From NCBI GenBank assembly GCA_000155715.1, contig DS990599.1, positions 304,545 through 368,544 of the forward strand: 64,000 nucleotides of DNA, in the 5' to 3' direction. The notes below the pieces were generated by a model that did not search any database, had not been told where the DNA came from, and worked only from the letters and a program-made list of their open reading frames with translations. The stretch comes from a gamma proteobacterium HTCC5015 (GTDB lineage Bacteria; Pseudomonadota; Gammaproteobacteria; HTCC5015). The position numbers were made by a program, and so were the translations under genes. Shown here in pieces: positions 1 through 64,000 of this stretch; position 1 is the stretch's first letter, and each line of letters starts with the position of its first letter.

Positions 1-1070
1 TAGAGTTGGCGCGGGGTTACTTTTTGCTTGAAGAGTACGCCCGCTCGCGCGCCGAGTTTGAACGCGTGCAAAAGAGCAACCCGCCCGCTGGCGTGCAATC
101 CAAAATTACGCAATACCTCAATGCGATTCGCGTGCGAGAGGGGCGCTATAAAAGCACCGCTACGGCGCGTTTCTTCTTGGGTTTTGGCAGCGACGACAAC
201 GCGAACCAAAGTGTGGACGACAGTACAGTCGCTATCACCAATGGGCTATTTAGCGGTCTGAACTTGGCGCTGCCGCAAAGCAGCCAAGCGCAAGAGTCGA
301 GTTTTGCCGATATGGGTTTCAATTTGAATATGAATTTCCCATTGACAACCCGCTGGTCGGCGTTTGCTCAAAGCGGTTTGAACACCACGCAGTACAGCGA
401 TGATCCGGCGAGTGATTACAGCAACACCAACATGAGCTTGGCCGTGGGAGCCAAGCAACGCTTCGGCAAAAATCAGCTGACTTACTCTTTAAGCAATCAA
501 GCCTACTTGTTGCAAGAGGATCACTTGAGAAATTTGGGTGTTTTCTCTGTGAACTACGAGCGAGAGGTCTCAACGCGCCAGCGTTTCCGTGTTTACGGCT
601 TGCTCACCAAAACCGACTATGCCGACCCCGCCGCTTCAGCGCTAGAGAGCGATCAGACGATTCTCGGCGGTAGTTACTCGCAGCAATATCGGGTGAAATT
701 TGCACCGCTTTGGACGGTGGGTGTGAACTACGGAACGGAGTCTGCCCAAGAGGACAATAATCTCACCGCTCAAAGCCGTTTTGACCGCGATTTTTACGGC
801 TTGAGCACCTCCGTTTTTCTTAACTTCAACGCTCGAAACGGCTTGCTGGCAGGATTGAGCTGGCAGGATAGCAGTTATGATACGGCGGACCCGCTCTTTG
901 GCGTTACCCAAGACAGCACCATGACACAGCTACGTTTAGATTATAACTATTTAATTAGCCGAGGCTGGAAGTTTACGGGCTACGTGACTCAAACCGGTAA
1001 TAGCTCGGATCATCCGTTGCGAGATTACGATCGGGCCGTATACGGCGTTCGCCTGACCTACGAGCACTAA
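1..1070 (+). CDS. TPR/outer-membrane beta-barrel protein (5' end outside window)
   Basis: The frame is open to the left edge, so only the C-terminal part (about 355 residues) is seen; the TTG at 6 is probably not the true start. The first 40 residues look like the last helices of a tetratricopeptide repeat (YFLLEEYARSRAEFERV). The rest alternates polar and aromatic residues in about a dozen amphipathic strands and ends in a beta-signal-like LTYEH, as outer-membrane barrels do. The TPR-plus-barrel layout resembles surface lipoprotein assembly modifier (Slam/DUF560) proteins, but membership is inferred, not shown. It lies 71 bp upstream of a secreted FecR-domain protein in the same direction, so the two may form a transporter/cargo or sensor pair. 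Confidence 0.7.
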   Translation, partial: ELARGYFLLEEYARSRAEFERVQKSNPPAGVQSKITQYLNAIRVREGRYKSTATARFFLGFGSDDNANQSVDDSTVAITNGLFSGLNLALPQSSQAQESSFADMGFNLNMNFPLTTRWSAFAQSGLNTTQYSDDPASDYSNTNMSLAVGAKQRFGKNQLTYSLSNQAYLLQEDHLRNLGVFSVNYEREVSTRQRFRVYGLLTKTDYADPAASALESDQTILGGSYSQQYRVKFAPLWTVGVNYGTESAQEDNNLTAQSRFDRDFYGLSTSVFLNFNARNGLLAGLSWQDSSYDTADPLFGVTQDSTMTQLRLDYNYLISRGWKFTGYVTQTGNSSDHPLRDYDRAVYGVRLTYEH

Positions 1071-1141
1071 TTTGTGAGTTGAACCACAAAAATACACAAC
1101 ATCGGCGCCTATACTGATTAAGGTGCCAAGAGGGAAATCAC

Positions 1142-3109
1142 ATGAAGACAATCAATTTAGCATCAGCCGGTCTTATCTTCTTAGTGGCCATGCCGTTGCA
1201 GGCCGCCCTGACGCAAGATGGCGTGTGGACCGTGGAGGAGGGCGACACGATCGAAGGCGTTTTGCAAAAAGCCTTTCCTCACCAAACACTGCGTCAACAG
1301 CGCGTTCAGCGGCTCGCTCAGCGGCTAAGCCCCAATGCCTTTGACGAGCAAGGCCAGTTAGTAGTGGGGCAGAGTTTGAGACTCCCCGGCGCTCGCATGC
1401 CAGAGGCGGCGCCCGCTCAAGACGCGGCGGACGAGAGCAATAAAGTTGGTCGAGTAATTGTGTCGACCGGTAAGAGTACCGCCGTTAGTGAAAATGGTAG
1501 TGAACGCGAGTTGAAACGTGGCGATGTTGTTTATAAAGGCGATACTCTAAAGACGGAAAAATCCCGCGCGCAAGTGCGCTTCTCCGATGGTTCGTTGTTG
1601 GCACTGCGCCCTGACACGCAGTTTAAAGTGGAAGAATACAACTATCAGGGTGAGCAAAATGGTGAAGAGCGCGGCTTTTTTAGTTTGATTAAAGGCGGCT
1701 TCCGCACGATTTCGGGCGCCATTGGTCAATTCAATAAGCAAAATTATCGCGTGAAAACGGCGGTCGCCACCATTGGTATCCGTGGTACGCACTACGGTTT
1801 AACGATCTGCCAAGGTGAGTGCAATGGTGAGAATGGCCTCTTTGGCGGTGTCGTCGACGGTGAAATCGTGGTTAAAAATGATCAGGGCGAGTTCACTTTT
1901 GGTAACGATGAATACTTCCATGTTCCCGGCGAAGGTGGCAAACCCAAAGGCTTGATTGCGCCGCCAGGCTTTGTGTTTGGTGACGACTCTGAACAAGAGG
2001 ACGAGGAGTCGAGCGAAGGCCAAGATCAACAAGAGCAACAGACTGCAGCAGGGGAAGAGGATGGCTCTTCAGATGAGGAGTCCTCGGGCGGTGGTTTTGC
2101 CGACCCCTCGGCGCAAGACCTCGCGAATGATAATAGCCTGAACTTTTTTGACACAGACAACGAGTTCAGTACGGCTCGCCAAGATCAGGGCTTAACCAAT
2201 GATTTGAGTCAACAGACGGGTGAAGGCGAGCAAGAAGATTACTTTACACCTATCGGCGACCCACTGACCGACCAAGCCGCCCTCGTGGGCTTTATCGGTG
2301 ATGGAACTAAGATTGCCTCTGTCGGAGAAGGTGTGGCCGGCGGTTTTACAGGGTCACAAGCCTTTGTCACTGCGCGCAGTGGTGGCGGGTTCGATCTGAC
2401 CAGCATTGATTTTACGGATGAGGAGCAAACTCGATTCACCTTCTCTTCCGAAGATGGCGCGACGTTGAGCGATGCCGGATATGAGGGCCTTTTCGGCGTT
2501 AGCTGGGGGCGCTGGGACGACGCGGTGATTAAAGCGACAAATCCCGATGTAGAAGGTTTTATTGCAGAGGCGCCGATTAAAACGGGGCTGCACTTTATGG
2601 TGGTCGAAAACGCCGTGCGCGATGCGTCGGATTTAGAAAGTAAATTTTTATCTATGGGGTCGATGGTATATCTGATGCCTCAGACTGCCGGAAGCAATAT
2701 TGTGGGGACGTTGCCGACAAACCTTCAGGGTGATGTTGGTGGACTTTCAAATGGGCAGATTGGCATTTCAGATCAAGGAAATGGCTATCAAATTGATACG
2801 TTGAATATCGATGCCAGTGTTGGCAATGATTTCTACAATCTTAACTTGGCTGGCGGAACTTTTGTGGCCATTGAAAATATAGTTAACAACCCTAACCATG
2901 TTATTGATTTAGAAGGCACTTGTAGTGGTGCGGGTCAATGCGCAACCTCGGTTTTACTTGAAGGGCAGGCCAATATTCAATTTTTGATTGGCCCCAGTCA
3001 GGGATCTTATAACGTGGGTGCGGCGACGAGCTATAGCGGCCATGCGCCTAATGATCCCAATATTGGTGTTTCGGGAACGGTTTTGATGACCGATAGTGGC
3101 GGTATTTAA
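1142..3109 (+). CDS. secreted LysM-like/FecR-domain protein
   Basis: The 655-residue product starts with a signal peptide (cleavage near MPLQA-AL). Residues about 28-80 resemble a LysM/FimV-type module (VEEGDTIEGVLQKAF ... GQSLRLPG). Residues about 100-260 form a FecR domain: a DVVYKGDTLKTEKSRAQVRF turn, SLLALRPDTQFKVEEY, and the VKTAVATIGIRGTHYGL core. An acidic linker rich in E/Q/D follows (about 280-370), then a Gly/Ser/Asn-rich C-terminal region of unknown fold with few cysteines (CSGAGQC). Such free-standing FecR proteins are not classical anti-sigma FecR, since no cytoplasmic N-terminus or sigma gene is present. The start has a good ribosome binding site (AGAGGGAAATCAC-ATG). The operon ends at the terminator at 3138. 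Confidence 0.75.
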   Translation: MKTINLASAGLIFLVAMPLQAALTQDGVWTVEEGDTIEGVLQKAFPHQTLRQQRVQRLAQRLSPNAFDEQGQLVVGQSLRLPGARMPEAAPAQDAADESNKVGRVIVSTGKSTAVSENGSERELKRGDVVYKGDTLKTEKSRAQVRFSDGSLLALRPDTQFKVEEYNYQGEQNGEERGFFSLIKGGFRTISGAIGQFNKQNYRVKTAVATIGIRGTHYGLTICQGECNGENGLFGGVVDGEIVVKNDQGEFTFGNDEYFHVPGEGGKPKGLIAPPGFVFGDDSEQEDEESSEGQDQQEQQTAAGEEDGSSDEESSGGGFADPSAQDLANDNSLNFFDTDNEFSTARQDQGLTNDLSQQTGEGEQEDYFTPIGDPLTDQAALVGFIGDGTKIASVGEGVAGGFTGSQAFVTARSGGGFDLTSIDFTDEEQTRFTFSSEDGATLSDAGYEGLFGVSWGRWDDAVIKATNPDVEGFIAEAPIKTGLHFMVVENAVRDASDLESKFLSMGSMVYLMPQTAGSNIVGTLPTNLQGDVGGLSNGQIGISDQGNGYQIDTLNIDASVGNDFYNLNLAGGTFVAIENIVNNPNHVIDLEGTCSGAGQCATSVLLEGQANIQFLIGPSQGSYNVGAATSYSGHAPNDPNIGVSGTVLMTDSGGI

Positions 3110-3137
3110 ACCTCTGGTTTTTATTGGTGTAGAGTCA

Positions 3138-3167
3138 ATGGGCCGACCTAGTCGGCCCATTTTTTTA
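3138..3167 (+). terminator. Rho-independent terminator after the FecR-domain gene
   Basis: A perfect 10-bp stem (ATGGGCCGAC / GTCGGCCCAT) with a 3-nt loop is followed directly by a run of seven T. Confidence 0.9.
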
Positions 3168-3189
3168 GGTATTCCTATAAACTGTCTGC

Positions 3190-4170
3190 ATGACACAAAG
3201 CACTCCTCGCATTGCCATTACCGCGGGCGAACCCGCAGGCATTGGCCCCGACATTATTCTGGCGGCGCTACAACAGCCCTTTTGTGCCGAGTTGGTTGTG
3301 GTGGCAGACCCGCAAGTGTTGCAAGCGCGCGCCGATCAATTGGGTGTGAGTGTGCCATTCGTGGAATGGCATGCCACTCATGCGAAAGAAGCGCACGACG
3401 GCCAGCGGATTAAAGTGTGGCCTATTGCCAAGTGCCCAGAGAGCGTGTTGGCTGGTGAGCTAAACCCGCGCAATGCCGCTTATGTCGTGGAGACGCTAAC
3501 GCAGGCGGCGCGCGCCTGTTTGCAAGGAACATTCGATGCGCTGGTCACAGCGCCTGTGCACAAGGGTGTGATTAACGAAGCGGGCGTGCCTTTTTCAGGG
3601 CACACAGAGTTGTTTGGCGAACTGTCCGAGGCCCATCCCGTGATGATGCTAGCGGCGGGAGATTTTCGTGTCGCGCTGGCGACAACGCACTTGCCACTGA
3701 GCGCGGTGCCTGAGGCTGTTACTCCCGATGTACTGTGTGAAGTGTTGAGAATACTCGATCGAGATTTGCGCCAGCGCTATAACATTGCGCGGCCTCATAT
3801 TCTCGTATGCGGTTTAAACCCCCACGCGGGTGAGGGCGGGCATTTGGGCCGTGAGGAAATAGAGGTTATCGAACCGACGCTAGACAGACTTCGCACCGAA
3901 GGGCTGAATCTCGCCGGGCCGCTGCCCGCCGATACGCTATTCACGCCGAGGCATCTCGAGGGTGCCGATGCCGTGCTGGCGATGTATCACGATCAAGGTC
4001 TGCCCGTTTTAAAGTACGCGGGCTTTGGTCGCGCCGTAAACATTACGCTGGGCTTGCCGATTGTGCGCACCTCCGTCGATCACGGCACGGCACTGGATTT
4101 GGCGGGCACGGGTAGGGCGGAGCACGGTAGCCTAGTCGAGGCCATTCACCAGGCCCTCAAAATGATCTGA
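3190..4170 (+). CDS. pdxA: 4-hydroxythreonine-4-phosphate dehydrogenase
   Basis: PdxA oxidises 4-phosphohydroxy-L-threonine with NAD in pyridoxal phosphate synthesis. The 326-residue length is normal. Family landmarks are present: ITAGEPAGIGP at the N-terminus, VTAPVHKGVINEAG, GHTE, and three metal-binding histidines in TTHLPLS, LNPHAGEGG and MYHDQGL, then TSVDHGTALDLAG near the C-terminus. In many gammaproteobacteria pdxA follows surA and precedes rsmA. Here it stands alone, 18 kb from surA and separated from rsmA by cpdA and a repeat-rich gap. The gene ends convergently with cpdA. Confidence 0.95.
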   Translation: MTQSTPRIAITAGEPAGIGPDIILAALQQPFCAELVVVADPQVLQARADQLGVSVPFVEWHATHAKEAHDGQRIKVWPIAKCPESVLAGELNPRNAAYVVETLTQAARACLQGTFDALVTAPVHKGVINEAGVPFSGHTELFGELSEAHPVMMLAAGDFRVALATTHLPLSAVPEAVTPDVLCEVLRILDRDLRQRYNIARPHILVCGLNPHAGEGGHLGREEIEVIEPTLDRLRTEGLNLAGPLPADTLFTPRHLEGADAVLAMYHDQGLPVLKYAGFGRAVNITLGLPIVRTSVDHGTALDLAGTGRAEHGSLVEAIHQALKMI

Positions 4171-4179
4171 TTTTGAGGG
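4154..4179 (+). other. hairpin spanning the pdxA stop codon
   Basis: CCCTCAAAAT and ATTTTGAGGG form a perfect 10-bp stem with a 6-nt loop that contains most of the TGA stop codon. No T-run follows, so it may be a 3'-end stabiliser or a weak bidirectional end signal between pdxA and cpdA. Confidence 0.45.
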
Positions 4180-4224
4180 GCGGCTTTATGCCCTTTAGGG
4201 GGCTGTGGCTAAGACCTAAGAGAG

Positions 4225-4977
4225 TTAATCCCCCAACCAAGTCACGTCCGTATCGAATTCGCCGTTGTCGTGAAGCTCAAACCAGCGATAACCGGGGGGC
4301 TTGTCGTCGATATCGAACTCGTCCCGCTCGGGGGTGAATTGGAAGCAGGTCGAGGGAGTGCCCAGCAAACGCACGCCATGGATCGTTTGATCAAAGGCTT
4401 GGTGCACGTGACCAAAACTAATGGCTTTGACCTGATGGTGTGATTTCACAATATCTAAGAGTTCATCGCCATTTTGCAAATTGATGGCGTCCATCCAAGC
4501 GCTGTGAATAGAGCATGGAGGGTGATGAACCGCTACCAAGGAGGGTATGTTCTTACCGTGATCTAGCCATAATTTTAAGCGAGATAACTCATCTTCCGAC
4601 AAATAGCCTTCCGTTTTTCCGGCTTGTTGTGAGTTCAGCATCAATAGCCGCCATGTGCCGAGATCGGCGCTGTGCACGCACTGAGCGATTTTACGCAGCT
4701 GGTCGCGCATTTCGAGCAATTGATCGTGGTTGCCAGGCAGGGCGTAGATCGGCTTTTTGCAAAAACTCAGCAAGGCGTTTAATCGCTGGTAGCTCTCGGC
4801 GGAGCCACGGTCGCTGAGGTCGCCACTTAACAGCAACGCGTGAAAGTGTCGATCGCGCTTTTTAATTTGCTCTAACAGCTTTCTCAGTAATTCGTGTGTG
4901 TCATAGCCGCGCAACTGAGTGTCGGCATCGGCGGTGATATGGCAGTCGCTGAGTTGCAGTAATCGCTGTGTGCTCAT
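4225..4977 (-). CDS. cpdA: 3',5'-cyclic-AMP phosphodiesterase CpdA
   Basis: This 250-residue calcineurin-like metallophosphoesterase has the full set of metal ligands: D11 and H13 in LSDCH, D53 in SGDLSD, N83/H84 in GNHD, a histidine in VAVHHPPC and the GHVH near residue 194. Length, composition and the LLQLSDCH opening match CpdA, which hydrolyses cAMP. A class III adenylate cyclase lies 15 kb away in this window, so cAMP signalling is active in this organism. In enterobacteria cpdA is near nudF and parE; that context is not seen here. A substrate other than cAMP cannot be excluded from sequence alone. Confidence 0.85.
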   Translation of the reverse strand: MSTQRLLQLSDCHITADADTQLRGYDTHELLRKLLEQIKKRDRHFHALLLSGDLSDRGSAESYQRLNALLSFCKKPIYALPGNHDQLLEMRDQLRKIAQCVHSADLGTWRLLMLNSQQAGKTEGYLSEDELSRLKLWLDHGKNIPSLVAVHHPPCSIHSAWMDAINLQNGDELLDIVKSHHQVKAISFGHVHQAFDQTIHGVRLLGTPSTCFQFTPERDEFDIDDKPPGYRWFELHDNGEFDTDVTWLGD

Positions 4978-5090
4978 GTCATTTCAGTCGGTTTGAACGA
5001 ATTTACATTGTAAACGCCCGAGAGGGTTTGAAGCATTAGCCGCAGAGCGTTTTGTGTGAGCCCTGTTGCTCGATACTGCGATAGCCCCTC

Positions 5091-5169
5091 CGTCATTGCG
5101 AACGCAGCGAAGCAATCTACTCGCCGGACTCGCTAACAGATTGCGTCGGTTGCGCTTCCTTGCAATGAG
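5091..5169. repeat. inverted pair of the CGTCATTGCGA unit
   Basis: The unit at 5091-5118 and its imperfect reverse complement at 5136-5169 can fold into a long stem with a short loop, like a small MITE or an intergenic palindromic repeat. Related direct copies at 5404 and 5446 suggest serial insertion or duplication. Confidence 0.6.
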
Positions 5170-5181
5170 GATGCACTGTCA

Positions 5182-5209
5182 CTGTCGGCCCGAGGGCGGG
5201 CCTCCCACA
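5182..5209. repeat. REP-like palindrome
   Basis: The segment CTGTCGGCCCGAGGGCGGGC followed by CTCCCACA is an imperfect GC-rich palindrome. On the minus strand it begins TGTGGGAG, the type of head seen in Pseudomonas-type REP elements. The assignment rests on resemblance only. Confidence 0.4.
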
Positions 5210-5571
5210 GGTGAGTTATATGGCCATTGCCCAGAGGAACCTCCACAAGCTGCCCCCCCTACCGTCACTTCGGCACCCCACTGTCGCTCCCGCGCAGGCG
5301 GGAGTTCAGCGGCTTTCTGAATAAACCCACACAGAAGCCACCGTACCCTGAAGGGCACAAAAGAACACATCGATCACAGAGGTTTAAAGGTGATGTAAGA
5401 ACGCGTCATTGCGAGGGGCGGAAGCCAACGTATTTGTACCATTGTCGTCAATTGCGAGCGCAGCGACGCAATCTGTTGGCATGTTCGATGGGCAGGTTGC
5501 CTTGCCTACAGGGATGCAGGTAAGGGGTGTGAGCGGGAGCTTCGCTTACGGTTCGCAATATGACGGGGTCG

Positions 5572-6357
5572 TTAATGATGACGAGTGAGTGCTTTAACCA
5601 AGCGAACGAAGTCTTCGACGCATAGGCGTTCGGGGCGCAGCGATGGGTCGATACCACAGGCTTCAATAGCCTCGCTGCTGAGCAGGCCTTTGAGATTGTT
5701 GCGCAAAGTTTTGCGGCGCTGATGAAACGCCGTGCGCAGCAAATCTTCTAGGGGGCCCTGAAGTGCTTTGGGGCAAAGTGGCTCATCCAGTGGTTCGAGA
5801 CGCACTATGGCGGAGTCGACTTTGGGGGCCGGTGTGAAACAGCCCGGAGGCACGGTAAATAGGTAGCGCACGCGACACTGCGCCTGAACGGCCACGGACA
5901 AGCGGCCGTAGTCGCCTGTGCCCGGTGATGCGGCAAGTCGCTCGACCACTTCCTTTTGCAGCATAAAATGCATGTCTTGAATGCACTCGGCGTTATGGAG
6001 CAGGTGGAAAATCAGTGGCGATGAGATGTTGTAGGGTAGGTTGCCAATCACGCGGAGCGGTTTATCTCGCAGCTTTCCTAGTGCGGCAAAGTCGAATTTG
6101 AGCGCGTCGCACTCGTGAATGGTCAGGCGTTCGGCGTGGTCTAGCGTCTGCAATTTGGGAATTAAGTCTCGATCGAGCTCGACGGCATCCATGTGCTCGA
6201 CGCGCTCTAACGCGGGAGCTGTCAAGGCGCCTAGGCCGGGGCCAATTTCCACGAGGGCGTCATGTTCGGCTGGCTGAATGGCGGAGACGATTTTGCCAAT
6301 GATGTTGGCGTCGTGAAGAAAGTTTTGACCAAAACGTTTACGGGCGCGGTGCTGCAT
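5572..6357 (-). CDS. rsmA: 16S rRNA (adenine(1518)-N6/adenine(1519)-N6)-dimethyltransferase
   Basis: RsmA (KsgA) dimethylates two adjacent adenines near the 3' end of 16S rRNA during small-subunit assembly. The 261-residue protein has the N-terminal RKRFGQNFL, the SAM-binding VEIGPGLGALT, an acidic VELDRDL after strand 2, the catalytic NLPYNISSP motif and the C-terminal FHQRRKTLRNNLKG. It is usually downstream of pdxA, but here a repeat-rich region lies after it and cpdA beyond. The neighbour upstream is zur, about 110 bp away in the same direction. Confidence 0.97.
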   Translation of the reverse strand: MQHRARKRFGQNFLHDANIIGKIVSAIQPAEHDALVEIGPGLGALTAPALERVEHMDAVELDRDLIPKLQTLDHAERLTIHECDALKFDFAALGKLRDKPLRVIGNLPYNISSPLIFHLLHNAECIQDMHFMLQKEVVERLAASPGTGDYGRLSVAVQAQCRVRYLFTVPPGCFTPAPKVDSAIVRLEPLDEPLCPKALQGPLEDLLRTAFHQRRKTLRNNLKGLLSSEAIEACGIDPSLRPERLCVEDFVRLVKALTRHH

Positions 6358-6470
6358 GAGGAAATTCCGTGTGGCTGAGCGCGCATTGTAACTTAGCTTG
6401 AAGGCAAAGCGTGTTTCGCGCCTAGGCGCCGCAAGACGGGCAGCGGTGAATCCGCATTATTCGCGATGGC

Positions 6471-6914
6471 TCAGCGGCACTTCGCGCATAAGCCCGTTAT
6501 TTCCAAGTGGCTCTCGCCAATTTTAAATTGTCTTTTCTGGGCGGCGCTGTGAATGGCGCTAGTAACGGTGCTGGCTTCGAGCTCGCTGACGGCACCACAA
6601 TCGCTGCACAATAAAAACAAGCCATCGTGGCGGTGGCCAGGGTGGTCGCAAATAATGTAGGTGTTGTAACTGGCAATGCGGTGGACGAGACCGTGTTCGA
6701 GCAAGAAGTCCAGTGCTCGGTAGACGGTGGGCGGCGCCGCTTTGCGCTGAGCTTGGGCATCGTCCTCCTTGAGGAGGTCGAGCAGGGCATAAGCGCCTAG
6801 TGGTTTATCGGTGGAGGCGATCAGCTCGAGTACGCGTCGCCGCAGCGGAGTAAAGCGCGCACCGCGTTGGCGGCAAAGATCGTCGGCTCGTTTAAGATAG
6901 GCTTCCACATTCAT
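6471..6914 (-). CDS. zur: Fur-family zinc uptake regulator Zur
   Basis: This is a Fur-family repressor of about 147 residues. A winged helix (RFTPLRRRVLELI ... APPTVYRALDFLLEHGLV) is followed by a dimer domain with the metal ligands CDHPGHRHDG and two structural zinc pairs, CSDC and CAKC. The CSDCG ... CAKC pattern and TVYRALDFL fit Zur better than Fur, so it likely represses zinc uptake genes when zinc is ample; no znuABC is in the window. The start is taken at MNVEAYLK; an ATG four codons upstream (6924-6926) is also possible, and neither has a strong ribosome binding site. Confidence 0.85.
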   Translation of the reverse strand: MNVEAYLKRADDLCRQRGARFTPLRRRVLELIASTDKPLGAYALLDLLKEDDAQAQRKAAPPTVYRALDFLLEHGLVHRIASYNTYIICDHPGHRHDGLFLLCSDCGAVSELEASTVTSAIHSAAQKRQFKIGESHLEITGLCAKCR

Positions 6915-6999
6915 GGGCAAAACCATACCATAGGCGCGCCAGCATCGCCCCTTGATTGGGTTTCTGTTGCTTTCTCGTCACTTCAAATGGATTAAAGCC

Positions 7000-7434
7000 A
7001 TGTTTTCACTACACCCCCAACTGGCAAAAGACAGCCGTGTTGTCGGCGATTTTCCTCTGTGTCGTTTGCTGTTAATCAGAGATCAACAGTACCCGTGGTT
7101 TGTGTTGGTGCCGCGCCGCGAGGGGATTCGCGAGTTGTACGAGTTGTCGTTTGAGGATCAACAGCAGTATTTCGCAGAGTCTTTGAATGTCAGCCGCGAG
7201 CTGATGCGGGTGTTTCGCGGTGAAAAACTCAATGTGGCGGCACTCGGTAATATGGTGCCGCAGCTACACATTCATCACATTATCCGCTACAGCAACGATG
7301 CCGCTTGGCCTGGCCCGGTTTGGGGGGCGGTGCCGATGCGGGATTACGACAAGGCCTCGCTAGATGCGTTGATAGAACGCGTTTCTCAATGCGATTTTGT
7401 GGATTTTCAAGCTTCGCCGACGCTCTCAGCCTGA
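7000..7434 (+). CDS. HIT-family protein
   Basis: The 144-residue product has the histidine triad HIHHI (reading QLHIHHIIRY) near residue 85, the nucleotide-binding signature of HIT hydrolases or transferases, and the usual N-terminal region (LLLIRDQQYPWFVLVPR). Its substrate is unknown; the gammaproteobacterial subgroup often annotated as HIT domain-containing is similar in size. The start is set at MFSLHPQL. An in-frame TTG at 6952 would add 16 hydrophobic/basic residues not typical of the family. The gene is divergent from zur. Confidence 0.88.
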   Translation: MFSLHPQLAKDSRVVGDFPLCRLLLIRDQQYPWFVLVPRREGIRELYELSFEDQQQYFAESLNVSRELMRVFRGEKLNVAALGNMVPQLHIHHIIRYSNDAAWPGPVWGAVPMRDYDKASLDALIERVSQCDFVDFQASPTLSA

Positions 7435-7570
7435 GGCGGGTCGCTTGCAGAAGGCTCGGCCGTTCGCCGTCGCCGATTGTTGAGTATTGGCATGTCCATC
7501 CAAAGGCGCGCTTTATAGAGAGTGGTACACTCTGACGCCTTCGATTTGTTAAGACGGTACGCCCAGCACT

Positions 7571-8101
7571 ATGTTGTATGAACTGCTAAAGACGATTGCC
7601 CTGAGTGGTCGCCCCGCCAACTATCAGCCCCTTGATGTCGTGCGCAAGCGTTACAAAGTGGGGTTGCGGCATATTGATTTTAATTTGCACATCAATAACG
7701 CGGTGTACCTGAATTTTTTGGAGAAGGCGCGCTGGGATCACGGGCGTCAAACCGGACTGTCGGGGCCGATGGTCAAAGGGCGCATCAATTTTATCGTGGC
7801 GGGCATCGATATTGGTTACATTCGGGAACTGCGCTTGGGGACTCATTTCGACGTCTTGACGCGGATCGCGGGCTGGGATGAAAAATACGTTTACATCGAT
7901 CAGCGCTGTGTGGTGGGCGAGAAGTTGCACGCCACGGTTTTGATCAAAGCCGCCTATATTCAAAACGGCAAGGTGCTCAAACCGCAAAAGCTGTTTGATC
8001 AAATGCCGCAAGCGCCAAAGTCACCCGCTTTGCCGCAGCCTTTTGAAGAGTGGCGCACACTCTCGCAATCGAAGCGCCACTACAACGAAACCCAGCCGTA
8101 G
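7571..8101 (+). CDS. 4HBT-type hot-dog acyl-CoA thioesterase
   Basis: The 176-residue product shows a hot-dog fold pattern: a YKVGLRHIDFNLHINNAVYLNFLEKARW segment whose D-x-N-x-H-x-N core is typical of 4-hydroxybenzoyl-CoA/long-chain acyl-CoA thioesterases (THEM6-like subgroup), followed by a hydrophobic beta sheet (DVLTRIAGWDEKYVYIDQR). It probably hydrolyses acyl-CoA thioesters, but the substrate is not known. It stands alone upstream of the suc operon, with about 300 bp between them. Confidence 0.75.
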   Translation: MLYELLKTIALSGRPANYQPLDVVRKRYKVGLRHIDFNLHINNAVYLNFLEKARWDHGRQTGLSGPMVKGRINFIVAGIDIGYIRELRLGTHFDVLTRIAGWDEKYVYIDQRCVVGEKLHATVLIKAAYIQNGKVLKPQKLFDQMPQAPKSPALPQPFEEWRTLSQSKRHYNETQP

Positions 8102-8242
8102 ATCGAACGGCTGTACTTCCCCTCTCGGGTTTCACTGTCTGTTCACACAAATCTGGCATAAGGCTTGCTGAGACTCTGTTCGTGCCACGCAATGGGGCGT
8201 GAGCGTGCGGTCGTGCATCGTTTTCATTGATGCATTGAATGG

Positions 8243-8268
8243 TATTTTGGTGCAGATGCACCAAAATA
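8243..8268. promoter_or_regulatory. perfect 12-2-12 dyad upstream of sucA
   Basis: TATTTTGGTGCA and TGCACCAAAATA are exact inverse complements separated by GA. No T-run follows, so it does not look like a terminator. It lies 130-155 bp before the sucA start and may be the operator of a dimeric regulator of the suc operon or a transcript hairpin. Confidence 0.5.
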
Positions 8269-8397
8269 GAGAAACCAAGAGTTGAAGCACGGTTCACTGG
8301 CCTTTACAGGTTAGCCCTTGAAGCGCATTATTGAACCACTTTAATGCGACTTAACAACGCGTGTTTCGGCCACAAGCCACTGGAAACCAAACTAAGA

Positions 8398-11253
8398 ATG
8401 TCTAACCCGAACGGACCTGTAAAAAGCATGCAGTCGTTGTGGGATTCCTCTGAATTTGATGGAGCCAACAGCGCCTATCTCGAAGTCCTCTACGAAAATT
8501 GGTTAGAGGACCCCGACAGTGTCGCCCCCAAATGGGCGGACCACTTCCAAAAAATTGCTGGGAAAGAAGCAAAGGAAACGGAAGTGCGACACTCGGCAGT
8601 TCGCAAGGAATTTCGCGAAATTGCACGAGTTAAAGATCAATATATTCCCTCGACCGCGGGCGATAGCCGCAAGTTGGAGCACGAGCGCAAGCAAGTGCGC
8701 GTGCTCGATTTGATCGAAGCTTTTCGCTCGCGCGGCCACCTCCACGCCGAGCTAGACCCGCTGGGGCGTAAAATGCCTCAGGAAGTGCCCGACCTCTCGC
8801 TCAAACATCACGGTTTAAGTTTGTCGGACTTGGACACGGTGTTCGACACGGGCAACTTATTCGGTCAAACGAAAACCAGCTTGGCGGACATCCTCGAGGT
8901 GCTCAACGAGACCTACTGCGGCCCCATCGGTTCAGAGGTCAGCCACGTCGTGGATTCCGAAGAGCGCCGCTGGCTGCAACAGCGTTTGGAAAGCTCTCGG
9001 GGTCAGCCCAATTACAGCGGCGAGTTTAAAAAGTATATCCTCGAGCGCATGACCGCGGCAGAGGGCTTAGAGCGCTACTTGCATACCAAGTATGTGGGGC
9101 AAAAGCGCTTCTCGCTGGAGGGTGGCGAAGCCTTGATTCCCATGCTCGATTTGTTGGTGCAGGATGCTGGCCGCATGGGCATGAAAGAGACCGTTATTGG
9201 CATGGCTCACCGTGGCCGTCTCAATGTACTGGTCAATATTATGGGGAAAAACCCAGCGGATTTGTTCCAAGAGTTTGAGGGACACTTGGCGACGGAGTCC
9301 CGCTCGGGCGATGTCAAATACCACATGGGCTTCTCCTCGGATATTAAAACCGACGGTGGTACCGCCCACTTGGCTCTGGCGTTCAATCCTTCCCACTTGG
9401 AGATTGTCGCGCCAGTCGTCGAGGGCTCGGTGCGCGCTCGACAGGATCGTCGCGGCGACGGTTCTGGGTCGGCGGTATTGCCGATTAACATTCACGGCGA
9501 CGCCGCCTTTGCCGGTCAGGGCGTGGTCATGGAAACCTTCAATATGTCGCAGTCCCGAGGCTTTTCGACCAAGGGCACAGTACATATTGTGATCAATAAC
9601 CAAATTGGTTTTACCACTTCGAATCAAAAAGATACGCGTTCGACCTACTACTGCACGGATGTGGCGAAGATGGTTAACGCGCCAATTTTTCATGTGAACG
9701 GCGATAATCCCGAGGCCGTGTGCTTTGTCACGCAACTGGCTCTCGAGTACCGCACAAAATTTAAAAAGGATGTGGTGATCGACCTCATCTGTTACCGCCG
9801 CCACGGCCACAACGAGGCCGATGAGCCCTCGGCCACTCAGCCGCGTATGTACTCGCGCATTAAGGCGTTGGAAACCACGCGTACGCTCTACGCCAAACAT
9901 CTCATCGGCGAGGGCGTGATCACGGAAGAGGAGGATCGAGAGTTTGTCGACGGCTATCGAGACAAGCTCGATCGCGGCGAGTGCGCCCAGCCGATTATTG
10001 CCGACGCCTCTGAAGACAAAGATCTCTACGAGGTCGACTGGGAGCCCTTCCTTGGAAAAGACTGGGACGAGCCCTGCGATACGCGCGTCGATTTAAACAC
10101 GATTAAATCGCTCAACGAGAAGTTGCTCGATGTCCCCGAGGGCCATGTGCTGCACTCGCGCGTGCAAAAAATTCTTGAAGACCGCCGCAAGATGGGTTCG
10201 GGCGCGATGGCGCTGGACTGGGGCTTTGCCGAAACCATGGCCTACGCCACGCTGGTGACGAGTTGGTATCCCGTGCGCTTGACGGGGCAGGATTCGGGGC
10301 GTGGCACGTTCTTCCACCGCCACGCCGTATTGCACCATCAGGAAAAGGGCACGGCCTATGTGCCGCTGCGCCACTTGGCCAAAGAACAGGCCAACTTCTT
10401 GGTGATCGACTCCTTGCTCTCCGAAGAGGCCGTGTTGGCGTTTGAATACGGCTACGCCACTTCAGACCCGCACTCGCTGGTGATTTGGGAGGCCCAGTTT
10501 GGCGATTTTGCCAACGGCGCCCAAGTGGTGATCGACCAATTTATCAGTTCGGGCGAACAAAAGTGGGGACGTCTATGTGGACTGACGATGCTGTTGCCCC
10601 ACGGCTATGAAGGTCAGGGCCCAGAGCACTCCTCCGCCCGTCTTGAGCGCTTTCTTCAACTGTGTGCGGAACACAATATCCAAGTGTGCTATCCGACGAC
10701 GCCGTCGCAAATTTTCCACTTGCTGCGTCGGCAGGCGATTCGCCCCTGTCGCAAGCCGTTAATTGTGATGACGCCCAAGAGTTTGCTGCGTCACAAACGC
10801 GCCGTATCGAGCCTAGATGATCTGGCCGAGGGCGCCTTTATGCCGATCTTGGGTGATAGTGTGTTGAAGACGGATCCCAACCAAGTCAAACGCATTGTTT
10901 TTTGTAGCGGAAAAATCTTCTATGACTTGCTGGAATACCGAGAAAGCGAACAGATTGAAGATGTCGCGATTGTACGTATCGAGCAGCTCTACCCCTTCCC
11001 GGAGGCCTTGCTGCGCTACGAAGTCGATCGCTATTTTAATGCGGAAGAATTTGTCTGGTGTCAGGAAGAGCCCATGAACCAGGGCGCTTGGTACAGCATT
11101 CAACACCATATTCGCGCCATGCTCGACGGCGAGTATCTGCACTATGCGGGGCGCAGTGCCTCGGCCTCACCCGCGGTTGGGTCGGCCAAAGTGCATGTGC
11201 AACAGCAAAAGCAATTGGTGCAAGACGCATTTAGTGACATTCCCAATAACTGA
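8398..11253 (+). CDS. sucA: 2-oxoglutarate dehydrogenase E1 component
   Basis: SucA is the thiamine-diphosphate-dependent decarboxylase of the 2-oxoglutarate dehydrogenase complex. The 951-residue product has the N-terminal LWDSSEFDGANSAYLEVLY helix that docks to E2, the GMAHRGRLNVL and GDAAFAGQGVVMET motifs of the ThDP site, YRRHGHNEADEP, the transketolase-like pyrimidine domain (YVPLRHL ... FEYGYATSDPHSLVIWEAQFGDFANGAQ) and a C-terminal domain. The start is set at MSNPNGP; an upstream in-frame ATG (8344) would add 18 unrelated residues, and the ATG at 8428 is another option. It is the first gene of sucAB-lpdA-sucCD. Confidence 0.96.
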   Translation: MSNPNGPVKSMQSLWDSSEFDGANSAYLEVLYENWLEDPDSVAPKWADHFQKIAGKEAKETEVRHSAVRKEFREIARVKDQYIPSTAGDSRKLEHERKQVRVLDLIEAFRSRGHLHAELDPLGRKMPQEVPDLSLKHHGLSLSDLDTVFDTGNLFGQTKTSLADILEVLNETYCGPIGSEVSHVVDSEERRWLQQRLESSRGQPNYSGEFKKYILERMTAAEGLERYLHTKYVGQKRFSLEGGEALIPMLDLLVQDAGRMGMKETVIGMAHRGRLNVLVNIMGKNPADLFQEFEGHLATESRSGDVKYHMGFSSDIKTDGGTAHLALAFNPSHLEIVAPVVEGSVRARQDRRGDGSGSAVLPINIHGDAAFAGQGVVMETFNMSQSRGFSTKGTVHIVINNQIGFTTSNQKDTRSTYYCTDVAKMVNAPIFHVNGDNPEAVCFVTQLALEYRTKFKKDVVIDLICYRRHGHNEADEPSATQPRMYSRIKALETTRTLYAKHLIGEGVITEEEDREFVDGYRDKLDRGECAQPIIADASEDKDLYEVDWEPFLGKDWDEPCDTRVDLNTIKSLNEKLLDVPEGHVLHSRVQKILEDRRKMGSGAMALDWGFAETMAYATLVTSWYPVRLTGQDSGRGTFFHRHAVLHHQEKGTAYVPLRHLAKEQANFLVIDSLLSEEAVLAFEYGYATSDPHSLVIWEAQFGDFANGAQVVIDQFISSGEQKWGRLCGLTMLLPHGYEGQGPEHSSARLERFLQLCAEHNIQVCYPTTPSQIFHLLRRQAIRPCRKPLIVMTPKSLLRHKRAVSSLDDLAEGAFMPILGDSVLKTDPNQVKRIVFCSGKIFYDLLEYRESEQIEDVAIVRIEQLYPFPEALLRYEVDRYFNAEEFVWCQEEPMNQGAWYSIQHHIRAMLDGEYLHYAGRSASASPAVGSAKVHVQQQKQLVQDAFSDIPNN

Positions 11254-11299
11254 TGACAACCCGCGCGAAGCGCGTGTAAAGCAATAGGAAAGAAAGGCC

Positions 11300-14118
<2,819 letters not shown>

Positions 14119-14204
14119 TTGAATCATTGTTCGACAGTGTTTGGTGCGCTGTCGATTTACGTTGCTGCTAATCACAGTGACATCTCACAGGAGAGCGTTC
14201 GATC

Positions 14205-15368
14205 ATGAACTTGCACGAATACCAATCGAAAGCACTGTTTCAATCTTACGGGGTGCCCGTTCCCCAACATCGCGTGGTGAGTGATGCCGACGATGTGGCG
14301 CGCGCGGTATCTGAGCTCGGCAGCAGCCGCGTTGTGGTTAAGGCCCAAGTCCACGCGGGTGGCCGCGGCAAGGCGGGGGGCGTCAAAGTGGTCGACAGCG
14401 TGAAAGAGGCGACCGAGGCGGCGCGGGCTATGTTGGGCTCTCGCTTGGTGACGTTTCAAACCGATGAAGACGGCCAACCGGTGAATCAAGTGTTGGTCGA
14501 AATGCCCAGTGACATTGCCAATGAGTTGTATCTCGGCGCGGTACTCGATCGAGCCAGTCAGCGCGTGGTGGTGATGGCTTCCACCGAGGGCGGGGTCAAT
14601 ATTGAAGAGGTCGCCGAAAAAACACCGGAAAAGATTCTAAAGGCTGAGATCAATCCATTGACTGGCTTAATGCCGTATCAAGCACGCGAATTGGCCTTCG
14701 GTCTAGGCTTGCAGGGCGATCAAATTAAACAGTTTGGCAAAATCGTCGGTGGTTTGGCACGCCTGTTTGTGGAAAAGGACTTATCGCTGATTGAAGTCAA
14801 TCCACTGGTGATTACGAGCGAAGGCGATTTGGTGTGCCTCGATGGCAAGATCAATATCGATGAAAACGCGCTCTATCGCCATGCGGATCTAGTCGATTTA
14901 CGCGATGCCAGCCAAGAGGACGATCGCGAGAACCGCGCCAAGGAGTGGGAACTTAACTATGTGGCGCTCGAGGGCAATATCGGCTGTATGGTCAATGGTG
15001 CTGGGTTGGCGATGGCGACCATGGATCTGGTCAAGTTGCACGGTGGGCAGCCGGCCAACTTCTTAGATGTGGGCGGTGGCGCTACGAAAGAGCGCGTCAC
15101 CGAGGCATTTAAAATTATTTTATCCGACGACAATGTCCAAGCCGTACTCGTGAATATATTTGGTGGCATTGTGCGCTGCGATTTAATTGCCGAGGGTATT
15201 ATCGCGGCGGTGGAAGAAGTGGGTGTTGAAGTACCTGTGGTCGTGCGCCTTGAGGGCAATAATGCCGAGCGCGGCAGTGAGCTGCTGAATCAAAGCAGCT
15301 TCAACATTCTCGCCGCGGAATCTCTGACCGATGCCGCCCAGCAGGCGGTTGCGCAAGCCAAAGCTTAG
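14205..15368 (+). CDS. sucC: succinyl-CoA synthetase beta subunit
   Basis: The 387-residue beta subunit carries the ATP-grasp fold ([38 protein letters not shown]), a nucleotide-binding region (IEVNPLVIT) and the C-terminal CoA-ligase domain with [17 protein letters not shown]. With SucD it converts succinyl-CoA to succinate with ATP or GTP formation. The start has CAGGAGAG nine bases upstream. It is 10 bp from sucD and in the same operon. Confidence 0.97.
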
Positions 15369-15378
15369 GAGTCTTCAT

Positions 15379-16251
15379 ATGAGCGTACTTGTTAACAAAA
15401 ATACCAAAGTGCTTTGCCAGGGGTTCACCGGCAAGCAGGGCACCTTTCACTCAGAGCAAGCTCTCGAATACGGCACGCAAATGGTCGGTGGCGTCACTCC
15501 CGGTAAGGGGGGCACTGAACACTTAGGGCTGCCCGTGTTTAATACCGTCAAAGAAGCGGTCGCGCAGACGGGGGCGACAGCCAGTGTGATCTATGTCCCC
15601 GCGCCCTTTTGCAAAGACTCTATTATCGAGGCTGCCGAGGCGGGTATTGAGTTGGTGGTGTGTATCACTGAAGGCATACCAACACTCGATATGCTCGAGG
15701 CCAAAATGGTAGTGGATCAATTGGGCGTTCGACTGATCGGCCCCAACTGCCCCGGTATTATTACGCCCGGCGAATGCAAGATTGGCATCATGCCTGGCCA
15801 CATTCACAAGCCGGGCAAAGTGGGTATCGTTTCCCGCTCGGGCACGCTGACTTATGAAGCGGTCAAACAAACCAGCGACTTAGGCTTTGGCCAGAGTACT
15901 TGCATCGGCATTGGCGGCGACCCGATTCCCGGTACGGGGTTTATTGATGCGCTACAGCTCTTCCAAGACGACCCGCAGACCGAGGCGATCGTGATGGTGG
16001 GCGAAATTGGCGGCACAGCAGAGGAAGAGGCCGCCGAGTTTATCAAGGAGCATGTCGACAAGCCCGTCGTGTCCTATATCGCGGGCGTCACCGCGCCCAA
16101 GGGTAAGCGAATGGGCCATGCTGGCGCTATTATCGCTGGCGGCAAAGGCACCGCCGCTGATAAGTTTGCCGCCTTGCAGGCCGCAGGTGTTGCCACTGTC
16201 GACTCACCTGCCGATATGGGCAAGGCGCTTGAAACGTTGATCGGTCGCTAA
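15379..16251 (+). CDS. sucD: succinyl-CoA synthetase alpha subunit
   Basis: The 290-residue alpha subunit shows the CoA-binding Rossmann fold ([23 protein letters not shown]), [18 protein letters not shown] and the active-site histidine in [14 protein letters not shown], which is phosphorylated during catalysis. The start at 15379 is preceded by TAGGAG. An upstream in-frame ATG at 15331 lies inside sucC and is rejected. Last gene of the operon; no strong terminator follows. Confidence 0.97.
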
Positions 16252-16695
16252 GCGCCTAGTGGTGCCAATGCCGCGCTAACGCTTTGGCGGTAGCATGGCT
16301 TTAAGCGGTTTTCGTCGTGGCAGCTTTTTAATAAAACGCGAAATCCCAAATAAAAAGAGAGCAATACGTCAGCGCACAGAGAGCTCTTCCTCTGTGTTGC
16401 TGGCGTAGCTCATCGATAAGCCGCCCCAAGCCCCCTGTTTTACCGACAGTGATAATTAGACTGGATGAGAAAATCGCATTTGTTATCACACTCAGTTTTC
16501 TGATTATAAAGCCGAGAGAGATATAGCCTTCAAAAAGAGTTTTCAGCTTTTTAGCTATGCTCGGACATTTTCGTATAAAACATTGGCTTAATTACCACAA
16601 TCATCGCGATAGCGATTAAGTCTAAAAATGCACTGAAGTAACCAAGTAACGATGGAAAGGTGACAAACGCCAGCTTTCAGCAAGAGGAGAGGAAA
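16252..16695. other. 444-bp gap with a long inverted repeat
   Basis: No gene is seen between sucD and msrA. The gap is richer in A+T than its flanks. It holds a near-perfect hairpin at 16365-16407 and presumably the msrA promoter; no clear -35/-10 pair was assigned. Confidence 0.5.
16365..16407 (+). other. long hairpin downstream of sucD
   Basis: The left arm TACGTCAGCGCACAGAG pairs with CTCTGTG-TTGCTG-GCGTA with one bulge and a mismatch, around an 8-nt loop. No T-run follows, so it is more likely an mRNA 3'-end structure than an intrinsic terminator. Confidence 0.4.
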
Positions 16696-17193
16696 ATGAG
16701 CCATCATCAAGAAAAAGCCATATTAGCGGGCGGATGCTTTTGGGGTATGCAAGATTTAATCAGAAAGCTCGATGGCGTGGTCAATACCAGAGTGGGCTAT
16801 ACCGGCGGGGAAGTTTTAAACGCGACGTATCGAAACCACAAAGGTCACGCAGAGGCGATCGAAATAATATTTGACCCCTCTACATTGCCGTATGAAAAAT
16901 TGTTGGAATTCTTCTTCCAAATACACGATCCCACGACTGAGAATAGACAAGGTAACGATGTGGGTACGAGCTATCGCTCAGAAATTTTTTATACCAATGA
17001 GGCGCAAAAAGCGACCGCGCTAGAAGTAATCGAAAACGTCAATGCGAGTGGTAAGTGGCCCTCTAAAGTCGTTACGAAAGTCACAGAAGCCAGCGATTTT
17101 TGGGAGGCGGAACCCGAGCATCAAGACTATCTTGAGCGCTACCCCCATGGCTACACCTGTCACTATGTGAGGCCAGACTGGGTGTTGGGTTAA
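16696..17193 (+). CDS. msrA: peptide-methionine (S)-S-oxide reductase
   Basis: MsrA reduces methionine S-sulfoxide in proteins. The 165-residue protein has the catalytic GCFWGMQDL, followed by [23 protein letters not shown] and the C-terminal [10 protein letters not shown], all typical of the family. The start is at ATG 16696, preceded by AGAGGAGAGGAAA, a strong ribosome binding site; an earlier in-frame start at 16660 is unneeded. There is no signal peptide, so the enzyme is cytoplasmic. msrB follows. Confidence 0.95.
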
Positions 17194-17230
17194 AACCCGT
17201 TCGGGGTAGGCCAAGCTAAATAAAGTTGAA

Positions 17231-18049
17231 ATGACTGAGAGAATAATCAATCAACGTCGATGCCTAACTCGATATGTTGTTAACGGTATCAATAAGCTGA
17301 CGGATATGGATGTTATGTGGTGGCCGCTCGTCAGTCTGCGGCCCCAAAAAAATGAATGCTTCAGTGTGAAAATGCGGGTTGCTGGCTCGGTCATTATCGC
17401 TTTTCTGAGCTTGGTGGTGGCGCTTGCCATAACCGCATTGATTGGAGAAAGCGCCACAGTGGATAGCTGGGTCGCTATTTCGCTAGGCGTGGTTGCACTC
17501 AGTGTGGTTCTAGTAGCGACAGTGGCGTGGGCTTGGAATGTGCGAGCGCGAGAAGAGAATGTGGGCGATGCCTATGAGGAGCATAATATGAAAAACGATA
17601 CAGTCTTAAATTGGAATGGCGTGCTAGAAATTGCCGCAAAAGGCAATCCTGAGCCTGTGCGAACCGTGGTTAAGAGTGATGAAGAGTGGTTTGAGCAGCT
17701 CGGCGCTGAGGCGTATCACGTGACGCGCAAGCAGGGCACGGAAAGACCTCACAGCTCCGAGATGTGCCGCTTGTTTGAGCCGGGGCGTTACGCCTGTGTT
17801 TGTTGCGATGAGCTATTATTCGACGCCGATGAAAAATTTGATAGCGGTACGGGTTGGCCCTCGTTTACTCAACCTGCGGACGATCGTGCGGTGGCTTATC
17901 ACCTCGATGAATCTCACGGCATGCAGCGCGTAGAAACGGTATGCAATGTGTGCAAGGCGCACTTGGGCCATGTATTCCCCGATGGCCCCGCACCTAGCGG
18001 CTTGCGCTACTGCATCAACGCATTGGCTCTTAAAAAAATCGCCTCGTGA
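17231..18049 (+). CDS. msrB: membrane-anchored peptide-methionine (R)-S-oxide reductase MsrB
   Basis: The C-terminal 150 residues are a full MsrB domain: KSDEEWFEQLGAEAYHVTRKQGTE, zinc cysteines in CVCC and CNVC, DSGTGWPSF and the catalytic cysteine in RYCINAL. The N-terminal 118 residues are not part of the family: about 45 polar residues, then two hydrophobic helices (SVIIAFLSLVVALAITALIG and ISLGVVALSVVLVATVAWAW). The start is uncertain; ATG at 17309 or 17372 would also keep both helices. ATG 17588 is preceded by GAGGAG at ideal spacing and would give a 153-residue soluble MsrB of normal length. The stop overlaps the next gene's GTG. Confidence 0.85.
   Translation: MTERIINQRRCLTRYVVNGINKLTDMDVMWWPLVSLRPQKNECFSVKMRVAGSVIIAFLSLVVALAITALIGESATVDSWVAISLGVVALSVVLVATVAWAWNVRAREENVGDAYEEHNMKNDTVLNWNGVLEIAAKGNPEPVRTVVKSDEEWFEQLGAEAYHVTRKQGTERPHSSEMCRLFEPGRYACVCCDELLFDADEKFDSGTGWPSFTQPADDRAVAYHLDESHGMQRVETVCNVCKAHLGHVFPDGPAPSGLRYCINALALKKIAS
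17576..17590 (+). promoter_or_regulatory. internal ribosome binding site and ATG in msrB
   Basis: GAGGAG at 17576-17581 sits six bases before an in-frame ATG (17588) that begins just at the MsrB catalytic domain. It is the best Shine-Dalgarno in this gene and could yield a soluble short form. Confidence 0.5.
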
Positions 18050-18642
18050 AAGAGTATTTAGCGGCCAGCCGCTATATTGATTGCTTGCATCCTAGGGTAC
18101 GGGCAATGGCCGAAACATTGGCTGCAGATTGCAGCGGTGAAGAGGCGATTGCCCGAGCCTGTTTCGAATATGTGCGGGATGAAATTCAGCACAGCTGGGA
18201 TTACCAGCGCAACCCCGTTACCTGCAAAGCCTCTGAGGTACTAGAGCATGGTACGGGTTACTGTTACGCCAAAAGCCATTTGTTAGCTGCACTGTTGCGG
18301 GCCAATGGCATTCCCGCAGGCCTTTGTTACCAGCGTTTGACGGTGACGGATCGCCCGCCGTTTTGTCTGCACGGATTGAACGCCGTATATCTGCCGCAGC
18401 AGGGTTGGTATCGCATCGATGCCCGCGGCAATAAAGAGGGCGTCAATGCGGTGTTTTCCCCACCGCTGGAACGGCTTGCATTTCCCATTGTGGTTGAGGG
18501 CGAAGCCGATTTCCCCGAGATTTTTGCAGAGCCCATTAAGCCGGTGACCGATGTGCTAGAGCGTTGTGTCACATTTCAGGAAGTGGCAGATCAACTGCCC
18601 GATATCCATCCAAGTGATTGGGCTAACTCGCTAGGGCGCTGA
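18046..18642 (+). CDS. transglutaminase-like domain protein
   Basis: The 198-residue protein has the papain-like triad of bacterial transglutaminase-like proteins: cysteine in GTGYCYAKSHLLAALLR (near residue 72), histidine in CLHGLNAVYL and aspartate in YRIDARGNK. No signal peptide or membrane helix is seen, so it acts in the cytoplasm. Members are predicted peptidases or amidases; the substrate is unknown. It starts with GTG whose last two bases overlap the msrB stop (GTGA), so translation is probably coupled to msrB. The 3' end overlaps the convergent binding-protein gene by 12 bp. Confidence 0.82.
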   Translation: MKEYLAASRYIDCLHPRVRAMAETLAADCSGEEAIARACFEYVRDEIQHSWDYQRNPVTCKASEVLEHGTGYCYAKSHLLAALLRANGIPAGLCYQRLTVTDRPPFCLHGLNAVYLPQQGWYRIDARGNKEGVNAVFSPPLERLAFPIVVEGEADFPEIFAEPIKPVTDVLERCVTFQEVADQLPDIHPSDWANSLGR

Positions 18643-19404
18643 GTCGTTGTCCAGTTGTTCTAAATAGGTGGCGTAGACGCCCGTCTCTTTAAGCTGTTGC
18701 AAGCCGCGATCAAAATCGTCTCTCAACACTGCGCTAGTAAAGCCCGTGGACCTAGGGCTGGATGGAAAAATGGGGTGGAAGCTGACTGCTTGATTGACCA
18801 TTTCCCGAGTAAAATGTGTGCTTCTTATGTAGTTAAAAATTCGGTGATCTATCACGATCACGTCAGTGCGTTGCTTAAACAGCATGCCAACTTGTGATAA
18901 TTGGTTGGCGGCTTCTAAGTATTGCTCATTACTTGCGGCAATCTCTCCAAACTCTTCACCAAGAAACTGAGAGGCGCGCTGAAAGGCGACGATGCTGTAA
19001 GGTTTTAAGTCGGAGACCTTTTCGATCTTAAGTTGGCGTTCACTCAAGCTAATCGCATAGTTTTGGTAGTGAAGCACGGGTGTGGAGTAGTGGATGTCGC
19101 CGAGTCCTTCGGGAATATTGACGACGGCATCGACCGCACCGGTGCGCAGCAGTTTGATGGCGCGTTCGTTTGAGGTAAAGAGCACGCCTGTGACGTTGTG
19201 CCCCACCAGAGCAAAGGCATCGCGCACGATCGACAGTTGGGGCCCCGCTTGCGTCTCGCTATTAATATAAGGAGCGATCGACAGGCTGGTTGCCAAGCGA
19301 ACATCCTCGGCTCGCAACGAAGTGCAGGCCAGTAGGCTGGCGATGAGCAAGGTCTTTATTGGCGTAAAGCGCCGACCTTGAGTGGCTGGGGCGAGGGCGT
19401 TCAC
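18631..19404 (-). CDS. periplasmic substrate-binding-like protein (SBP_bac_3 type)
   Basis: The product is about 257 residues with a signal peptide (TLLIASLLACTSLRA-ED) and a type 2 periplasmic binding fold: VRLATSLSIAPYINSETQAGPQLSIVR, then NERAIKLLRTGAVDAVVNIPEG, and a central hinge. No transporter genes are adjacent; orphan proteins of this kind are often annotated as ABC transporter substrate-binding proteins and may sense ligands instead. The start is set at GTG 19404 with GACGGAGAACACC upstream; a longer frame to 19572 adds an unlikely N-terminus. Confidence 0.75.
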   Translation of the reverse strand: MNALAPATQGRRFTPIKTLLIASLLACTSLRAEDVRLATSLSIAPYINSETQAGPQLSIVRDAFALVGHNVTGVLFTSNERAIKLLRTGAVDAVVNIPEGLGDIHYSTPVLHYQNYAISLSERQLKIEKVSDLKPYSIVAFQRASQFLGEEFGEIAASNEQYLEAANQLSQVGMLFKQRTDVIVIDHRIFNYIRSTHFTREMVNQAVSFHPIFPSSPRSTGFTSAVLRDDFDRGLQQLKETGVYATYLEQLDNDSAP

Positions 19405-19486
19405 GGTGTTCTCCGTCTCTGGAGTTGATCTGATTATGACACGAGGTGAGTTCTTGTCACAAAACACGCCGTGGCGAGTCGCCCCT

Positions 19487-19675
19487 CTAGACCAGAGCCG
19501 CGTTACGATGGGAAAAGTGCTGCCACGCCTTTTCGTGAAAGTAAAAGGCCACGGTATTAACGGCGGGCTCAACTAGTGCCACAGCACCGCCGACGACGAT
19601 GTTGCCGGTCAGTCCGTAGGCAATGGAAAACGCGACGCCAAAGTGCATAACGGCAAAGGTGGTCGTTTTAAGCAT
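19487..19675 (-). CDS. DUF2061 small membrane protein
   Basis: This 62-residue protein matches DUF2061 in pattern: LKTTTFAVMHFGVAFSIAYG, then GNIVVGGAVALVEPAVNTVAFYFHEKAW. It has two hydrophobic segments and a conserved EP..NT..YF.HE motif. Function is unknown. The start MLKTTTF has GGGAGATTGAG upstream; an upstream in-frame ATG (19729) is less likely. Confidence 0.8.
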   Translation of the reverse strand: MLKTTTFAVMHFGVAFSIAYGLTGNIVVGGAVALVEPAVNTVAFYFHEKAWQHFSHRNAALV

Positions 19676-19762
19676 CTCAATCTCCCGACAAGATGTGCCA
19701 ATATGATATCTGTAGATACAGAGTAGCACTGAGTTTTATTTTGTGAACGAGATCTTATCTTG

Positions 19763-21040
19763 ATGAACGATAGATTTTGCAAATGGAAAGAGTGGGTGCG
19801 CATGCCCGATCGGGTATTTTGGGCGGCGCTGTTTGAGGAGCCGCCTCAGCCTAGCCAGCGCGATTCTGAGCGGCGCGCCCGCTTGTCGCGTTACGGTATC
19901 GGATTGACATCGGTGCTCACACTGCTCTATCTCGTAGTGCCTGTGTTTGCTACGCAGCTGGCGGTTCCCGAGCTGATGTGGGTGAATGGATTGGCCTTGG
20001 TAGCCTATCTCTTTGCGATGTGGATGGCCTCGCTTGGGCGGCACGAGTTGTCTCGCGGCATTTTGATGGTGGCGGCCAATACACAAACGCTGGCTCTCAT
20101 TGTTTTGACGGGCGACAGCCTTAACCTTTACGGCTTCACCTTCGCGATTGCGGCACTCGCCAGAGCCCTTTATTCACCGAGAGAGCCTAGGCGGCGCTTT
20201 TTTTATGTGGGTATGCCCGTCGCTGTTTTGGTGTGGTGGGCAGTTTTTGCGGGTGACCCCCTCATCTCGTTTCCCGAGCCAGCGGAGCTGCAACTGGCTT
20301 TTATTCGGGTTTTGAATTTGGTGACTTGTCTGTTGTGTGTGCTGTTGGTTATTGCCTTGTACGAGCGGGAGGTGCTGGTGAGCGAGGCGGATTTGGAGCA
20401 GGCGCGGGAGCGCTCGGATCGGCTGTTGGCGGCGGTGCTGCCCGAGTCGATTGCCGAGCGCATGCGCCAAGGTGAGCTTCAAATCGCCGACAGCCACCCC
20501 CAAGTTACCGTGTTGTTTGCCGATTTGTCGGGGTTTACGCCTTGGGCATCGGGGCGCGAGCCCGCTCAGGTTGTGGCGATGTTGGAGCGCATTTTTTCGG
20601 GCTTTGACCGTCTTGTAGAGGCGGCGGGTGCGGAGAAGATCAAAACCATTGGCGACGCCTATATGGTGGTGAGTGGTGCTCCACAAGCACGCTCCGATCA
20701 CGCCCAAGTGATCGCAGGTATTGCCTTAGAAATGCTGGCCGTTGTCGAGCAGGTGAACCGAGAACAAGGCAGCCGTTTAGCGCTGCGAGTGGGTGTACAC
20801 ACGGGCCCGGTGGTGGCGGGTGTCATCGGCAAGCTGCGCTTTAGCTACGACGTGTGGGGCGACACGGTCAACACGGCCAGTCGCATGGAATCTCACGGCG
20901 AGCCCGGTCGCATTCAAGTGTCCGAGGCAACCTTCAAACAGCTGGACGAGGCGTTTCATTGTGTCGCTCGCGGGGGGACAGACTTCAAAGGCAAGGGCTC
21001 GATGAATACATGGTGGCTACAGTCCCGCGCCACCACGTGA
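19763..21040 (+). CDS. class III adenylate cyclase with N-terminal membrane domain
   Basis: About 425 residues: a cytoplasmic start, six hydrophobic segments (about 45-200) and a class III cyclase domain (about 225-425). Metal-binding aspartates are in VLFADLSGFT and KTIGDAYM. The base-selecting residues, K in EKIKTIGDAYM and D in YDVWGDTVNTASRME, fit adenylate rather than guanylate cyclase. A short coiled coil (EADLEQARERSDRLLAAVLPESIAERM) joins membrane and catalytic parts, as in receptor-type cyclases. It probably makes cAMP in response to a membrane signal. CpdA, encoded in this window, would degrade it. Confidence 0.9.
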   Translation: MNDRFCKWKEWVRMPDRVFWAALFEEPPQPSQRDSERRARLSRYGIGLTSVLTLLYLVVPVFATQLAVPELMWVNGLALVAYLFAMWMASLGRHELSRGILMVAANTQTLALIVLTGDSLNLYGFTFAIAALARALYSPREPRRRFFYVGMPVAVLVWWAVFAGDPLISFPEPAELQLAFIRVLNLVTCLLCVLLVIALYEREVLVSEADLEQARERSDRLLAAVLPESIAERMRQGELQIADSHPQVTVLFADLSGFTPWASGREPAQVVAMLERIFSGFDRLVEAAGAEKIKTIGDAYMVVSGAPQARSDHAQVIAGIALEMLAVVEQVNREQGSRLALRVGVHTGPVVAGVIGKLRFSYDVWGDTVNTASRMESHGEPGRIQVSEATFKQLDEAFHCVARGGTDFKGKGSMNTWWLQSRATT

Positions 21041-21056
21041 CGTTTGTCGACTGAGA

Positions 21057-21087
21057 CACGACAGTTTGCGTGGCCTCTGCGTATAAT
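21057..21087 (+). promoter_or_regulatory. putative promoter of lptD
   Basis: A perfect TATAAT (21082-21087) lies 8 bp before the lptD ATG, with an ACGACA -35-like box (21057-21062) at about 19-bp spacing. Transcription would start almost at the ATG, implying a leaderless or very short-leader mRNA. No Shine-Dalgarno is visible before this ATG. Confidence 0.35.
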
Positions 21088-21095
21088 GCACGCCC

Positions 21096-23312
21096 ATGAA
21101 GGCTCGTCGCATCGCATCAATCGCTGTTTTGTGTTGCGCCGCCAGCTCTGTGCTGGCGGCGGACTCCGATGCCGTGTGCCCGCCACTGCCCGTATTTGAG
21201 CCCCCCGCGACTGGTTCACAGTGGCCCGAGGGAAGTTATCGCGGTGAGGCGGATCACCTAGAAACGCTGGAAGATGGACGCGTACGACTGCGGGGTGACG
21301 TTGAGATCGAGGACGCCGAGCGCCGTTTACAGGCGGATTCGGCACAGATTGATCGTCAACTCGGCCACGTGACATTTGACGGTGACCTGCTGTTGGAGAG
21401 CGCGCAGATGCGTATTGAGGCCAGTGGCGGCGAGCTCGATCAGAGCAGTGGCGAGGGCTCTTTTCGCGGCGCCCGCTATCAACTCAACGAATCTCGAGGC
21501 AACGGCTATGCCGATGCTATTTTAACCCCCAAGCCCAATGTCACTTTGCTCGACGGCGCCATGTATACCACGTGTCTGCCTGAGGAGCCCGAGTGGGCGC
21601 TCTACATGAGTCGCCTTTATTTAGACCAAGACGAGGGCATGGGCACGGCTCATCACATGCGTTTACATCTATGGGGCGTACCGGTGTTCTACTGGCCCTG
21701 GATGACGTTTCCGATTAACGACGAGCGCAAAACGGGTCTGCTGTTCCCCAGCTTCGCGCACTCAGATGACGGCGGCTTTGAGTACGCTCAACCCATTTAT
21801 TGGAATATTGCTCCGCAGGCCGACGCCACGATCACGCCGCGCTACATCGAAAATCGCGGCACGCAGGCCAACCTGGAGATGCGCTACTTAAATAACTGGG
21901 GCGAATTTCAGGCCAATGGCAGCCAGCTCGACGACCGCCTCTACGGCGACGATCGCTGGCTGACTGCCTTTGAACACAGCGGGCGTTTAGGCGCGGGTTG
22001 GAGTACGTATCTAGACACGCAGCGCGTGTCTGATAGCGACTATTTTGGCGACTTGGATACGGGCTTGCCGCTCGGTGGCGAGCCCGTGCATTTGTTATCT
22101 CAAGGTGGCGTTCGCTACAGTGGTGCCATCTGGCGCCATCAAATCGGTGTGCAGCGCTATCAAACCGTCGATGAGAGCATTGCTGCGGTCAATCGCCCCT
22201 ACGCCAAAGAGCCCTTTGTGCGCTCTACGGCGGTGTACGATTTCCATCAATACGAATTCAACTTAAAAGCCGAAACCGTCGATTTTAGCCACGATCAAAA
22301 AGTGCAGGGTCAGCGTCTCGATCTCTACCCCAGCATCGCCCGAACCTTTGGTACACCGGGTTGGTTTGTTCGGCCCAAGGCCGGGGTGCGCCACACGGCG
22401 TATCAACTCGATCAACTGAGTGCGACCACTGAAGAGGCGCCTAGCCGCAGCACGGCGATCGCGAGCTTAGATTCGGGCTTGGTGTTTGAGCGGCAGACGC
22501 GTAGCGGCCTGCTCCACACTCTGGAACCGCGACTCTACGGTTTGTATGTACAAGAGCAGGATCAATCTCAAATTCCGCTGTTTGATACGGGCTCCTACAC
22601 GTTTAGTTACGATCAATTGTTCCGGGAAAACCGCTTTACCAGCGCGGACCGCCAAGCCGATGCCGAGCAAGTGACCGCAGGGCTTACGACGCGCTGGCTG
22701 GATGGCAACTACGAAGAGCGGGTCAGCGCCAGCATTGGCCGCATTTACTATTTGGGGGATCGCGAGGTTACGCTGGATGAAAGCCAGCCCGCCGAGACGG
22801 GCGAGGCATCAGACATCGCGGCACTGCTGCGCGCTCAGTTGACCCAGCGCTGGCGGGCCGATGCCAATTGGCAGTACTCTCGAGATCGTGAGGAATTGCT
22901 GAGTCACAGCTACCAATTGCGCTATAAAGATGCCAGTCGCCGCATTCTAAATCTCGGCTACCGCGAGGTAGAGGCGGGCGTCCAGCGAGCAAACAGCGAA
23001 GCCCGTCAACAGGCGGAAATCGCCACTGTGCTACCATTGGGTACGCGCTGGCAGTGGTTTGGCCGCTACTTTTACGACTTGATCGACGAGCGTCCGCTGG
23101 AAACTTTTGCCGGCTTTTCCTACCAAAGCTGTTGCTGGGCGGCGAGCTTTATCGCGCGCCGCCAGCTCGATCTCGACTCGGCAATGCCGAATGTCGAGGA
23201 GTATGACACCGACTACCTTCTACAATTTACCTTCCGAGGGCTCGGCAGCGTGGGCGACGACAATGAACGCGCGCTGGATCGTGGTATCCTCGGCTACGCT
23301 GAAGAACGCTAA
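21096..23312 (+). CDS. lptD: LPS assembly outer-membrane protein LptD
   Basis: LptD with LptE inserts lipopolysaccharide into the outer leaflet of the outer membrane. The 738-residue protein has a signal peptide (SVLAA), an OstA/LptA-like N-terminal domain (about 45-160: YRGEADHLETLEDGRVRLRG, ADSAQIDRQLGHVTFDGD) and a large C-terminal barrel with the family hallmark PVFYWPWMTFPINDERKTGLLFPSF. Cysteines for the interdomain disulfides are present at the N-terminus (AVCPP), in TTCLPEE and in the C-terminal CC pair (SYQSCCWAA). It is followed by surA after 2 bp. Confidence 0.96.
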   Translation: MKARRIASIAVLCCAASSVLAADSDAVCPPLPVFEPPATGSQWPEGSYRGEADHLETLEDGRVRLRGDVEIEDAERRLQADSAQIDRQLGHVTFDGDLLLESAQMRIEASGGELDQSSGEGSFRGARYQLNESRGNGYADAILTPKPNVTLLDGAMYTTCLPEEPEWALYMSRLYLDQDEGMGTAHHMRLHLWGVPVFYWPWMTFPINDERKTGLLFPSFAHSDDGGFEYAQPIYWNIAPQADATITPRYIENRGTQANLEMRYLNNWGEFQANGSQLDDRLYGDDRWLTAFEHSGRLGAGWSTYLDTQRVSDSDYFGDLDTGLPLGGEPVHLLSQGGVRYSGAIWRHQIGVQRYQTVDESIAAVNRPYAKEPFVRSTAVYDFHQYEFNLKAETVDFSHDQKVQGQRLDLYPSIARTFGTPGWFVRPKAGVRHTAYQLDQLSATTEEAPSRSTAIASLDSGLVFERQTRSGLLHTLEPRLYGLYVQEQDQSQIPLFDTGSYTFSYDQLFRENRFTSADRQADAEQVTAGLTTRWLDGNYEERVSASIGRIYYLGDREVTLDESQPAETGEASDIAALLRAQLTQRWRADANWQYSRDREELLSHSYQLRYKDASRRILNLGYREVEAGVQRANSEARQQAEIATVLPLGTRWQWFGRYFYDLIDERPLETFAGFSYQSCCWAASFIARRQLDLDSAMPNVEEYDTDYLLQFTFRGLGSVGDDNERALDRGILGYAEER

Positions 23313-23314
23313 GT

Positions 23315-24643
23315 ATGATGACAATGATTGCCCGTTTATTGATTCTCTTTTTCCTGTTTGCGACACCTCTCGCCCAGGCCGAACCTCAGGTGCTCGCACG
23401 GATCGCCGCTGTGGTCGACACGGACATTATTCTTGAACAGGAAATGCTCGACGAACTGTCGCGGGTGAAAGCGCGTATTCAAGCCTCTGGCCAAACGCCG
23501 CCGCCCGATGAAATTCTCAAGCGCCAAGTGCTCGAGCATTTGATCGTGAAAGAGGTGCAGATGCAGGCCGCAGATCGCGTCGGTATCAATGTGGATGACA
23601 CGTTTTTAAACGAGCAGCTGCAGCGCATTGCCAGTGAAAACGGCATGAGCTTGGCTCAGTTCAAAGCAAAGATCGAAAGCGAGGGCATGGACTATGTGGA
23701 GTACCGCGAAATGCTTCGCGAGGAAATGAAAATTCAGCAGTTGCGCCAGCGCACGGTCTACGATCGCGTGGTGGTGTCAGAGCAGGAGGTCGACGACTAT
23801 CTTGCACAAAACCCAGTGGGCTCGGAGAGCGTCGAGTATCAGTTGGGCCACATTTTGGTCGGCACGCCCGAAGCCGCGACACCCGAGCAGGTCGATACCG
23901 CTCGCAAAGAGGCGGACAATTTGTACGAGCAAATCAAACAGGGCGCTCGCTTTAGTCAGCTGGCGCTGTCTCACAGCGATGGACAGCGCGCTTTAGACGG
24001 TGGCGATTTGGGTTGGTTGCCCCAAGGGCGCGTGCCCAGTTTGTTTTTAGAGGCGATTGAATCGCTTCAAAAGGGTCAAGTGTCTAGGCCGATTCGCAGT
24101 CCCAGCGGCTTTCACTTAGTACAGTTAAAAGGCGTTCGAGGCGATGAGAGAAGGGTCATACAGCAAGTGCGTGCGCGCCATATTTTGTTGACTCCCAACG
24201 CGGTGTTGAGTGATGAGCAGGCGCGGCAAAAAATAGCCGAGTTGCGTCGCCGCATTGTCGAGGCCGATGAAAGCTTTGCCGAGCTGGCCAAGGCGCACTC
24301 CATTGATGGGAGTGCTGCTCAAGGCGGCGATTTGGGGTGGGCTGCTCCGCGCGAGTACGTGCCCGCCTTTCGCCAAGTGGTAGAAACCTTGCCACTAAAT
24401 ACCTTGAGCGAACCTTTCCGCAGTGATTTCGGCTGGCATATTGTCGAGGTCTTGGAGCGTCGCCAGTACGATGAAACTGACGAGTATCGCCGCGGCATGG
24501 CGCGGCAAGAGCTGCGCAAGATGAAGGCCAGTGAGGAAGAGGAGCTCTGGCTGCGCCGCCTGCGCGACCAAACCTATGTCGAATATCGCCTCGGCTTGGG
24601 CGAAGACCCCGATCTAGCGCAGTTACAAGGCGCGACGCCCTAA
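23315..24643 (+). CDS. surA: periplasmic chaperone/peptidyl-prolyl isomerase SurA
   Basis: SurA escorts outer-membrane proteins such as LptD across the periplasm. The 442-residue protein has a signal peptide (LFATPLAQA-EP), the N-terminal chaperone domain (about 23-150, RIAAVVDTDIILEQEM), two parvulin PPIase domains (about 173-272, YQLGHILVG ... DGGDLGWLPQGRVP; and about 284-384, VRARHILL ... QGGDLGWAAPREYVP) and a C-terminal helix. Two bases separate it from lptD and two bases from plsC, so the three are one operon. Confidence 0.97.
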   Translation: MMTMIARLLILFFLFATPLAQAEPQVLARIAAVVDTDIILEQEMLDELSRVKARIQASGQTPPPDEILKRQVLEHLIVKEVQMQAADRVGINVDDTFLNEQLQRIASENGMSLAQFKAKIESEGMDYVEYREMLREEMKIQQLRQRTVYDRVVVSEQEVDDYLAQNPVGSESVEYQLGHILVGTPEAATPEQVDTARKEADNLYEQIKQGARFSQLALSHSDGQRALDGGDLGWLPQGRVPSLFLEAIESLQKGQVSRPIRSPSGFHLVQLKGVRGDERRVIQQVRARHILLTPNAVLSDEQARQKIAELRRRIVEADESFAELAKAHSIDGSAAQGGDLGWAAPREYVPAFRQVVETLPLNTLSEPFRSDFGWHIVEVLERRQYDETDEYRRGMARQELRKMKASEEEELWLRRLRDQTYVEYRLGLGEDPDLAQLQGATP

Positions 24644-24645
24644 CC

Positions 24646-25380
24646 GTGCTGAGGCAGTTGTTCCGCGTTGTCGGTCTGGGCTCTGCGCTTGCCCACACAG
24701 GGCGCGAGGTGATTCAACTCGATCGCGAAGATAATCCCGCGCGCCATCGTGCGATGGCGCATTTCGTACAGCGCGTCGCCACTAAAATCGGTTTGCGAGT
24801 CCACGTTTCGGGCACGCCGCTAGGTGGCTCCGTGCTCTACGCTGCCAATCATATTTCCTGGCACGATGTGTTCGCCATTGGCTACAGTGTGCAGCCGCGC
24901 TTTGTCGCCAAGGCTGAAGTGGAACATTGGCCTTTGCTGGGTTACTACGCCAGCAAGGGCGGAACGTTATTCATTGAGCGAGGCAACCGCCGCGCCGCCC
25001 AGCACGTCGCCCACGATATGTACCGCGTGCTGGACAGCGATGCTGTGCTGGTTTTTCCCGAGGGGACGACGTCCGACGGCGAGGGTTTGCTGCCGTTTAA
25101 AAAGCGGCTATTGGTGCCCGCTGTTGAGCGGGGCTGCCCTATCCAGCCGGTGGCGCTGTACTACGCCCGAGATCAAAAAGGGCGCAGTATCGGTTTTCTC
25201 GATGAGCCTTTTTACCGCCATTTGTGGCGCAGCTTGTCGGTGCCAGAAGTGCACGTCTGGGTGCACTACTGCGAGCCAATTGTGCCAGAGGATGGCGAGA
25301 GCTCATTAGACGTGGCACGGCGTGTACAGGCCTCAGTCAAAGCGGCTCACACTCACTTAAAACAACACGCAAAAAAATAA
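24646..25380 (+). CDS. 1-acyl-sn-glycerol-3-phosphate acyltransferase (PlsC-like)
   Basis: The 244-residue protein is a PlsC-family acyltransferase: NHISWHD (NHxxxxD catalytic motif) and FPEGTTSDG (EGT motif), then the downstream PVALYYA. It likely makes phosphatidic acid, or acylates another lysolipid, at the inner membrane. It starts with GTG, 2 bp after surA, where pdxA or a similar gene is often found in other genomes. No lipid-modifying partner is adjacent. The gene symbol is not certain because several paralogues exist in this group. Confidence 0.85.
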   Translation: MLRQLFRVVGLGSALAHTGREVIQLDREDNPARHRAMAHFVQRVATKIGLRVHVSGTPLGGSVLYAANHISWHDVFAIGYSVQPRFVAKAEVEHWPLLGYYASKGGTLFIERGNRRAAQHVAHDMYRVLDSDAVLVFPEGTTSDGEGLLPFKKRLLVPAVERGCPIQPVALYYARDQKGRSIGFLDEPFYRHLWRSLSVPEVHVWVHYCEPIVPEDGESSLDVARRVQASVKAAHTHLKQHAKK

Positions 25381-25401
25381 GGCCCTTCGGTGTGAAGGGC
25401 C
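25381..25401 (+). terminator. terminator after plsC
   Basis: GGCCCTTC and GAAGGGCC pair in a perfect 8-bp stem with a 5-nt loop. The trailing sequence (AGTGCTTTTAA) has only a short T-run, so termination may be modest. Confidence 0.6.
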
Positions 25402-25467
25402 TAGTGCTTTTAAGGACGTCGCTGCATACCGGTGCCGCGAGGACGCGCGACGTATGCAGAACGCGCT

Positions 25468-26361
25468 TTATGCGGCGTGCAATTTTGAAACTTTCTTAGC
25501 CCGCTGGTACTTCTCCGCTTGGTGGCTAAGGATCTCGTCCTTCCAGCGCTCAACAAGATTGCTGTTGTCGTTGGCCCAAGGGTGAAAGCCAGGGCGAAAA
25601 TAAGTGAGCCATTCGGGGATCAGCTTGGTAACGATACCGCGGCGGCCATAAAGCTTATTCAGCCCCCACAGAACGTCTTTCACTTTGAATAGCGTGCCGT
25701 TTCGATACTGCATACGCGTATGGTAGTAGGCGAGCACGGTGGCCAAAATAGACGTGGCCAAAATCAAGGCAAAAGTGCGTTCGGCGTAATTGCCGCCAAC
25801 GTGCTGGTAGAGGTCGTAGCACACGCCTTTGTGTTCCGTTTCTTCAATGGCGTGCCACATCCATAGCGGGCGCATCAGCTCGTGCATATTGTCTCGCACT
25901 TCGCCATTTTCCTCTTCCAACAGCATATTGGCGAGCATGGCAGTGATGTGCTCCAGTGCGCAGGTCCCTGCCAGCTGCATGCGCTTGGGCAGTACTTTTC
26001 GCACAGAGCCAAGCAGGCCGCCGACGAAGGCATCGAGCTCGTCCGAAGGCAGGTTCTTTTCCTTCATATAGGAATTGAAGGTCTTGTGCTCTAGCGAGTG
26101 CATGGCCTCTTGACCGATGAAGCCAGAGATTTGCTTTTGAATTTCTGGATCGTCGATCTGATCGCGGTAGTAGCGAACGGTATCGACGAAAAATTGCTCG
26201 CCCTCGGGGAACAAGATAGACAGAGATTCAATCCACGTGGTGAGCATCGGGCTGTTGAACAGCCAGTCGCGAGGAAGCTCGTCGCTATTAAACTCAAACC
26301 CCATGCGATGGGGATCGATAGAAATGTTTTCGGGTTTTTGGAAATGGGCTGCTTTGCTCAT
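25468..26361 (-). CDS. PF10118 predicted metal-dependent hydrolase
   Basis: The 297-residue protein matches the Metal_hydrol family in pattern: FNSDELPRDWLFNSPMLTTWIESLSILFPEGE, QEAMHSLEH, CALEHITAMLANMLLEE and HAIEETEHKGVCYDLYQ. The repeated E/H clusters suggest a ferritin-like di-iron site. The family has no well-established reaction. One hydrophobic segment (FALILATSILATVLAYY) suggests membrane attachment. The start has AAGAGGACTGATC upstream. Confidence 0.85.
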   Translation of the reverse strand: MSKAAHFQKPENISIDPHRMGFEFNSDELPRDWLFNSPMLTTWIESLSILFPEGEQFFVDTVRYYRDQIDDPEIQKQISGFIGQEAMHSLEHKTFNSYMKEKNLPSDELDAFVGGLLGSVRKVLPKRMQLAGTCALEHITAMLANMLLEEENGEVRDNMHELMRPLWMWHAIEETEHKGVCYDLYQHVGGNYAERTFALILATSILATVLAYYHTRMQYRNGTLFKVKDVLWGLNKLYGRRGIVTKLIPEWLTYFRPGFHPWANDNSNLVERWKDEILSHQAEKYQRAKKVSKLHAA

Positions 26362-26744
26362 GATCAGTCCTCTTTTTGTGATGACAACAATATGTCAATC
26401 GTGTGATTCAAACGGTAGGACAAAATATTCCGAAAAAGGAACGGCATACGACAACCATTTGATTCTTCAGGACTTTTCCCGCTAAGCGGTGTGGCAAACC
26501 CGACCGAGTGACGACGTGGTTTGCAAGGTTAGCGATTACAATGCCACTCCTCGCCAATAGTTGTGGCTGTGCTAAGTACGCCAAATTGGCGTCATCAGTG
26601 CGCGATAAGACTTTGGTCATATTGGTCTAGTAGCCATAAAAGTGATTTAGGCGCCACTCAGTGGTGTTTTGGCGAGTTCATCACAGTTCGGTCACGGTGA
26701 TGTGGAGACAATGCCGCCGAATTAAAAACAACGAGCCGGTGATT
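26362..26744. other. 383-bp divergent intergenic region
   Basis: It separates the PF10118 gene from the next forward gene and should hold both promoters. A 70-residue minus-strand frame (26408-26620) has no recognisable features. An inverted pair GCAAACC/GGTTTGC lies near 26492-26525. Nothing else is assigned. Confidence 0.4.
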
Positions 26745-27263
26745 ATGAAACAGTTATCAAAAGTCGTTTTTGCTTGGATTGCGTTAACGGTCGCCAGTGC
26801 GGCTACAGCGGATCCACTGTCTATTTATTGGAGTGTCGATGGTCTTAAGCCCGGCGCGCTAGAAGGCGTTGCCCAGCAATTTGCCCGCAGTGTTTCCGAG
26901 CGTGCTGGCGTAGAGGCTGTCGTGACCGTGGCGGATCGCAATACGGTGAGTCGAGCGGCCCAATCGGGCAAAGCCGATGTTGTCGTGACGTGCAATGAGG
27001 TGACCAGTCAACTGGGTGCGCCCATGGTTTCTCTCACTCAACAGCCTCTAAATGGTTTAGAGTGTTTTGGAGGCAGTCATCGCGCCGATTGGGCGCTGTC
27101 GACAGACATTGACGCGCCCCGCAGCGACAACGGTGAAGTCTGGGTATACCTGCTGCGCAGCTCCAATCAGTTTGGAAAAGTGTTGGACATGCGTCGCGCT
27201 TTGGCGAATATTCATCAAGACCTCAATTTGGCCGATATGGTTCAAACGGCTCAGCTGAGATGA
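26745..27263 (+). CDS. small exported binding-protein-like protein, function unknown
   Basis: The 172-residue product has a signal peptide (IALTVASAATA-DP) followed by a segment resembling the first lobe of a periplasmic binding protein: LSIYWSVDGLKPGALEGVAQQFARSV, then GKADVVVTCNEVTSQLG. It is shorter than a full binding protein and no transporter is adjacent. I do not recognise the family. The start at 26745 follows CGAGCCGGTGATT, a moderate ribosome binding site; an in-frame upstream start (26661) would disrupt the signal peptide. A strong terminator follows. Confidence 0.7.
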   Translation: MKQLSKVVFAWIALTVASAATADPLSIYWSVDGLKPGALEGVAQQFARSVSERAGVEAVVTVADRNTVSRAAQSGKADVVVTCNEVTSQLGAPMVSLTQQPLNGLECFGGSHRADWALSTDIDAPRSDNGEVWVYLLRSSNQFGKVLDMRRALANIHQDLNLADMVQTAQLR

Positions 27264-27284
27264 TGCACAAAGCATCAGGAGCTA

Positions 27285-27313
27285 AAAGCGCGCCTTCGGG
27301 CGCGCTTTTTTTT
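27285..27313 (+). terminator. Rho-independent terminator with UUCG loop
   Basis: AAAGCGCGCC, the loop TTCG and GGCGCGCTTT make a perfect stem closed by a stable tetraloop and followed by a T-run (eight T in total). Confidence 0.93.
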
Positions 27314-27410
27314 GCTTCCAATAAAACCGCGTGAAGTCATTTCTGACTAAAAGTATTCAGAAAAAAGAGATTCTCGTCATCAAAACGGATCTTTCAGGTT
27401 TTGAGCGCAA

Positions 27411-27438
27411 TTGCGCCGACTTCAATCTAGGTTAGAAT
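27411..27438 (+). promoter_or_regulatory. putative promoter of the 27475 gene
   Basis: TTGCGC and TAGAAT are spaced by 16 bp, 36 bp before the ATG, with AAGGAACC as ribosome binding site. Confidence 0.35.
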
Positions 27439-27474
27439 GTTTTGTGCTAATGACAAACCGTTAAGGAACCGTTT

Positions 27475-28008
27475 ATGAAAAGGCTATGTGCAATGATTCC
27501 CGTGTTGGCGATGGCGTCGCTGGCTTCTGCGGATGACGAAGGGGCGTTCGCGCGCGCGGTGTCGGATCCCGGCGATATTTACTTTGGCATGGGGGTGACG
27601 CAGGTCAATATCGATAATGTAGATCGGGAGCCCCAAAACGTGTCTGCCTACTTGGGTGCCAGTCTGATGGACAATCGCTATGGTGGCCTGTATGTGGATA
27701 GCAATTTTTCACGCACCTTTATCCAAGAGGGCAAGCTGGGCAACACGGAATTCGACTTTAACACGGTCAGTGTCTATGGCGCCTACCGCACACCGACCAA
27801 GGTGTATCTAAAGCTGAAAGCGGGTGTGGTTCACAGCAGTACAAAACTCGATAGCAACGGAGTGCCCAATAAGATTGATAGCGCGACGGAGTTCTCAACC
27901 GGTGCGGGCCTAGGCATTGAAATCTACCCGGGTGTTAACTTAGAGGCCGAGGTGGTAGAAATTCAGGATTCCGCCGACGCGGTTCAGGCGCAAATCATTT
28001 TTAATTAA
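27475..28008 (+). CDS. small outer-membrane beta-barrel protein
   Basis: The 177-residue product has a signal peptide (VLAMASLASA-DD) and then eight or so short alternating strands rich in aromatic and glycine residues (IYFGMGVTQVNIDN, GGLYVDSNFSRTF, VYLKLKAGVVHSS, TGAGLGIEIYPG) ending in AQIIFN, a typical terminal beta-signal with final aromatic residue. It looks like an OmpA/OmpW-sized eight-stranded barrel. The exact family and function are not known. Confidence 0.7.
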   Translation: MKRLCAMIPVLAMASLASADDEGAFARAVSDPGDIYFGMGVTQVNIDNVDREPQNVSAYLGASLMDNRYGGLYVDSNFSRTFIQEGKLGNTEFDFNTVSVYGAYRTPTKVYLKLKAGVVHSSTKLDSNGVPNKIDSATEFSTGAGLGIEIYPGVNLEAEVVEIQDSADAVQAQIIFN

Positions 28009-28028
28009 CTCGAACAGAGTTCGCATAT

Positions 28029-28057
28029 AAAAGCCCCTCTCGAGAGGGGCTTTTTTG
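28029..28057. terminator. bidirectional terminator between the barrel gene and the RND permease
   Basis: AAAGCCCCTC, loop TCGA and GAGGGGCTTT form a 10-bp perfect stem with a T-run on the plus strand and four T on the minus strand. It sits between convergent genes and can serve both. Confidence 0.88.
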
Positions 28058-28069
28058 ATGGGGCGGCTT

Positions 28070-29572
28070 TTATGCCGCCGATGCTTCTTGATGGTCGCGA
28101 CCCAGCCACAAGTAGATGGCGGGGAGCACGAACAGGGTAAACAGCGTACCCAGTGTCATACCGGCGGCGATAACGACGCCCATGGCGTAACGCGAGCCCG
28201 CGCCGGGACCGCTGGCAATCAAGAGCGGAATCATGGCCAGCACCAAGGCTGCGGTGGTCATCAGAACGGGGCGCAGTCGAATGGCGGCGGCCTGTTCGAT
28301 GGCCTCGCGTTTGGCAATGCCTTGTTCCTGCAGCTTGTTGGCAAACTCAACAATCAAAATACCGTGTTTTGAAATGACGCCGATCAGTGTCACCAAGCCT
28401 ACTTGGGTATAGATATTGATGGTGGTAGCGCCCAAGCTGACAAAGATCATGGCGCCGCAAATCGACATGGGTACCGTCATCAGCATGATAAGAGGGTCGC
28501 GGAAGGACTCAAACTGAGCGGACAGCACTAGGTAGATAATCACCAGGGCAAAGAAGAAGGTCATAATCAGTCCGCTGCCCTCAGTTTTTAACTGACGCGA
28601 CTGGCCAGCGTAATCGACGGAGTAGCCCTGAGGCAGAATCTCCGCCGCCGCTTGATCCAGTGTGTCCAGCGCCTCACCCAGAGTAACGCCAGGGCGGGCA
28701 ATACCGGAAATGGTGACCGAGTTGAGCTGCTGGAAGCGCTTGAGCTGTTGCGGCTCAACGCTGGACTCTAACGACACCAGTGTCGATAAGGGGATCATTT
28801 CTCCCGAGCCTGAGCGGATGTAGAACTGCTCTAGCTGCTCGGCGCTGAGTCGATCCGTGCGCTGTACCTGCGGAATGACTTTGTAGGAGCGGTTGTCCAG
28901 TGAAAAGCGATTGGCAAAGCCTCCCGACATCATAGCGCTGAGTTCGCGGCCGATGGCCTGCATGCTAATGCCTAGCGTTGCCGCCTTTTGCTTGTCGATC
29001 ACGATCGTTTGACGCGGTTTGTCGATTTTTAAATCTTTGTCGACAAAAATAAATTTCTTGCTTTCGTAGGCTTTGCCCATGATCTGTTGCGCCAGTTCAT
29101 TCAATGACTGAGGTGATCCCGTTGAGCCAATGATGAACTGCACGGGAAGACCGCCGCCTGCACTCGGCAGCGATGGCGGAACAAAGGCGGCGCCTTTGAG
29201 GCCAGCAATCGACCCTAGACGGCCTGATAGGTCTTCGGAAATTTTATTGGTGTCGCGATCGCGATCATTCCAGGACTCCAGCACAAAGCCAGCCAGCCCT
29301 TGGTTGCTCGCGCCGAGTGCGCCACCGCCGCCGATGCCGTTGAGCAAAAACAGATTCTCTACTTCATCATCCATTTCTTCGGCAATGGTGTTGATCTCAC
29401 GCGTGTACTGCTCGACATAATCCAGAGTGGCGTAGGGATCGGCTGTCAGCATTGAGATAATAAAGCCTTGATCCTCTTTGGGTTCGAGCTCGGTTGGGCG
29501 AGGTGACAAATAGGAGTAGCAAGACACTAAAATAACGCCGCCAAAAACCAATACTACATTGCGGTCGTTCAT
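28070..29572 (-). CDS. RND efflux permease, C-terminal half (separated by frameshift)
   Basis: The 500-residue frame starts at MNDRNVVLVFGGVILV, the seventh transmembrane helix of an AcrB/MdtB-type RND pump, and carries the second periplasmic loop and helices 8-12 (ALVIIYLVLSAQFESF, GAATINIYTQVGLVTLIGVISKHGILIVEFAN). The last is the usual RND helix 10 region. Its ATG overlaps the stop of the N-terminal half (ATGA), so it may be translated by coupling. The sequence between the halves still reads as linker in other frames (29634-29688), so the two frames were once a single gene. Confidence 0.8.
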   Translation of the reverse strand: MNDRNVVLVFGGVILVSCYSYLSPRPTELEPKEDQGFIISMLTADPYATLDYVEQYTREINTIAEEMDDEVENLFLLNGIGGGGALGASNQGLAGFVLESWNDRDRDTNKISEDLSGRLGSIAGLKGAAFVPPSLPSAGGGLPVQFIIGSTGSPQSLNELAQQIMGKAYESKKFIFVDKDLKIDKPRQTIVIDKQKAATLGISMQAIGRELSAMMSGGFANRFSLDNRSYKVIPQVQRTDRLSAEQLEQFYIRSGSGEMIPLSTLVSLESSVEPQQLKRFQQLNSVTISGIARPGVTLGEALDTLDQAAAEILPQGYSVDYAGQSRQLKTEGSGLIMTFFFALVIIYLVLSAQFESFRDPLIMLMTVPMSICGAMIFVSLGATTINIYTQVGLVTLIGVISKHGILIVEFANKLQEQGIAKREAIEQAAAIRLRPVLMTTAALVLAMIPLLIASGPGAGSRYAMGVVIAAGMTLGTLFTLFVLPAIYLWLGRDHQEASAA

Positions 29573-31140
29573 GGCGCCGTGGAGCTGGTTTTGGTAGCTG
29601 TGCTGCAGTTTATTAAATTTTTCGTCGAGCCAGCCTCAAGCGCCCGCCTTGAATGTTGTGGTCGTGGGCTTTGAGATCTTCGACGCATCATGGGCGAGAG
29701 CGTCAGTGCCACAATCCCCGATAGCAGTACGGAGCCCGCCAAGGTGAAGGCGAACTCGGTAAACAGCGTGCCCGTCATGCCGCCCATAAAACCAATGGGA
29801 AGGTAGACGGCGACTAGGGTGGTGGTCATCGCAATAACGGGCCAAGCCAGTTCGCGCGCGCCCTCTAGAGCGGCGTCTACCGGTGCCTTGCCCTCTTCGA
29901 TGTGGCGGTGAATATTCTCCAAAACGATAATCGCATCATCCACGACAATACCGATGGCAAGCACCATCGACAGCAGCGTGAGCAGGTTAATCGTGAAGCC
30001 CATGAGCTGCATTAAGAAGAAGGCACCAATCATGGAAACGGGGACGGCGAGGGCAGGAATTAGCACAGAGCGAATCGAGCCCAAGAATAGATAGATGACC
30101 ACGACAACGATGGCGATAGCCTCGGCAATTGTTGTGATTACCTCGTCAATAGAGTCTTGAATATACTCGGTACTGTCGTAGGGAATGCTTGCCTCTAGGC
30201 CCTCGGGAAGCTGTGGGTAGACCTCGCTCTCCAGCTTTTCGTGAACTGCGGCAATGACATCTAGCGAGTTGGCATCGGGCGCAACATTAACGCCGATAAA
30301 CGTAGCCATCTCACCATTAAAGGTGACCGAAGCGGCATAGGACTCTGAGCCGAGTTCGACGTCGGCGATGTCTTCGATACGCACGATGGTGTCGCCATCG
30401 CTGCGTACGACCAATTTCTCAAACTCTTCCACTTGGTTGAGGTCGGTGTCGGCCTTGAGGTCGACGGTGACCATAGTGCCCTTGGTGCTGCCTACGGCGG
30501 ATAGCACATTGTTGGCCTGCAGCGCAGCGTAGACTTCCGATGGCGTGATGCCCAACGCGGCCATGCGGTCGGGCTGCATCCAAATGCGCATGGCAAAGGT
30601 ACGATTACCTAAAATCTCTGCTTTTTGCACGCCGGCAATCGTGGCGAGCTTGGGCTGAACCACGCGCACTAAATAGTCGGTGATTTGGTTGTTATTGAGA
30701 ATGTTAGATGAGAACGACAAATACATGGCCGCCGTGCTCTGACCCACAGCCAAATCCACGGTGGGATCCTCGGAGTTCGCGGGCAGTTCACTGCGTAGCT
30801 TGTTGACCTTGGCCACGACCTCGGTGAGCACTTCGTTGGGGTCGGCATCAAAGCGCACATAGGCCTGAATGCTAGAGGCACCGTTTAGCGAGGTCGAGGA
30901 AATGTAGTCAATGCCGTTGGCACTGGCGATTTCCTGCTCTAGCGGCGTGGTGATAAAGCCTTGAATCAAGCTCGAGTCGGCGCCGACATAAACGGTATTG
31001 ATGTTGATGACGGCGTTGGAGAGCTCGGGGAATTGACGCACATTTAAGTCGGTCGCCGAGCGCAAGCCGAGCAGGATGATAAATAGGCTGACCACGGTGG
31101 CCAGCACGGGCTGCTTGATAAAAATATCGGTAAATTTCAT
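29569..31140 (-). CDS. RND efflux permease, N-terminal half (truncated by frameshift)
   Basis: The 523-residue frame has helix 1 (FIKQPVLATVVSLFIILLGL), the first porter loop, helices 2-6 (AEAIAIVVVVIYLFLGSIRSV, LLSMVLAIGIVVDDAIIVLEN) and ends after the SPMM of helix 6. It includes the proton-relay aspartates of helix 4 (GIVVDDAI). The last 40 residues (RRRSQSPRPQHSRR ... SSTAP) are out-of-frame and have no counterpart. Typical RND pumps run on to about 1040 residues. With the C-terminal half it would be a MexF/MdtB-like multidrug pump encoded after tetR and a membrane fusion gene. Confidence 0.85.
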   Translation of the reverse strand: MKFTDIFIKQPVLATVVSLFIILLGLRSATDLNVRQFPELSNAVININTVYVGADSSLIQGFITTPLEQEIASANGIDYISSTSLNGASSIQAYVRFDADPNEVLTEVVAKVNKLRSELPANSEDPTVDLAVGQSTAAMYLSFSSNILNNNQITDYLVRVVQPKLATIAGVQKAEILGNRTFAMRIWMQPDRMAALGITPSEVYAALQANNVLSAVGSTKGTMVTVDLKADTDLNQVEEFEKLVVRSDGDTIVRIEDIADVELGSESYAASVTFNGEMATFIGVNVAPDANSLDVIAAVHEKLESEVYPQLPEGLEASIPYDSTEYIQDSIDEVITTIAEAIAIVVVVIYLFLGSIRSVLIPALAVPVSMIGAFFLMQLMGFTINLLTLLSMVLAIGIVVDDAIIVLENIHRHIEEGKAPVDAALEGARELAWPVIAMTTTLVAVYLPIGFMGGMTGTLFTEFAFTLAGSVLLSGIVALTLSPMMRRRSQSPRPQHSRRALEAGSTKNLINCSTATKTSSTAP

Positions 31141-31148
31141 CGCAAACC

Positions 31149-32330
31149 TCAGCTGTTGTCGGGCTGTGGATCAGCTTTAGCGCTAGGCGTATTGCTGTTG
31201 TCAATCACGACGGTAGCGTCGTTGCGCAATTTGAGCAGGCCAGATGTGGCCACGGTCTCGCCTTCTTCGAGACCTTCAACCACGCTGACCAAATCGCCGC
31301 GCTCGCGACCGAGTTTGATGAAGCGGCTGACGACAGTGAGCTGTTTTTCCTGCTTGTCTTCTGGACTGGCCTCGGCTTCCTCTTCGCTCGCTTCGTCTTC
31401 GGCATTATTGTCTGGAGCGCTTTCCTTGACGACATATACCAAATTGCCATAGGCGCTGTATTGAATCGCGGTGCGGGGAATGACAACGACGTCCTCGGAC
31501 TGAGGCATTTGGATGTCCACGCGGGAGAACATGCCAGGGCGCAGTTTTAAATCGTCGTTTTCAAAGGTGGCCTGCAAGTTGAAATTGCGCGTTGAGGCAT
31601 CCACACCGGGCTCGAGCGCAGTGATTTCACCGTCAAAGCGCTCGCCTGGCCACGCGCTCAGTGTGGCTTTGGCCTTTAAGCCTTTCGCCATTTTGCTGAG
31701 GTGCTGTTCGGGTAGGGAGAAATCCACATAGATGGGATTGAGTTGTTGCAGTGTCACAACGGGGGCACCGGGTGTCAGATACTCGCCGAGATCAACTTGG
31801 CGCAGACCGAGCTCGCCAGAGAAGGGGGCGCGAACGGTTTTTTGTGCGACGCGCTCGCGCTGAGCGGCTGCTGTCGCCACGGCTTGATCGCGCTGACTTT
31901 GGCGCTGCTCTAGCGTCGATTTAGAAATGCTGCCCTTGTCATACAGCTTTCGATTGCGCTCGAGTTCCTGCTCGGCCAGCTTGGCCGCCGCATCTAGAGC
32001 CTGCAACTGTGCGCGATCGGCGCGGTCGTCGAGGCGCAGCAGTACGTCGCCGGCCTTGACCTTGTCGCCTGAGTCAAACTCGATGCGCTCGACTTCGCCT
32101 GCTACCTGCGAGGTGACTTCCACACCGTTAATAGCGGTGACGGTGCCAACGGCGCCAATGCTAATCGCCCAAGTGTCGGCCACTGCCTCCGTGGCGGTGA
32201 TCGTCGCCGGTTGAACGGGCATGTTATCGAAGTAGTTGTTCATCATTTTGCCCATAAAGGCCTTAAAGCCAAAAATGCCGCCAAATAGCACAGCACAACC
32301 GGCCAGCATAAAGATCATGCGCTTATTCAT
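31149..32330 (-). CDS. RND efflux periplasmic adaptor (membrane fusion protein)
   Basis: The 393-residue adaptor has one N-terminal membrane helix (MIFMLAGCAVLFGGIFGF), a lipoyl-like barrel (VTSQVAGEVERIEFDSGDKVKAGDVLLRLDD), a coiled-coil hairpin (about 90-150), and beta-barrel and membrane-proximal domains. An unusual acidic insert (DNNAEDEASEEEAEASPEDK) sits in the membrane-proximal region. The start is at ATG 32330 with GAGGAAAAAACCCC; an upstream ATG (32363) is within tetR. It pairs with the RND permease and an outer-membrane channel that is not encoded in the window. Confidence 0.92.
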   Translation of the reverse strand: MNKRMIFMLAGCAVLFGGIFGFKAFMGKMMNNYFDNMPVQPATITATEAVADTWAISIGAVGTVTAINGVEVTSQVAGEVERIEFDSGDKVKAGDVLLRLDDRADRAQLQALDAAAKLAEQELERNRKLYDKGSISKSTLEQRQSQRDQAVATAAAQRERVAQKTVRAPFSGELGLRQVDLGEYLTPGAPVVTLQQLNPIYVDFSLPEQHLSKMAKGLKAKATLSAWPGERFDGEITALEPGVDASTRNFNLQATFENDDLKLRPGMFSRVDIQMPQSEDVVVIPRTAIQYSAYGNLVYVVKESAPDNNAEDEASEEEAEASPEDKQEKQLTVVSRFIKLGRERGDLVSVVEGLEEGETVATSGLLKLRNDATVVIDNSNTPSAKADPQPDNS

Positions 32331-33120
32331 GGGGTTTTTTCCTCTTAGCGTTGGATGCGTCATTGTCGCGACACTGATGATTCGAACATAAATCGGTGAA
32401 TAGTGTGTTGCAGATACCGGCTACATAGTGGTTTAAGCGCTCGGCGTTTTGCGTGGTGTTTTTATTTTCATCAAACAGCGGTTGCCAGTTCAGGGCGTTG
32501 AGATGGCGTTGAACATGCTGCAGGAGTAATTCGTAGGGCTGATTGAGGTCGTAGTATTGCAAAAGCCCTTCGGCGTGAACCAGTGTATGCATGCCGACGC
32601 CCATGGCCCATTGGCCAATAGCCAGCTCAAGAGGCGCTAGCTGTTGAGGGTTGGGTAGGTCGCCCTTGTCGATGGCCTCGCGCACCACCTGCTCGACGAC
32701 TTCGCCTAGGGGGCGATGAGCTTCTAGGCATTGCTGGCGGCGCTCGGGTGATGCCGCTTGCCAGATCACTTCGGTGGTGACGTACTGGCTGAGGCGAAAG
32801 TGCTCGGGCTGGCGCTGGGCGAACAGGGTGTCGGCCAGCGTCAGGGCAAACATGCGATCGCGGGTTGGGGCGCGCCACTGTCGGACGCGTTCAAATAATG
32901 CGGTGCGCTGAGCTGCCATCTCGGCATTGAGGGCGACGAATAAATCCTCTTTCGAGGCAAAGTGTTGGTACAGCGTGCCCGTGGAATAGTCGCACTGCCG
33001 CGCAATACGCGCCATTTGCACAGCCAAAATGCCCCGCTGGCAAATTTCGTGCTTGGCGGCGTCGAGGAATTGCTGCTCGCGCTCGGCGAACTGGCGTTGT
33101 TTTCGCTCTTGAATACTCAC
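32323..33120 (-). CDS. TetR-family transcriptional regulator of the RND operon
   Basis: The product of about 265 residues has the TetR DNA-binding domain near its start (FLDAAKHEICQRGILAVQMARIARQCDYSTGTLYQHFASKEDLF) and a ligand-binding C-terminus. The start is set at GTG 33120; a longer frame to 33306 would add a long tail outside the family. The last 8 bp overlap the adaptor gene start, so tetR leads the efflux operon and probably autoregulates it from the divergent region toward rdgC. Confidence 0.85.
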   Translation of the reverse strand: MSIQERKQRQFAEREQQFLDAAKHEICQRGILAVQMARIARQCDYSTGTLYQHFASKEDLFVALNAEMAAQRTALFERVRQWRAPTRDRMFALTLADTLFAQRQPEHFRLSQYVTTEVIWQAASPERRQQCLEAHRPLGEVVEQVVREAIDKGDLPNPQQLAPLELAIGQWAMGVGMHTLVHAEGLLQYYDLNQPYELLLQHVQRHLNALNWQPLFDENKNTTQNAERLNHYVAGICNTLFTDLCSNHQCRDNDASNAKRKKPHE

Positions 33121-33379
33121 GCTTTTATGGGCTGTTACGCTGGTAAAATGATTTGATGTCAAATATTGAACCTGATTCAAAAAATGCGCAAGGTTCAAAT
33201 TTGCTATGGCGCGTTGAAAAAATTTGGGTCGTGTTGCGTCTCTTTTTTGGGAGGACCTGTGGAAGTGCAGAGCGTGCGGAATCGCCGCCTTGTGGGGTGC
33301 ATTCAACTCTCTATGATTTATCCCCGACCTGTCAGCAGCTCTGGTGTAGACTATCGCCTCGTTTCATCGTGAGGTCTTT

Positions 33380-34288
33380 ATGCTGTTTCGAAATCTCCAA
33401 CTCTATCGGTTTACTGCTGAATTTTCCCATTCGACAGAAGCCTTAGAGCGGCAACTCTCAGCTCAGGCTTTTCAAGCCTGCGCAAAAAACCAAACGCACA
33501 GTCAGGGCTGGGTGAGCCCCCTAGGCAAACACGGCGAACAGCGGGTTCACGCCGCCAATGGTTACATGATGCTGTGTTTGCGCAAGGAGGAGCGACTTGT
33601 GCCCGCCGCCGTGTTGCGAGAGGCCCTAGAGGAAAAAGTCGAGGCGATTGAACTCAGCGAGCACCGTCCTGTGCGCGGCAAAGAGAAAGCCCGCATTAAA
33701 GACGAACTGCTTTTGGATATGCTGCCGAGAGCGTTCACCCGCAGCCGTTACACCTACGCCTACATCGCGCCGAGCAGCGGTTGGCTCGTGGTCGACAGTA
33801 GCAGTCCCGCTCGAGCGGAGGAATTGTTGTCGGCCCTGCGCGAGAGTTTGGGAGGCTTGCCGGTGTTGCCACTGCAAGTGCGCAATGCGCCGCACAGTGT
33901 CTTTACCCACTGGCTGAAACAGGGCCATGTGGAGGCGGGCTTTGAGTTGGGGGAGCGCTGTGAACTGCACGGCGTTCAAGAGCAAGAGGGCGTGATTCAA
34001 ATTCGTCGCCAGTCCCTCGACAACGAGGAAATCCAGGTGCATATAGAAGCGGGGAAGGTGGTGACGAAGCTGGCTCTCGAATTTCAAAATCGCTTAAGCT
34101 TTGTGCTAGACGACGCCCTATCGGTGAAGCAGCTGCGCTTTTCCGATGAGGTGTTGGAATCGTTGGAAGAGGATTCAACCGATAGCTTTGCCGCGGAATT
34201 CGATGCGCGTTTTGCACGGATGACTTTAGAGCTTGAAGCGCTGTTTCCCGAGCTGTTAAAGGCCTTTGGGGGCGAGGTGGAAGAGTGA
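33380..34288 (+). CDS. rdgC: recombination-associated protein RdgC
   Basis: RdgC binds double-stranded DNA as a ring dimer and limits RecA action. The 302-residue protein is of normal length and has the family opening LFRNLQLYRF, GWVSPLGKHGEQ, a KEKARIKDELLLDMLPRAFTRS helix and the C-terminal RFARMTLELEALFPELLKAFGG. It is divergent from tetR and overlaps the next gene (TGATG). Confidence 0.96.
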   Translation: MLFRNLQLYRFTAEFSHSTEALERQLSAQAFQACAKNQTHSQGWVSPLGKHGEQRVHAANGYMMLCLRKEERLVPAAVLREALEEKVEAIELSEHRPVRGKEKARIKDELLLDMLPRAFTRSRYTYAYIAPSSGWLVVDSSSPARAEELLSALRESLGGLPVLPLQVRNAPHSVFTHWLKQGHVEAGFELGERCELHGVQEQEGVIQIRRQSLDNEEIQVHIEAGKVVTKLALEFQNRLSFVLDDALSVKQLRFSDEVLESLEEDSTDSFAAEFDARFARMTLELEALFPELLKAFGGEVEE

Positions 34289-35082
34289 TGAGACGAGCGA
34301 TCGGGGCTTTTTTCGGCGTGCTGTTCGCCAGTGCCGTACAAGCGGATGGCGCTGTGGTTCGCGCGGCCGATAGCCTCGTGCTCGATGGCGTGAGTTTGCA
34401 CAAGCAAAACTACATATTGCCGCTGAGCTATCGCAACGGTCAGGGCAATGTCGACAATATGGAGTTTATCTACCAGTTCAGCGCCAAGATCGAGGCGGTT
34501 TTCCCCCGCATGTATTTGGCGTATACCCAAGTCTCCTTTTGGGATTATCTCGATTCAGACAATTCCAAACCGTTTCGAGAAACGAACTACAATCCCGAGG
34601 TGTTTTACCACTTTACCAATGAATTCACACCGATTTCGCGCTGGGACGGCATGTATCTTGGCCTAGAGCACGAGTCGAATGGCGAACCCCTGCCAACATC
34701 GCGCAGTTGGAACCGCATCTACTTGTGGCCTTACTGGTCCAGTGATCACGGCGAATACAGCTTAAAATTGTGGTATCGCCTGCCCGAGGATCGCAAAACA
34801 TCGCCCACCGATACGCAAGGGGACGACAACCCCGATATCCACCGCTATTTTGGCTACGCGGAATTTTATTTCTATCGAGCTAAAAGTAACGACAGTGCGT
34901 TCTCGGGCATGGTGCGCGGCAATCCCAGCACGGGAAAGGGCGCGATCCAGGCCGATTACAGCTGGCCTCTACCCAATAAGGACACTTACTTTTTTGCGCG
35001 CATTTTCAGTGGCTATGGCGAGTCGCTGATCGATTACGATCAGCATGTAAACCGCATCAGCATTGGCTTGGAGTTTCGCTAG
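34288..35082 (+). CDS. pldA: outer-membrane phospholipase A
   Basis: The 264-residue barrel is an OMPLA: a signal peptide (FASAVQA-DG), the catalytic His and Ser in LGLEHESNG, the Asn in SWNRIYLWPYW, and twelve-stranded barrel periodicity ending in SIGLEFR. It hydrolyses phospholipids that reach the outer leaflet, so it helps keep outer-membrane asymmetry, which fits the MCE genes elsewhere in the window. The ATG overlaps the rdgC stop; an in-frame GTG one codon earlier is also possible. The stop overlaps the priA GTG. Confidence 0.92.
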   Translation: MRRAIGAFFGVLFASAVQADGAVVRAADSLVLDGVSLHKQNYILPLSYRNGQGNVDNMEFIYQFSAKIEAVFPRMYLAYTQVSFWDYLDSDNSKPFRETNYNPEVFYHFTNEFTPISRWDGMYLGLEHESNGEPLPTSRSWNRIYLWPYWSSDHGEYSLKLWYRLPEDRKTSPTDTQGDDNPDIHRYFGYAEFYFYRAKSNDSAFSGMVRGNPSTGKGAIQADYSWPLPNKDTYFFARIFSGYGESLIDYDQHVNRISIGLEFR

Positions 35083-37277
35083 TGGTGTCGGCGTCGCCAC
35101 AGCGGCGCTACGTTCAGGTGGCCGTTCCCGTGCCACTGTACGGCCTGTTTGACTATGCGGTACCCGCGGATAGCCGCGTGCCCGAGGCGGGCTGTCGACT
35201 ACAGCTGCGTTTTGGTCATCGCGAGTTAATTGGTATTTGCTGTGGCACGATTGATCAGCCCGCGACCGCAGCAGATAAAATTCGAGAGTACCAAGCCTGT
35301 CTAGATAGCGAGCCGGTTATCCCCGCTAGCTTAATGCACCTGCTGCAGCGAGCCAGCCAGTACTATCACCACCCTCTGGGAGACGTTTTAGCGACGGCGC
35401 TGCCTACGGCGTTAATGCAAGGCCGTGCGGTTGATGAGGGCGGGCGAAGTCTATGGCGCTTGACGCAGCAGGGTCGAGAGGAGCCCCTAGAGGCTTTGCA
35501 GCGTGCGCCTAAGCAGCGCGCCATCGTGGCGGTTTTGCGCGAGAGTGATGGCTACTGCGATGCGGGCAGCTTGTCGGCGCGGTTTGAAAATTGGCGTTCG
35601 AGTGTCAAAGCCCTGATAGAGAAGGAGTGGTTAGAGGCGATTAGCCTCCCCCCCGAGCGCTCAGCGGTGGTTCGTCCAGGTCCCGAGTTAAACGAAGAGC
35701 AGCGCGCCGCTGTCGATGGTGTACCCAGTGAGCAGGGCTTTTCCACAACACTGCTGCGGGGCGTAACCGGCAGCGGTAAAACGGAAGTCTACTTTCGCTG
35801 GATTGAACGCTGTTTGGCTCAAGGCCGTCAGGCATTGGTGTTAGTGCCAGAGATCGGTCTGACACCACAGTTGCTGGAGCGCTTCAGTCAGCGCTTTGAA
35901 GCCAATTTGGTGGTGCTGCACTCAGGCATGACGGATTTGGAACGGTTGCGAAGTTGGCAGCTGGCTGCCGCGGGCAGGGCGCACATCGTTTTGGGCACGC
36001 GCTCGGCTTTGTTCACACCCATGCCCGCACTCGGTTTGATTGTGATTGACGAGGAGCACGACGCCTCGTTTAAACAGCAGGAGGGCTTTCGCTATCACGC
36101 TCGAGATTTGGCCGCGTTGCGGGCTCAGGCCGAGGCAATCCCTCTGATCTTGGGCACCGCGACGCCCTCTTTTGAAAGCCACCACAATGTCCGTCAGGGG
36201 CGCTACCGCGAATTGCGCTTAAGCCAGCGTGCGGGGGGCGCGCGGCCACCGATCATTCGCATGGTCGATGCGCGTCAGCATCGCTCTGGATCGCCGCTCA
36301 GTCACAGTCTCGACCGCGCGGTTGAGCAGCATTTGGCGGCGGGCAATCAGGTCATGCTGTTTCTTAATCGCCGCGGTTATGCACCCACATTGATCTGTCC
36401 CCAATGTGGATGGCACTCGGATTGCGAGCGCTGTGATGCCCACATGACCTTGCATTTTCAACCCAGTGTTTTGCGTTGCCATCACTGTGGCAGCGAGCAG
36501 CGCCCCCCGCCACATTGTCCCTCCTGTGGGCATCGCAATTTACAGCACCAGGGCCAGGGCACCGAGCAATTGACGATGTTCTTGGAGGAGCGCTTTCCCG
36601 AGGCAACCATCAGCCGCATTGATCGCGATAGCACGCGTCGAAAGGGCTCGTTAGAAGCGGAGCTAAAGAAGGTTCAGCGCGGCGAGGTTGATATGCTGGT
36701 GGGCACACAAATGCTGGCCAAAGGGCACCATTTTCCTAGCGTGACGCTGGTCGGGGTATTGGACTGCGACCGCGGTCTTTTTAGTGCCGATTTCAAAGCC
36801 ACCGAGCATATGGCTCAGCTGATTTTGCAGGTGGCCGGCCGCGCAGGGCGTGCGGATAAGCCCGGTGAGGTGTTGATCCAAAGCACTCAACCCGATCATC
36901 CGCTGATGCATTGTTTGATTACTCAGGGCTACGAGGCCTTTACCCAGCAGGCTTTAAAGGAGCGTCAGGTTTTGGGCCTGCCGCCTTTTGGCTTTGCGGC
37001 CCTGCTGCGGGCCGAATCGGTGGAGCGCGAGGCGGCGATGCGCTTTTTACAGTCGCTGTGTCCCGCCTCGCCCGATGGCGATGTGCAATGGCTGGGGCCC
37101 ATTCCATCGCCCATGGAGCGCCGCGCGGGACGCTACCGCGCTCAGCTTTTGTTGCTTTCGCAAAACCGCAAGGCTCTACACGTTGTTCTGGCGGGTTTGG
37201 TACACACGATTCAGCAACAGGGCAGCATCAAAAACGTACGCTGGTCGCTCGATGTCGACCCGACTAACACTTTGTAG
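35082..37277 (+). CDS. priA: primosomal protein N' (replication restart helicase)
   Basis: PriA recognises stalled forks and reloads the replisome. The 731-residue protein has the N-terminal 3'-DNA-binding domain (VQVAVPVPLYGLFDYAVP), a superfamily 2 helicase core with Walker A GVTGSGKTE and DEEHDASF, the eight-cysteine zinc insert (CPQCGWHSDCERC, CHHCGS, CPSCGH) and helicase motifs IV-VI (LVGTQMLAKGHHF, QVAGRAGR). It starts with GTG overlapping the pldA stop. Confidence 0.96.
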   Translation: MVSASPQRRYVQVAVPVPLYGLFDYAVPADSRVPEAGCRLQLRFGHRELIGICCGTIDQPATAADKIREYQACLDSEPVIPASLMHLLQRASQYYHHPLGDVLATALPTALMQGRAVDEGGRSLWRLTQQGREEPLEALQRAPKQRAIVAVLRESDGYCDAGSLSARFENWRSSVKALIEKEWLEAISLPPERSAVVRPGPELNEEQRAAVDGVPSEQGFSTTLLRGVTGSGKTEVYFRWIERCLAQGRQALVLVPEIGLTPQLLERFSQRFEANLVVLHSGMTDLERLRSWQLAAAGRAHIVLGTRSALFTPMPALGLIVIDEEHDASFKQQEGFRYHARDLAALRAQAEAIPLILGTATPSFESHHNVRQGRYRELRLSQRAGGARPPIIRMVDARQHRSGSPLSHSLDRAVEQHLAAGNQVMLFLNRRGYAPTLICPQCGWHSDCERCDAHMTLHFQPSVLRCHHCGSEQRPPPHCPSCGHRNLQHQGQGTEQLTMFLEERFPEATISRIDRDSTRRKGSLEAELKKVQRGEVDMLVGTQMLAKGHHFPSVTLVGVLDCDRGLFSADFKATEHMAQLILQVAGRAGRADKPGEVLIQSTQPDHPLMHCLITQGYEAFTQQALKERQVLGLPPFGFAALLRAESVEREAAMRFLQSLCPASPDGDVQWLGPIPSPMERRAGRYRAQLLLLSQNRKALHVVLAGLVHTIQQQGSIKNVRWSLDVDPTNTL

Positions 37278-37363
37278 GCGGCAGAATTTAAGCGCATCTG
37301 TCGCCTTTTGATTGTCGTTTTTCAGCGCTTTCTGATAAATGTATAAGAAAAGGGGAGAGGGCG

Positions 37364-38002
37364 ATGGAAAAATTGATTATGCGTTTTGGTGTCGGCGTGG
37401 CGACACTGATGATAGTTGCCGCAGTGACGGCGGCCTCCATGGTGTGCTGTGCGCTTGCGCTGTGGGTCATGGATCAGCCACTGGGTAACGAGTACTGGCG
37501 CTTTGGCCTGCCCGCCTCGGCTCTGATTCCCCTGTGCGTGGTCACGCCATGGGTGCAAGCCATGGCGCAATCGATTTTGTCGCTACAGCAGTTGCGTAAC
37601 GATCGCGAGCGCGTGGGGGGTGACCAGCGCGCCACGGAGCGCCGTGAAGGTGAGGGCCTATTCAGTGTCTTGGTGCTGGATTTGTCGGCAATGGAGCAGG
37701 GCGTTGAGCCCGATGATGCGCTGATGAACTATGTGAAAACGGTGGTTCAACGCGTTATTCGCCAAGTTGATATCGGCGCCCGCTACGGCGGCAGCGGCTT
37801 TATTTGCCTGCTGCCCAACACCAGTGCCAATGGGGCTCGCGTGATTGCCGAGCGCCTAAAACAGGCGCTGGAGGGCGAGTGGCAGGGAGCGAGTGAGCTT
37901 CAGTGTCATATGCGCACAGTGACGATGTCAGAAGACGAGACCATGGACGAGTTGCTCGTCCGTGCGGATCGCGAACTCGACACGGTGCGCGCCTCTCGAT
38001 AA
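37364..38002 (+). CDS. membrane protein with degenerate GGDEF domain
   Basis: The 212-residue protein has two N-terminal helices (ATLMIVAAVTAASMVCCALAL, FGLPASALIPLCVV) and a GGDEF-like domain in which the signature reads RYGGSGF. The D and E needed for diguanylate cyclase activity are absent and the upstream metal-binding region is shortened (SVLVLDLSAMEQG). It is therefore probably inactive as a cyclase and might bind nucleotides or act as a scaffold. It has a strong ribosome binding site (AAGGGGAGAGGGCG-ATG) and follows priA by 86 bp. Confidence 0.75.
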   Translation: MEKLIMRFGVGVATLMIVAAVTAASMVCCALALWVMDQPLGNEYWRFGLPASALIPLCVVTPWVQAMAQSILSLQQLRNDRERVGGDQRATERREGEGLFSVLVLDLSAMEQGVEPDDALMNYVKTVVQRVIRQVDIGARYGGSGFICLLPNTSANGARVIAERLKQALEGEWQGASELQCHMRTVTMSEDETMDELLVRADRELDTVRASR

Positions 38003-38007
38003 CACAT

Positions 38008-38322
38008 CTATTGAGCCGCTAGGTAGGCGCCAATCTGCGCCGCTTGCTCATCGCTGATACCTTGCACCATGGGATTCATCATGGGGTTTTCGCGTTCATA
38101 GTCGCGAAAGGCTTTGATTTGGTCGGCAATATAGCTGGCCTCTTTACCCGCCAAGGTGGGAAAGGAAGCCTCGTTGGCACTTTGGCCTTTGGGGCCGTGG
38201 CAGCCGATGCAGCCTTTGCTGTTAAATAGCGTTTCCCCTGCGGCGATGTCTTGGGCAAATACAGCCGAGTGACAGCTGACCCAAAGGCTGCTGGCGACTA
38301 AGAAGGTGTAAAGCGTTTTCAT
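38008..38322 (-). CDS. c-type cytochrome (c553/c5-like)
   Basis: The 104-residue protein has a signal peptide (CHSAVFA-QD), one haem motif CIGCH, a Gly-rich loop (GPKGQSANEASFPTLAGKEASYIADQIKAFRDYER) and axial methionine candidates (NPMMNPMVQGIS). Such periplasmic class I cytochromes carry electrons to terminal oxidases or reductases. It is convergent with the GGDEF-like gene. Confidence 0.9.
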   Translation of the reverse strand: MKTLYTFLVASSLWVSCHSAVFAQDIAAGETLFNSKGCIGCHGPKGQSANEASFPTLAGKEASYIADQIKAFRDYERENPMMNPMVQGISDEQAAQIGAYLAAQ

Positions 38323-38488
38323 AATATCTCCAAGGTAACGATTGTATTATATTCGAAAGCGCGCGAAATCATTTGATCCACATCAAATACCGCTGTCGCC
38401 ATTGCCTCGCTTTGTCGCCCAGAAGCAGAAAATTAGGCGTTATACTCTAGGCCTTATCCCTACAATTGGTGTCTACACTTTAATACCC

Positions 38489-39805
38489 ATGAGAAAAACT
38501 ATGGATGCAGTTTTAAATCAAATTGACTACGGCATTAAAGGCGCGTTCAGGCTTGGCCAGACGGCGAGCGTGCTATCGGGTACCGGCGTGCGCTGGGCGC
38601 TGGGCGATCGCCCGCCGCTGCCGAAGTTGTTGCGCCAGACCTTTGAGCGACTCGGTTCTACCTATATCAAGCTAGGCCAGTTTGTCGCGAGCTCGCCCTC
38701 GTTGTTCCCCGAGGAGTACGTGCGCGAGTTCGAAGGCTGTTTAGATAAAACGGCCAAACTGCCCTTCCGCTACATCCAAGATATGATCGAGACCGAGTTG
38801 GGTCAGCCCATGGGCGAGGTGTACAGCTGGGTTGATCCCACTCCACTGGCCTCGGCTTCGATTGCCCAAGTTCACGCCGCGCGCCTAAAAAGCGGTGAAG
38901 ATGTGGTCATCAAAGTGCAAAAGCCCGGTGTGAAAAATATCTTGCTCACCGACTTTAACTTTTTGTTGTTTGGTGCGCGTATTCTCGAGCGCCTCGTGCC
39001 GCAAATGAAGCGCGCGTCTTTGGGCGATATCGTGGCGGATATCCAAACGACGATGATGGAAGAGTGCGACTTCTTAAACGAGGCCGAAAATTTAAAAACG
39101 TTCGCTCGCTTCCTAGCGGATACGGGTAACAATGAAGTGGTCTGTCCTAAAGTGTACGACCAAGCAACCAGCTTGCGCGTACTCACCATGGAACGCTTCT
39201 TTGGTGTCCCACTCACCGATTTGGACTCGATTAAACAGCACTCTCAAGATCCTAAAAACACGCTGCTAGTGGCGATGAATACGTGGTTCCAAAGTTTGAT
39301 GATGTGTGAGTTTTTCCACGCCGACGTCCACGCGGGCAATTTGATGGTGCTGGAAGATGGTCGCATCGGTTTTATCGACTTTGGTATTGTCGGCCGAATT
39401 CGCCCCGAAACCTGGGGCGCGGTGACGCAGTTCATCCAAGCCACGAGCAGCCGCAACTTTGATGTGATGGCGAGTTCAATGCTCACTATTGGCATGACGG
39501 ATGAAAAGGTGGATGTGAATCGCTTGGCATCGGATATTCGCGCGGTGTTTGGTCAAGTCGAGCAAATCAGCGACAGTTCCGTGTTGCTGTCGGGCGACGA
39601 GGATCAAGACGTGAATAAACTACTGATGGATATTGTGGCCATCGGTCGCGATCACGGCATCCGCTTTCCGCGGGAGTTTGCTTTGCTGATCAAGCAGTTC
39701 CTCTACTTTGATCGCTACGTCCACATTCTCGCACCTGAGATGGATATGTTCATGGATGATGGTTTGATGATGATGCCCGAGTTCGACAGCTTGACGCAGC
39801 ATTGA
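38489..39805 (+). CDS. ABC1/UbiB-family atypical kinase
   Basis: The product of about 438 residues has the ABC1 kinase set: the KxGQ motif in YIKLGQFVASSPSLFPEEY, ASASIAQVHAARL, the VVIKVQKPG lysine region, the catalytic HADVHAGNLMVLEDG and IDFGIVGR. The family includes UbiB, which supports ubiquinone synthesis, and paralogues of unknown substrate; no ubi genes are adjacent, so the symbol is withheld. The start may be 38489 (MRKTMDAV) or 38501; a longer frame from 38342 is unlikely. Confidence 0.85.
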   Translation: MRKTMDAVLNQIDYGIKGAFRLGQTASVLSGTGVRWALGDRPPLPKLLRQTFERLGSTYIKLGQFVASSPSLFPEEYVREFEGCLDKTAKLPFRYIQDMIETELGQPMGEVYSWVDPTPLASASIAQVHAARLKSGEDVVIKVQKPGVKNILLTDFNFLLFGARILERLVPQMKRASLGDIVADIQTTMMEECDFLNEAENLKTFARFLADTGNNEVVCPKVYDQATSLRVLTMERFFGVPLTDLDSIKQHSQDPKNTLLVAMNTWFQSLMMCEFFHADVHAGNLMVLEDGRIGFIDFGIVGRIRPETWGAVTQFIQATSSRNFDVMASSMLTIGMTDEKVDVNRLASDIRAVFGQVEQISDSSVLLSGDEDQDVNKLLMDIVAIGRDHGIRFPREFALLIKQFLYFDRYVHILAPEMDMFMDDGLMMMPEFDSLTQH

Positions 39806-39822
39806 ACCACGGTATCGAATCG

Positions 39823-39845
39823 GGGCCGCAAAAGCGGCCCTTTTT
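39823..39845 (+). terminator. Rho-independent terminator after the ABC1 kinase gene
   Basis: GGGCCGC, loop AAAA and GCGGCCC form a perfect 7-bp stem followed by five T. Confidence 0.88.
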
Positions 39846-39849
39846 ATGA

Positions 39850-40782
39850 TCAGATAACGGTGCGTGAGCTGTGCCACTGGGCACGCAAATTAAGCAGCAT
39901 AAAAATAATGAATGAAACGCTATAGCTGGCGAGAGCCGTGCTGGCTATAAAAGCGCCACCATAGCGCGGTTCCAGATCGGCAATATTTCCTATAAGCGGC
40001 GTTTCCAGCACAGTGCCTGCGGCGATAGCGCCACCGATGAGGTTGAGGGTAGTGCTGGCGATGAGCCACGGTGGTTTGCGTATGTAAATGCACAAGCCGC
40101 CGATCAGTACTATGATTCCCGCGCTCAACCAAAGCCACTGGCTCGACCAGGTGATTCCCCAGTATTCAATCGTGCGTTGATCGTAAGTGGCTCCGAGCAG
40201 AAATAATATCGCTAAGCCAAAGCTGTACCACATAAGCACTGTTTCAAATAAGTTGCGTGGTCCCGAGTGTACGACCGAGTGAACGTGGAAGCGCTTTAGC
40301 ATGTCGGGGTGAATTAACGCCAATACAGTGAGGCCGGGGGCGATCAGCAAGAAAATCACGATGCAAGCCCGTGCTAGGTTGTTGCACACAGCGATTTCCT
40401 CGGGGCTCATGCGGCCAGTCACTTGTAGGCTGTGATTGATGCCTGGGGCGATCGTCTCCCAAATGGTTAGCAGGTATAGCCCCACGCTAAAGTAAACGAT
40501 AGAGGCGGCGAGTAAGTGACGCCAACTGCCTTTGCTTCGGTTGGCAAAGCTAATGCCAAAGAGGGTGTAGACAATACTGAGCGTAACCAGTATCACGGTG
40601 GGTAAGCTGATCGCACTAGCGCTTGAGGGTGCGAAGTGGAGCTGGACGGCGCTACCCGCTTGAGCCAGTGTGTACGTGATAAAAGCGGAGAGCAACCAAA
40701 GCCCCGCAGAGGCGAGTAGCGTGGTGCTTATGGAGCGGTGAATGGGCTCGATGGGGATCCGCGACAGAGAGTGATATTCCAT
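39850..40782 (-). CDS. multi-pass membrane protein, unknown function
   Basis: The 310-residue product has about eight hydrophobic helices (TLLASAGLWLLSAFITYTLA, TVILVTLSIVYTLFGISFA, IVYFSVGLYLLTIWETIA, ACIVIFLLIAPGLTVLALI, VLMWYSFGLAILFLLGA, WLWLSAGIIVLIGGLCIYI, ALASYSVSFIIFMLLNL). No conserved catalytic pattern was recognised. It ends 4 bp after the kinase terminator and is divergent from the MMPL exporter at 40881. Confidence 0.6.
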   Translation of the reverse strand: MEYHSLSRIPIEPIHRSISTTLLASAGLWLLSAFITYTLAQAGSAVQLHFAPSSASAISLPTVILVTLSIVYTLFGISFANRSKGSWRHLLAASIVYFSVGLYLLTIWETIAPGINHSLQVTGRMSPEEIAVCNNLARACIVIFLLIAPGLTVLALIHPDMLKRFHVHSVVHSGPRNLFETVLMWYSFGLAILFLLGATYDQRTIEYWGITWSSQWLWLSAGIIVLIGGLCIYIRKPPWLIASTTLNLIGGAIAAGTVLETPLIGNIADLEPRYGGAFIASTALASYSVSFIIFMLLNLRAQWHSSRTVI

Positions 40783-40880
40783 GCTGTTTTTGTAAGTCCG
40801 GTGGCTTCGCGGCGTTTGCGTACTTGCGTGTTGCCTTTATCGGGGTCAGTCTAACCCTTTTACACTACGGTAGTTTACTC

Positions 40881-43247
40881 ATGACTCGTCGTTTGGCTCA
40901 ATGGCTAATGCGTTATCGCGTGTGGTTGGCGCTTTTCAGTGTCGTGCTCAGTATCGCCTTTTCTTATGGCGCTCAGCGCGTTTACTTTCAGTCGGACTAC
41001 CGCGTCTTTTTTGCTGAAAGCAATCCACAGCTCAAGGCGCATGAGTTGATTCAGAGCACCTACACAAAGACCGACAATCTATTGTTTGTCGTGGCTCCTG
41101 GCGATGGCGAGGTGTTTAGCCGTGAGGCGCTCTCGGCCGTAGCGCAAATCACGGAGGCGGCGTGGGAAACGCCCTACAGTGTGCGAGTTGACTCGTTGAC
41201 CAACTATCAGCACAGCTATGCCGACGGCGATACACTGGTCGTGGAGGATTTGGTGCCAGACCCCAGTGCACTCGATGCCGATGGCCTTGCCAAGGTGCAC
41301 GATATCGCCTTGTCGGAAAAGCAGTTGCTGCACGCCTTAATTTCAGAGCAGGGGCACGTTACCGGCGTTAATGTCTCACTAGAACTGCCTCCCGTCGCGG
41401 ATGCCGATGCCGATCCCAGTGTGCAAAAAGAGCAGCGTTTAAAACGCGATCACGCCTTTACCGAGGTGGTGGCCTTTGGGCGCCAAGTCCGTGATCAAAT
41501 TCTTGAGCAACACCCCGATTATACGATTCACCTCCTTGGTGTGCCGATTATTAACGAGACCTTTAAGGATGAAGCGGACAGAGACAGCAAAAGCTTAATT
41601 CCTTTGATGTACGGCATGATCATCGTGTTGTTAGCGGTGTTCTTGCGCTCGCTGGGCAGTGTCGTCGGCGTGGTGGCTTTGATTGCGCTATCGACGGCTT
41701 CCTCCATTGGTTTTCTCGGCTGGTGGGGGATCCCGCTTAATCAAGTCAGTGCAATTGCACCGATCATTATTATGACGATTGCCGTTTGCGACTGCGTGCA
41801 CTTGCTGGTGATTTATCTGCGCCAGATGGGGCTAGGAGATAACCGCCTCGCGGCGATGGAAACCAGTTTGACGATTAACATCCAGCCCATTTTTTTAACC
41901 AGCCTAACAACAGCCATTGGCTTCATGAGTTTGTTGTTTTCCGATTCGCCGCCGTTTCAAGAGCTCGGGGTGCTGTGCGCCTTTGGTGTGATGTTGGCGA
42001 TGCTGTTAACACTCACGCTGCTGCCTGCGGTGTCGGTTGCTTTGGTTCGCCGTCGGCGTTTGAGTCAGCAAAAAAATGTGACCTTGATGGAACATCTCGC
42101 CAATTTTGTTATCGCTCGCCCGGGCAAGGTGGCGTTGTTGACGCTAGTGGCCGCTTTGGCACTCGTGGCACAGATGCCACGCAATCAACTCAACGACGAC
42201 ACGGTCAAGTATTTTCAGCCCTCTGTGCCCCTGCGCGATGCAGCGGATTTTTACACGAAGCATCTTTCGGGTTTTGATCGCATTGCCTATTCGCTGAGTT
42301 GTCACGAGGCCGGCTGTGTCAACGACCCGGCGTTTTTGGCCAAGGTGAAAGCCTTTGGCAATTGGTACGCCGAACAAGAGGGCGTGGTGTTTGTAAACAC
42401 CTATGTCGATGTGATCGAAAAGCTCAACAAAAACATGCACGGCGGCGACGAGGACTATTTGCGCTTGCCAGATAGCCAAGCGCTGGCGGCTCAGTATCAG
42501 CTGCTCTATGAAATGTCGCTGCCCTACGGTTTGGATTTAAACAATCAAATCAATTTTGATAAATCCGCTGTGCGCATTTTGTTGCACGTGCGCGAGGCAC
42601 TGCCACAAGATTTGATCGAGCTCGACGACAAGGCTCAGGCTTGGTTCGACGAGCACGCCCCCGAGATGAAAACCCACGGTGCCAGCATTCCCGTCATGTT
42701 TGCCCATATCGGTATGAAAAACATCAACAGCATGATGACGGGCTCGGCTATAGCCTTGATCGGCATTACGATCACGCTTTTAATTGCGCTTCGTTCACTG
42801 CGCTTTGGTTTGTTGAGCTTGTTGCCCAATGCGTTTCCCGCCGGTATGGCGCTTGGCGCTTGGGGGTTGATGGTGGGCGAGGTTAACCTCGCCGTGGCCG
42901 TTGTATTTAGTGTCACGCTCGGGATTGTCGTCGATGATACGGTGCACTTTTTGAGTAAGTATCTGCGTGCTCGGCGCGAGCACGGCGACAGCCCCGAGAC
43001 GGCGGTGCGCTATGCTTTTTCCACGGTGGGTTCTGCACTGTTGGTGACCACTATCGTATTAGCGGTGGGCTTCGGCCTGCTGTTGTTGTCGCGTTTTAAT
43101 GTGAATGCCTACATGGGAGGCATGACCGCCATGACCATCTTGATAGCGGTCGTATTCGATTTCCTTTTCTTGCCCGCTTCTCTGCTCCTCGTCGAGCGCT
43201 GGTTGGGGCGGAGTCAGAGAGACGGAGAATCGCAGGAACAGACCTAG
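40881..43247 (+). CDS. RND-superfamily (MMPL/HpnN-like) exporter
   Basis: The product of about 788 residues has the twelve-helix plan of hydrophobe/amphiphile transporters in two repeats, with the SDYRVFFAES region after helix 1 and the helical blocks MYGMIIVLLAVFLRSLGSVV and IIIMTIAVCDCVHLLVIYL. The second half (SVTLGIVVDDTVHFLSKYL) carries the D pair typical of proton-driven RND proteins. It is smaller than multidrug pumps, as in MMPL and HpnN proteins that export lipids or hopanoids; the cargo is unknown. The start at 40881 is preferred over the frame at 40824. No adaptor is adjacent. Confidence 0.82.
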   Translation: MTRRLAQWLMRYRVWLALFSVVLSIAFSYGAQRVYFQSDYRVFFAESNPQLKAHELIQSTYTKTDNLLFVVAPGDGEVFSREALSAVAQITEAAWETPYSVRVDSLTNYQHSYADGDTLVVEDLVPDPSALDADGLAKVHDIALSEKQLLHALISEQGHVTGVNVSLELPPVADADADPSVQKEQRLKRDHAFTEVVAFGRQVRDQILEQHPDYTIHLLGVPIINETFKDEADRDSKSLIPLMYGMIIVLLAVFLRSLGSVVGVVALIALSTASSIGFLGWWGIPLNQVSAIAPIIIMTIAVCDCVHLLVIYLRQMGLGDNRLAAMETSLTINIQPIFLTSLTTAIGFMSLLFSDSPPFQELGVLCAFGVMLAMLLTLTLLPAVSVALVRRRRLSQQKNVTLMEHLANFVIARPGKVALLTLVAALALVAQMPRNQLNDDTVKYFQPSVPLRDAADFYTKHLSGFDRIAYSLSCHEAGCVNDPAFLAKVKAFGNWYAEQEGVVFVNTYVDVIEKLNKNMHGGDEDYLRLPDSQALAAQYQLLYEMSLPYGLDLNNQINFDKSAVRILLHVREALPQDLIELDDKAQAWFDEHAPEMKTHGASIPVMFAHIGMKNINSMMTGSAIALIGITITLLIALRSLRFGLLSLLPNAFPAGMALGAWGLMVGEVNLAVAVVFSVTLGIVVDDTVHFLSKYLRARREHGDSPETAVRYAFSTVGSALLVTTIVLAVGFGLLLLSRFNVNAYMGGMTAMTILIAVVFDFLFLPASLLLVERWLGRSQRDGESQEQT

Positions 43248-43658
43248 AGCGGTCAGTAGTAGTGCCGCGCTGGCGATAACCGCCACGGGATAGTAGAGGT
43301 TGCCCGCGAGATCGAGCTGGCTGTATTTGATGACCATCAGCAGCCCCTCGAGCACTAGGCCGACGCAGACAATGCTGACAAAGCGAGGCACGGTTCGGCG
43401 CAGCACGGTTGAGATATGCGCTTGGCTCTCGCCGCTGGCATACTCTTCGGTGACAACGAGAGCCAGCTCAAAGACGGCCAGTGCGACCACGGCCATATTG
43501 ATGCTCTTAATCAGGCTTTCGGTGAGGTTTTGCTCGCTAAAAAGCCCGCTGGCCAGTTCGGTAACGGTAATGCCGGCGAGAGCGATTGAGAGCAAAAAGA
43601 AAAACGCGGCAAATAGACCGCCCATGACTTTTCGCCACTGGCGAACGAAAGGGTCCAT
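43059..43658 (-). CDS. integral membrane protein, overlapping its convergent neighbour
   Basis: The 199-residue product has four hydrophobic helices in residues 10-145 (VMGGLFAAFFFLLSIALAGI, SINMAVVALAVFELALVVTE, FVSIVCVGLVLEGLLMVI, YYPVAVIASAALLLTALGLF), then a charged tail. It begins with AAAGGACAAATACA-ATG, a good ribosome binding site. The last 189 bp overlap the end of the MMPL exporter gene on the other strand, so its tail is translated from antisense sequence; the true stop is therefore uncertain in function. The family resembles general stress-type small membrane proteins, unassigned. Confidence 0.65.
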   Translation of the reverse strand: MDPFVRQWRKVMGGLFAAFFFLLSIALAGITVTELASGLFSEQNLTESLIKSINMAVVALAVFELALVVTEEYASGESQAHISTVLRRTVPRFVSIVCVGLVLEGLLMVIKYSQLDLAGNLYYPVAVIASAALLLTALGLFLRFSVSLTPPQPALDEEQRSGQEKEIEYDRYQDGHGGHASHVGIHIKTRQQQQAEAHR

Positions 43659-43909
43659 TGTATTTGTCCTTTTGGTGATTAAAGGGTGGCGCTATCCTAG
43701 CGTCTATCGTGTGTGAAGCGGTTTAAGTTGTGTTTAGAAATGTCAAATGAATGGGGTGCACTACTAGGCGTCTCAACAGATTTTTGACGAGGCGTTTATA
43801 CTATCGCCATATTCGCTGTCGAGAGGACGGCGCCGATGGGTGCTCTAGCGAGTTGATTTTAGCTCGGCGCCCACACTAAATTCTCATCGTTAAAGAGTAA
43901 GGAGCCACC

Positions 43910-46054
43910 GTGGCTAATCAAAACGCATTTTCTGTAGAAGTTCGCAACGATGGAGTTGCTATTGTCACGCTCGACGTCCCCGGCGAGAGCATGAATGTTC
44001 TGAACGCATCTTTTGCCGACGAAGCCTACGCGGTATTGGATCAAGTGGAGAACGATCCCAAGGTCAAAGCCAGTGTTTTCATCAGTGGCAAAGACAGTGG
44101 TTTTATCGCGGGGGCGGACGTCAAAATGTTGCAGGCCACGACCTCGGCTGGTGGCGCTGCTCACATCGCCCGCGTCGGCCAGCTGACCTTCCAAAAAATG
44201 GCCGACAGCAAAAAACCGATTATCGCCGCGATTCACGGCCCCGCGTTGGGTGGCGGTTACGAGCTGGCGCTGGCCTGTCACGGCCGCGTCGCTAGCGATA
44301 GCCGTAAAACGGTTGTCGGTTTGCCGGAGGTCATGCTCGGTGTGTTACCCGGCTCCGGTGGTACTCAGCGCCTGCCTCGTTTAATCGGCCTGCAGCAAGC
44401 GCTGCCTCTGATTTTGCAGGGCAAGCAAGTCAAAGCCTTTAAGGGCGTTAAAAAGGGCATGGTCGACAAGGTCGTGCCCAAAGAGCAGTTACTAGACACG
44501 GCGATTGAAATGGCCTTGGGGATGGTGGGTAAAGTCGACCCCAATCGCTCGGCGGCGAAAAAGGACATTAAAGATCGCCTGTTAGAGGATAACCCGATTG
44601 GTCGAAAAGTGGTGTTCGATCAGGCGCGCAAAATGGTCAAAGCGCAAACCAAGGGTAACTATCCCGCCCCCCTCGCCATTATTGATTGTATTGAGTACGG
44701 GCTGAACAACGGCTTGGAGAAGGGCTTGGTCTATGAGTCCAAGCGTTTTGGCGAGTTGGCCATGACCAAGGTGGCGCGCAACTTGATGCGCGTGTTCTTT
44801 ACCGACCAAGAGTTGGCTCGACACGATTTTACGGGCTCAAAAGGTGCGGACATCCAACAGGTCGGTGTCCTCGGCGGCGGCCTCATGGGGGCGGGTATTG
44901 GCACGGTGAGCCTGTTCAATGCCAAAAAGTCGGTGATTATCAAAGATCGTGACGAGAAGGGCATTGGCAACGCCAATCAACACATCAAAGATGCCGCTGA
45001 TAAGAAGCTGAAATTTCAGGGGATTACCGAACAGGAGCACAGAGAGCTGCTGTCGAAATATCAAGGTGTGATTGAATACGAGCCGCTCAAGGACTGCGAC
45101 ATTATTGTCGAGGCGGTATTTGAAAATCTCGAGCTCAAGCATCAGATGATTCAAGATGTTGAGGCGAACTGCAAAGACGATGTCGTGTTCGCCACCAATA
45201 CGTCTTCACTGCCTCTAAAAGATATTGCCGCAGCGGCCAAGCGCCCCGAGCAAGTGGTGGCAATGCACTACTTTTCGCCGGTAGAAAAAATGCCACTGCT
45301 GGAAATCGTCAAGCACGATAAGACGGCGGACTGGGTGGTCTCGACGGCGGTCGATCTGGGTCGCGCCCAAGGTAAAAAAGTGATTGTGGTCAAAGATGGT
45401 GCGGGCTTCTATGTCAACCGCATGCTGTTCCCCTACGCCAACGAGATTGCTTGGATGGCGATGGAGGGCGTGCCGCTCGACCAACTCGATAAGGCGATGG
45501 TCAAGGCGGGGTTCCCCGTGGGACCGATTTCTCTGCTAGACGAAGTGGGCGTCGATGTGGCGGGCAAGGTACAGCCTAACCTGTTAGCTCAATTCGGTGA
45601 GCGTTTCGAGGCGCCGGATATGTCGCAGAAACTGCTCGACGCCAACCGCCTCGGCCGCAAGACCAAGAAGGGTATGTACCTCTACGATCAAGAGACGGGC
45701 AAAAAACTCAAAGAAATTGATCCAGCGGTTTATACTCTGTTGGGCGTTGAGCCCAATAAAAAGATCAGCGATGCAGAAATTAGACGTCGCTCTTTACTGC
45801 CCCTGCTCAACGAAGCAGTGCGCTGTTTAGAGGATGGCACCATTACCTCGCCACGCGATGGCGATCTCGGTGCGATTTTCGGTATTGGCTTTATTCCCTT
45901 CTCGGGTGGGCCGTTCCGCATGATCGATGCCATGGGAGCGGGGGCTGTGGTCAACTCCCTACAGCGCTACGAAGAGCTCTATGGCATGCGTTTTACACCG
46001 TGCGATATGCTGCTGGACTATGCGCGCAATGCCAAAACGTTTTACGAATCGTAA
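43910..46054 (+). CDS. fadJ: 3-hydroxyacyl-CoA dehydrogenase/enoyl-CoA hydratase (FadJ-type)
   Basis: The 714-residue bifunctional protein, the length of E. coli FadJ, has an N-terminal crotonase domain (HGPALGGGYELALACHGRVA; the two catalytic glutamates in GYELAL and GLPEVMLGVLPGSGG) and a C-terminal NAD dehydrogenase domain (VGVLGGGLMGAGIGTVSLF, HYFSPVEKMPLLEIV). It oxidises fatty-acid acyl-CoA intermediates. The start is a GTG with AAGGAGCCACC. No thiolase gene follows, so FadI/FadA must be elsewhere. A strong terminator follows. Confidence 0.9.
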   Translation: MANQNAFSVEVRNDGVAIVTLDVPGESMNVLNASFADEAYAVLDQVENDPKVKASVFISGKDSGFIAGADVKMLQATTSAGGAAHIARVGQLTFQKMADSKKPIIAAIHGPALGGGYELALACHGRVASDSRKTVVGLPEVMLGVLPGSGGTQRLPRLIGLQQALPLILQGKQVKAFKGVKKGMVDKVVPKEQLLDTAIEMALGMVGKVDPNRSAAKKDIKDRLLEDNPIGRKVVFDQARKMVKAQTKGNYPAPLAIIDCIEYGLNNGLEKGLVYESKRFGELAMTKVARNLMRVFFTDQELARHDFTGSKGADIQQVGVLGGGLMGAGIGTVSLFNAKKSVIIKDRDEKGIGNANQHIKDAADKKLKFQGITEQEHRELLSKYQGVIEYEPLKDCDIIVEAVFENLELKHQMIQDVEANCKDDVVFATNTSSLPLKDIAAAAKRPEQVVAMHYFSPVEKMPLLEIVKHDKTADWVVSTAVDLGRAQGKKVIVVKDGAGFYVNRMLFPYANEIAWMAMEGVPLDQLDKAMVKAGFPVGPISLLDEVGVDVAGKVQPNLLAQFGERFEAPDMSQKLLDANRLGRKTKKGMYLYDQETGKKLKEIDPAVYTLLGVEPNKKISDAEIRRRSLLPLLNEAVRCLEDGTITSPRDGDLGAIFGIGFIPFSGGPFRMIDAMGAGAVVNSLQRYEELYGMRFTPCDMLLDYARNAKTFYES

Positions 46055-46071
46055 AATCGGTTCAGCGCATC

Positions 46072-46100
46072 AAAAAAGGCCGACATCGTCGGCCTTTTTT
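46072..46100 (+). terminator. Rho-independent terminator after fadJ
   Basis: AAAAAAGGCCGAC and GTCGGCCTTTTTT form a 13-bp stem with a 3-nt loop; the terminal A/T pairs merge with the T-run. Confidence 0.9.
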
Positions 46101-46132
46101 GTGTCTATGGAATTTGAGGCATTTCGAGCCGT

Positions 46133-46543
46133 TTACAGTGGTTGCCCAAGCTCTTTGCACTTTTTGTTGAGCCAGACAATGGCCGCCTCTTGGTTTCTAA
46201 AGGCCTTAAATGGAAAAGGTGGGCGGTGAATTTCGTAGAGGTGACTTAAATACTCTTCTAGGCGAGTCTGTACCACAGCGGCCATGCACAGACAGTGGTC
46301 GGCAAAGGGGCTATGGGTGGATTCGCGAGCGGCTTGGTAGTCGAGCCCGAGGATATTGTTGCCGTAAATCAGCATCGGTGCTTTGCGGTCGTAGCCTAGG
46401 ATATCGCGGTTGCGATGGGCCATTTCTATGACGCGCTCGCGGGTGATTTTTTGGTAGTGCCCTTGGTTTAAATGCACGACCCCACTGTTGTCTAGAAAGA
46501 CACTCAATTGGTGGGCAGCAGAACCAGGGGTAGATGAGCTCAA
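46133..46543 (-). CDS. small protein of unknown function
   Basis: The 136-residue product has no signal peptide or membrane helix. It has mixed alpha/beta features (SVFLDNSGVVHLNQGHYQKIT, APMLIYGNNILGLDYQAARE, KAFRNQEAAIVWLNKKCKELG) that resemble STAS/SpoIIAA-like proteins, in which a final helix follows a NQEAAIVWL-type strand. That placement is tentative. It faces fadJ convergently. Confidence 0.5.
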   Translation of the reverse strand: MSSSTPGSAAHQLSVFLDNSGVVHLNQGHYQKITRERVIEMAHRNRDILGYDRKAPMLIYGNNILGLDYQAARESTHSPFADHCLCMAAVVQTRLEEYLSHLYEIHRPPFPFKAFRNQEAAIVWLNKKCKELGQPL

Positions 46544-46725
46544 AATTACAACCTTGAATGGGATCGCTCTACGGCGCTTTTAATAAATCCAACTAACAGA
46601 CATTCAAGAGGGATATTGAGTCATTGTCAAATGATTGGCGTGTGCTTGCTGTTTTGCCATCTATTTTCAGCGCTCGCCGAGTTCGCTGATACAATCTCGA
46701 TAGGTATTAAAAGGTAGATTCCATT

Positions 46726-47538
46726 TTGACAATTTCAGATCCGAAGCATTTTCACTGCGAGCTCGAAGTGACCAGCGAGGATTGGTCTCAGGCCATTCTC
46801 TTTCTCGACGAGCATTTGCCGCTGTCTAAGTCGCGCATAAAATCGGCCATGAATGCAGGGGCGGTTTGGCTGTTACGCGGCGCCTCTCAAGAGCGTTTAC
46901 GGCGAGCTAAGGCGGAGTTGCTGCCAGGGGATCGCGTGGCAGTGTTTTACAATGAAGCGCTGATTCAAATGCCGCTGTTGGGACTGGAGTTGGTCGCGGA
47001 TAGAACACACTACAGTCTGTGGCAAAAGCCCGAAGGCATGATGTCGGAAGGCGACGAGTGGGGCGACTGGCAAGCCTTAGATCGACAGGTATGGCTGCAC
47101 TTTGAGCGTCAGCGCGAGGTGTTGGTGCTATTCGCTTTGGCTCAAGAAGTGGGCGGTATCGTGTTGGTGGCTCACAACCGTCGAGCGGCGGCGGATTTAT
47201 CGGCGCTTGAAGAGGCGGGTAAGATCACTCGCCACTATCGTCTAGAAGTCTTGGGGGAGACGCCGCCAAGTGGCTCTATTAACGAGCACAGCGAGTATCG
47301 ACGTATCGATTATCTAACGGCGCTCAATGCGAGTGTGCTTGCTGTGCAGTCGACGCGCGGTACAGAAGATCCGCTGCGGGAGCGCTTAGCGGCGATGGGG
47401 CACCCCGTTTTGGGAGATGATGTCTATGGGCGCCAAGACTACCGCGATCACTTGCACTTAAAAGGCGTGGGCCTTGCCTTCACGTGTCCCTTTTCGGGGG
47501 AGTCTGTGCATTTTGGCCGCACAGACGATGCAGCCTAG
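46726..47538 (+). CDS. RluA-like pseudouridine synthase without the catalytic aspartate
   Basis: The 270-residue product has an S4-like RNA-binding start (ILFLDEHLPLSKSRIKSAMNAGAVWL) and the RluA-type core (HYSLWQKPEGMMSEG, RHYRLEVLG, GHPVLGDDVYGR, LHLKGVGLAF). The catalytic HRLDxxTSG is replaced by FALAQEVGG, so the aspartate that attacks uridine is an alanine, and the later GRTHQIR becomes RGTEDPLR. It is probably not a pseudouridine synthase and may bind RNA. The start is taken at TTG 46726 after AAAAGGTAG; it leads the MCE transport genes. Confidence 0.75.
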   Translation: MTISDPKHFHCELEVTSEDWSQAILFLDEHLPLSKSRIKSAMNAGAVWLLRGASQERLRRAKAELLPGDRVAVFYNEALIQMPLLGLELVADRTHYSLWQKPEGMMSEGDEWGDWQALDRQVWLHFERQREVLVLFALAQEVGGIVLVAHNRRAAADLSALEEAGKITRHYRLEVLGETPPSGSINEHSEYRRIDYLTALNASVLAVQSTRGTEDPLRERLAAMGHPVLGDDVYGRQDYRDHLHLKGVGLAFTCPFSGESVHFGRTDDAA

Positions 47539-47633
47539 TGCGGTGTACTCTCAGATTTTGGAGGTGGGATTCCAAACGGCATCGCAGTATAGTGATGTCA
47601 GCAGCGCTGGGGGGGCGTTGCTGGACAGGATAA

Positions 47634-48506
47634 TTGAGGTATACGGGCAGTTTGAGTCAATCGAATTCTATTCGCCGCATTGTTGATACTGTGCTGTGGC
47701 CATCCGATCAGGTGGGCCGCTATGTTGTGCAGCGCACGGTGTTTTTGTTCGAACTGTTGCGTTTAATTTATTTAGGGGTGCGCACCTCTTGGTTTGAGCA
47801 GGGCTACGCCTCGCGGGCCAGGTTGGCAGTGATTGGCGCTCAGGTTTACCACACCGGCTTTAAAGCGTTGGGAACGGCCACTCCCCTGGCCGTAGTAGCG
47901 GGTGCGCTGGTGATTTTTCAGGCCTCGAACCAGCTCTACATTGTGGGTGGGCGAGAGCACATCGGACAAATTGTCATCATGATTGTCGTGCGCGAATTGG
48001 CGCCGCTGGTGACAGCGTTCATTGTGATTGCGCGCTCTGGAACAGCCGTGGCCACGGAAGTGGCGAATATGCGGGCCAACCACGAAATCGAGTCGCTGGA
48101 GGCGCTGGGGATTCACCCTTATGCCTATGTGGTGTTTCCGCGCATTATGGCGGGCATGATTGCGACAATTTGTTTGGCTTTTTACTTTATGGTCGCGGCT
48201 ATGTACGGCGGGTACTTTGTTACAGTGCCTTGGTCGAATTTGAATGTCAGTACCTATTTTTACGCGCTGGATGAGGCCATCCAGATTAGGGACTACGTGC
48301 TGTTTATTACTAAGACGCTGGTCAGTGGCGCATTGATTTTCTCAATCTCCTGTTACTACGGTCTGCAGGTTAAGCAGGGCCACGACGAGGTGCCTATTGC
48401 CACCACGCGTGCAGTGATTCACGCCCTGTCGTACATCATCTTTTTTAACTTGGCCGCCAGTGTGGTGTTCTATGTCTACGAATACTTGGGGCGCTTATGG
48501 TGGTGA
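47634..48506 (+). CDS. MlaE/YrbE-family ABC permease
   Basis: About 284-290 residues: an MlaE-type permease with six hydrophobic helices (ALGTATPLAVVAGALVIFQA, IVIMIVVRELAPLVTAFIVIA, the conserved E in VRELAP, and SGTAVATEVANMRANHEIESLEALGIHPYAYVVFPR, the family hallmark after helix 3). It should form the membrane part of an MCE lipid transporter with the next two genes. The start is unclear: TTG 47634 or TTG 47652, both with weak ribosome binding sites. It ends inside the ATPase gene start, overlapping by 10 bp. Confidence 0.88.
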   Translation: MRYTGSLSQSNSIRRIVDTVLWPSDQVGRYVVQRTVFLFELLRLIYLGVRTSWFEQGYASRARLAVIGAQVYHTGFKALGTATPLAVVAGALVIFQASNQLYIVGGREHIGQIVIMIVVRELAPLVTAFIVIARSGTAVATEVANMRANHEIESLEALGIHPYAYVVFPRIMAGMIATICLAFYFMVAAMYGGYFVTVPWSNLNVSTYFYALDEAIQIRDYVLFITKTLVSGALIFSISCYYGLQVKQGHDEVPIATTRAVIHALSYIIFFNLAASVVFYVYEYLGRLWW

Positions 48507-49216
48507 AATCGATACTGCGCTGCGCCTTTGAGGATTTGTCGGTGTACACCCCACGCGGGTTGCCCTTGTTGCAATCGGTGAATCTTGAACTGCCGATGGG
48601 TGAAGTCGTCGAGGTGACAGGAGAGCACGGTGCGGGGAAGTCGGTGGTTTTAAAATTACTGGCGGGGCTAGTTCGTCCTGTGTCGGGCGCAGTGGTGTAC
48701 AACAATGAGAATGTCTCGGCGCTGAACTTTGAGAGTTTTTTGCCCTACCGGCGAAATATCGGCTATGGCTATGGCGATCGTGGATTGTTGAGTGCTTATA
48801 GTCTGGAAGAAAACTTTCTCTTGCCCATGCGCTATCACCCACTACTCGATGACGACACCTCCGTGCAGCGAGTGAGTGAGTTGCTAGATGGGTTTGGTCT
48901 TAGTGCGGTGAAACACTTGAGGCCAGGGCAGATGTCGGAGAGTTTTAAGCGTTTGGCGATTGTGGCGCGAGCTATGCTATTCCGCCCGCAGTTGCTGTTG
49001 TTGGACAATCCAACGACGGGGCTGCCGGATGAAGATCGCGAGCGCATTATTCAATTAATTCAAAGAGAGCGCGAAATGCATCGTTTGCGACATGTTTTTC
49101 TCGTCTCCAAAGACATGCCTTTGATCGATGCACTCGTGACAAAGCGCATACACATTGAGCACCAGCAGCTAGTCGCTGTGCCCTCTGATGGTCGGGAGCC
49201 TGAATATGCAAGTTGA
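48497..49216 (+). CDS. ABC ATPase-like subunit of an MCE transporter, degenerate
   Basis: The 239-residue protein looks like an MlaF-type ATPase: Walker A is intact (GEHGAGKS). Other key residues are lost: the Q-loop glutamine is replaced (IGYGYGDRGLL), the LSGGQ signature reads MSESFKR, Walker B is LLLLDNP with asparagine in place of the catalytic glutamate, and the H-loop is LVSKD with lysine for histidine. ATP may bind but hydrolysis should be poor or absent. It is flanked by the permease (10-bp overlap) and the MCE gene (11-bp overlap). Confidence 0.85.
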   Translation: MVVKSILRCAFEDLSVYTPRGLPLLQSVNLELPMGEVVEVTGEHGAGKSVVLKLLAGLVRPVSGAVVYNNENVSALNFESFLPYRRNIGYGYGDRGLLSAYSLEENFLLPMRYHPLLDDDTSVQRVSELLDGFGLSAVKHLRPGQMSESFKRLAIVARAMLFRPQLLLLDNPTTGLPDEDRERIIQLIQREREMHRLRHVFLVSKDMPLIDALVTKRIHIEHQQLVAVPSDGREPEYAS

Positions 49217-50201
49217 AGTGAGCCGCTATGAGCGAGTGGCGGGGTTGTTTGTGGTGATCGCTTTGGTTGCGGTGACGCTGGTCAGTATCATGCTGGTGGT
49301 TCGCACGGGGTACTTTTCCGAGAAAACGCCTTACAGCGTGGTGGTGAAGTCTGCCACAGGCTTGCACGTGGGCACTCGCGTGCAGATGTCGGGGCTGAAT
49401 GTAGGTTGGGTAGACGATGTCGATTTGATAGCGCCGGGGCAGGTACTGGTGGAGTTCTCCATTTTGGAAGAGTATGCCCGTCGCGTTGTGGAGGGGACAA
49501 AGATCCAAATGGTGCGCCCCTACGCTGTTGGCGAAAAGCTATTGGAAATACAGGCGGCGGATCCCGCCAATCCACCGCTACCATCGGGTAGCAGCTTGCC
49601 GCTACTGGAAAGTTTTGATCTCGTCGATCTGATGAGTGGGCGCACGCTGGGCCCGTTTGTCGCCAGTATCGAAGCGCTGGTGGGTGATTTGAACAACACC
49701 ATGCTGGTGCTGCAGGAAGCGGGGACGTTTGAGCGCGTGAATGCCTTACTCGATCAGTCCACGCCCGTGATGGAAAACGTGAATAATATGTCGCGAGAGA
49801 TGGCGGCAATGGCGGGGACGTTCAATGAGCAGCAGCGCTTGGCCAAGCTGCTTCGGGAAATGCAGGCGTCGGCGCAGGAAATGAATCAGCTGTTGCCTGT
49901 GATGCGGCAAAATATGCCGGCGATCATGGAGCCTATGCCCGAGCTTTTGAATAACCTGAATGCGGTGAGTCAAGAGCTTCAACAGTTGACGCCTGTTCTG
50001 GCCGAGGTGGGGCCCGAGTTGCCGCGCACCAGTCGTCGAGCGATCGAGGCCATTGATGAGGCGGTGATTTTGATGAAGGCTCTACAGAAATCTTTTCTGT
50101 TAGAGGGCAAGGTGGAAGATGTACGCGAAGAGGAGCGGCAGCGCCGCCAACGGCGACGCGCCGAACAGCTGCCCGCTATTGAGGTGCAGCCGAACCCTTA
50201 G
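49206..50201 (+). CDS. MlaD-type MCE-domain lipid-binding protein
   Basis: About 331 residues: a cytoplasmic start, one membrane helix (VAGLFVVIALVAVTLVSIMLV), an MCE domain (about 40-115: YSVVVKSATGLHVGTRVQMSGLNVGWVDDV, YAVGEKLLEI), then a long helical region rich in Gln/Met/Leu (about 160-290, coiled-coil-like) and an Arg-rich tail. It should be the periplasmic lipid-binding ring that bridges the envelope. The start at 49206 is chosen because its helix is preceded by a short basic stretch; a start at 49188 adds six residues. Confidence 0.88.
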   Translation: MQVEVSRYERVAGLFVVIALVAVTLVSIMLVVRTGYFSEKTPYSVVVKSATGLHVGTRVQMSGLNVGWVDDVDLIAPGQVLVEFSILEEYARRVVEGTKIQMVRPYAVGEKLLEIQAADPANPPLPSGSSLPLLESFDLVDLMSGRTLGPFVASIEALVGDLNNTMLVLQEAGTFERVNALLDQSTPVMENVNNMSREMAAMAGTFNEQQRLAKLLREMQASAQEMNQLLPVMRQNMPAIMEPMPELLNNLNAVSQELQQLTPVLAEVGPELPRTSRRAIEAIDEAVILMKALQKSFLLEGKVEDVREEERQRRQRRRAEQLPAIEVQPNP

Positions 50202-50739
50202 CCGATTCGGCACTTTGGCTGATCTGTTGTTGCAGCTTTTGCGATTTGACTTGCATGGCTTGCAATAACTGAGGCAGCTTTGGGTGCTCTTCTTTCATCG
50301 TATTGATGAGCTTTTGTTGAAAACTCTGTTTTGCCGCTAACAGCTCTTGGTCTTTGGCGATGGCCATTCGGGCGCTTTTAAAGCTGCGGGCAAGCTCACC
50401 CATTTCTTGCTTAGTTGCCTGCTTGTCCTCTTCGGAGGTCGCGGGATCTTGCAATTTTGATTTGAGTGTTTTGATGCGCGCTTTGGCATCACTGTCGAAG
50501 CCGGCTTCGGCCAGTTTCTCTGCGGTTAATGCCTGCAGAGATTTTTGGTCGGCTTCAAGGGTTTCGTGTTTTTCAATCGTGCTGCGCTGCAAGGCGATAA
50601 ACTGGCGCTGCATTTGAAGCAATTCACCTTTGAGTGCCTGCATGCTGCTGTTGTCATTGGCGGCGAACGCCGATGTGACAAGCGTTGATGCGGCAAAGAG
50701 CAAATAGAGTAAAGCGGTGCGGAGCGAGCCGTTCGACAT
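50176..50739 (-). CDS. exported coiled-coil protein of unknown function
   Basis: The 187-residue product has a signal peptide (FAASTLVTSAFA-AN), then almost continuous charged helix with heptad-like leucines (QALKGELLQMQRQFIALQRSTIEKHETLEADQ, QKLINTMKEEHPKLPQLLQAM). No known family was recognised. It has a strong ribosome binding site (TTGGAGGCACT-ATG). The 3' end overlaps the MCE gene tail by 26 bp in convergent orientation. Confidence 0.65.
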   Translation of the reverse strand: MSNGSLRTALLYLLFAASTLVTSAFAANDNSSMQALKGELLQMQRQFIALQRSTIEKHETLEADQKSLQALTAEKLAEAGFDSDAKARIKTLKSKLQDPATSEEDKQATKQEMGELARSFKSARMAIAKDQELLAAKQSFQQKLINTMKEEHPKLPQLLQAMQVKSQKLQQQISQSAESAKGSAAPQ

Positions 50740-50841
50740 AGTGCCTCCAAATAAAAGTGGAGGCTCACCATAACAACTGCCATTTTTGCCTGCAAACCAC
50801 AGACGGCGGCTGAGGCGGCCCCAGCCGTTTTTTTACAAAGC

Positions 50842-51825
50842 TTAACCGTCGGCTAGCAGTGAGCGCAGTTCGATGACGGCGGCATTCGCTCGCGAAATAT
50901 AGGAGGCCATCACCAGCGAGTGGTTGGAAAAAATGCCAAAGCCGCTGCCGTTGAGTACGACTGGGCTCCACAGCGATTCCTGGGTGCCCTCTAGCTCGCG
51001 TATGATTTGTTTGAGGCTGACCGTGGCGTTTTTCTTTTCGAGAACGTATTTAAAATCGACTTCGACCGCGCGCAGCAGTTGGATCAGTGCCCAGGTGGCG
51101 CCGCGGGCTTCGTAGTAGACGTTGTCAATTTCTAGCCAGGGTGTTTTTGACATCACTTCCATTTTCCCCGCCGTCGATTGCGCGGCGGCCGTGTCGCCGG
51201 CTAAGTCGGTGTTTAATCGGGGCTTGCCCACGCTGGCGCTTAGTCGTTGCGACAGGGAGCCAAGGCGTTTTTCCACTAGGGACAGCCAGGCGTTAAGATT
51301 GTCGGCGCGGGCGTAGAACTGGGCGTCGGGGCTGTCGGTGTCAGACAGGCGGTCGAGGTAGTCTTCGAGGGTCGTGGCGCTTTGACGGTACTCGGTCTCC
51401 GCAGCGGGGAACATCCATGCCTGATCGTCGACATTGAGCTTGGATTCGGACTCTCTAAGAGCCTGATCTTCCGTGGATTGGGTCTGAGAGCGGCTGAAGT
51501 CGTTGCGCAGGGCGCGAGACATATCGCGGGCTTGAATGAGCGCCCCGTACTCCCAATTGGGCATGTTGTCGAGAAAGATGCTGGGGGGCATCAACATATC
51601 GTTGCGCAAGTAGCCGCCGGGTTTGTCGAGCAGGGTGTTGATAATATCCACCAGTGCCTGAGTCGTAGTCGACCCAATGACCAGCGGTTTGTTGCGATCC
51701 GTGGCGATGGGTTTGAGATCGGGCTCTTGGCTCCAATACCAGCCAATGGCGCTCAGAACCAAAAGGACAATGACTAAGGTGAGGGAGATAATATTTTTTA
51801 AATTGCTATGATGGCGTTGAGACAC
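50842..51825 (-). CDS. DUF2333 membrane-anchored protein
   Basis: The 327-residue product has one N-terminal membrane helix (IISLTLVIVLLVLSAIGWYW) and a large periplasmic domain of DUF2333 pattern (PGGYLRNDMLMPPSIFLDNMPNWEYGALIQARDM, SLVEKRLGSLSQRLSAS, NHSLVMASYISRANAAVIELRSLL). No function is established. It is divergent from asmA. Confidence 0.82.
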   Translation of the reverse strand: MSQRHHSNLKNIISLTLVIVLLVLSAIGWYWSQEPDLKPIATDRNKPLVIGSTTTQALVDIINTLLDKPGGYLRNDMLMPPSIFLDNMPNWEYGALIQARDMSRALRNDFSRSQTQSTEDQALRESESKLNVDDQAWMFPAAETEYRQSATTLEDYLDRLSDTDSPDAQFYARADNLNAWLSLVEKRLGSLSQRLSASVGKPRLNTDLAGDTAAAQSTAGKMEVMSKTPWLEIDNVYYEARGATWALIQLLRAVEVDFKYVLEKKNATVSLKQIIRELEGTQESLWSPVVLNGSGFGIFSNHSLVMASYISRANAAVIELRSLLADG

Positions 51826-51908
51826 GATCGCTCCATTCCTCTAACTGAGAGTTGCGGTTGCTGGTTGTCAGACTATTATGCGTTGCAGTGAATGAAAAGG
51901 GAAAGAGT

Positions 51909-53909
51909 ATGAAAGCCGTTAAATTTTTGTTTAAAGCGCTTGTCGCCGTGCTTGTGCTCGTCGTGCTGGCGGTTGTGGGTCTAATGATTTTTGTCGACCC
52001 CAATGACTTTAAACCACAGATCGAGCAGGCGGTCGTTGAAAACACGGGGCGCGAGCTGACCATTGATGGCGACATCAGCTGGGCCTTCTGGCCTCGCTTT
52101 GGACTCAATATCGGCCATACGGAATTGTCCAATGCCGATGGCTACACTGCGCGCGTCTTTGCCGAAATCGACGAAGTCGATGTCGGTATTCAGGTGCTGC
52201 CGTTACTAAAAGGAGCGGTTGAAGCCGATGTCATTTATTTGGACGGCTTAGTGGCCAACCTCGAGGTGAAGTCGAGTGGCAAGACGAACTGGGACGACTT
52301 TGTTGAAGCCGATGGTAGGCCCGCCTCAGTCAAAGAGGGCCCGCGGGCGGCCACTGTGAACCAAGGCGATCAGGCGACGGGACTGGCCTCTCTGCCCCCC
52401 ATTCGCCTTGGCGGTATCCACGTTCGCGATGCTCAAGTGAACTACTCCGATCTGAGTGGCGGTATGGCGGCCATGCTGGAGGACTTCAACTTTAAAACGG
52501 GCCCTATCGTGTTGTGGGAGCCCATTTCATTTGAAGGCGATTTTACCATCGAGAACAAGTACCCCGAATTATTGGCCGAATTTGATTACTCGGGTGTTCT
52601 GACGGCCAAAGTTCTGGATGATAAATTTGCTTTGAACGATTTCAAACTCGGTTTAAAAGCGCAGGGTGAACCTGTGCCCAACGGTTCCGTGTCACTGAGT
52701 TTGGCCGCGGATGTGTCTGCGGATACCGCGGCGGAAACGGCGGAGTTGGCCAAGCTGCAAATCAAGCTGGATGAAACCACCATTGACGGTAAGGCGAGCG
52801 TCAAGGGCTTTAGTGAGCCAGCCATCGACTTTGATGTCGCTGTGGACAAACTCAATGTGGATCACTATTTGCCCGAGCCCGAAGAGGCTCCCGAACCCAC
52901 GGCTTGGGAGGAAGAGGCGCCCGAGCCTGTCGATACCGATCCAAAAATTGAGCTGCCGCTGGTGATGCTGCGAGGCTTGGATATGGATGGCAAGCTGACA
53001 GTGGGCGAGCTGCAGGTCATGGGCTTGAAAACCTCAGATATTGAAGCGGTACTCAGTGCTCACCAAGGCATTATTCATCTTAAACCGATGAAGGTGGCAC
53101 TCTACGATGGCCGCTTCAATGGCTCTGTGCGTCTCGACGCGACGGGACGCATACCGAGCTATGCGGTTAAATCGGAGATTCAGGGCGTGCAGGTTCAGCC
53201 GTTGCTGACCGACTTCGCCCAGTTCGACACCGTGGCGGGCAGTGGCAATATTCAGCTCGATATCACCACGCGGGGCGAGCGTGTCAGCGAACTCAAACGC
53301 GGCTTGAACGGCAAGTTATCGCTGGCCTTTGCCGACGGCAGTATTCAAGGGGACATCCGCGGAAAAATCGACAAGTGGGCCGAGCTGATTGGTCAAAAAG
53401 ATGAGCTCTACGGTGAGGGCGGCGAGACGACGACCTTTAAAACGCTCGATGCCAGTGCCACGGTTGTCGATGGCAAGTTAGTCACTAACGATCTCAACAT
53501 GGAGTCTGGCAATATGACGATTGCGGGCGATGGCTCTTTTGATATTCCCACAGAGTATTTGGATTTTGTCTACACGCTGAGTGTCGATGAATACAGTTGC
53601 CCTATCGGCATAGAGGGGCAGCTGATGGAGATCGACTACGCCAAAGCGGCGAAAAATGCTGTGCCCGACTGCGTTAAAGGCATGCTCGATGCGCGGCTCG
53701 ATGCCGAGAAGGAAAAACTCAAGCGCGAGCTAGAGGCGAAAAAGGCTGAGGCCGAGGCGCGCCTTGAAGCGGAAAAGGCTAAAGCAAAAGCAAAGCTTGA
53801 GGCCGAAAAGGCCAAGGCTAAAGCGGAATTAGAGCGCAAGAAAGCCGAGGAAAAAAAGAAACTTGAAGATAAAGCCAAGGAAGAACTGAATAAATTGCTC
53901 GACTTTTAA
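51909..53909 (+). CDS. AsmA-family protein
   Basis: The 666-residue protein has an N-terminal helix (LVAVLVLVVLAVVGLMIFV), the AsmA opening (PNDFKPQIEQAVVENTGRELTIDGDISWAFWPRFGLNIG) and an AsmA/DUF3971-like repetitive beta groove. It belongs to the family of bridge-like lipid-transfer proteins. Its last 70 residues form one uninterrupted charged helix of Ala/Lys/Glu repeats, longer than usual. The start at 51909 has AAAGGGAAAGAGT upstream; the frame from 51852 is not needed. mutY follows after 9 bp. Confidence 0.85.
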   Translation: MKAVKFLFKALVAVLVLVVLAVVGLMIFVDPNDFKPQIEQAVVENTGRELTIDGDISWAFWPRFGLNIGHTELSNADGYTARVFAEIDEVDVGIQVLPLLKGAVEADVIYLDGLVANLEVKSSGKTNWDDFVEADGRPASVKEGPRAATVNQGDQATGLASLPPIRLGGIHVRDAQVNYSDLSGGMAAMLEDFNFKTGPIVLWEPISFEGDFTIENKYPELLAEFDYSGVLTAKVLDDKFALNDFKLGLKAQGEPVPNGSVSLSLAADVSADTAAETAELAKLQIKLDETTIDGKASVKGFSEPAIDFDVAVDKLNVDHYLPEPEEAPEPTAWEEEAPEPVDTDPKIELPLVMLRGLDMDGKLTVGELQVMGLKTSDIEAVLSAHQGIIHLKPMKVALYDGRFNGSVRLDATGRIPSYAVKSEIQGVQVQPLLTDFAQFDTVAGSGNIQLDITTRGERVSELKRGLNGKLSLAFADGSIQGDIRGKIDKWAELIGQKDELYGEGGETTTFKTLDASATVVDGKLVTNDLNMESGNMTIAGDGSFDIPTEYLDFVYTLSVDEYSCPIGIEGQLMEIDYAKAAKNAVPDCVKGMLDARLDAEKEKLKRELEAKKAEAEARLEAEKAKAKAKLEAEKAKAKAELERKKAEEKKKLEDKAKEELNKLLDF

Positions 53910-53918
53910 TACTGAGCG

Positions 53919-54983
53919 ATGAGTGAGCGCTCTTTCTCTGAGCGGCTACTGGCTTGGTATCGAGTCAGTGGCCGCCACGACCTGCCTTGGCAGCAGGATA
54001 AGACACCCTACCGAGTGTGGGTGTCGGAAATTATGTTGCAACAGACCCAGGTGGCTACGGTCATTCCCTACTACCAGCGTTTTATGGCGAGCTTTCCAAC
54101 GCTGGAGGACTTGGCGTCGGCGACACAGGACCAAGTGCTGCAGCACTGGTCTGGCCTTGGCTATTACGCTCGCGGACGAAACCTGCACAAGGCAGCACGG
54201 CAAGCCCATGAGGCTTGGGGGGATCTCCCCGACGACGTCGAGGCTTTAGAGGCGTTGCCGGGGATTGGGCACTCTACAGCGGGCGCCATTTCGTCAATTG
54301 CCTTTGGCCGCCGCGCGCTGATTTTAGATGGCAATGTAAAGCGCGTTTTGGCTCGCCACAGGGCTGTTTCAGGTTGGCCTGGGCGCACCGCTGTGTCGCG
54401 GGAACTGTGGCAGTGGGCCGATCTGTATACGCCGTCAGCTGTTCAAGCGGGAGAGTACGCCCAAGCGATCATGGACCTGGGGGCGACGCTGTGCACGCGC
54501 ACTCAGCCACGCTGCGGCGAGTGCCCTGTGGCTGAAGATTGTTTGGGGCGAGGGAGTGGAGAGCCAACGGCCTTCCCCGGGAAAAAGCCCAAAAAGGACA
54601 AACCGGTTAAATCGGTTCGCATGTGGCTCGTCACTAATAAAAAGGGCGAGGTGCTTTTGCAGCAGCGTCCCGCTCAAGGTTTGTGGGGTGGGCTTTGGGT
54701 ATTGCCCGAGCAGCGGGTCGATGAGCCTTTGGACGCCTGGCTTTCGCGGCGCGGCTGGCTCGGCGCGGAGGCCGTGCCATTGCCTAAGTTTCGCCACTCG
54801 TTTAGCCATTTTCATTTAGATGTTGAGCCACTGCTGGTCCAAGACATCGATAGCGCCCGCGTTACTGAGTGCGCAGACCACAGCCCTGAGCAGTGGTACA
54901 ATCCACGCAGCCCTCAGGGGGGCATTGCCGCACCGGTGGCCCGCCTGTTGAAATCGCTGCCTACAGATTCCACAGGAGATTAG
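53919..54983 (+). CDS. mutY: A/G-specific adenine glycosylase MutY
   Basis: MutY removes adenine opposite 8-oxoguanine. The 354-residue protein has the catalytic glutamate region ([19 protein letters not shown]), the helix-hairpin-helix [21 protein letters not shown] with [11 protein letters not shown], the iron-sulfur cysteines C-x6-C-x2-C-x5-C ([17 protein letters not shown]) and a Nudix-like C-terminal domain ([30 protein letters not shown]). It is followed by yggX 1 bp later, as in other gammaproteobacteria. Confidence 0.96.
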
Positions 54984-54984
54984 A

Positions 54985-55257
54985 ATGAGCCGAACGGTAC
55001 ATTGCGTTTACTTAAATCGAGAGGCTGAGGGAATGGAGCGCCCGCCGTGGCCCGGCGAAGTGGGTCAGCGGATTTATAATGAGATTTCCAAGGAAGCCTG
55101 GCAGGCGTGGCTTAGCCATCAAACGATGTTAATTAACGAATATCGTTTGGTGCCGGTAGAGCCCAAGGCGCGCAAGTTCCTAGAGGAGGAAATGGAGAAA
55201 TTCCTATTTGCTGGCGAGGCGGCCAAAATCGATGGCTATGTGCCCCCCGAAAAGTAA
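54985..55257 (+). CDS. yggX: Fe(2+)-trafficking protein YggX
   Basis: This 90-residue protein protects iron-sulfur clusters and acts in iron trafficking. It has the family landmarks RTVHCVYL with its conserved cysteine, [25 protein letters not shown], and [27 protein letters not shown]. The start is ATG, 1 bp after mutY, with CAGGAGATTAGA upstream. The pairing mutY-yggX links oxidative damage repair to iron-sulfur protection. Confidence 0.95.
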
Positions 55258-55328
55258 CGTTGGATGGTTTTTTAGTCGTCAGCACTTGACTATCTGAGGC
55301 GGTATCGGTTTAATACCGCCCCTCCAAT

Positions 55329-55404
55329 GGCTCGATAGCTCAGTCGGTAGAGCAGAGGATTGAAAATCCTCGTGTCGGTGGTTCGATTCCACCTCGAGCC
55401 ACCA
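55329..55404 (+). tRNA. tRNA-Phe(GAA)
   Basis: The 76-nt sequence folds as a cloverleaf: acceptor GGCTCGA/TCGAGCC with discriminator A and encoded CCA, D-arm GCTC-AGTCGGTA-GAGC, anticodon arm AGAGGATTGAAAATCCTC... with GAA anticodon and T-arm GGTGGTTCGATTCCACC. A terminator follows. Confidence 0.96.
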
Positions 55405-55411
55405 TCATTTC

Positions 55412-55444
55412 AAAAAGGCCCTGCAGTTGTGCAGGGCCTTTTTT
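55412..55444 (+). terminator. Rho-independent terminator after tRNA-Phe
   Basis: GGCCCTGCA and TGCAGGGCC form a perfect 9-bp stem with a GTTG loop, flanked by A5 and a T-run of six. Confidence 0.93.
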
Positions 55445-55529
55445 ATGGGGTGATTCGCGCGCGATGATTGTCTTGAGGAGTGATGTGGGGGAGTGAGTTG
55501 CTGCCCTCCCTCAAGATGCGCGATAGGTG

Positions 55530-57229
55530 TTAGTTGCGGTTCGCTGAATGGCGAAGCCTGAGCGGCGCCATAAGTCCCATGAGGGCGAGTAGCCACATCC
55601 CAATAGAGGAGCCACCCCCACCTTCTCTCAAGCCAGTGTCGTTGCAGTTAGAGTTAAATAGATCACTTGTTTTTCCGGTGCATTCACCGTTAGAACCGCT
55701 GTCTTCACCACCTCCGTTGCCGCTGCAGGCCACGCCACTGACGACGGATTCAACGGCTGCGGCCACGTCTAGCAGGCCACTGCCACATGTGCCATTGGTA
55801 CAAGCGGTGGATTGGTCGGCGGGAGCCGCTGGGAAGGATCTAGAGCAGCTCGTTAGCGTAGAGAGGGTTTGATCGGGCGTTAGGCTAGGGTCAGCTTCCA
55901 GTAGAATTGCTGCAGCGGCGCTGACGAGGGGAGCGGCAAAACTCGTGCCTTCAAATACGAAAAGCTCAGATGAGGTGGTGTGTGTGTTGGTGCCGACCCA
56001 ATCCCCAGAAGGTAGCTCAGCCAAATCGTGTCCTGTGCTAATTAGGCCGCAATCATTGCTATCACAGGTGTCGCCACCAGGGGCAGATAGGTTAATACTC
56101 GTTCCAAAGTTGGAGTAAGCCGCTCTTCCACCTGCTGCGGTGGAGGCCGCAATATTGAAGGTGGCAGCGCAGTTACCCGGTGCGCTGGAGTTGGCGTCCG
56201 CGCCTTCATTGCCCGCAGCGGTGATTACAATTACCCCCTGATCGCGCATGCTTTGGAAGGCATCTTCCTCGGTTTGAGTGCATTCGCTGCCTCCACCGAG
56301 GCTGAGGTTAATAATGTCTACAGGGTCGGTGATTGGCGTAATACTGCTGCTGCCAATACCAGCTGCCCATAGAGAGGCGTCAGTGATGTCACTGGTGTAG
56401 CCGCCACATTTACCTAAGGCGCGGATTGAAATGACAGTCGCCCCCGGGGCGCCTCCGGCTATTCCCTCAGCATTATCGGTGGTCGCCGCGATAACGCCGC
56501 TTACGGCGGTGCCGTGCCATGAGCTTTGGCCGCCGGGGCTGGGAGAACAGCCGGGATCATCGCGAAAAACGGGGTTGTTGTCTTTATCATTTTGCGTGAC
56601 GAGGTCACCGACATCGGAACCGTCCTCGTCGCGGCCGTCGCCATCGCCTGCGGTGGCAAAAACGCCGCCGTTATCGGGACCAATAAAGTCTGGGCCAAGA
56701 GTGACATTGGTATTGGGTTGGTCGGTGTGCCTTGTCCAGCCGGTATCAATGACGGCAATGCGTACTCCTTCTCCCGTTAGCCCGCCCGATTGGCGCCAAG
56801 CATTATTAAAGCGAGCCGCACCTGCTCGAGTCGACTGGAGATACCACTGGTCGGCATAGAAGAGTCATTGGGAGCGGTTTCAGGAAAACGGCGGGATAGC
56901 GCTTGTAGTCAACATGGGCGTATACAACATCCTCGCGCTGTCAATTGCTCAACGAGTGTCTCCATGGATTGAGAGAGGTGGGCGCATCAGAAGTAGCACT
57001 CAGCTCCATTGAGGGTGCGCTTTAAGTGAGACAGCTTGCTGGCGTGAAGAGGCGCAATTTTTTGGAGTTTGTCGGGAGTGAGTAGCTGGGGAGAGTCTTT
57101 TTCACCGTCTGCCATTTTGACAACGATCCGATTGCCGTAATAGCGCTCATCTATCACCGACGCGGCCCAAGTGTTGGTAATAGAGGCGAAAAATAAGAGT
57201 GAAATGCTTCCGAGCAGTATTTTTTTCAT
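55530..57229 (-). pseudogene. subtilisin-family (S8) protease with GlyGly-CTERM tail, frameshifted in the propeptide
   Basis: The gene begins at 57229 with a signal peptide (ILLGSISLLFFASITNTWA-AS) and an I9-like propeptide. Reading stops at 56987, but the protein is recovered by switching frames several times between 57001 and 56864. From there the catalytic domain is open to 55530: Asp in AVIDTGW, His in SWHGTAVSGV, oxyanion Asn in ITAAGNEG and Ser in EGTSFAAPLVSA. The end GGGGSSIGMWLLALMGLM plus a basic tail is a GlyGly-CTERM-type sorting signal, a rhombosortase substrate. All five breaks can be explained by small deletions in short repeats. An open frame of 239 residues starts at ATG 56249 but lacks the Asp and His. 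Confidence 0.8.
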
Positions 57230-57356
57230 ATCAAGTTTATCGGGTTGTTTAGCTTGTTTGGTGAGTATGACATACTTTAATTTAGTTTGGTTTGAAGTTA
57301 TTTAACCCCAAATCAAGGCTCTGTTGAACCCTATATAGTCTCTAAGACAGGTTGTT

Positions 57357-57668
57357 ATGCAAAGCGCAAAATTCAGTTTGGGGCAGGTAGTACTGCACCG
57401 AAATTACGGTTATCGCGGGGTCGTTGTCGATGTTGATCCTAACTATCACGGTACAGAAGACTGGTATGAAGAGGTAGCGGTGTCGCGGCCTTCCCGCGAG
57501 TTACCTTGGTACCATGTGCTAGTAGACGAGCATGAGCACGAGACCTACGTGGCTGAAGAGCATCTAGAGATTGATGACTCGGGGCAGCCCGTTGTTCACC
57601 CCGATATGGATGTTTTTATCAGCGGTGACAGCCCCGCTGGATACAGTTCGAGGCACACATTTAACTGA
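57357..57668 (+). CDS. hspQ: heat shock protein HspQ
   Basis: HspQ (YccV) is a small heat-shock factor that binds hemimethylated oriC and aids Lon protease. The 103-residue protein has the family pattern KFSLGQVVLHRNYGYRGVVVDVDPNYHGTEDWYEE, LPWYHVLVDEHEHETYVAEEHLE and a final HPDMDVFI. Its stop overlaps the next gene's ATG (TGATG). Confidence 0.92.
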   Translation: MQSAKFSLGQVVLHRNYGYRGVVVDVDPNYHGTEDWYEEVAVSRPSRELPWYHVLVDEHEHETYVAEEHLEIDDSGQPVVHPDMDVFISGDSPAGYSSRHTFN

Positions 57669-58105
57669 TGTTGGGTGCATTAAAAAACTGGTTCTCTAGT
57701 GAGGTCGCCGAGCCAGAATCTGCCGATCATCTCGTGCAGAAGGCGGCGGCTTTTTTGTTGTTTGAAGTGGCCTTGGTTGACCGTCATATCGGCGATCAAG
57801 AGCGCGATCAGTTGTTGAAGAGCGTGCTTGCCGCGACGAGTTTGAGCCAAGCAGACGCTGAAGTCTTGCTAGAGCAGGTGGAGAGCGAGGCCGAGGCGTT
57901 GACGTCCCACCACCGCTTTATTCGCACGCTGGTTGATGAGCTCGATGAAGATGAGCGCGGCTTAGTGATCGAGCAAATGTGGCGGGTGGCCTATGCGGAT
58001 GGCGAGTTGGATCGATATGAAGAACAGTTTATTCGCCGCGTCGCCGATTTATTGTACTTGCCACACAGCCGCTATATCCAAGCCAAATTAAAAGCTCAAG
58101 GCTAG
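57668..58105 (+). CDS. TerB-like protein
   Basis: The 145-residue helical protein has the TerB/DjlA-N pattern: AAAFLLFEVALVDRHIGDQERDQLLKSV and MWRVAYADGELDRYEEQFIRRVADLLYL, with acidic residues that may bind metal. The family is named for tellurite resistance, but most members lack that role. It is translated in coupling with hspQ. It ends 3 bp from metW, convergent. Confidence 0.88.
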   Translation: MLGALKNWFSSEVAEPESADHLVQKAAAFLLFEVALVDRHIGDQERDQLLKSVLAATSLSQADAEVLLEQVESEAEALTSHHRFIRTLVDELDEDERGLVIEQMWRVAYADGELDRYEEQFIRRVADLLYLPHSRYIQAKLKAQG

Positions 58106-58108
58106 GGC

Positions 58109-58711
58109 CTAGCTCTTTTTAAGGCGGTAGAGTGCGACCTTGCCCAGCAAATTGGGCATCCAGTTCATGCCGGGGCGGGTTGCGTGGTCGTTGTCGACGA
58201 CGACCCGCTCGAGAATTTCAATGCCCTTCTCCCGACACAGTGCTTCGAAGTCGCGGATGGTACACAGGTGGATGTTGGGTGTCTGATACCACGTGTGCGA
58301 CAGTGAGCGGGTTACGGGCATTCGTCCACCGAGGGCAAATTGCAAGCGTCCGCGGATATAGCCCATATTGGGGAACGAGATAATTCCCTCGCGACCAATC
58401 CGTAGCATTTCAAGCAATGCCTCGTCGGTTTTTTGCACGGTTTGCAGGGATTGGCTCATCACGACATAGTCGAAGGAGTGATTGCGCAGGTGGCCAAAGC
58501 CCGATTCTAAATCCTGTTGAATCACATTAACGCCGCGTTCGGTACATTGAAGAATTGCTTTGGGGTCAATCTCTACACCATAGCCGCTGACTTGGCGGTG
58601 CTGGGTGAGTTGTTCCAGCAGGGCGCCATCGCCACAGCCCAAGTCGAGCACGCGGCTGTTGGCCTGAATCCAATTGGCGATGATTTGTTGATCGGCGCGC
58701 AGTTTAGACAT
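58109..58711 (-). CDS. metW: methionine biosynthesis protein MetW
   Basis: MetW is a methyltransferase-fold protein that activates or partners MetX. The 200-residue protein has the SAM motif [15 protein letters not shown], then [27 protein letters not shown] and [22 protein letters not shown], all typical. It follows metX with an 8-bp overlap, the standard metXW operon. Confidence 0.95.
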
Positions 58712-59840
58712 CGATGTTCTCCAGATAGGCGCGCAGTGTGCCCATGTAGTAGGGAATGTCTAGCAAAAAGGCATCGTGGCCATTGGGGCTGTCGACTTCG
58801 ATGTAGCTGACATCTCGGCCAGCTTCTATCAGTGCATTGACGATTTCCTCTGAGCGCTCGGGCTGGAAGCGCCAGTCGGTAGTAAATGACACCAATAAAA
58901 ACTTGGCAGTGCTTCGCCTGAGTGCCTCGGCCAGTGTGCCCCCGTAGTCCCGTGCGGGGTCAAAGTAGTCGAGGGCCTTGGTCATCAACAAGTAGGTGTT
59001 GGCATCAAAGGTGCCGACAAACTTTTCGCCTTGATAGCGTAAATAGCTTTCGACTTGGTACTCGGGGCCGAAGTCGTAGTGCAGTTTGTCGCGTTGTAGG
59101 TGCCGCCCGAATTTCTCGCCCATGGCATCGTTGGACAGATAGGTAATGTGTCCTAGCATGCGAGCGAGCATGAGGCCGCGATTGGGGACTTTGCCCTCGC
59201 GCACATAGTGGCCGTCGCAGAACTCAGGGTCGGTCAGGATGGCTTGGCGCGCGACCTCGTTGAAGGCAATGTTCTGCGCGGTTAAGTTGGGCGCCGAGGC
59301 GATAATGACGCAATGTCTCAGCAAATCGGGAAAGTCTACGCTCCACTGTAACGCCTGCATGCCGCCAAGGCTGCCGCCGGCGACCGCAGCCCACTGCTCA
59401 ATGCCGAGATGTAGCATCAGGTGGTGCTGGCTGCGTACCCAGTCGCGGACGGTGACGAGGGGGAAGTCCGCCCCCCAGAGTGTTTCTCCGTCTGGCTGGT
59501 GGGTGGTGGGGCCCGTCGATCCATCACAACCGCCCAAGTTGTTGCAGCAGACGACAAAAAATTTGTCGGTATCAATGGCTTTGCCAGGGCCGATGGCGGC
59601 GTTCCACCAGCCTGGGCGCTTGTCGCTTTCGCTGTGATAGCCCGCTGCGTGATGGCTGCCCGATAGAGCGTGACAAATTAGAATGGCGTTGCTGGCGGTA
59701 GCGTTGAGCTCGCCATAGGTCTCATAGACCAGTTCGTAGCTCTCTAGTGTTTGCCCACAGTCCAGCGTTAAAGCCTGTTGGCTTTTAAACGTTTGTGGCT
59801 GGACGATGCCGAGAGAGCGAGGCTGTTTGTTGGTAGGCAT
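58704..59840 (-). CDS. metX: homoserine O-acyltransferase MetX
   Basis: The 378-residue alpha/beta-hydrolase acylates homoserine as the first step of methionine synthesis. The nucleophile serine is in [12 protein letters not shown], the acid in [12 protein letters not shown] and the histidine in [11 protein letters not shown]. In gammaproteobacteria MetX with MetW is usually a succinyltransferase (MetXS); acyl choice is not decided here. It precedes metW by overlap. Confidence 0.93.
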
Positions 59841-59891
59841 GATTTAGAGGCTACAACGATTGGGCTATGGCTAAACGAATCATTTTGTCAC

Positions 59892-59916
59892 GAACCGTTG
59901 GTTAGGCCAACGGTTC
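59892..59916. other. perfect 10-bp hairpin between yggT and metX
   Basis: GAACCGTTGG and CCAACGGTTC pair around a 5-nt loop. On the minus strand it follows yggT and precedes metX. No T-run is seen, so it may be a weak transcript end or a regulatory hairpin in the metX leader. Confidence 0.45.
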
Positions 59917-59952
59917 TATGTATTGATACTGCAAGCGCTCAAGGGGGATTGT

Positions 59953-60501
59953 CTAGGCGCCGAGCAGCGTTTGTCGAAGCGCAATTTTTAGCGCATAGAG
60001 CAAAATTAGAACAATCATGGGAACGATATCAATGCTGCCACCAATAGGAGGAATCAAGCGACGCAGCGGTTTGAGTAGCGGTTGTGTAATGGCGTGCACA
60101 AACTGCTGGGCAGGGTGGTAGGGGTTGGGAGCAACCCAGCTCATGACGACGCTGATTAGGATGGCGAAAATATAGGTGTTGATGATTAAATCGGCGAGAA
60201 AATAGCCCGTCAAGATAGCCGTACTGGCACCATCAATGGGGACGCCGCGCATGGCGGCGAAGGTCAGCACTTTGCCGATCATCAACAGTACGACGATAAG
60301 GGCGGCGGCGGAGTCGTAGCGTCCTAGACGCGGTAGCACTTTGCGCAGGGGCTTGAGTACGGGGTCGGTGATTTGTACGAGTCCTTGGCTAATCGGGTTG
60401 CGAAAGTCTGCCCCTGAACTCTGCGCAAGCAGTCGCAGTAGGAATAGGGTGGCAGCGAGTAGAAAAACGGTATCGACAATAAAAAATAGGGCTTCACCCA
60501 T
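59953..60501 (-). CDS. YggT-family membrane protein
   Basis: The 182-residue product has two YggT repeats, each with a PHPITDP-type segment (NPISQGLVQITDPVLKPLRKVLPRLG and HPAQQFVHAITQPLLKPLRRLIPPIGG) and four hydrophobic helices. The role is poorly known; the family is linked to membrane organisation and cell shape. It is the last gene of yggS-proC-yggT, 2 bp after proC. Confidence 0.93.
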   Translation of the reverse strand: MGEALFFIVDTVFLLAATLFLLRLLAQSSGADFRNPISQGLVQITDPVLKPLRKVLPRLGRYDSAAALIVVLLMIGKVLTFAAMRGVPIDGASTAILTGYFLADLIINTYIFAILISVVMSWVAPNPYHPAQQFVHAITQPLLKPLRRLIPPIGGSIDIVPMIVLILLYALKIALRQTLLGA

Positions 60502-60503
60502 GA

Positions 60504-61343
60504 TTACTCTCCCGAGGTGTCGTTGTTGAGGCTGTCGCCAAGCTCTGCGGCACGCTGGCAGGCGGCCTCCATGGCTTTGGCGACGGTATCTTTGAGCCCG
60601 TGCGCTTCGAAAGCGGCAAGCGCTGCCGCCGTCGTGCCGCCTTTGGAGGTGACATTTTGGCGCAGAGTCGTGGGCGAATCACCGCTTTCGTTGACCATGC
60701 GGGCAGCGCCGAGTGCGGTTTGTAGCGTGAGTTGGCTGGCTTGTTCGTGGCTTAATCCCAGTTTTTCACCCGCCTCAATCATGGCTTCGATAAAAGCGAA
60801 GAAATAGGCGGGGCCTGAGCCTGAAACGGCTGTCACTGCATCGAGCTTTTGCTCGGAGTTCACCCATAGAGTGAAGCCGGCAGCCTCCAAAACCGTGTTG
60901 GCGATTTGCTGTTGTGCTTGGGAGACATCGGGGTTGGCGAAAAGAGCCGTTGCGCCCGCTTGCAGCAGAGAGGGAGTATTGGGCATGCAGCGAACAATAG
61001 CGGTGCGCTCGCCGCCTGCCCAGCGGCTAATAGCATCAATCGGGACGCCCGCAGCAATCGATATCAGCAAGGGACGTTGTTGCTGGATGGTATCGGACAG
61101 CGGTGAGAGCACTTCGCGTAAAATTTGTGGCTTAACGGCTAGTACGATGGCATCGCACTGGTCCACTGCCGCCTGGTTGTCGCTAAAACCCTGAATGCCA
61201 TATTCGTTTTCTAGGCGGGTTCGGTTCTCTTGATTGGGTTCGGCGACTCGAATCTGCTCGCCGGGGTAGCCGTTGGCCACCAAGCCTCCAATTAAGCTGC
61301 GAGCCATATTGCCGCCGCCGATAAAGCAAAGTGTGGATGTCAT
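60504..61343 (-). CDS. proC: pyrroline-5-carboxylate reductase
   Basis: ProC makes proline from pyrroline-5-carboxylate using NAD(P)H. The 279-residue protein has the Rossmann motif FIGGGNMARSLIGGL, VLAVKPQILREVL, the RCMPNTPSL signature and the C-terminal TAVSGSGPAYFFAFIEAM with SKGGTTAAALAAFE. It overlaps yggS by 4 bp (ATGA). Confidence 0.96.
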   Translation of the reverse strand: MTSTLCFIGGGNMARSLIGGLVANGYPGEQIRVAEPNQENRTRLENEYGIQGFSDNQAAVDQCDAIVLAVKPQILREVLSPLSDTIQQQRPLLISIAAGVPIDAISRWAGGERTAIVRCMPNTPSLLQAGATALFANPDVSQAQQQIANTVLEAAGFTLWVNSEQKLDAVTAVSGSGPAYFFAFIEAMIEAGEKLGLSHEQASQLTLQTALGAARMVNESGDSPTTLRQNVTSKGGTTAAALAAFEAHGLKDTVAKAMEAACQRAAELGDSLNNDTSGE

Positions 61344-62044
61344 GTTCTCGCTCCAAAAATATCACTGCCGACTCGAACCATGGTACTGCCGGCGGCAATG
61401 GCTGATTCTAAATCGCCGCTCATGCCCATAGATAGCGTATCGAAATCCTCGGCTTTCTTGAGTTGGCTTTTAATTTGCTGAAAAAGATCTTCGAGGCTTT
61501 TAAAGGACGCCAGTTGTTGTTCCTCGCTGTTCGCAGGCTTGGGGATGGCCATAAGCCCGCGCAGACGAAGATTGGGCAATGTTTCAATTTCCCGCGCCAG
61601 TTTCGCCGCGTCCTCGGGGGCTACGCCGCCCTTTTGTGGCTCATTGTCGATGTTGATTTGTAGGCACAGGTTTAATGCAGATAGCCTCTCTGGGCGTTGC
61701 TCGCTGAGGCGGCGAGCGATTTTAAAGCGATCGACACTGTGTACCCAATCAAAGTATTGAGCAATAGTGGCCGTTTTATTGGATTGAATCTGCCCGATAA
61801 AATGCCAGTGGATTTCGTCGAGCGTGCCGAGCGCTTCGATTTTTTCTAGGGCATCTTGAAGGTAGTTCTCACCAAAATCGCGTTGCCCCTTATCATAGAG
61901 GGCTTTAACCATCCAAGCGGGCTTGGTTTTGCTGACGGCTAATAGCTTCACTGGCGTATCGCAGTCTGCTGTTTGGCAGGCCTGATCGATTCTGTGGAGT
62001 ACATTGTGCCAGTTGTCGATTATCTTTTCGCTTTCGTGAGGCAT
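61340..62044 (-). CDS. YggS-family pyridoxal-phosphate homeostasis protein
   Basis: The 234-residue protein binds PLP and keeps vitamin B6 and amino-acid pools balanced. It has the PLP lysine in LLAVSKTKPAWMVKAL, the RDFGENYLQDALEKI loop, HFIGQIQSNKT, the VHSVDRFKIARRL segment and the C-terminal LSMGMSGDLESAIAAGSTMVRVGSDIFG. It leads the yggS-proC-yggT operon and is divergent from pilT. Confidence 0.94.
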   Translation of the reverse strand: MPHESEKIIDNWHNVLHRIDQACQTADCDTPVKLLAVSKTKPAWMVKALYDKGQRDFGENYLQDALEKIEALGTLDEIHWHFIGQIQSNKTATIAQYFDWVHSVDRFKIARRLSEQRPERLSALNLCLQINIDNEPQKGGVAPEDAAKLAREIETLPNLRLRGLMAIPKPANSEEQQLASFKSLEDLFQQIKSQLKKAEDFDTLSMGMSGDLESAIAAGSTMVRVGSDIFGART

Positions 62045-62156
62045 TGCTTGTGGTTGAGCCTTGAGGTATCTATGATCGTAGCCACTACAAGAAGCGTGAA
62101 AATCACTCGCTGCCAGTGGTGGCGATAAAAATCTATTCTAACAAGCGGGGAATACA

Positions 62157-63191
62157 ATGGATATTGCGCAGCTTTTGGCCTTTGGCGTGAAAAATGGTGC
62201 CTCAGATTTGCACTTGTCTGCTGGTTTGCCACCGATGATTCGGGTCGATGGTGATGTGCGTCGCATCAATGTGGAGTCGCTGGACCACAAACAGGTTCAC
62301 TCCATGGTGTACGACATCATGAACGACAAGCAGCGTAAAGACTTTGAGGAGTTTTGGGAAACGGACTTTTCATTTGAAATTCCCAACTTGGCTCGCTTTC
62401 GTGTCAACGCGTTTAATCACAATCGCGGCGCGGGTGCGGTGTTCCGTACGATTCCCTCAAAAATTCTAACTTTGGAAGAGCTGGGTGCACCCAATATTTT
62501 CAAAGAGATTTCCGAGTACCCGCGCGGCGTGGTGCTGGTTACTGGTCCTACCGGTTCGGGTAAGTCAACGACTCTCGCGGCGATGATGAACCACAAAAAC
62601 GAAACTGAGTACGGTCATATTTTGACGGTAGAAGACCCGATCGAATTTGTGCATGAGAGTAAACGCTGCTTGATTAACCAGCGCGAAGTCCACCGAGACA
62701 CCTTGGGTTTTAACGAGGCTTTGCGCTCTGCGTTGCGGGAAGATCCCGATACGATTCTCGTTGGTGAGCTGCGTGACCTCGAGACGATTCGCCTCGCCCT
62801 ATCGGCGGCGGAAACGGGTCACTTGGTATTCGGCACATTGCACACCAGCTCGGCGGCAAAAACCATTGACCGTATTGTCGATGTATTCCCCGCAGCGGAA
62901 AAAGATATGGTGCGCTCCATGTTGTCGGAATCGTTGCGCGCGGTGATCTCGCAGACCCTGTTGAAGAAGAACGGCGGTGGTCGTGTAGCGGCTCACGAAA
63001 TCATGTTGGGCACGCCTGCTATCCGCAATTTGATTCGTGAAAACAAAGTGGCACAGATGTACTCGGCGATCCAAACCGGTCAGGGGATTGGCATGCAGAC
63101 GTTGGATCAAAACCTTAAAGAGTTGGTTGAACGCGGCCTGATTAACCGAGACGTGGCGCGCACTAAAGCCGCAAACCCAGACAGTATTTAA
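62157..63191 (+). CDS. pilT: type IV pilus retraction ATPase PilT
   Basis: PilT powers pilus retraction and twitching. The 344-residue ATPase has Walker A GPTGSGKST, an Asp box (VEDPIEFVH), Walker B ILVGELRDLETIRLAL, a His box (TGHLVFGTLHTSSAAKTIDRI) and the C-terminal retraction motif AIRNLIRENK. A good ribosome binding site (AGCGGGGAATACA-ATG) precedes it. pilU follows 27 bp later. Confidence 0.96.
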   Translation: MDIAQLLAFGVKNGASDLHLSAGLPPMIRVDGDVRRINVESLDHKQVHSMVYDIMNDKQRKDFEEFWETDFSFEIPNLARFRVNAFNHNRGAGAVFRTIPSKILTLEELGAPNIFKEISEYPRGVVLVTGPTGSGKSTTLAAMMNHKNETEYGHILTVEDPIEFVHESKRCLINQREVHRDTLGFNEALRSALREDPDTILVGELRDLETIRLALSAAETGHLVFGTLHTSSAAKTIDRIVDVFPAAEKDMVRSMLSESLRAVISQTLLKKNGGGRVAAHEIMLGTPAIRNLIRENKVAQMYSAIQTGQGIGMQTLDQNLKELVERGLINRDVARTKAANPDSI

Positions 63192-63218
63192 GTTAAGTAA
63201 ACGCAAGAGGCATGGCTC

Positions 63219-64000
63219 ATGGATCGCGATAAGGCGATAAAATTTATGCACGACCTCCTTCGCATGTTGAAAGCGAAGGGAGGGTCCGATTTGTACATTG
63301 CAGCGGGGGCGCCGCCCTCAATGAAAATCGATGGCAAAATGACCCAGGTTTCCAATCAGAAACTTAGCCCCTCTCACACAATGGATCTGACGCGATCTAT
63401 TATGAACGAGAAGCAATTGGGTGAGTTTGAAGCGAGCAATGAATGCAACTTCGCAATTAGCTTGCCAGGAGTTTCGCGCTATCGTGTGAACGCCTATGTT
63501 CAGCGCGGTTCTGTGGCGATGGTGATTCGAGTGATTACCGCTGACATACCCCGCTTTGAAGACTTGAATTTGCCCGATGTACTTCGCGAAATTGCCATGA
63601 CCAAGCGCGGACTGGTGATTTTTGTCGGCGGTACGGGCTCGGGTAAATCGACATCGCTGGCAGCGATGGTTGACTATCGAAATGAGAATAGTTTTGGACA
63701 CATCATTACGATCGAAGATCCCATCGAATACGTTCACAACCACAAGAGTTGTGTGGTCTCTCAGCGCGAGGTAGGTACGGATACAGAAAGCTGGGAAATC
63801 GCCCTTAAAAACACACTTCGGCAAGCGCCCGACGTGATTTTGATTGGCGAGGTGCGCGATAGGGAAACCATGGAACATGCCATTGCCTTTGCGGAAACAG
63901 GCCACTTGTGTTTGTGCACGCTACACGCCAACAGTACCAACCAAGCCATGGATCGCATCATTAACTTTTTCCCCGAAGAGCGACGCCAGCAGCTGTTGAT
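63219..64000 (+). CDS. pilU: type IV pilus retraction ATPase PilU (3' end outside window)
   Basis: The reading frame from ATG 63219 is open to the right edge (about 260 residues of the usual 370-380). It has the PilU-specific LLRMLKAKGGSDLYIAAG, Walker A GGTGSGKSTS, Asp box IEDPIEYVH, Walker B ILIGEVRDRETME and His box ETGHLCLCTLHANSTNQAMDRI. PilU acts with PilT to raise retraction force. CAAGAGG at 63204 could be the ribosome binding site. Confidence 0.93.
   Translation, partial: MDRDKAIKFMHDLLRMLKAKGGSDLYIAAGAPPSMKIDGKMTQVSNQKLSPSHTMDLTRSIMNEKQLGEFEASNECNFAISLPGVSRYRVNAYVQRGSVAMVIRVITADIPRFEDLNLPDVLREIAMTKRGLVIFVGGTGSGKSTSLAAMVDYRNENSFGHIITIEDPIEYVHNHKSCVVSQREVGTDTESWEIALKNTLRQAPDVILIGEVRDRETMEHAIAFAETGHLCLCTLHANSTNQAMDRIINFFPEERRQQLL

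Follow-up and report, generated by a model that had tools for sequence, protein, structure and literature searches.

An MCE transport operon with a degenerate ABC ATPase in gammaproteobacterium HTCC5015 and its possible role in a Mla-like pathway without ATP hydrolysis

Introduction

The direction and the energy source of lipid transport by MCE and Mla systems have long been debated. In the MlaFEDB-MlaC-MlaA system of E. coli, P. aeruginosa and A. baumannii, an MlaE permease, an ABC-fold ATPase and an MCE protein are co-encoded. In E. coli, the K47R change in MlaF abolished both ATPase activity and function (PMC5016091), and the K47A and E170Q variants fail to complement, E170 being the Walker B Glu that is missing in the ATPase described here (PMC7367683). 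Transfer of lipid from MlaD to MlaC is reported to be spontaneous, according to a passage of PMC7790496 that cites the work.

MCE transport without an ABC ATPase has been proposed for the PqiABC and LetAB systems, which use the PqiA/LetA membrane proteins together with long proteins containing multiple MCE domains, and the PqiB and LetB bridges are ATPase-free (PMC12436622). In the Mpc system of Brucella (a Mla-Pqi hybrid) and the transenvelope Mla system of Veillonella, MlaE and MlaF are combined with a long MlaD-like protein, for which a bridge across the envelope has been proposed, and Veillonella has neither MlaA nor MlaC. According to PMC12436622, MpcF is a homolog of MlaF and the ABC transporter of Mpc is well conserved, and in this it is unlike the ATPase presented herein.

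In ABC transporters with one degenerate site, such as those of the TAP or CFTR type, catalytic residues are lost from a nucleotide-binding domain, and the heterodimer keeps one consensus composite site. The operon that we describe resembles these transporters in the loss of catalytic residues, but a homodimer of its ATPase would have no consensus composite site.

Results

The operon and its products

The window is a stretch of 64,000 nucleotides from contig DS990599.1 of gammaproteobacterium HTCC5015 (assembly GCA_000155715.1, positions 304,545 to 368,544 of the forward strand). It contains a three-gene operon in the order MlaE-like permease, ATPase and MCE protein (E-F-D). The genes, and the motif positions of the ATPase as assigned by alignment to canonical ATPases, are as follows.

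47634 to 48506, plus strand: MlaE-family permease, 290 amino acids from a TTG start (PF02405, E=7e-57)
48497 to 49216, plus strand: degenerate ABC ATPase (pseudo-MlaF), 239 amino acids (PF00005, E=1.3e-22)
48620 to 48643, plus strand: Walker A, GEHGAGKS, intact
48773 to 48775, plus strand: Q-loop position, Gly93 in place of Gln
48812 to 48838, plus strand: NFLLPMRYH motif of the helical subdomain (N, second L, P and H do not vary among the compared family rows; Tyr takes the place of the Glu of canonical MlaF)
48932 to 48946, plus strand: signature position, MSESF in place of LSGGM/LSGGQ
49004 to 49009, plus strand: end of Walker B, Asp170-Asn171 in place of Asp-Glu
49109 to 49111, plus strand: H-loop position, Lys205 in place of His
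49206 to 50201, plus strand: MCE (MlaD-domain) protein, 331 amino acids (PF02470, E=5.5e-11, residues 41-117)

The ATPase frame runs unbroken from the ATG at 48497 to the TGA at 49214-49216. As an earlier note on this DNA had stated, the genes overlap, and they do so at both junctions: the permease TGA (48504-48506) lies over the start of the ATPase gene, and the ATPase TGA lies over the start of the MCE gene at 49206.

The permease belongs to the MlaE family by its match to the PF02405 profile (193 bits, cut-off 22.5), while its score against TIGR00056 (150 bits) falls under the cut-off of 212; an alternative TTG 18 bases downstream may be its true start. The ATPase scores 81 bits against PF00005 (cut-off 25) but only 71.8 bits against the MlaF equivalog model NF008809, for which the cut-off is 441, and it stops soon after the ABC domain, without the C-terminal extension of the MlaF type. 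The MCE protein has an N-terminal transmembrane helix (residues 8-38), a single MCE domain by profile search and a long tail. The tail may be rich in helices, as a low-confidence model (mean pLDDT 44) gives no more than a hint of them. The earlier note had said that the permease and MCE genes look normal. They are not wholly so: the closest permeases that we found are only ~30% identical to that of the window, and the 331-residue MCE protein with its long tail compares with a 154-residue MlaD in a genome of the same family (G001). Compared with MlaFEDB, the window operon has no mlaB, a different gene order and an MCE protein twice as long, lies away from the mla locus, and encodes an ATPase that has lost the C-terminal extension, the signature, the Walker B Glu, the Q-loop Gln and the H-loop His.

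Convergent with the MCE gene and adjoining a DUF2333 gene is a minus-strand gene (50176-50739) for a secreted-looking, helix-rich protein of 187 residues that has no Pfam family. Further along on the plus strand (51852-53909), upstream of a mutY-like gene, lies a gene that by eye encodes an AsmA-like protein; AsmA-like proteins are likewise tied to lipid traffic.

Catalytic motifs and fold of the ATPase

The controls for the motif assignments were 77 canonical MCE ATPases encoded beside MlaE permeases, together with an alignment of FtsE and MlaF. Among the 77, SGG, the Walker B Glu (DE) and the H-loop His are present without exception and the Q-loop Gln is present in 75, so that the motif pattern of the window ATPase is far outside the normal variation. 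All of these alignments agree with the four catalytic changes that the earlier note had read from the letters (Q-loop, signature, Walker B Glu and H-loop His), and also with its observation that Walker A is perfect. Chance or assembly error is an unlikely cause, since four separate motifs are hit and 14 related operons, described below, lack two of them. We strongly infer from the sequence that the window ATPase has lost hydrolysis, although the intact Walker A means that ATP binding, or slow hydrolysis of an atypical kind, is possible. Because a single chain has lost the signature as well as the Walker B and H-loop residues, no undamaged composite site would form, whether the chain pairs with itself or with an intact ATPase.

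The predicted structure of the window ATPase, with a three-row alignment as input, has an ABC fold (pLDDT 79), and in Foldseek comparisons with known structures it gave a TM-score of 0.85 to FtsE and ~0.8-0.87 to MlaF chains.

Gene content of the genome

The genome is 2.63 Mb in 30 contigs and 98.9% complete, and the absence of genes was judged by profile searches. The only MlaE and the only MCE protein in the assembly are those of the window operon. The earlier note had proposed looking for a second MlaF, and none was found in these searches: the genome has ~20 other ABC ATPase domains, none of which resembles MlaF.

The mla locus lies outside the window (L138; G000:C30:242000-258000). It keeps mlaA and mlaC, and mlaF, mlaE and mlaD are missing. 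Specifically, yrbG and mlaA are on one strand and mlaC is on the other, followed by murA, and the spacing between mlaA and mlaC is ~190-235 bases, with the junction within one contig and no remnants of mlaFED detected there by tblastn. By comparison, G001 and three further genomes have mlaF, mlaE and mlaD at this place, with mlaA on one side and the remaining genes of the locus on the other. Given the 30 contigs, a second mlaFED could lie in an assembly gap. With mlaA and mlaC kept and mlaFED missing, the window complex is probably the sole inner-membrane partner for MlaC and MlaA. Between mlaC and murA there is an intact ATPase and permease pair of the ABC-2 type, of which no counterpart was detected in three other mla loci.

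A family of operons with degenerate ATPases

Searches of genome and viral collections with the window ATPase as query gave either no match or ordinary ABC proteins alone, and relatives were therefore sought via the permease. These searches revealed nothing closely related to the window operon, and a viral scan with the permease alignment gave no match. An ordinary MlaE is present in two genomes of the same family (G001 and G002), accompanied in G001 by a canonical ATPase. Class and order are used here as in the grouping of the searched collection. The best class-level permease matches, at ~30% identity, included five that have a degenerate ATPase downstream. An alignment of these five permeases and that of the window then separated nine of 369 genomes (423-288 bits) from the rest (at most 177 bits); three genomes that were new to this alignment also carry degenerate ATPases, and six more came from wider searches. 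Operons of this kind are thereby known from 8 of the 20 genomes of the order to which G127 belongs, and a single genome of another class also has one. In all, the order of MlaE-like permease, degenerate ATPase and long MCE protein recurs in 14 other genomes, giving 15 operons with that of the window, and the family is found mainly in the bacterial class of the window's organism, plus the one genome of another class. We found no earlier report of degenerate MCE ATPases in the open-access literature.

SGG and the Q-loop Gln are absent from all 15 operons, each of which has the MlaE-like and MCE genes, and the other motifs are lost patchily. Walker A is complete in four members (the window, G043, G086 and G387), the Walker B Glu and the H-loop His persist in a minority, and several members have MSE at the signature position. 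Thus the description of the ATPase as one that keeps only Walker A is accurate for the window member but not for the family, whose other members retain other subsets. The earlier note had named canonical motifs in close relatives as evidence against its reading, and none of the family members shows a canonical signature.

Fourteen of the ATPases could be aligned in full and have unbroken frames, mostly within overlapping genes; the fifteenth (G337, L142) was read in pieces, as its gene appears to be frameshifted by either sequencing error or real decay. Across the family most catalytic columns belong to the less conserved part of the protein, with ranks of ~58-212 of 239 in conservation except for one Walker A Gly at 24, while the residues invariant in the 11 family rows compared are N106, L109, P110, H114, P143 and R158. 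The N...LPxxYH motif follows the Q-loop within the helical subdomain, and from this position it is predicted to face the permease. Among five species of one genus of relatives, dN/dS of the ATPase was ~0.16-0.53, below 1 and above the values for the permease and the MCE protein, and the ATPase is thus under purifying selection in these relatives.

The genomes of the other 14 members each contain at least one further, canonical MlaE. In several of them (L142, L143, L144, L146, L147 and L148) a fourth gene downstream of the MCE gene encodes a lipoprotein of ~300 residues; that of L148 is shorter, and at least one of these lipoproteins has a TPR-like sequence. No such TPR-type lipoprotein is encoded beside the window operon, and a search of the genome gave only a weak match (20.5 bits). 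In G219 (L144) the degenerate operon lies a few genes from a canonical mla locus, after murA-hisG-hisD.

Placement of the window operon

In the permease tree, the window and the eight other members then known fall on one side of a branch with support of 100/97, and the ATPase tree gives the same split with the motif columns removed (SH-aLRT 92). The window branches are long (2.42 for the permease and 4.24 for the ATPase), and the tree software warned of long-branch effects. Two residue changes outside the catalytic motifs are shared with the family. Near the C-terminus of the permease all members have a Pro (EVP/ELP; EVP in the window), while the 76 readable canonical rows have G, S or A at this column and no Pro. 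In the helical subdomain of the ATPase, Tyr is found in 13 of 14 family rows at the position where 70 of 77 canonical rows have Glu. We also considered whether the members share a deletion of one residue close to the end of the permease, and discarded this trait, as the alignment shows a substitution to Pro instead. A common origin of the window operon and the family is therefore likely, although not proven, as the long branches mean that the placement could be an artefact despite the two shared residues.

Discussion

We propose, as a reading that we regard as somewhat better than even, that the window operon encodes an MCE complex that is independent of ATP hydrolysis, in which the pseudo-ATPase is a scaffold, and which is probably the sole inner-membrane partner left for MlaA and MlaC. 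The pseudo-ATPase would keep the ABC fold and a surface expected to bind the permease, and would thereby scaffold it. The permease would take phospholipid out of the inner membrane and load it into the MCE ring and the long tail, and the lipid would then move down its gradient without ATP hydrolysis, as has been suggested for PqiB and LetB, whose bridges have no ATPase. The long tail would fit an envelope bridge, as far as the poor model of the MCE protein allows. The reported spontaneous MlaD-to-MlaC transfer, together with the ATPase-free bridges of PqiB and LetB, makes such a reading plausible and suggests flow from the inner to the outer membrane. The motif loss, the existence of the family, the purifying selection in relatives and the gene content can be read from the sequences, and from them we infer the loss of hydrolysis, the assembly of the complex, the passive flow and the partnership with MlaC. 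As E. coli needs the ATPase activity of MlaF, any passive Mla pathway would have to differ from that of E. coli in how it works. The suggestion in the earlier note that the system may run without ATP hydrolysis gains support from the loss of the signature and Q-loop Gln throughout the family, the lack of a second MlaF among the ABC ATPases of the genome, and the loss of function in the K47R, K47A and E170Q variants of E. coli MlaF. The window operon resembles PqiABC and LetAB in its long MCE protein, but differs in its MlaE-type permease, in having just one MCE domain and in its pseudo-ATPase, and unlike Veillonella the organism keeps both MlaA and MlaC.

The pseudo-ATPase might alternatively be a regulatory plug, in which a nucleotide (ATP or some other) bound at Walker A would by itself be enough to open or close the permease and so gate a passive flow of lipid. 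The intact Walker A of the window, G043, G086 and G387, Asp170 of the window ATPase and the modeled ABC fold are all consistent with this. Yet an ATP-sandwiched dimer should be weak without the signature, and as most members have lost Walker A such gating is not the general mechanism of the family. The ATP-sensing plug suggested in the earlier note is thus conceivable for the few members with Walker A but does not explain the family, and we consider it unlikely. That a different ATPase powers the permease, replacing the pseudo-ATPase or pairing with it, was also raised there, and the ~20 other ABC ATPase domains would offer candidates, such as the intact ABC-2-type ATPase near mlaC, whose pair is undetected in three other mla loci. 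However, the ABC-2 ATPase has its own permease, none of the candidates resembles MlaF, a mixed dimer would still have both composite sites damaged, and purifying selection in relatives suggests that the pseudo-ATPase stays a docked subunit. We therefore regard a substitute ATPase as quite improbable.

Decay is a further consideration, either of the operon as such or of the window operon alone. The patchy loss of motifs, an ATPase that evolves faster than its neighbors and the frame break in G337 would agree with an ATPase that is turning into a pseudogene within a non-functional transporter. On the other hand, the frame is unbroken in 14 of 15 operons, dN/dS is below 1 in the one genus of relatives, specific columns are invariant, and the defect is old enough to be common to many families and two classes; ongoing decay thus appears very improbable. 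The window operon could instead stand outside the family, as an MCE system that decayed separately and was grouped with the others by long-branch attraction. Its long branches, the ~30% permease identity, the failure to find the TPR lipoprotein in its genome, and an MCE protein without the HYIHR-type N-terminus of other members are compatible with a separate decay. The two shared residue changes, which are absent or nearly so in canonical proteins, argue against it, as do the same gene order, the similar length of the MCE protein and the MSE at the signature of several members, and we judge a separate decay to be rather unlikely.

We tentatively suggest, with slightly less than even confidence, that a widespread and overlooked family of MCE transporters retained the ABC architecture but abandoned ATP hydrolysis, and that in at least one bacterium it took the place of MlaFED and became the sole partner of MlaC and MlaA in the inner membrane, resulting in an ATP-independent and probably inner-to-outer Mla pathway. 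The relatives provide a case of an ABC ATPase held under selection for something besides hydrolysis. If a natural Mla-like pathway has no known motor other than one without its catalytic residues, this would indicate that useful work by an MlaE/MCE complex is possible in the absence of ATP hydrolysis, and it would open the question of direction and energy source to direct tests.
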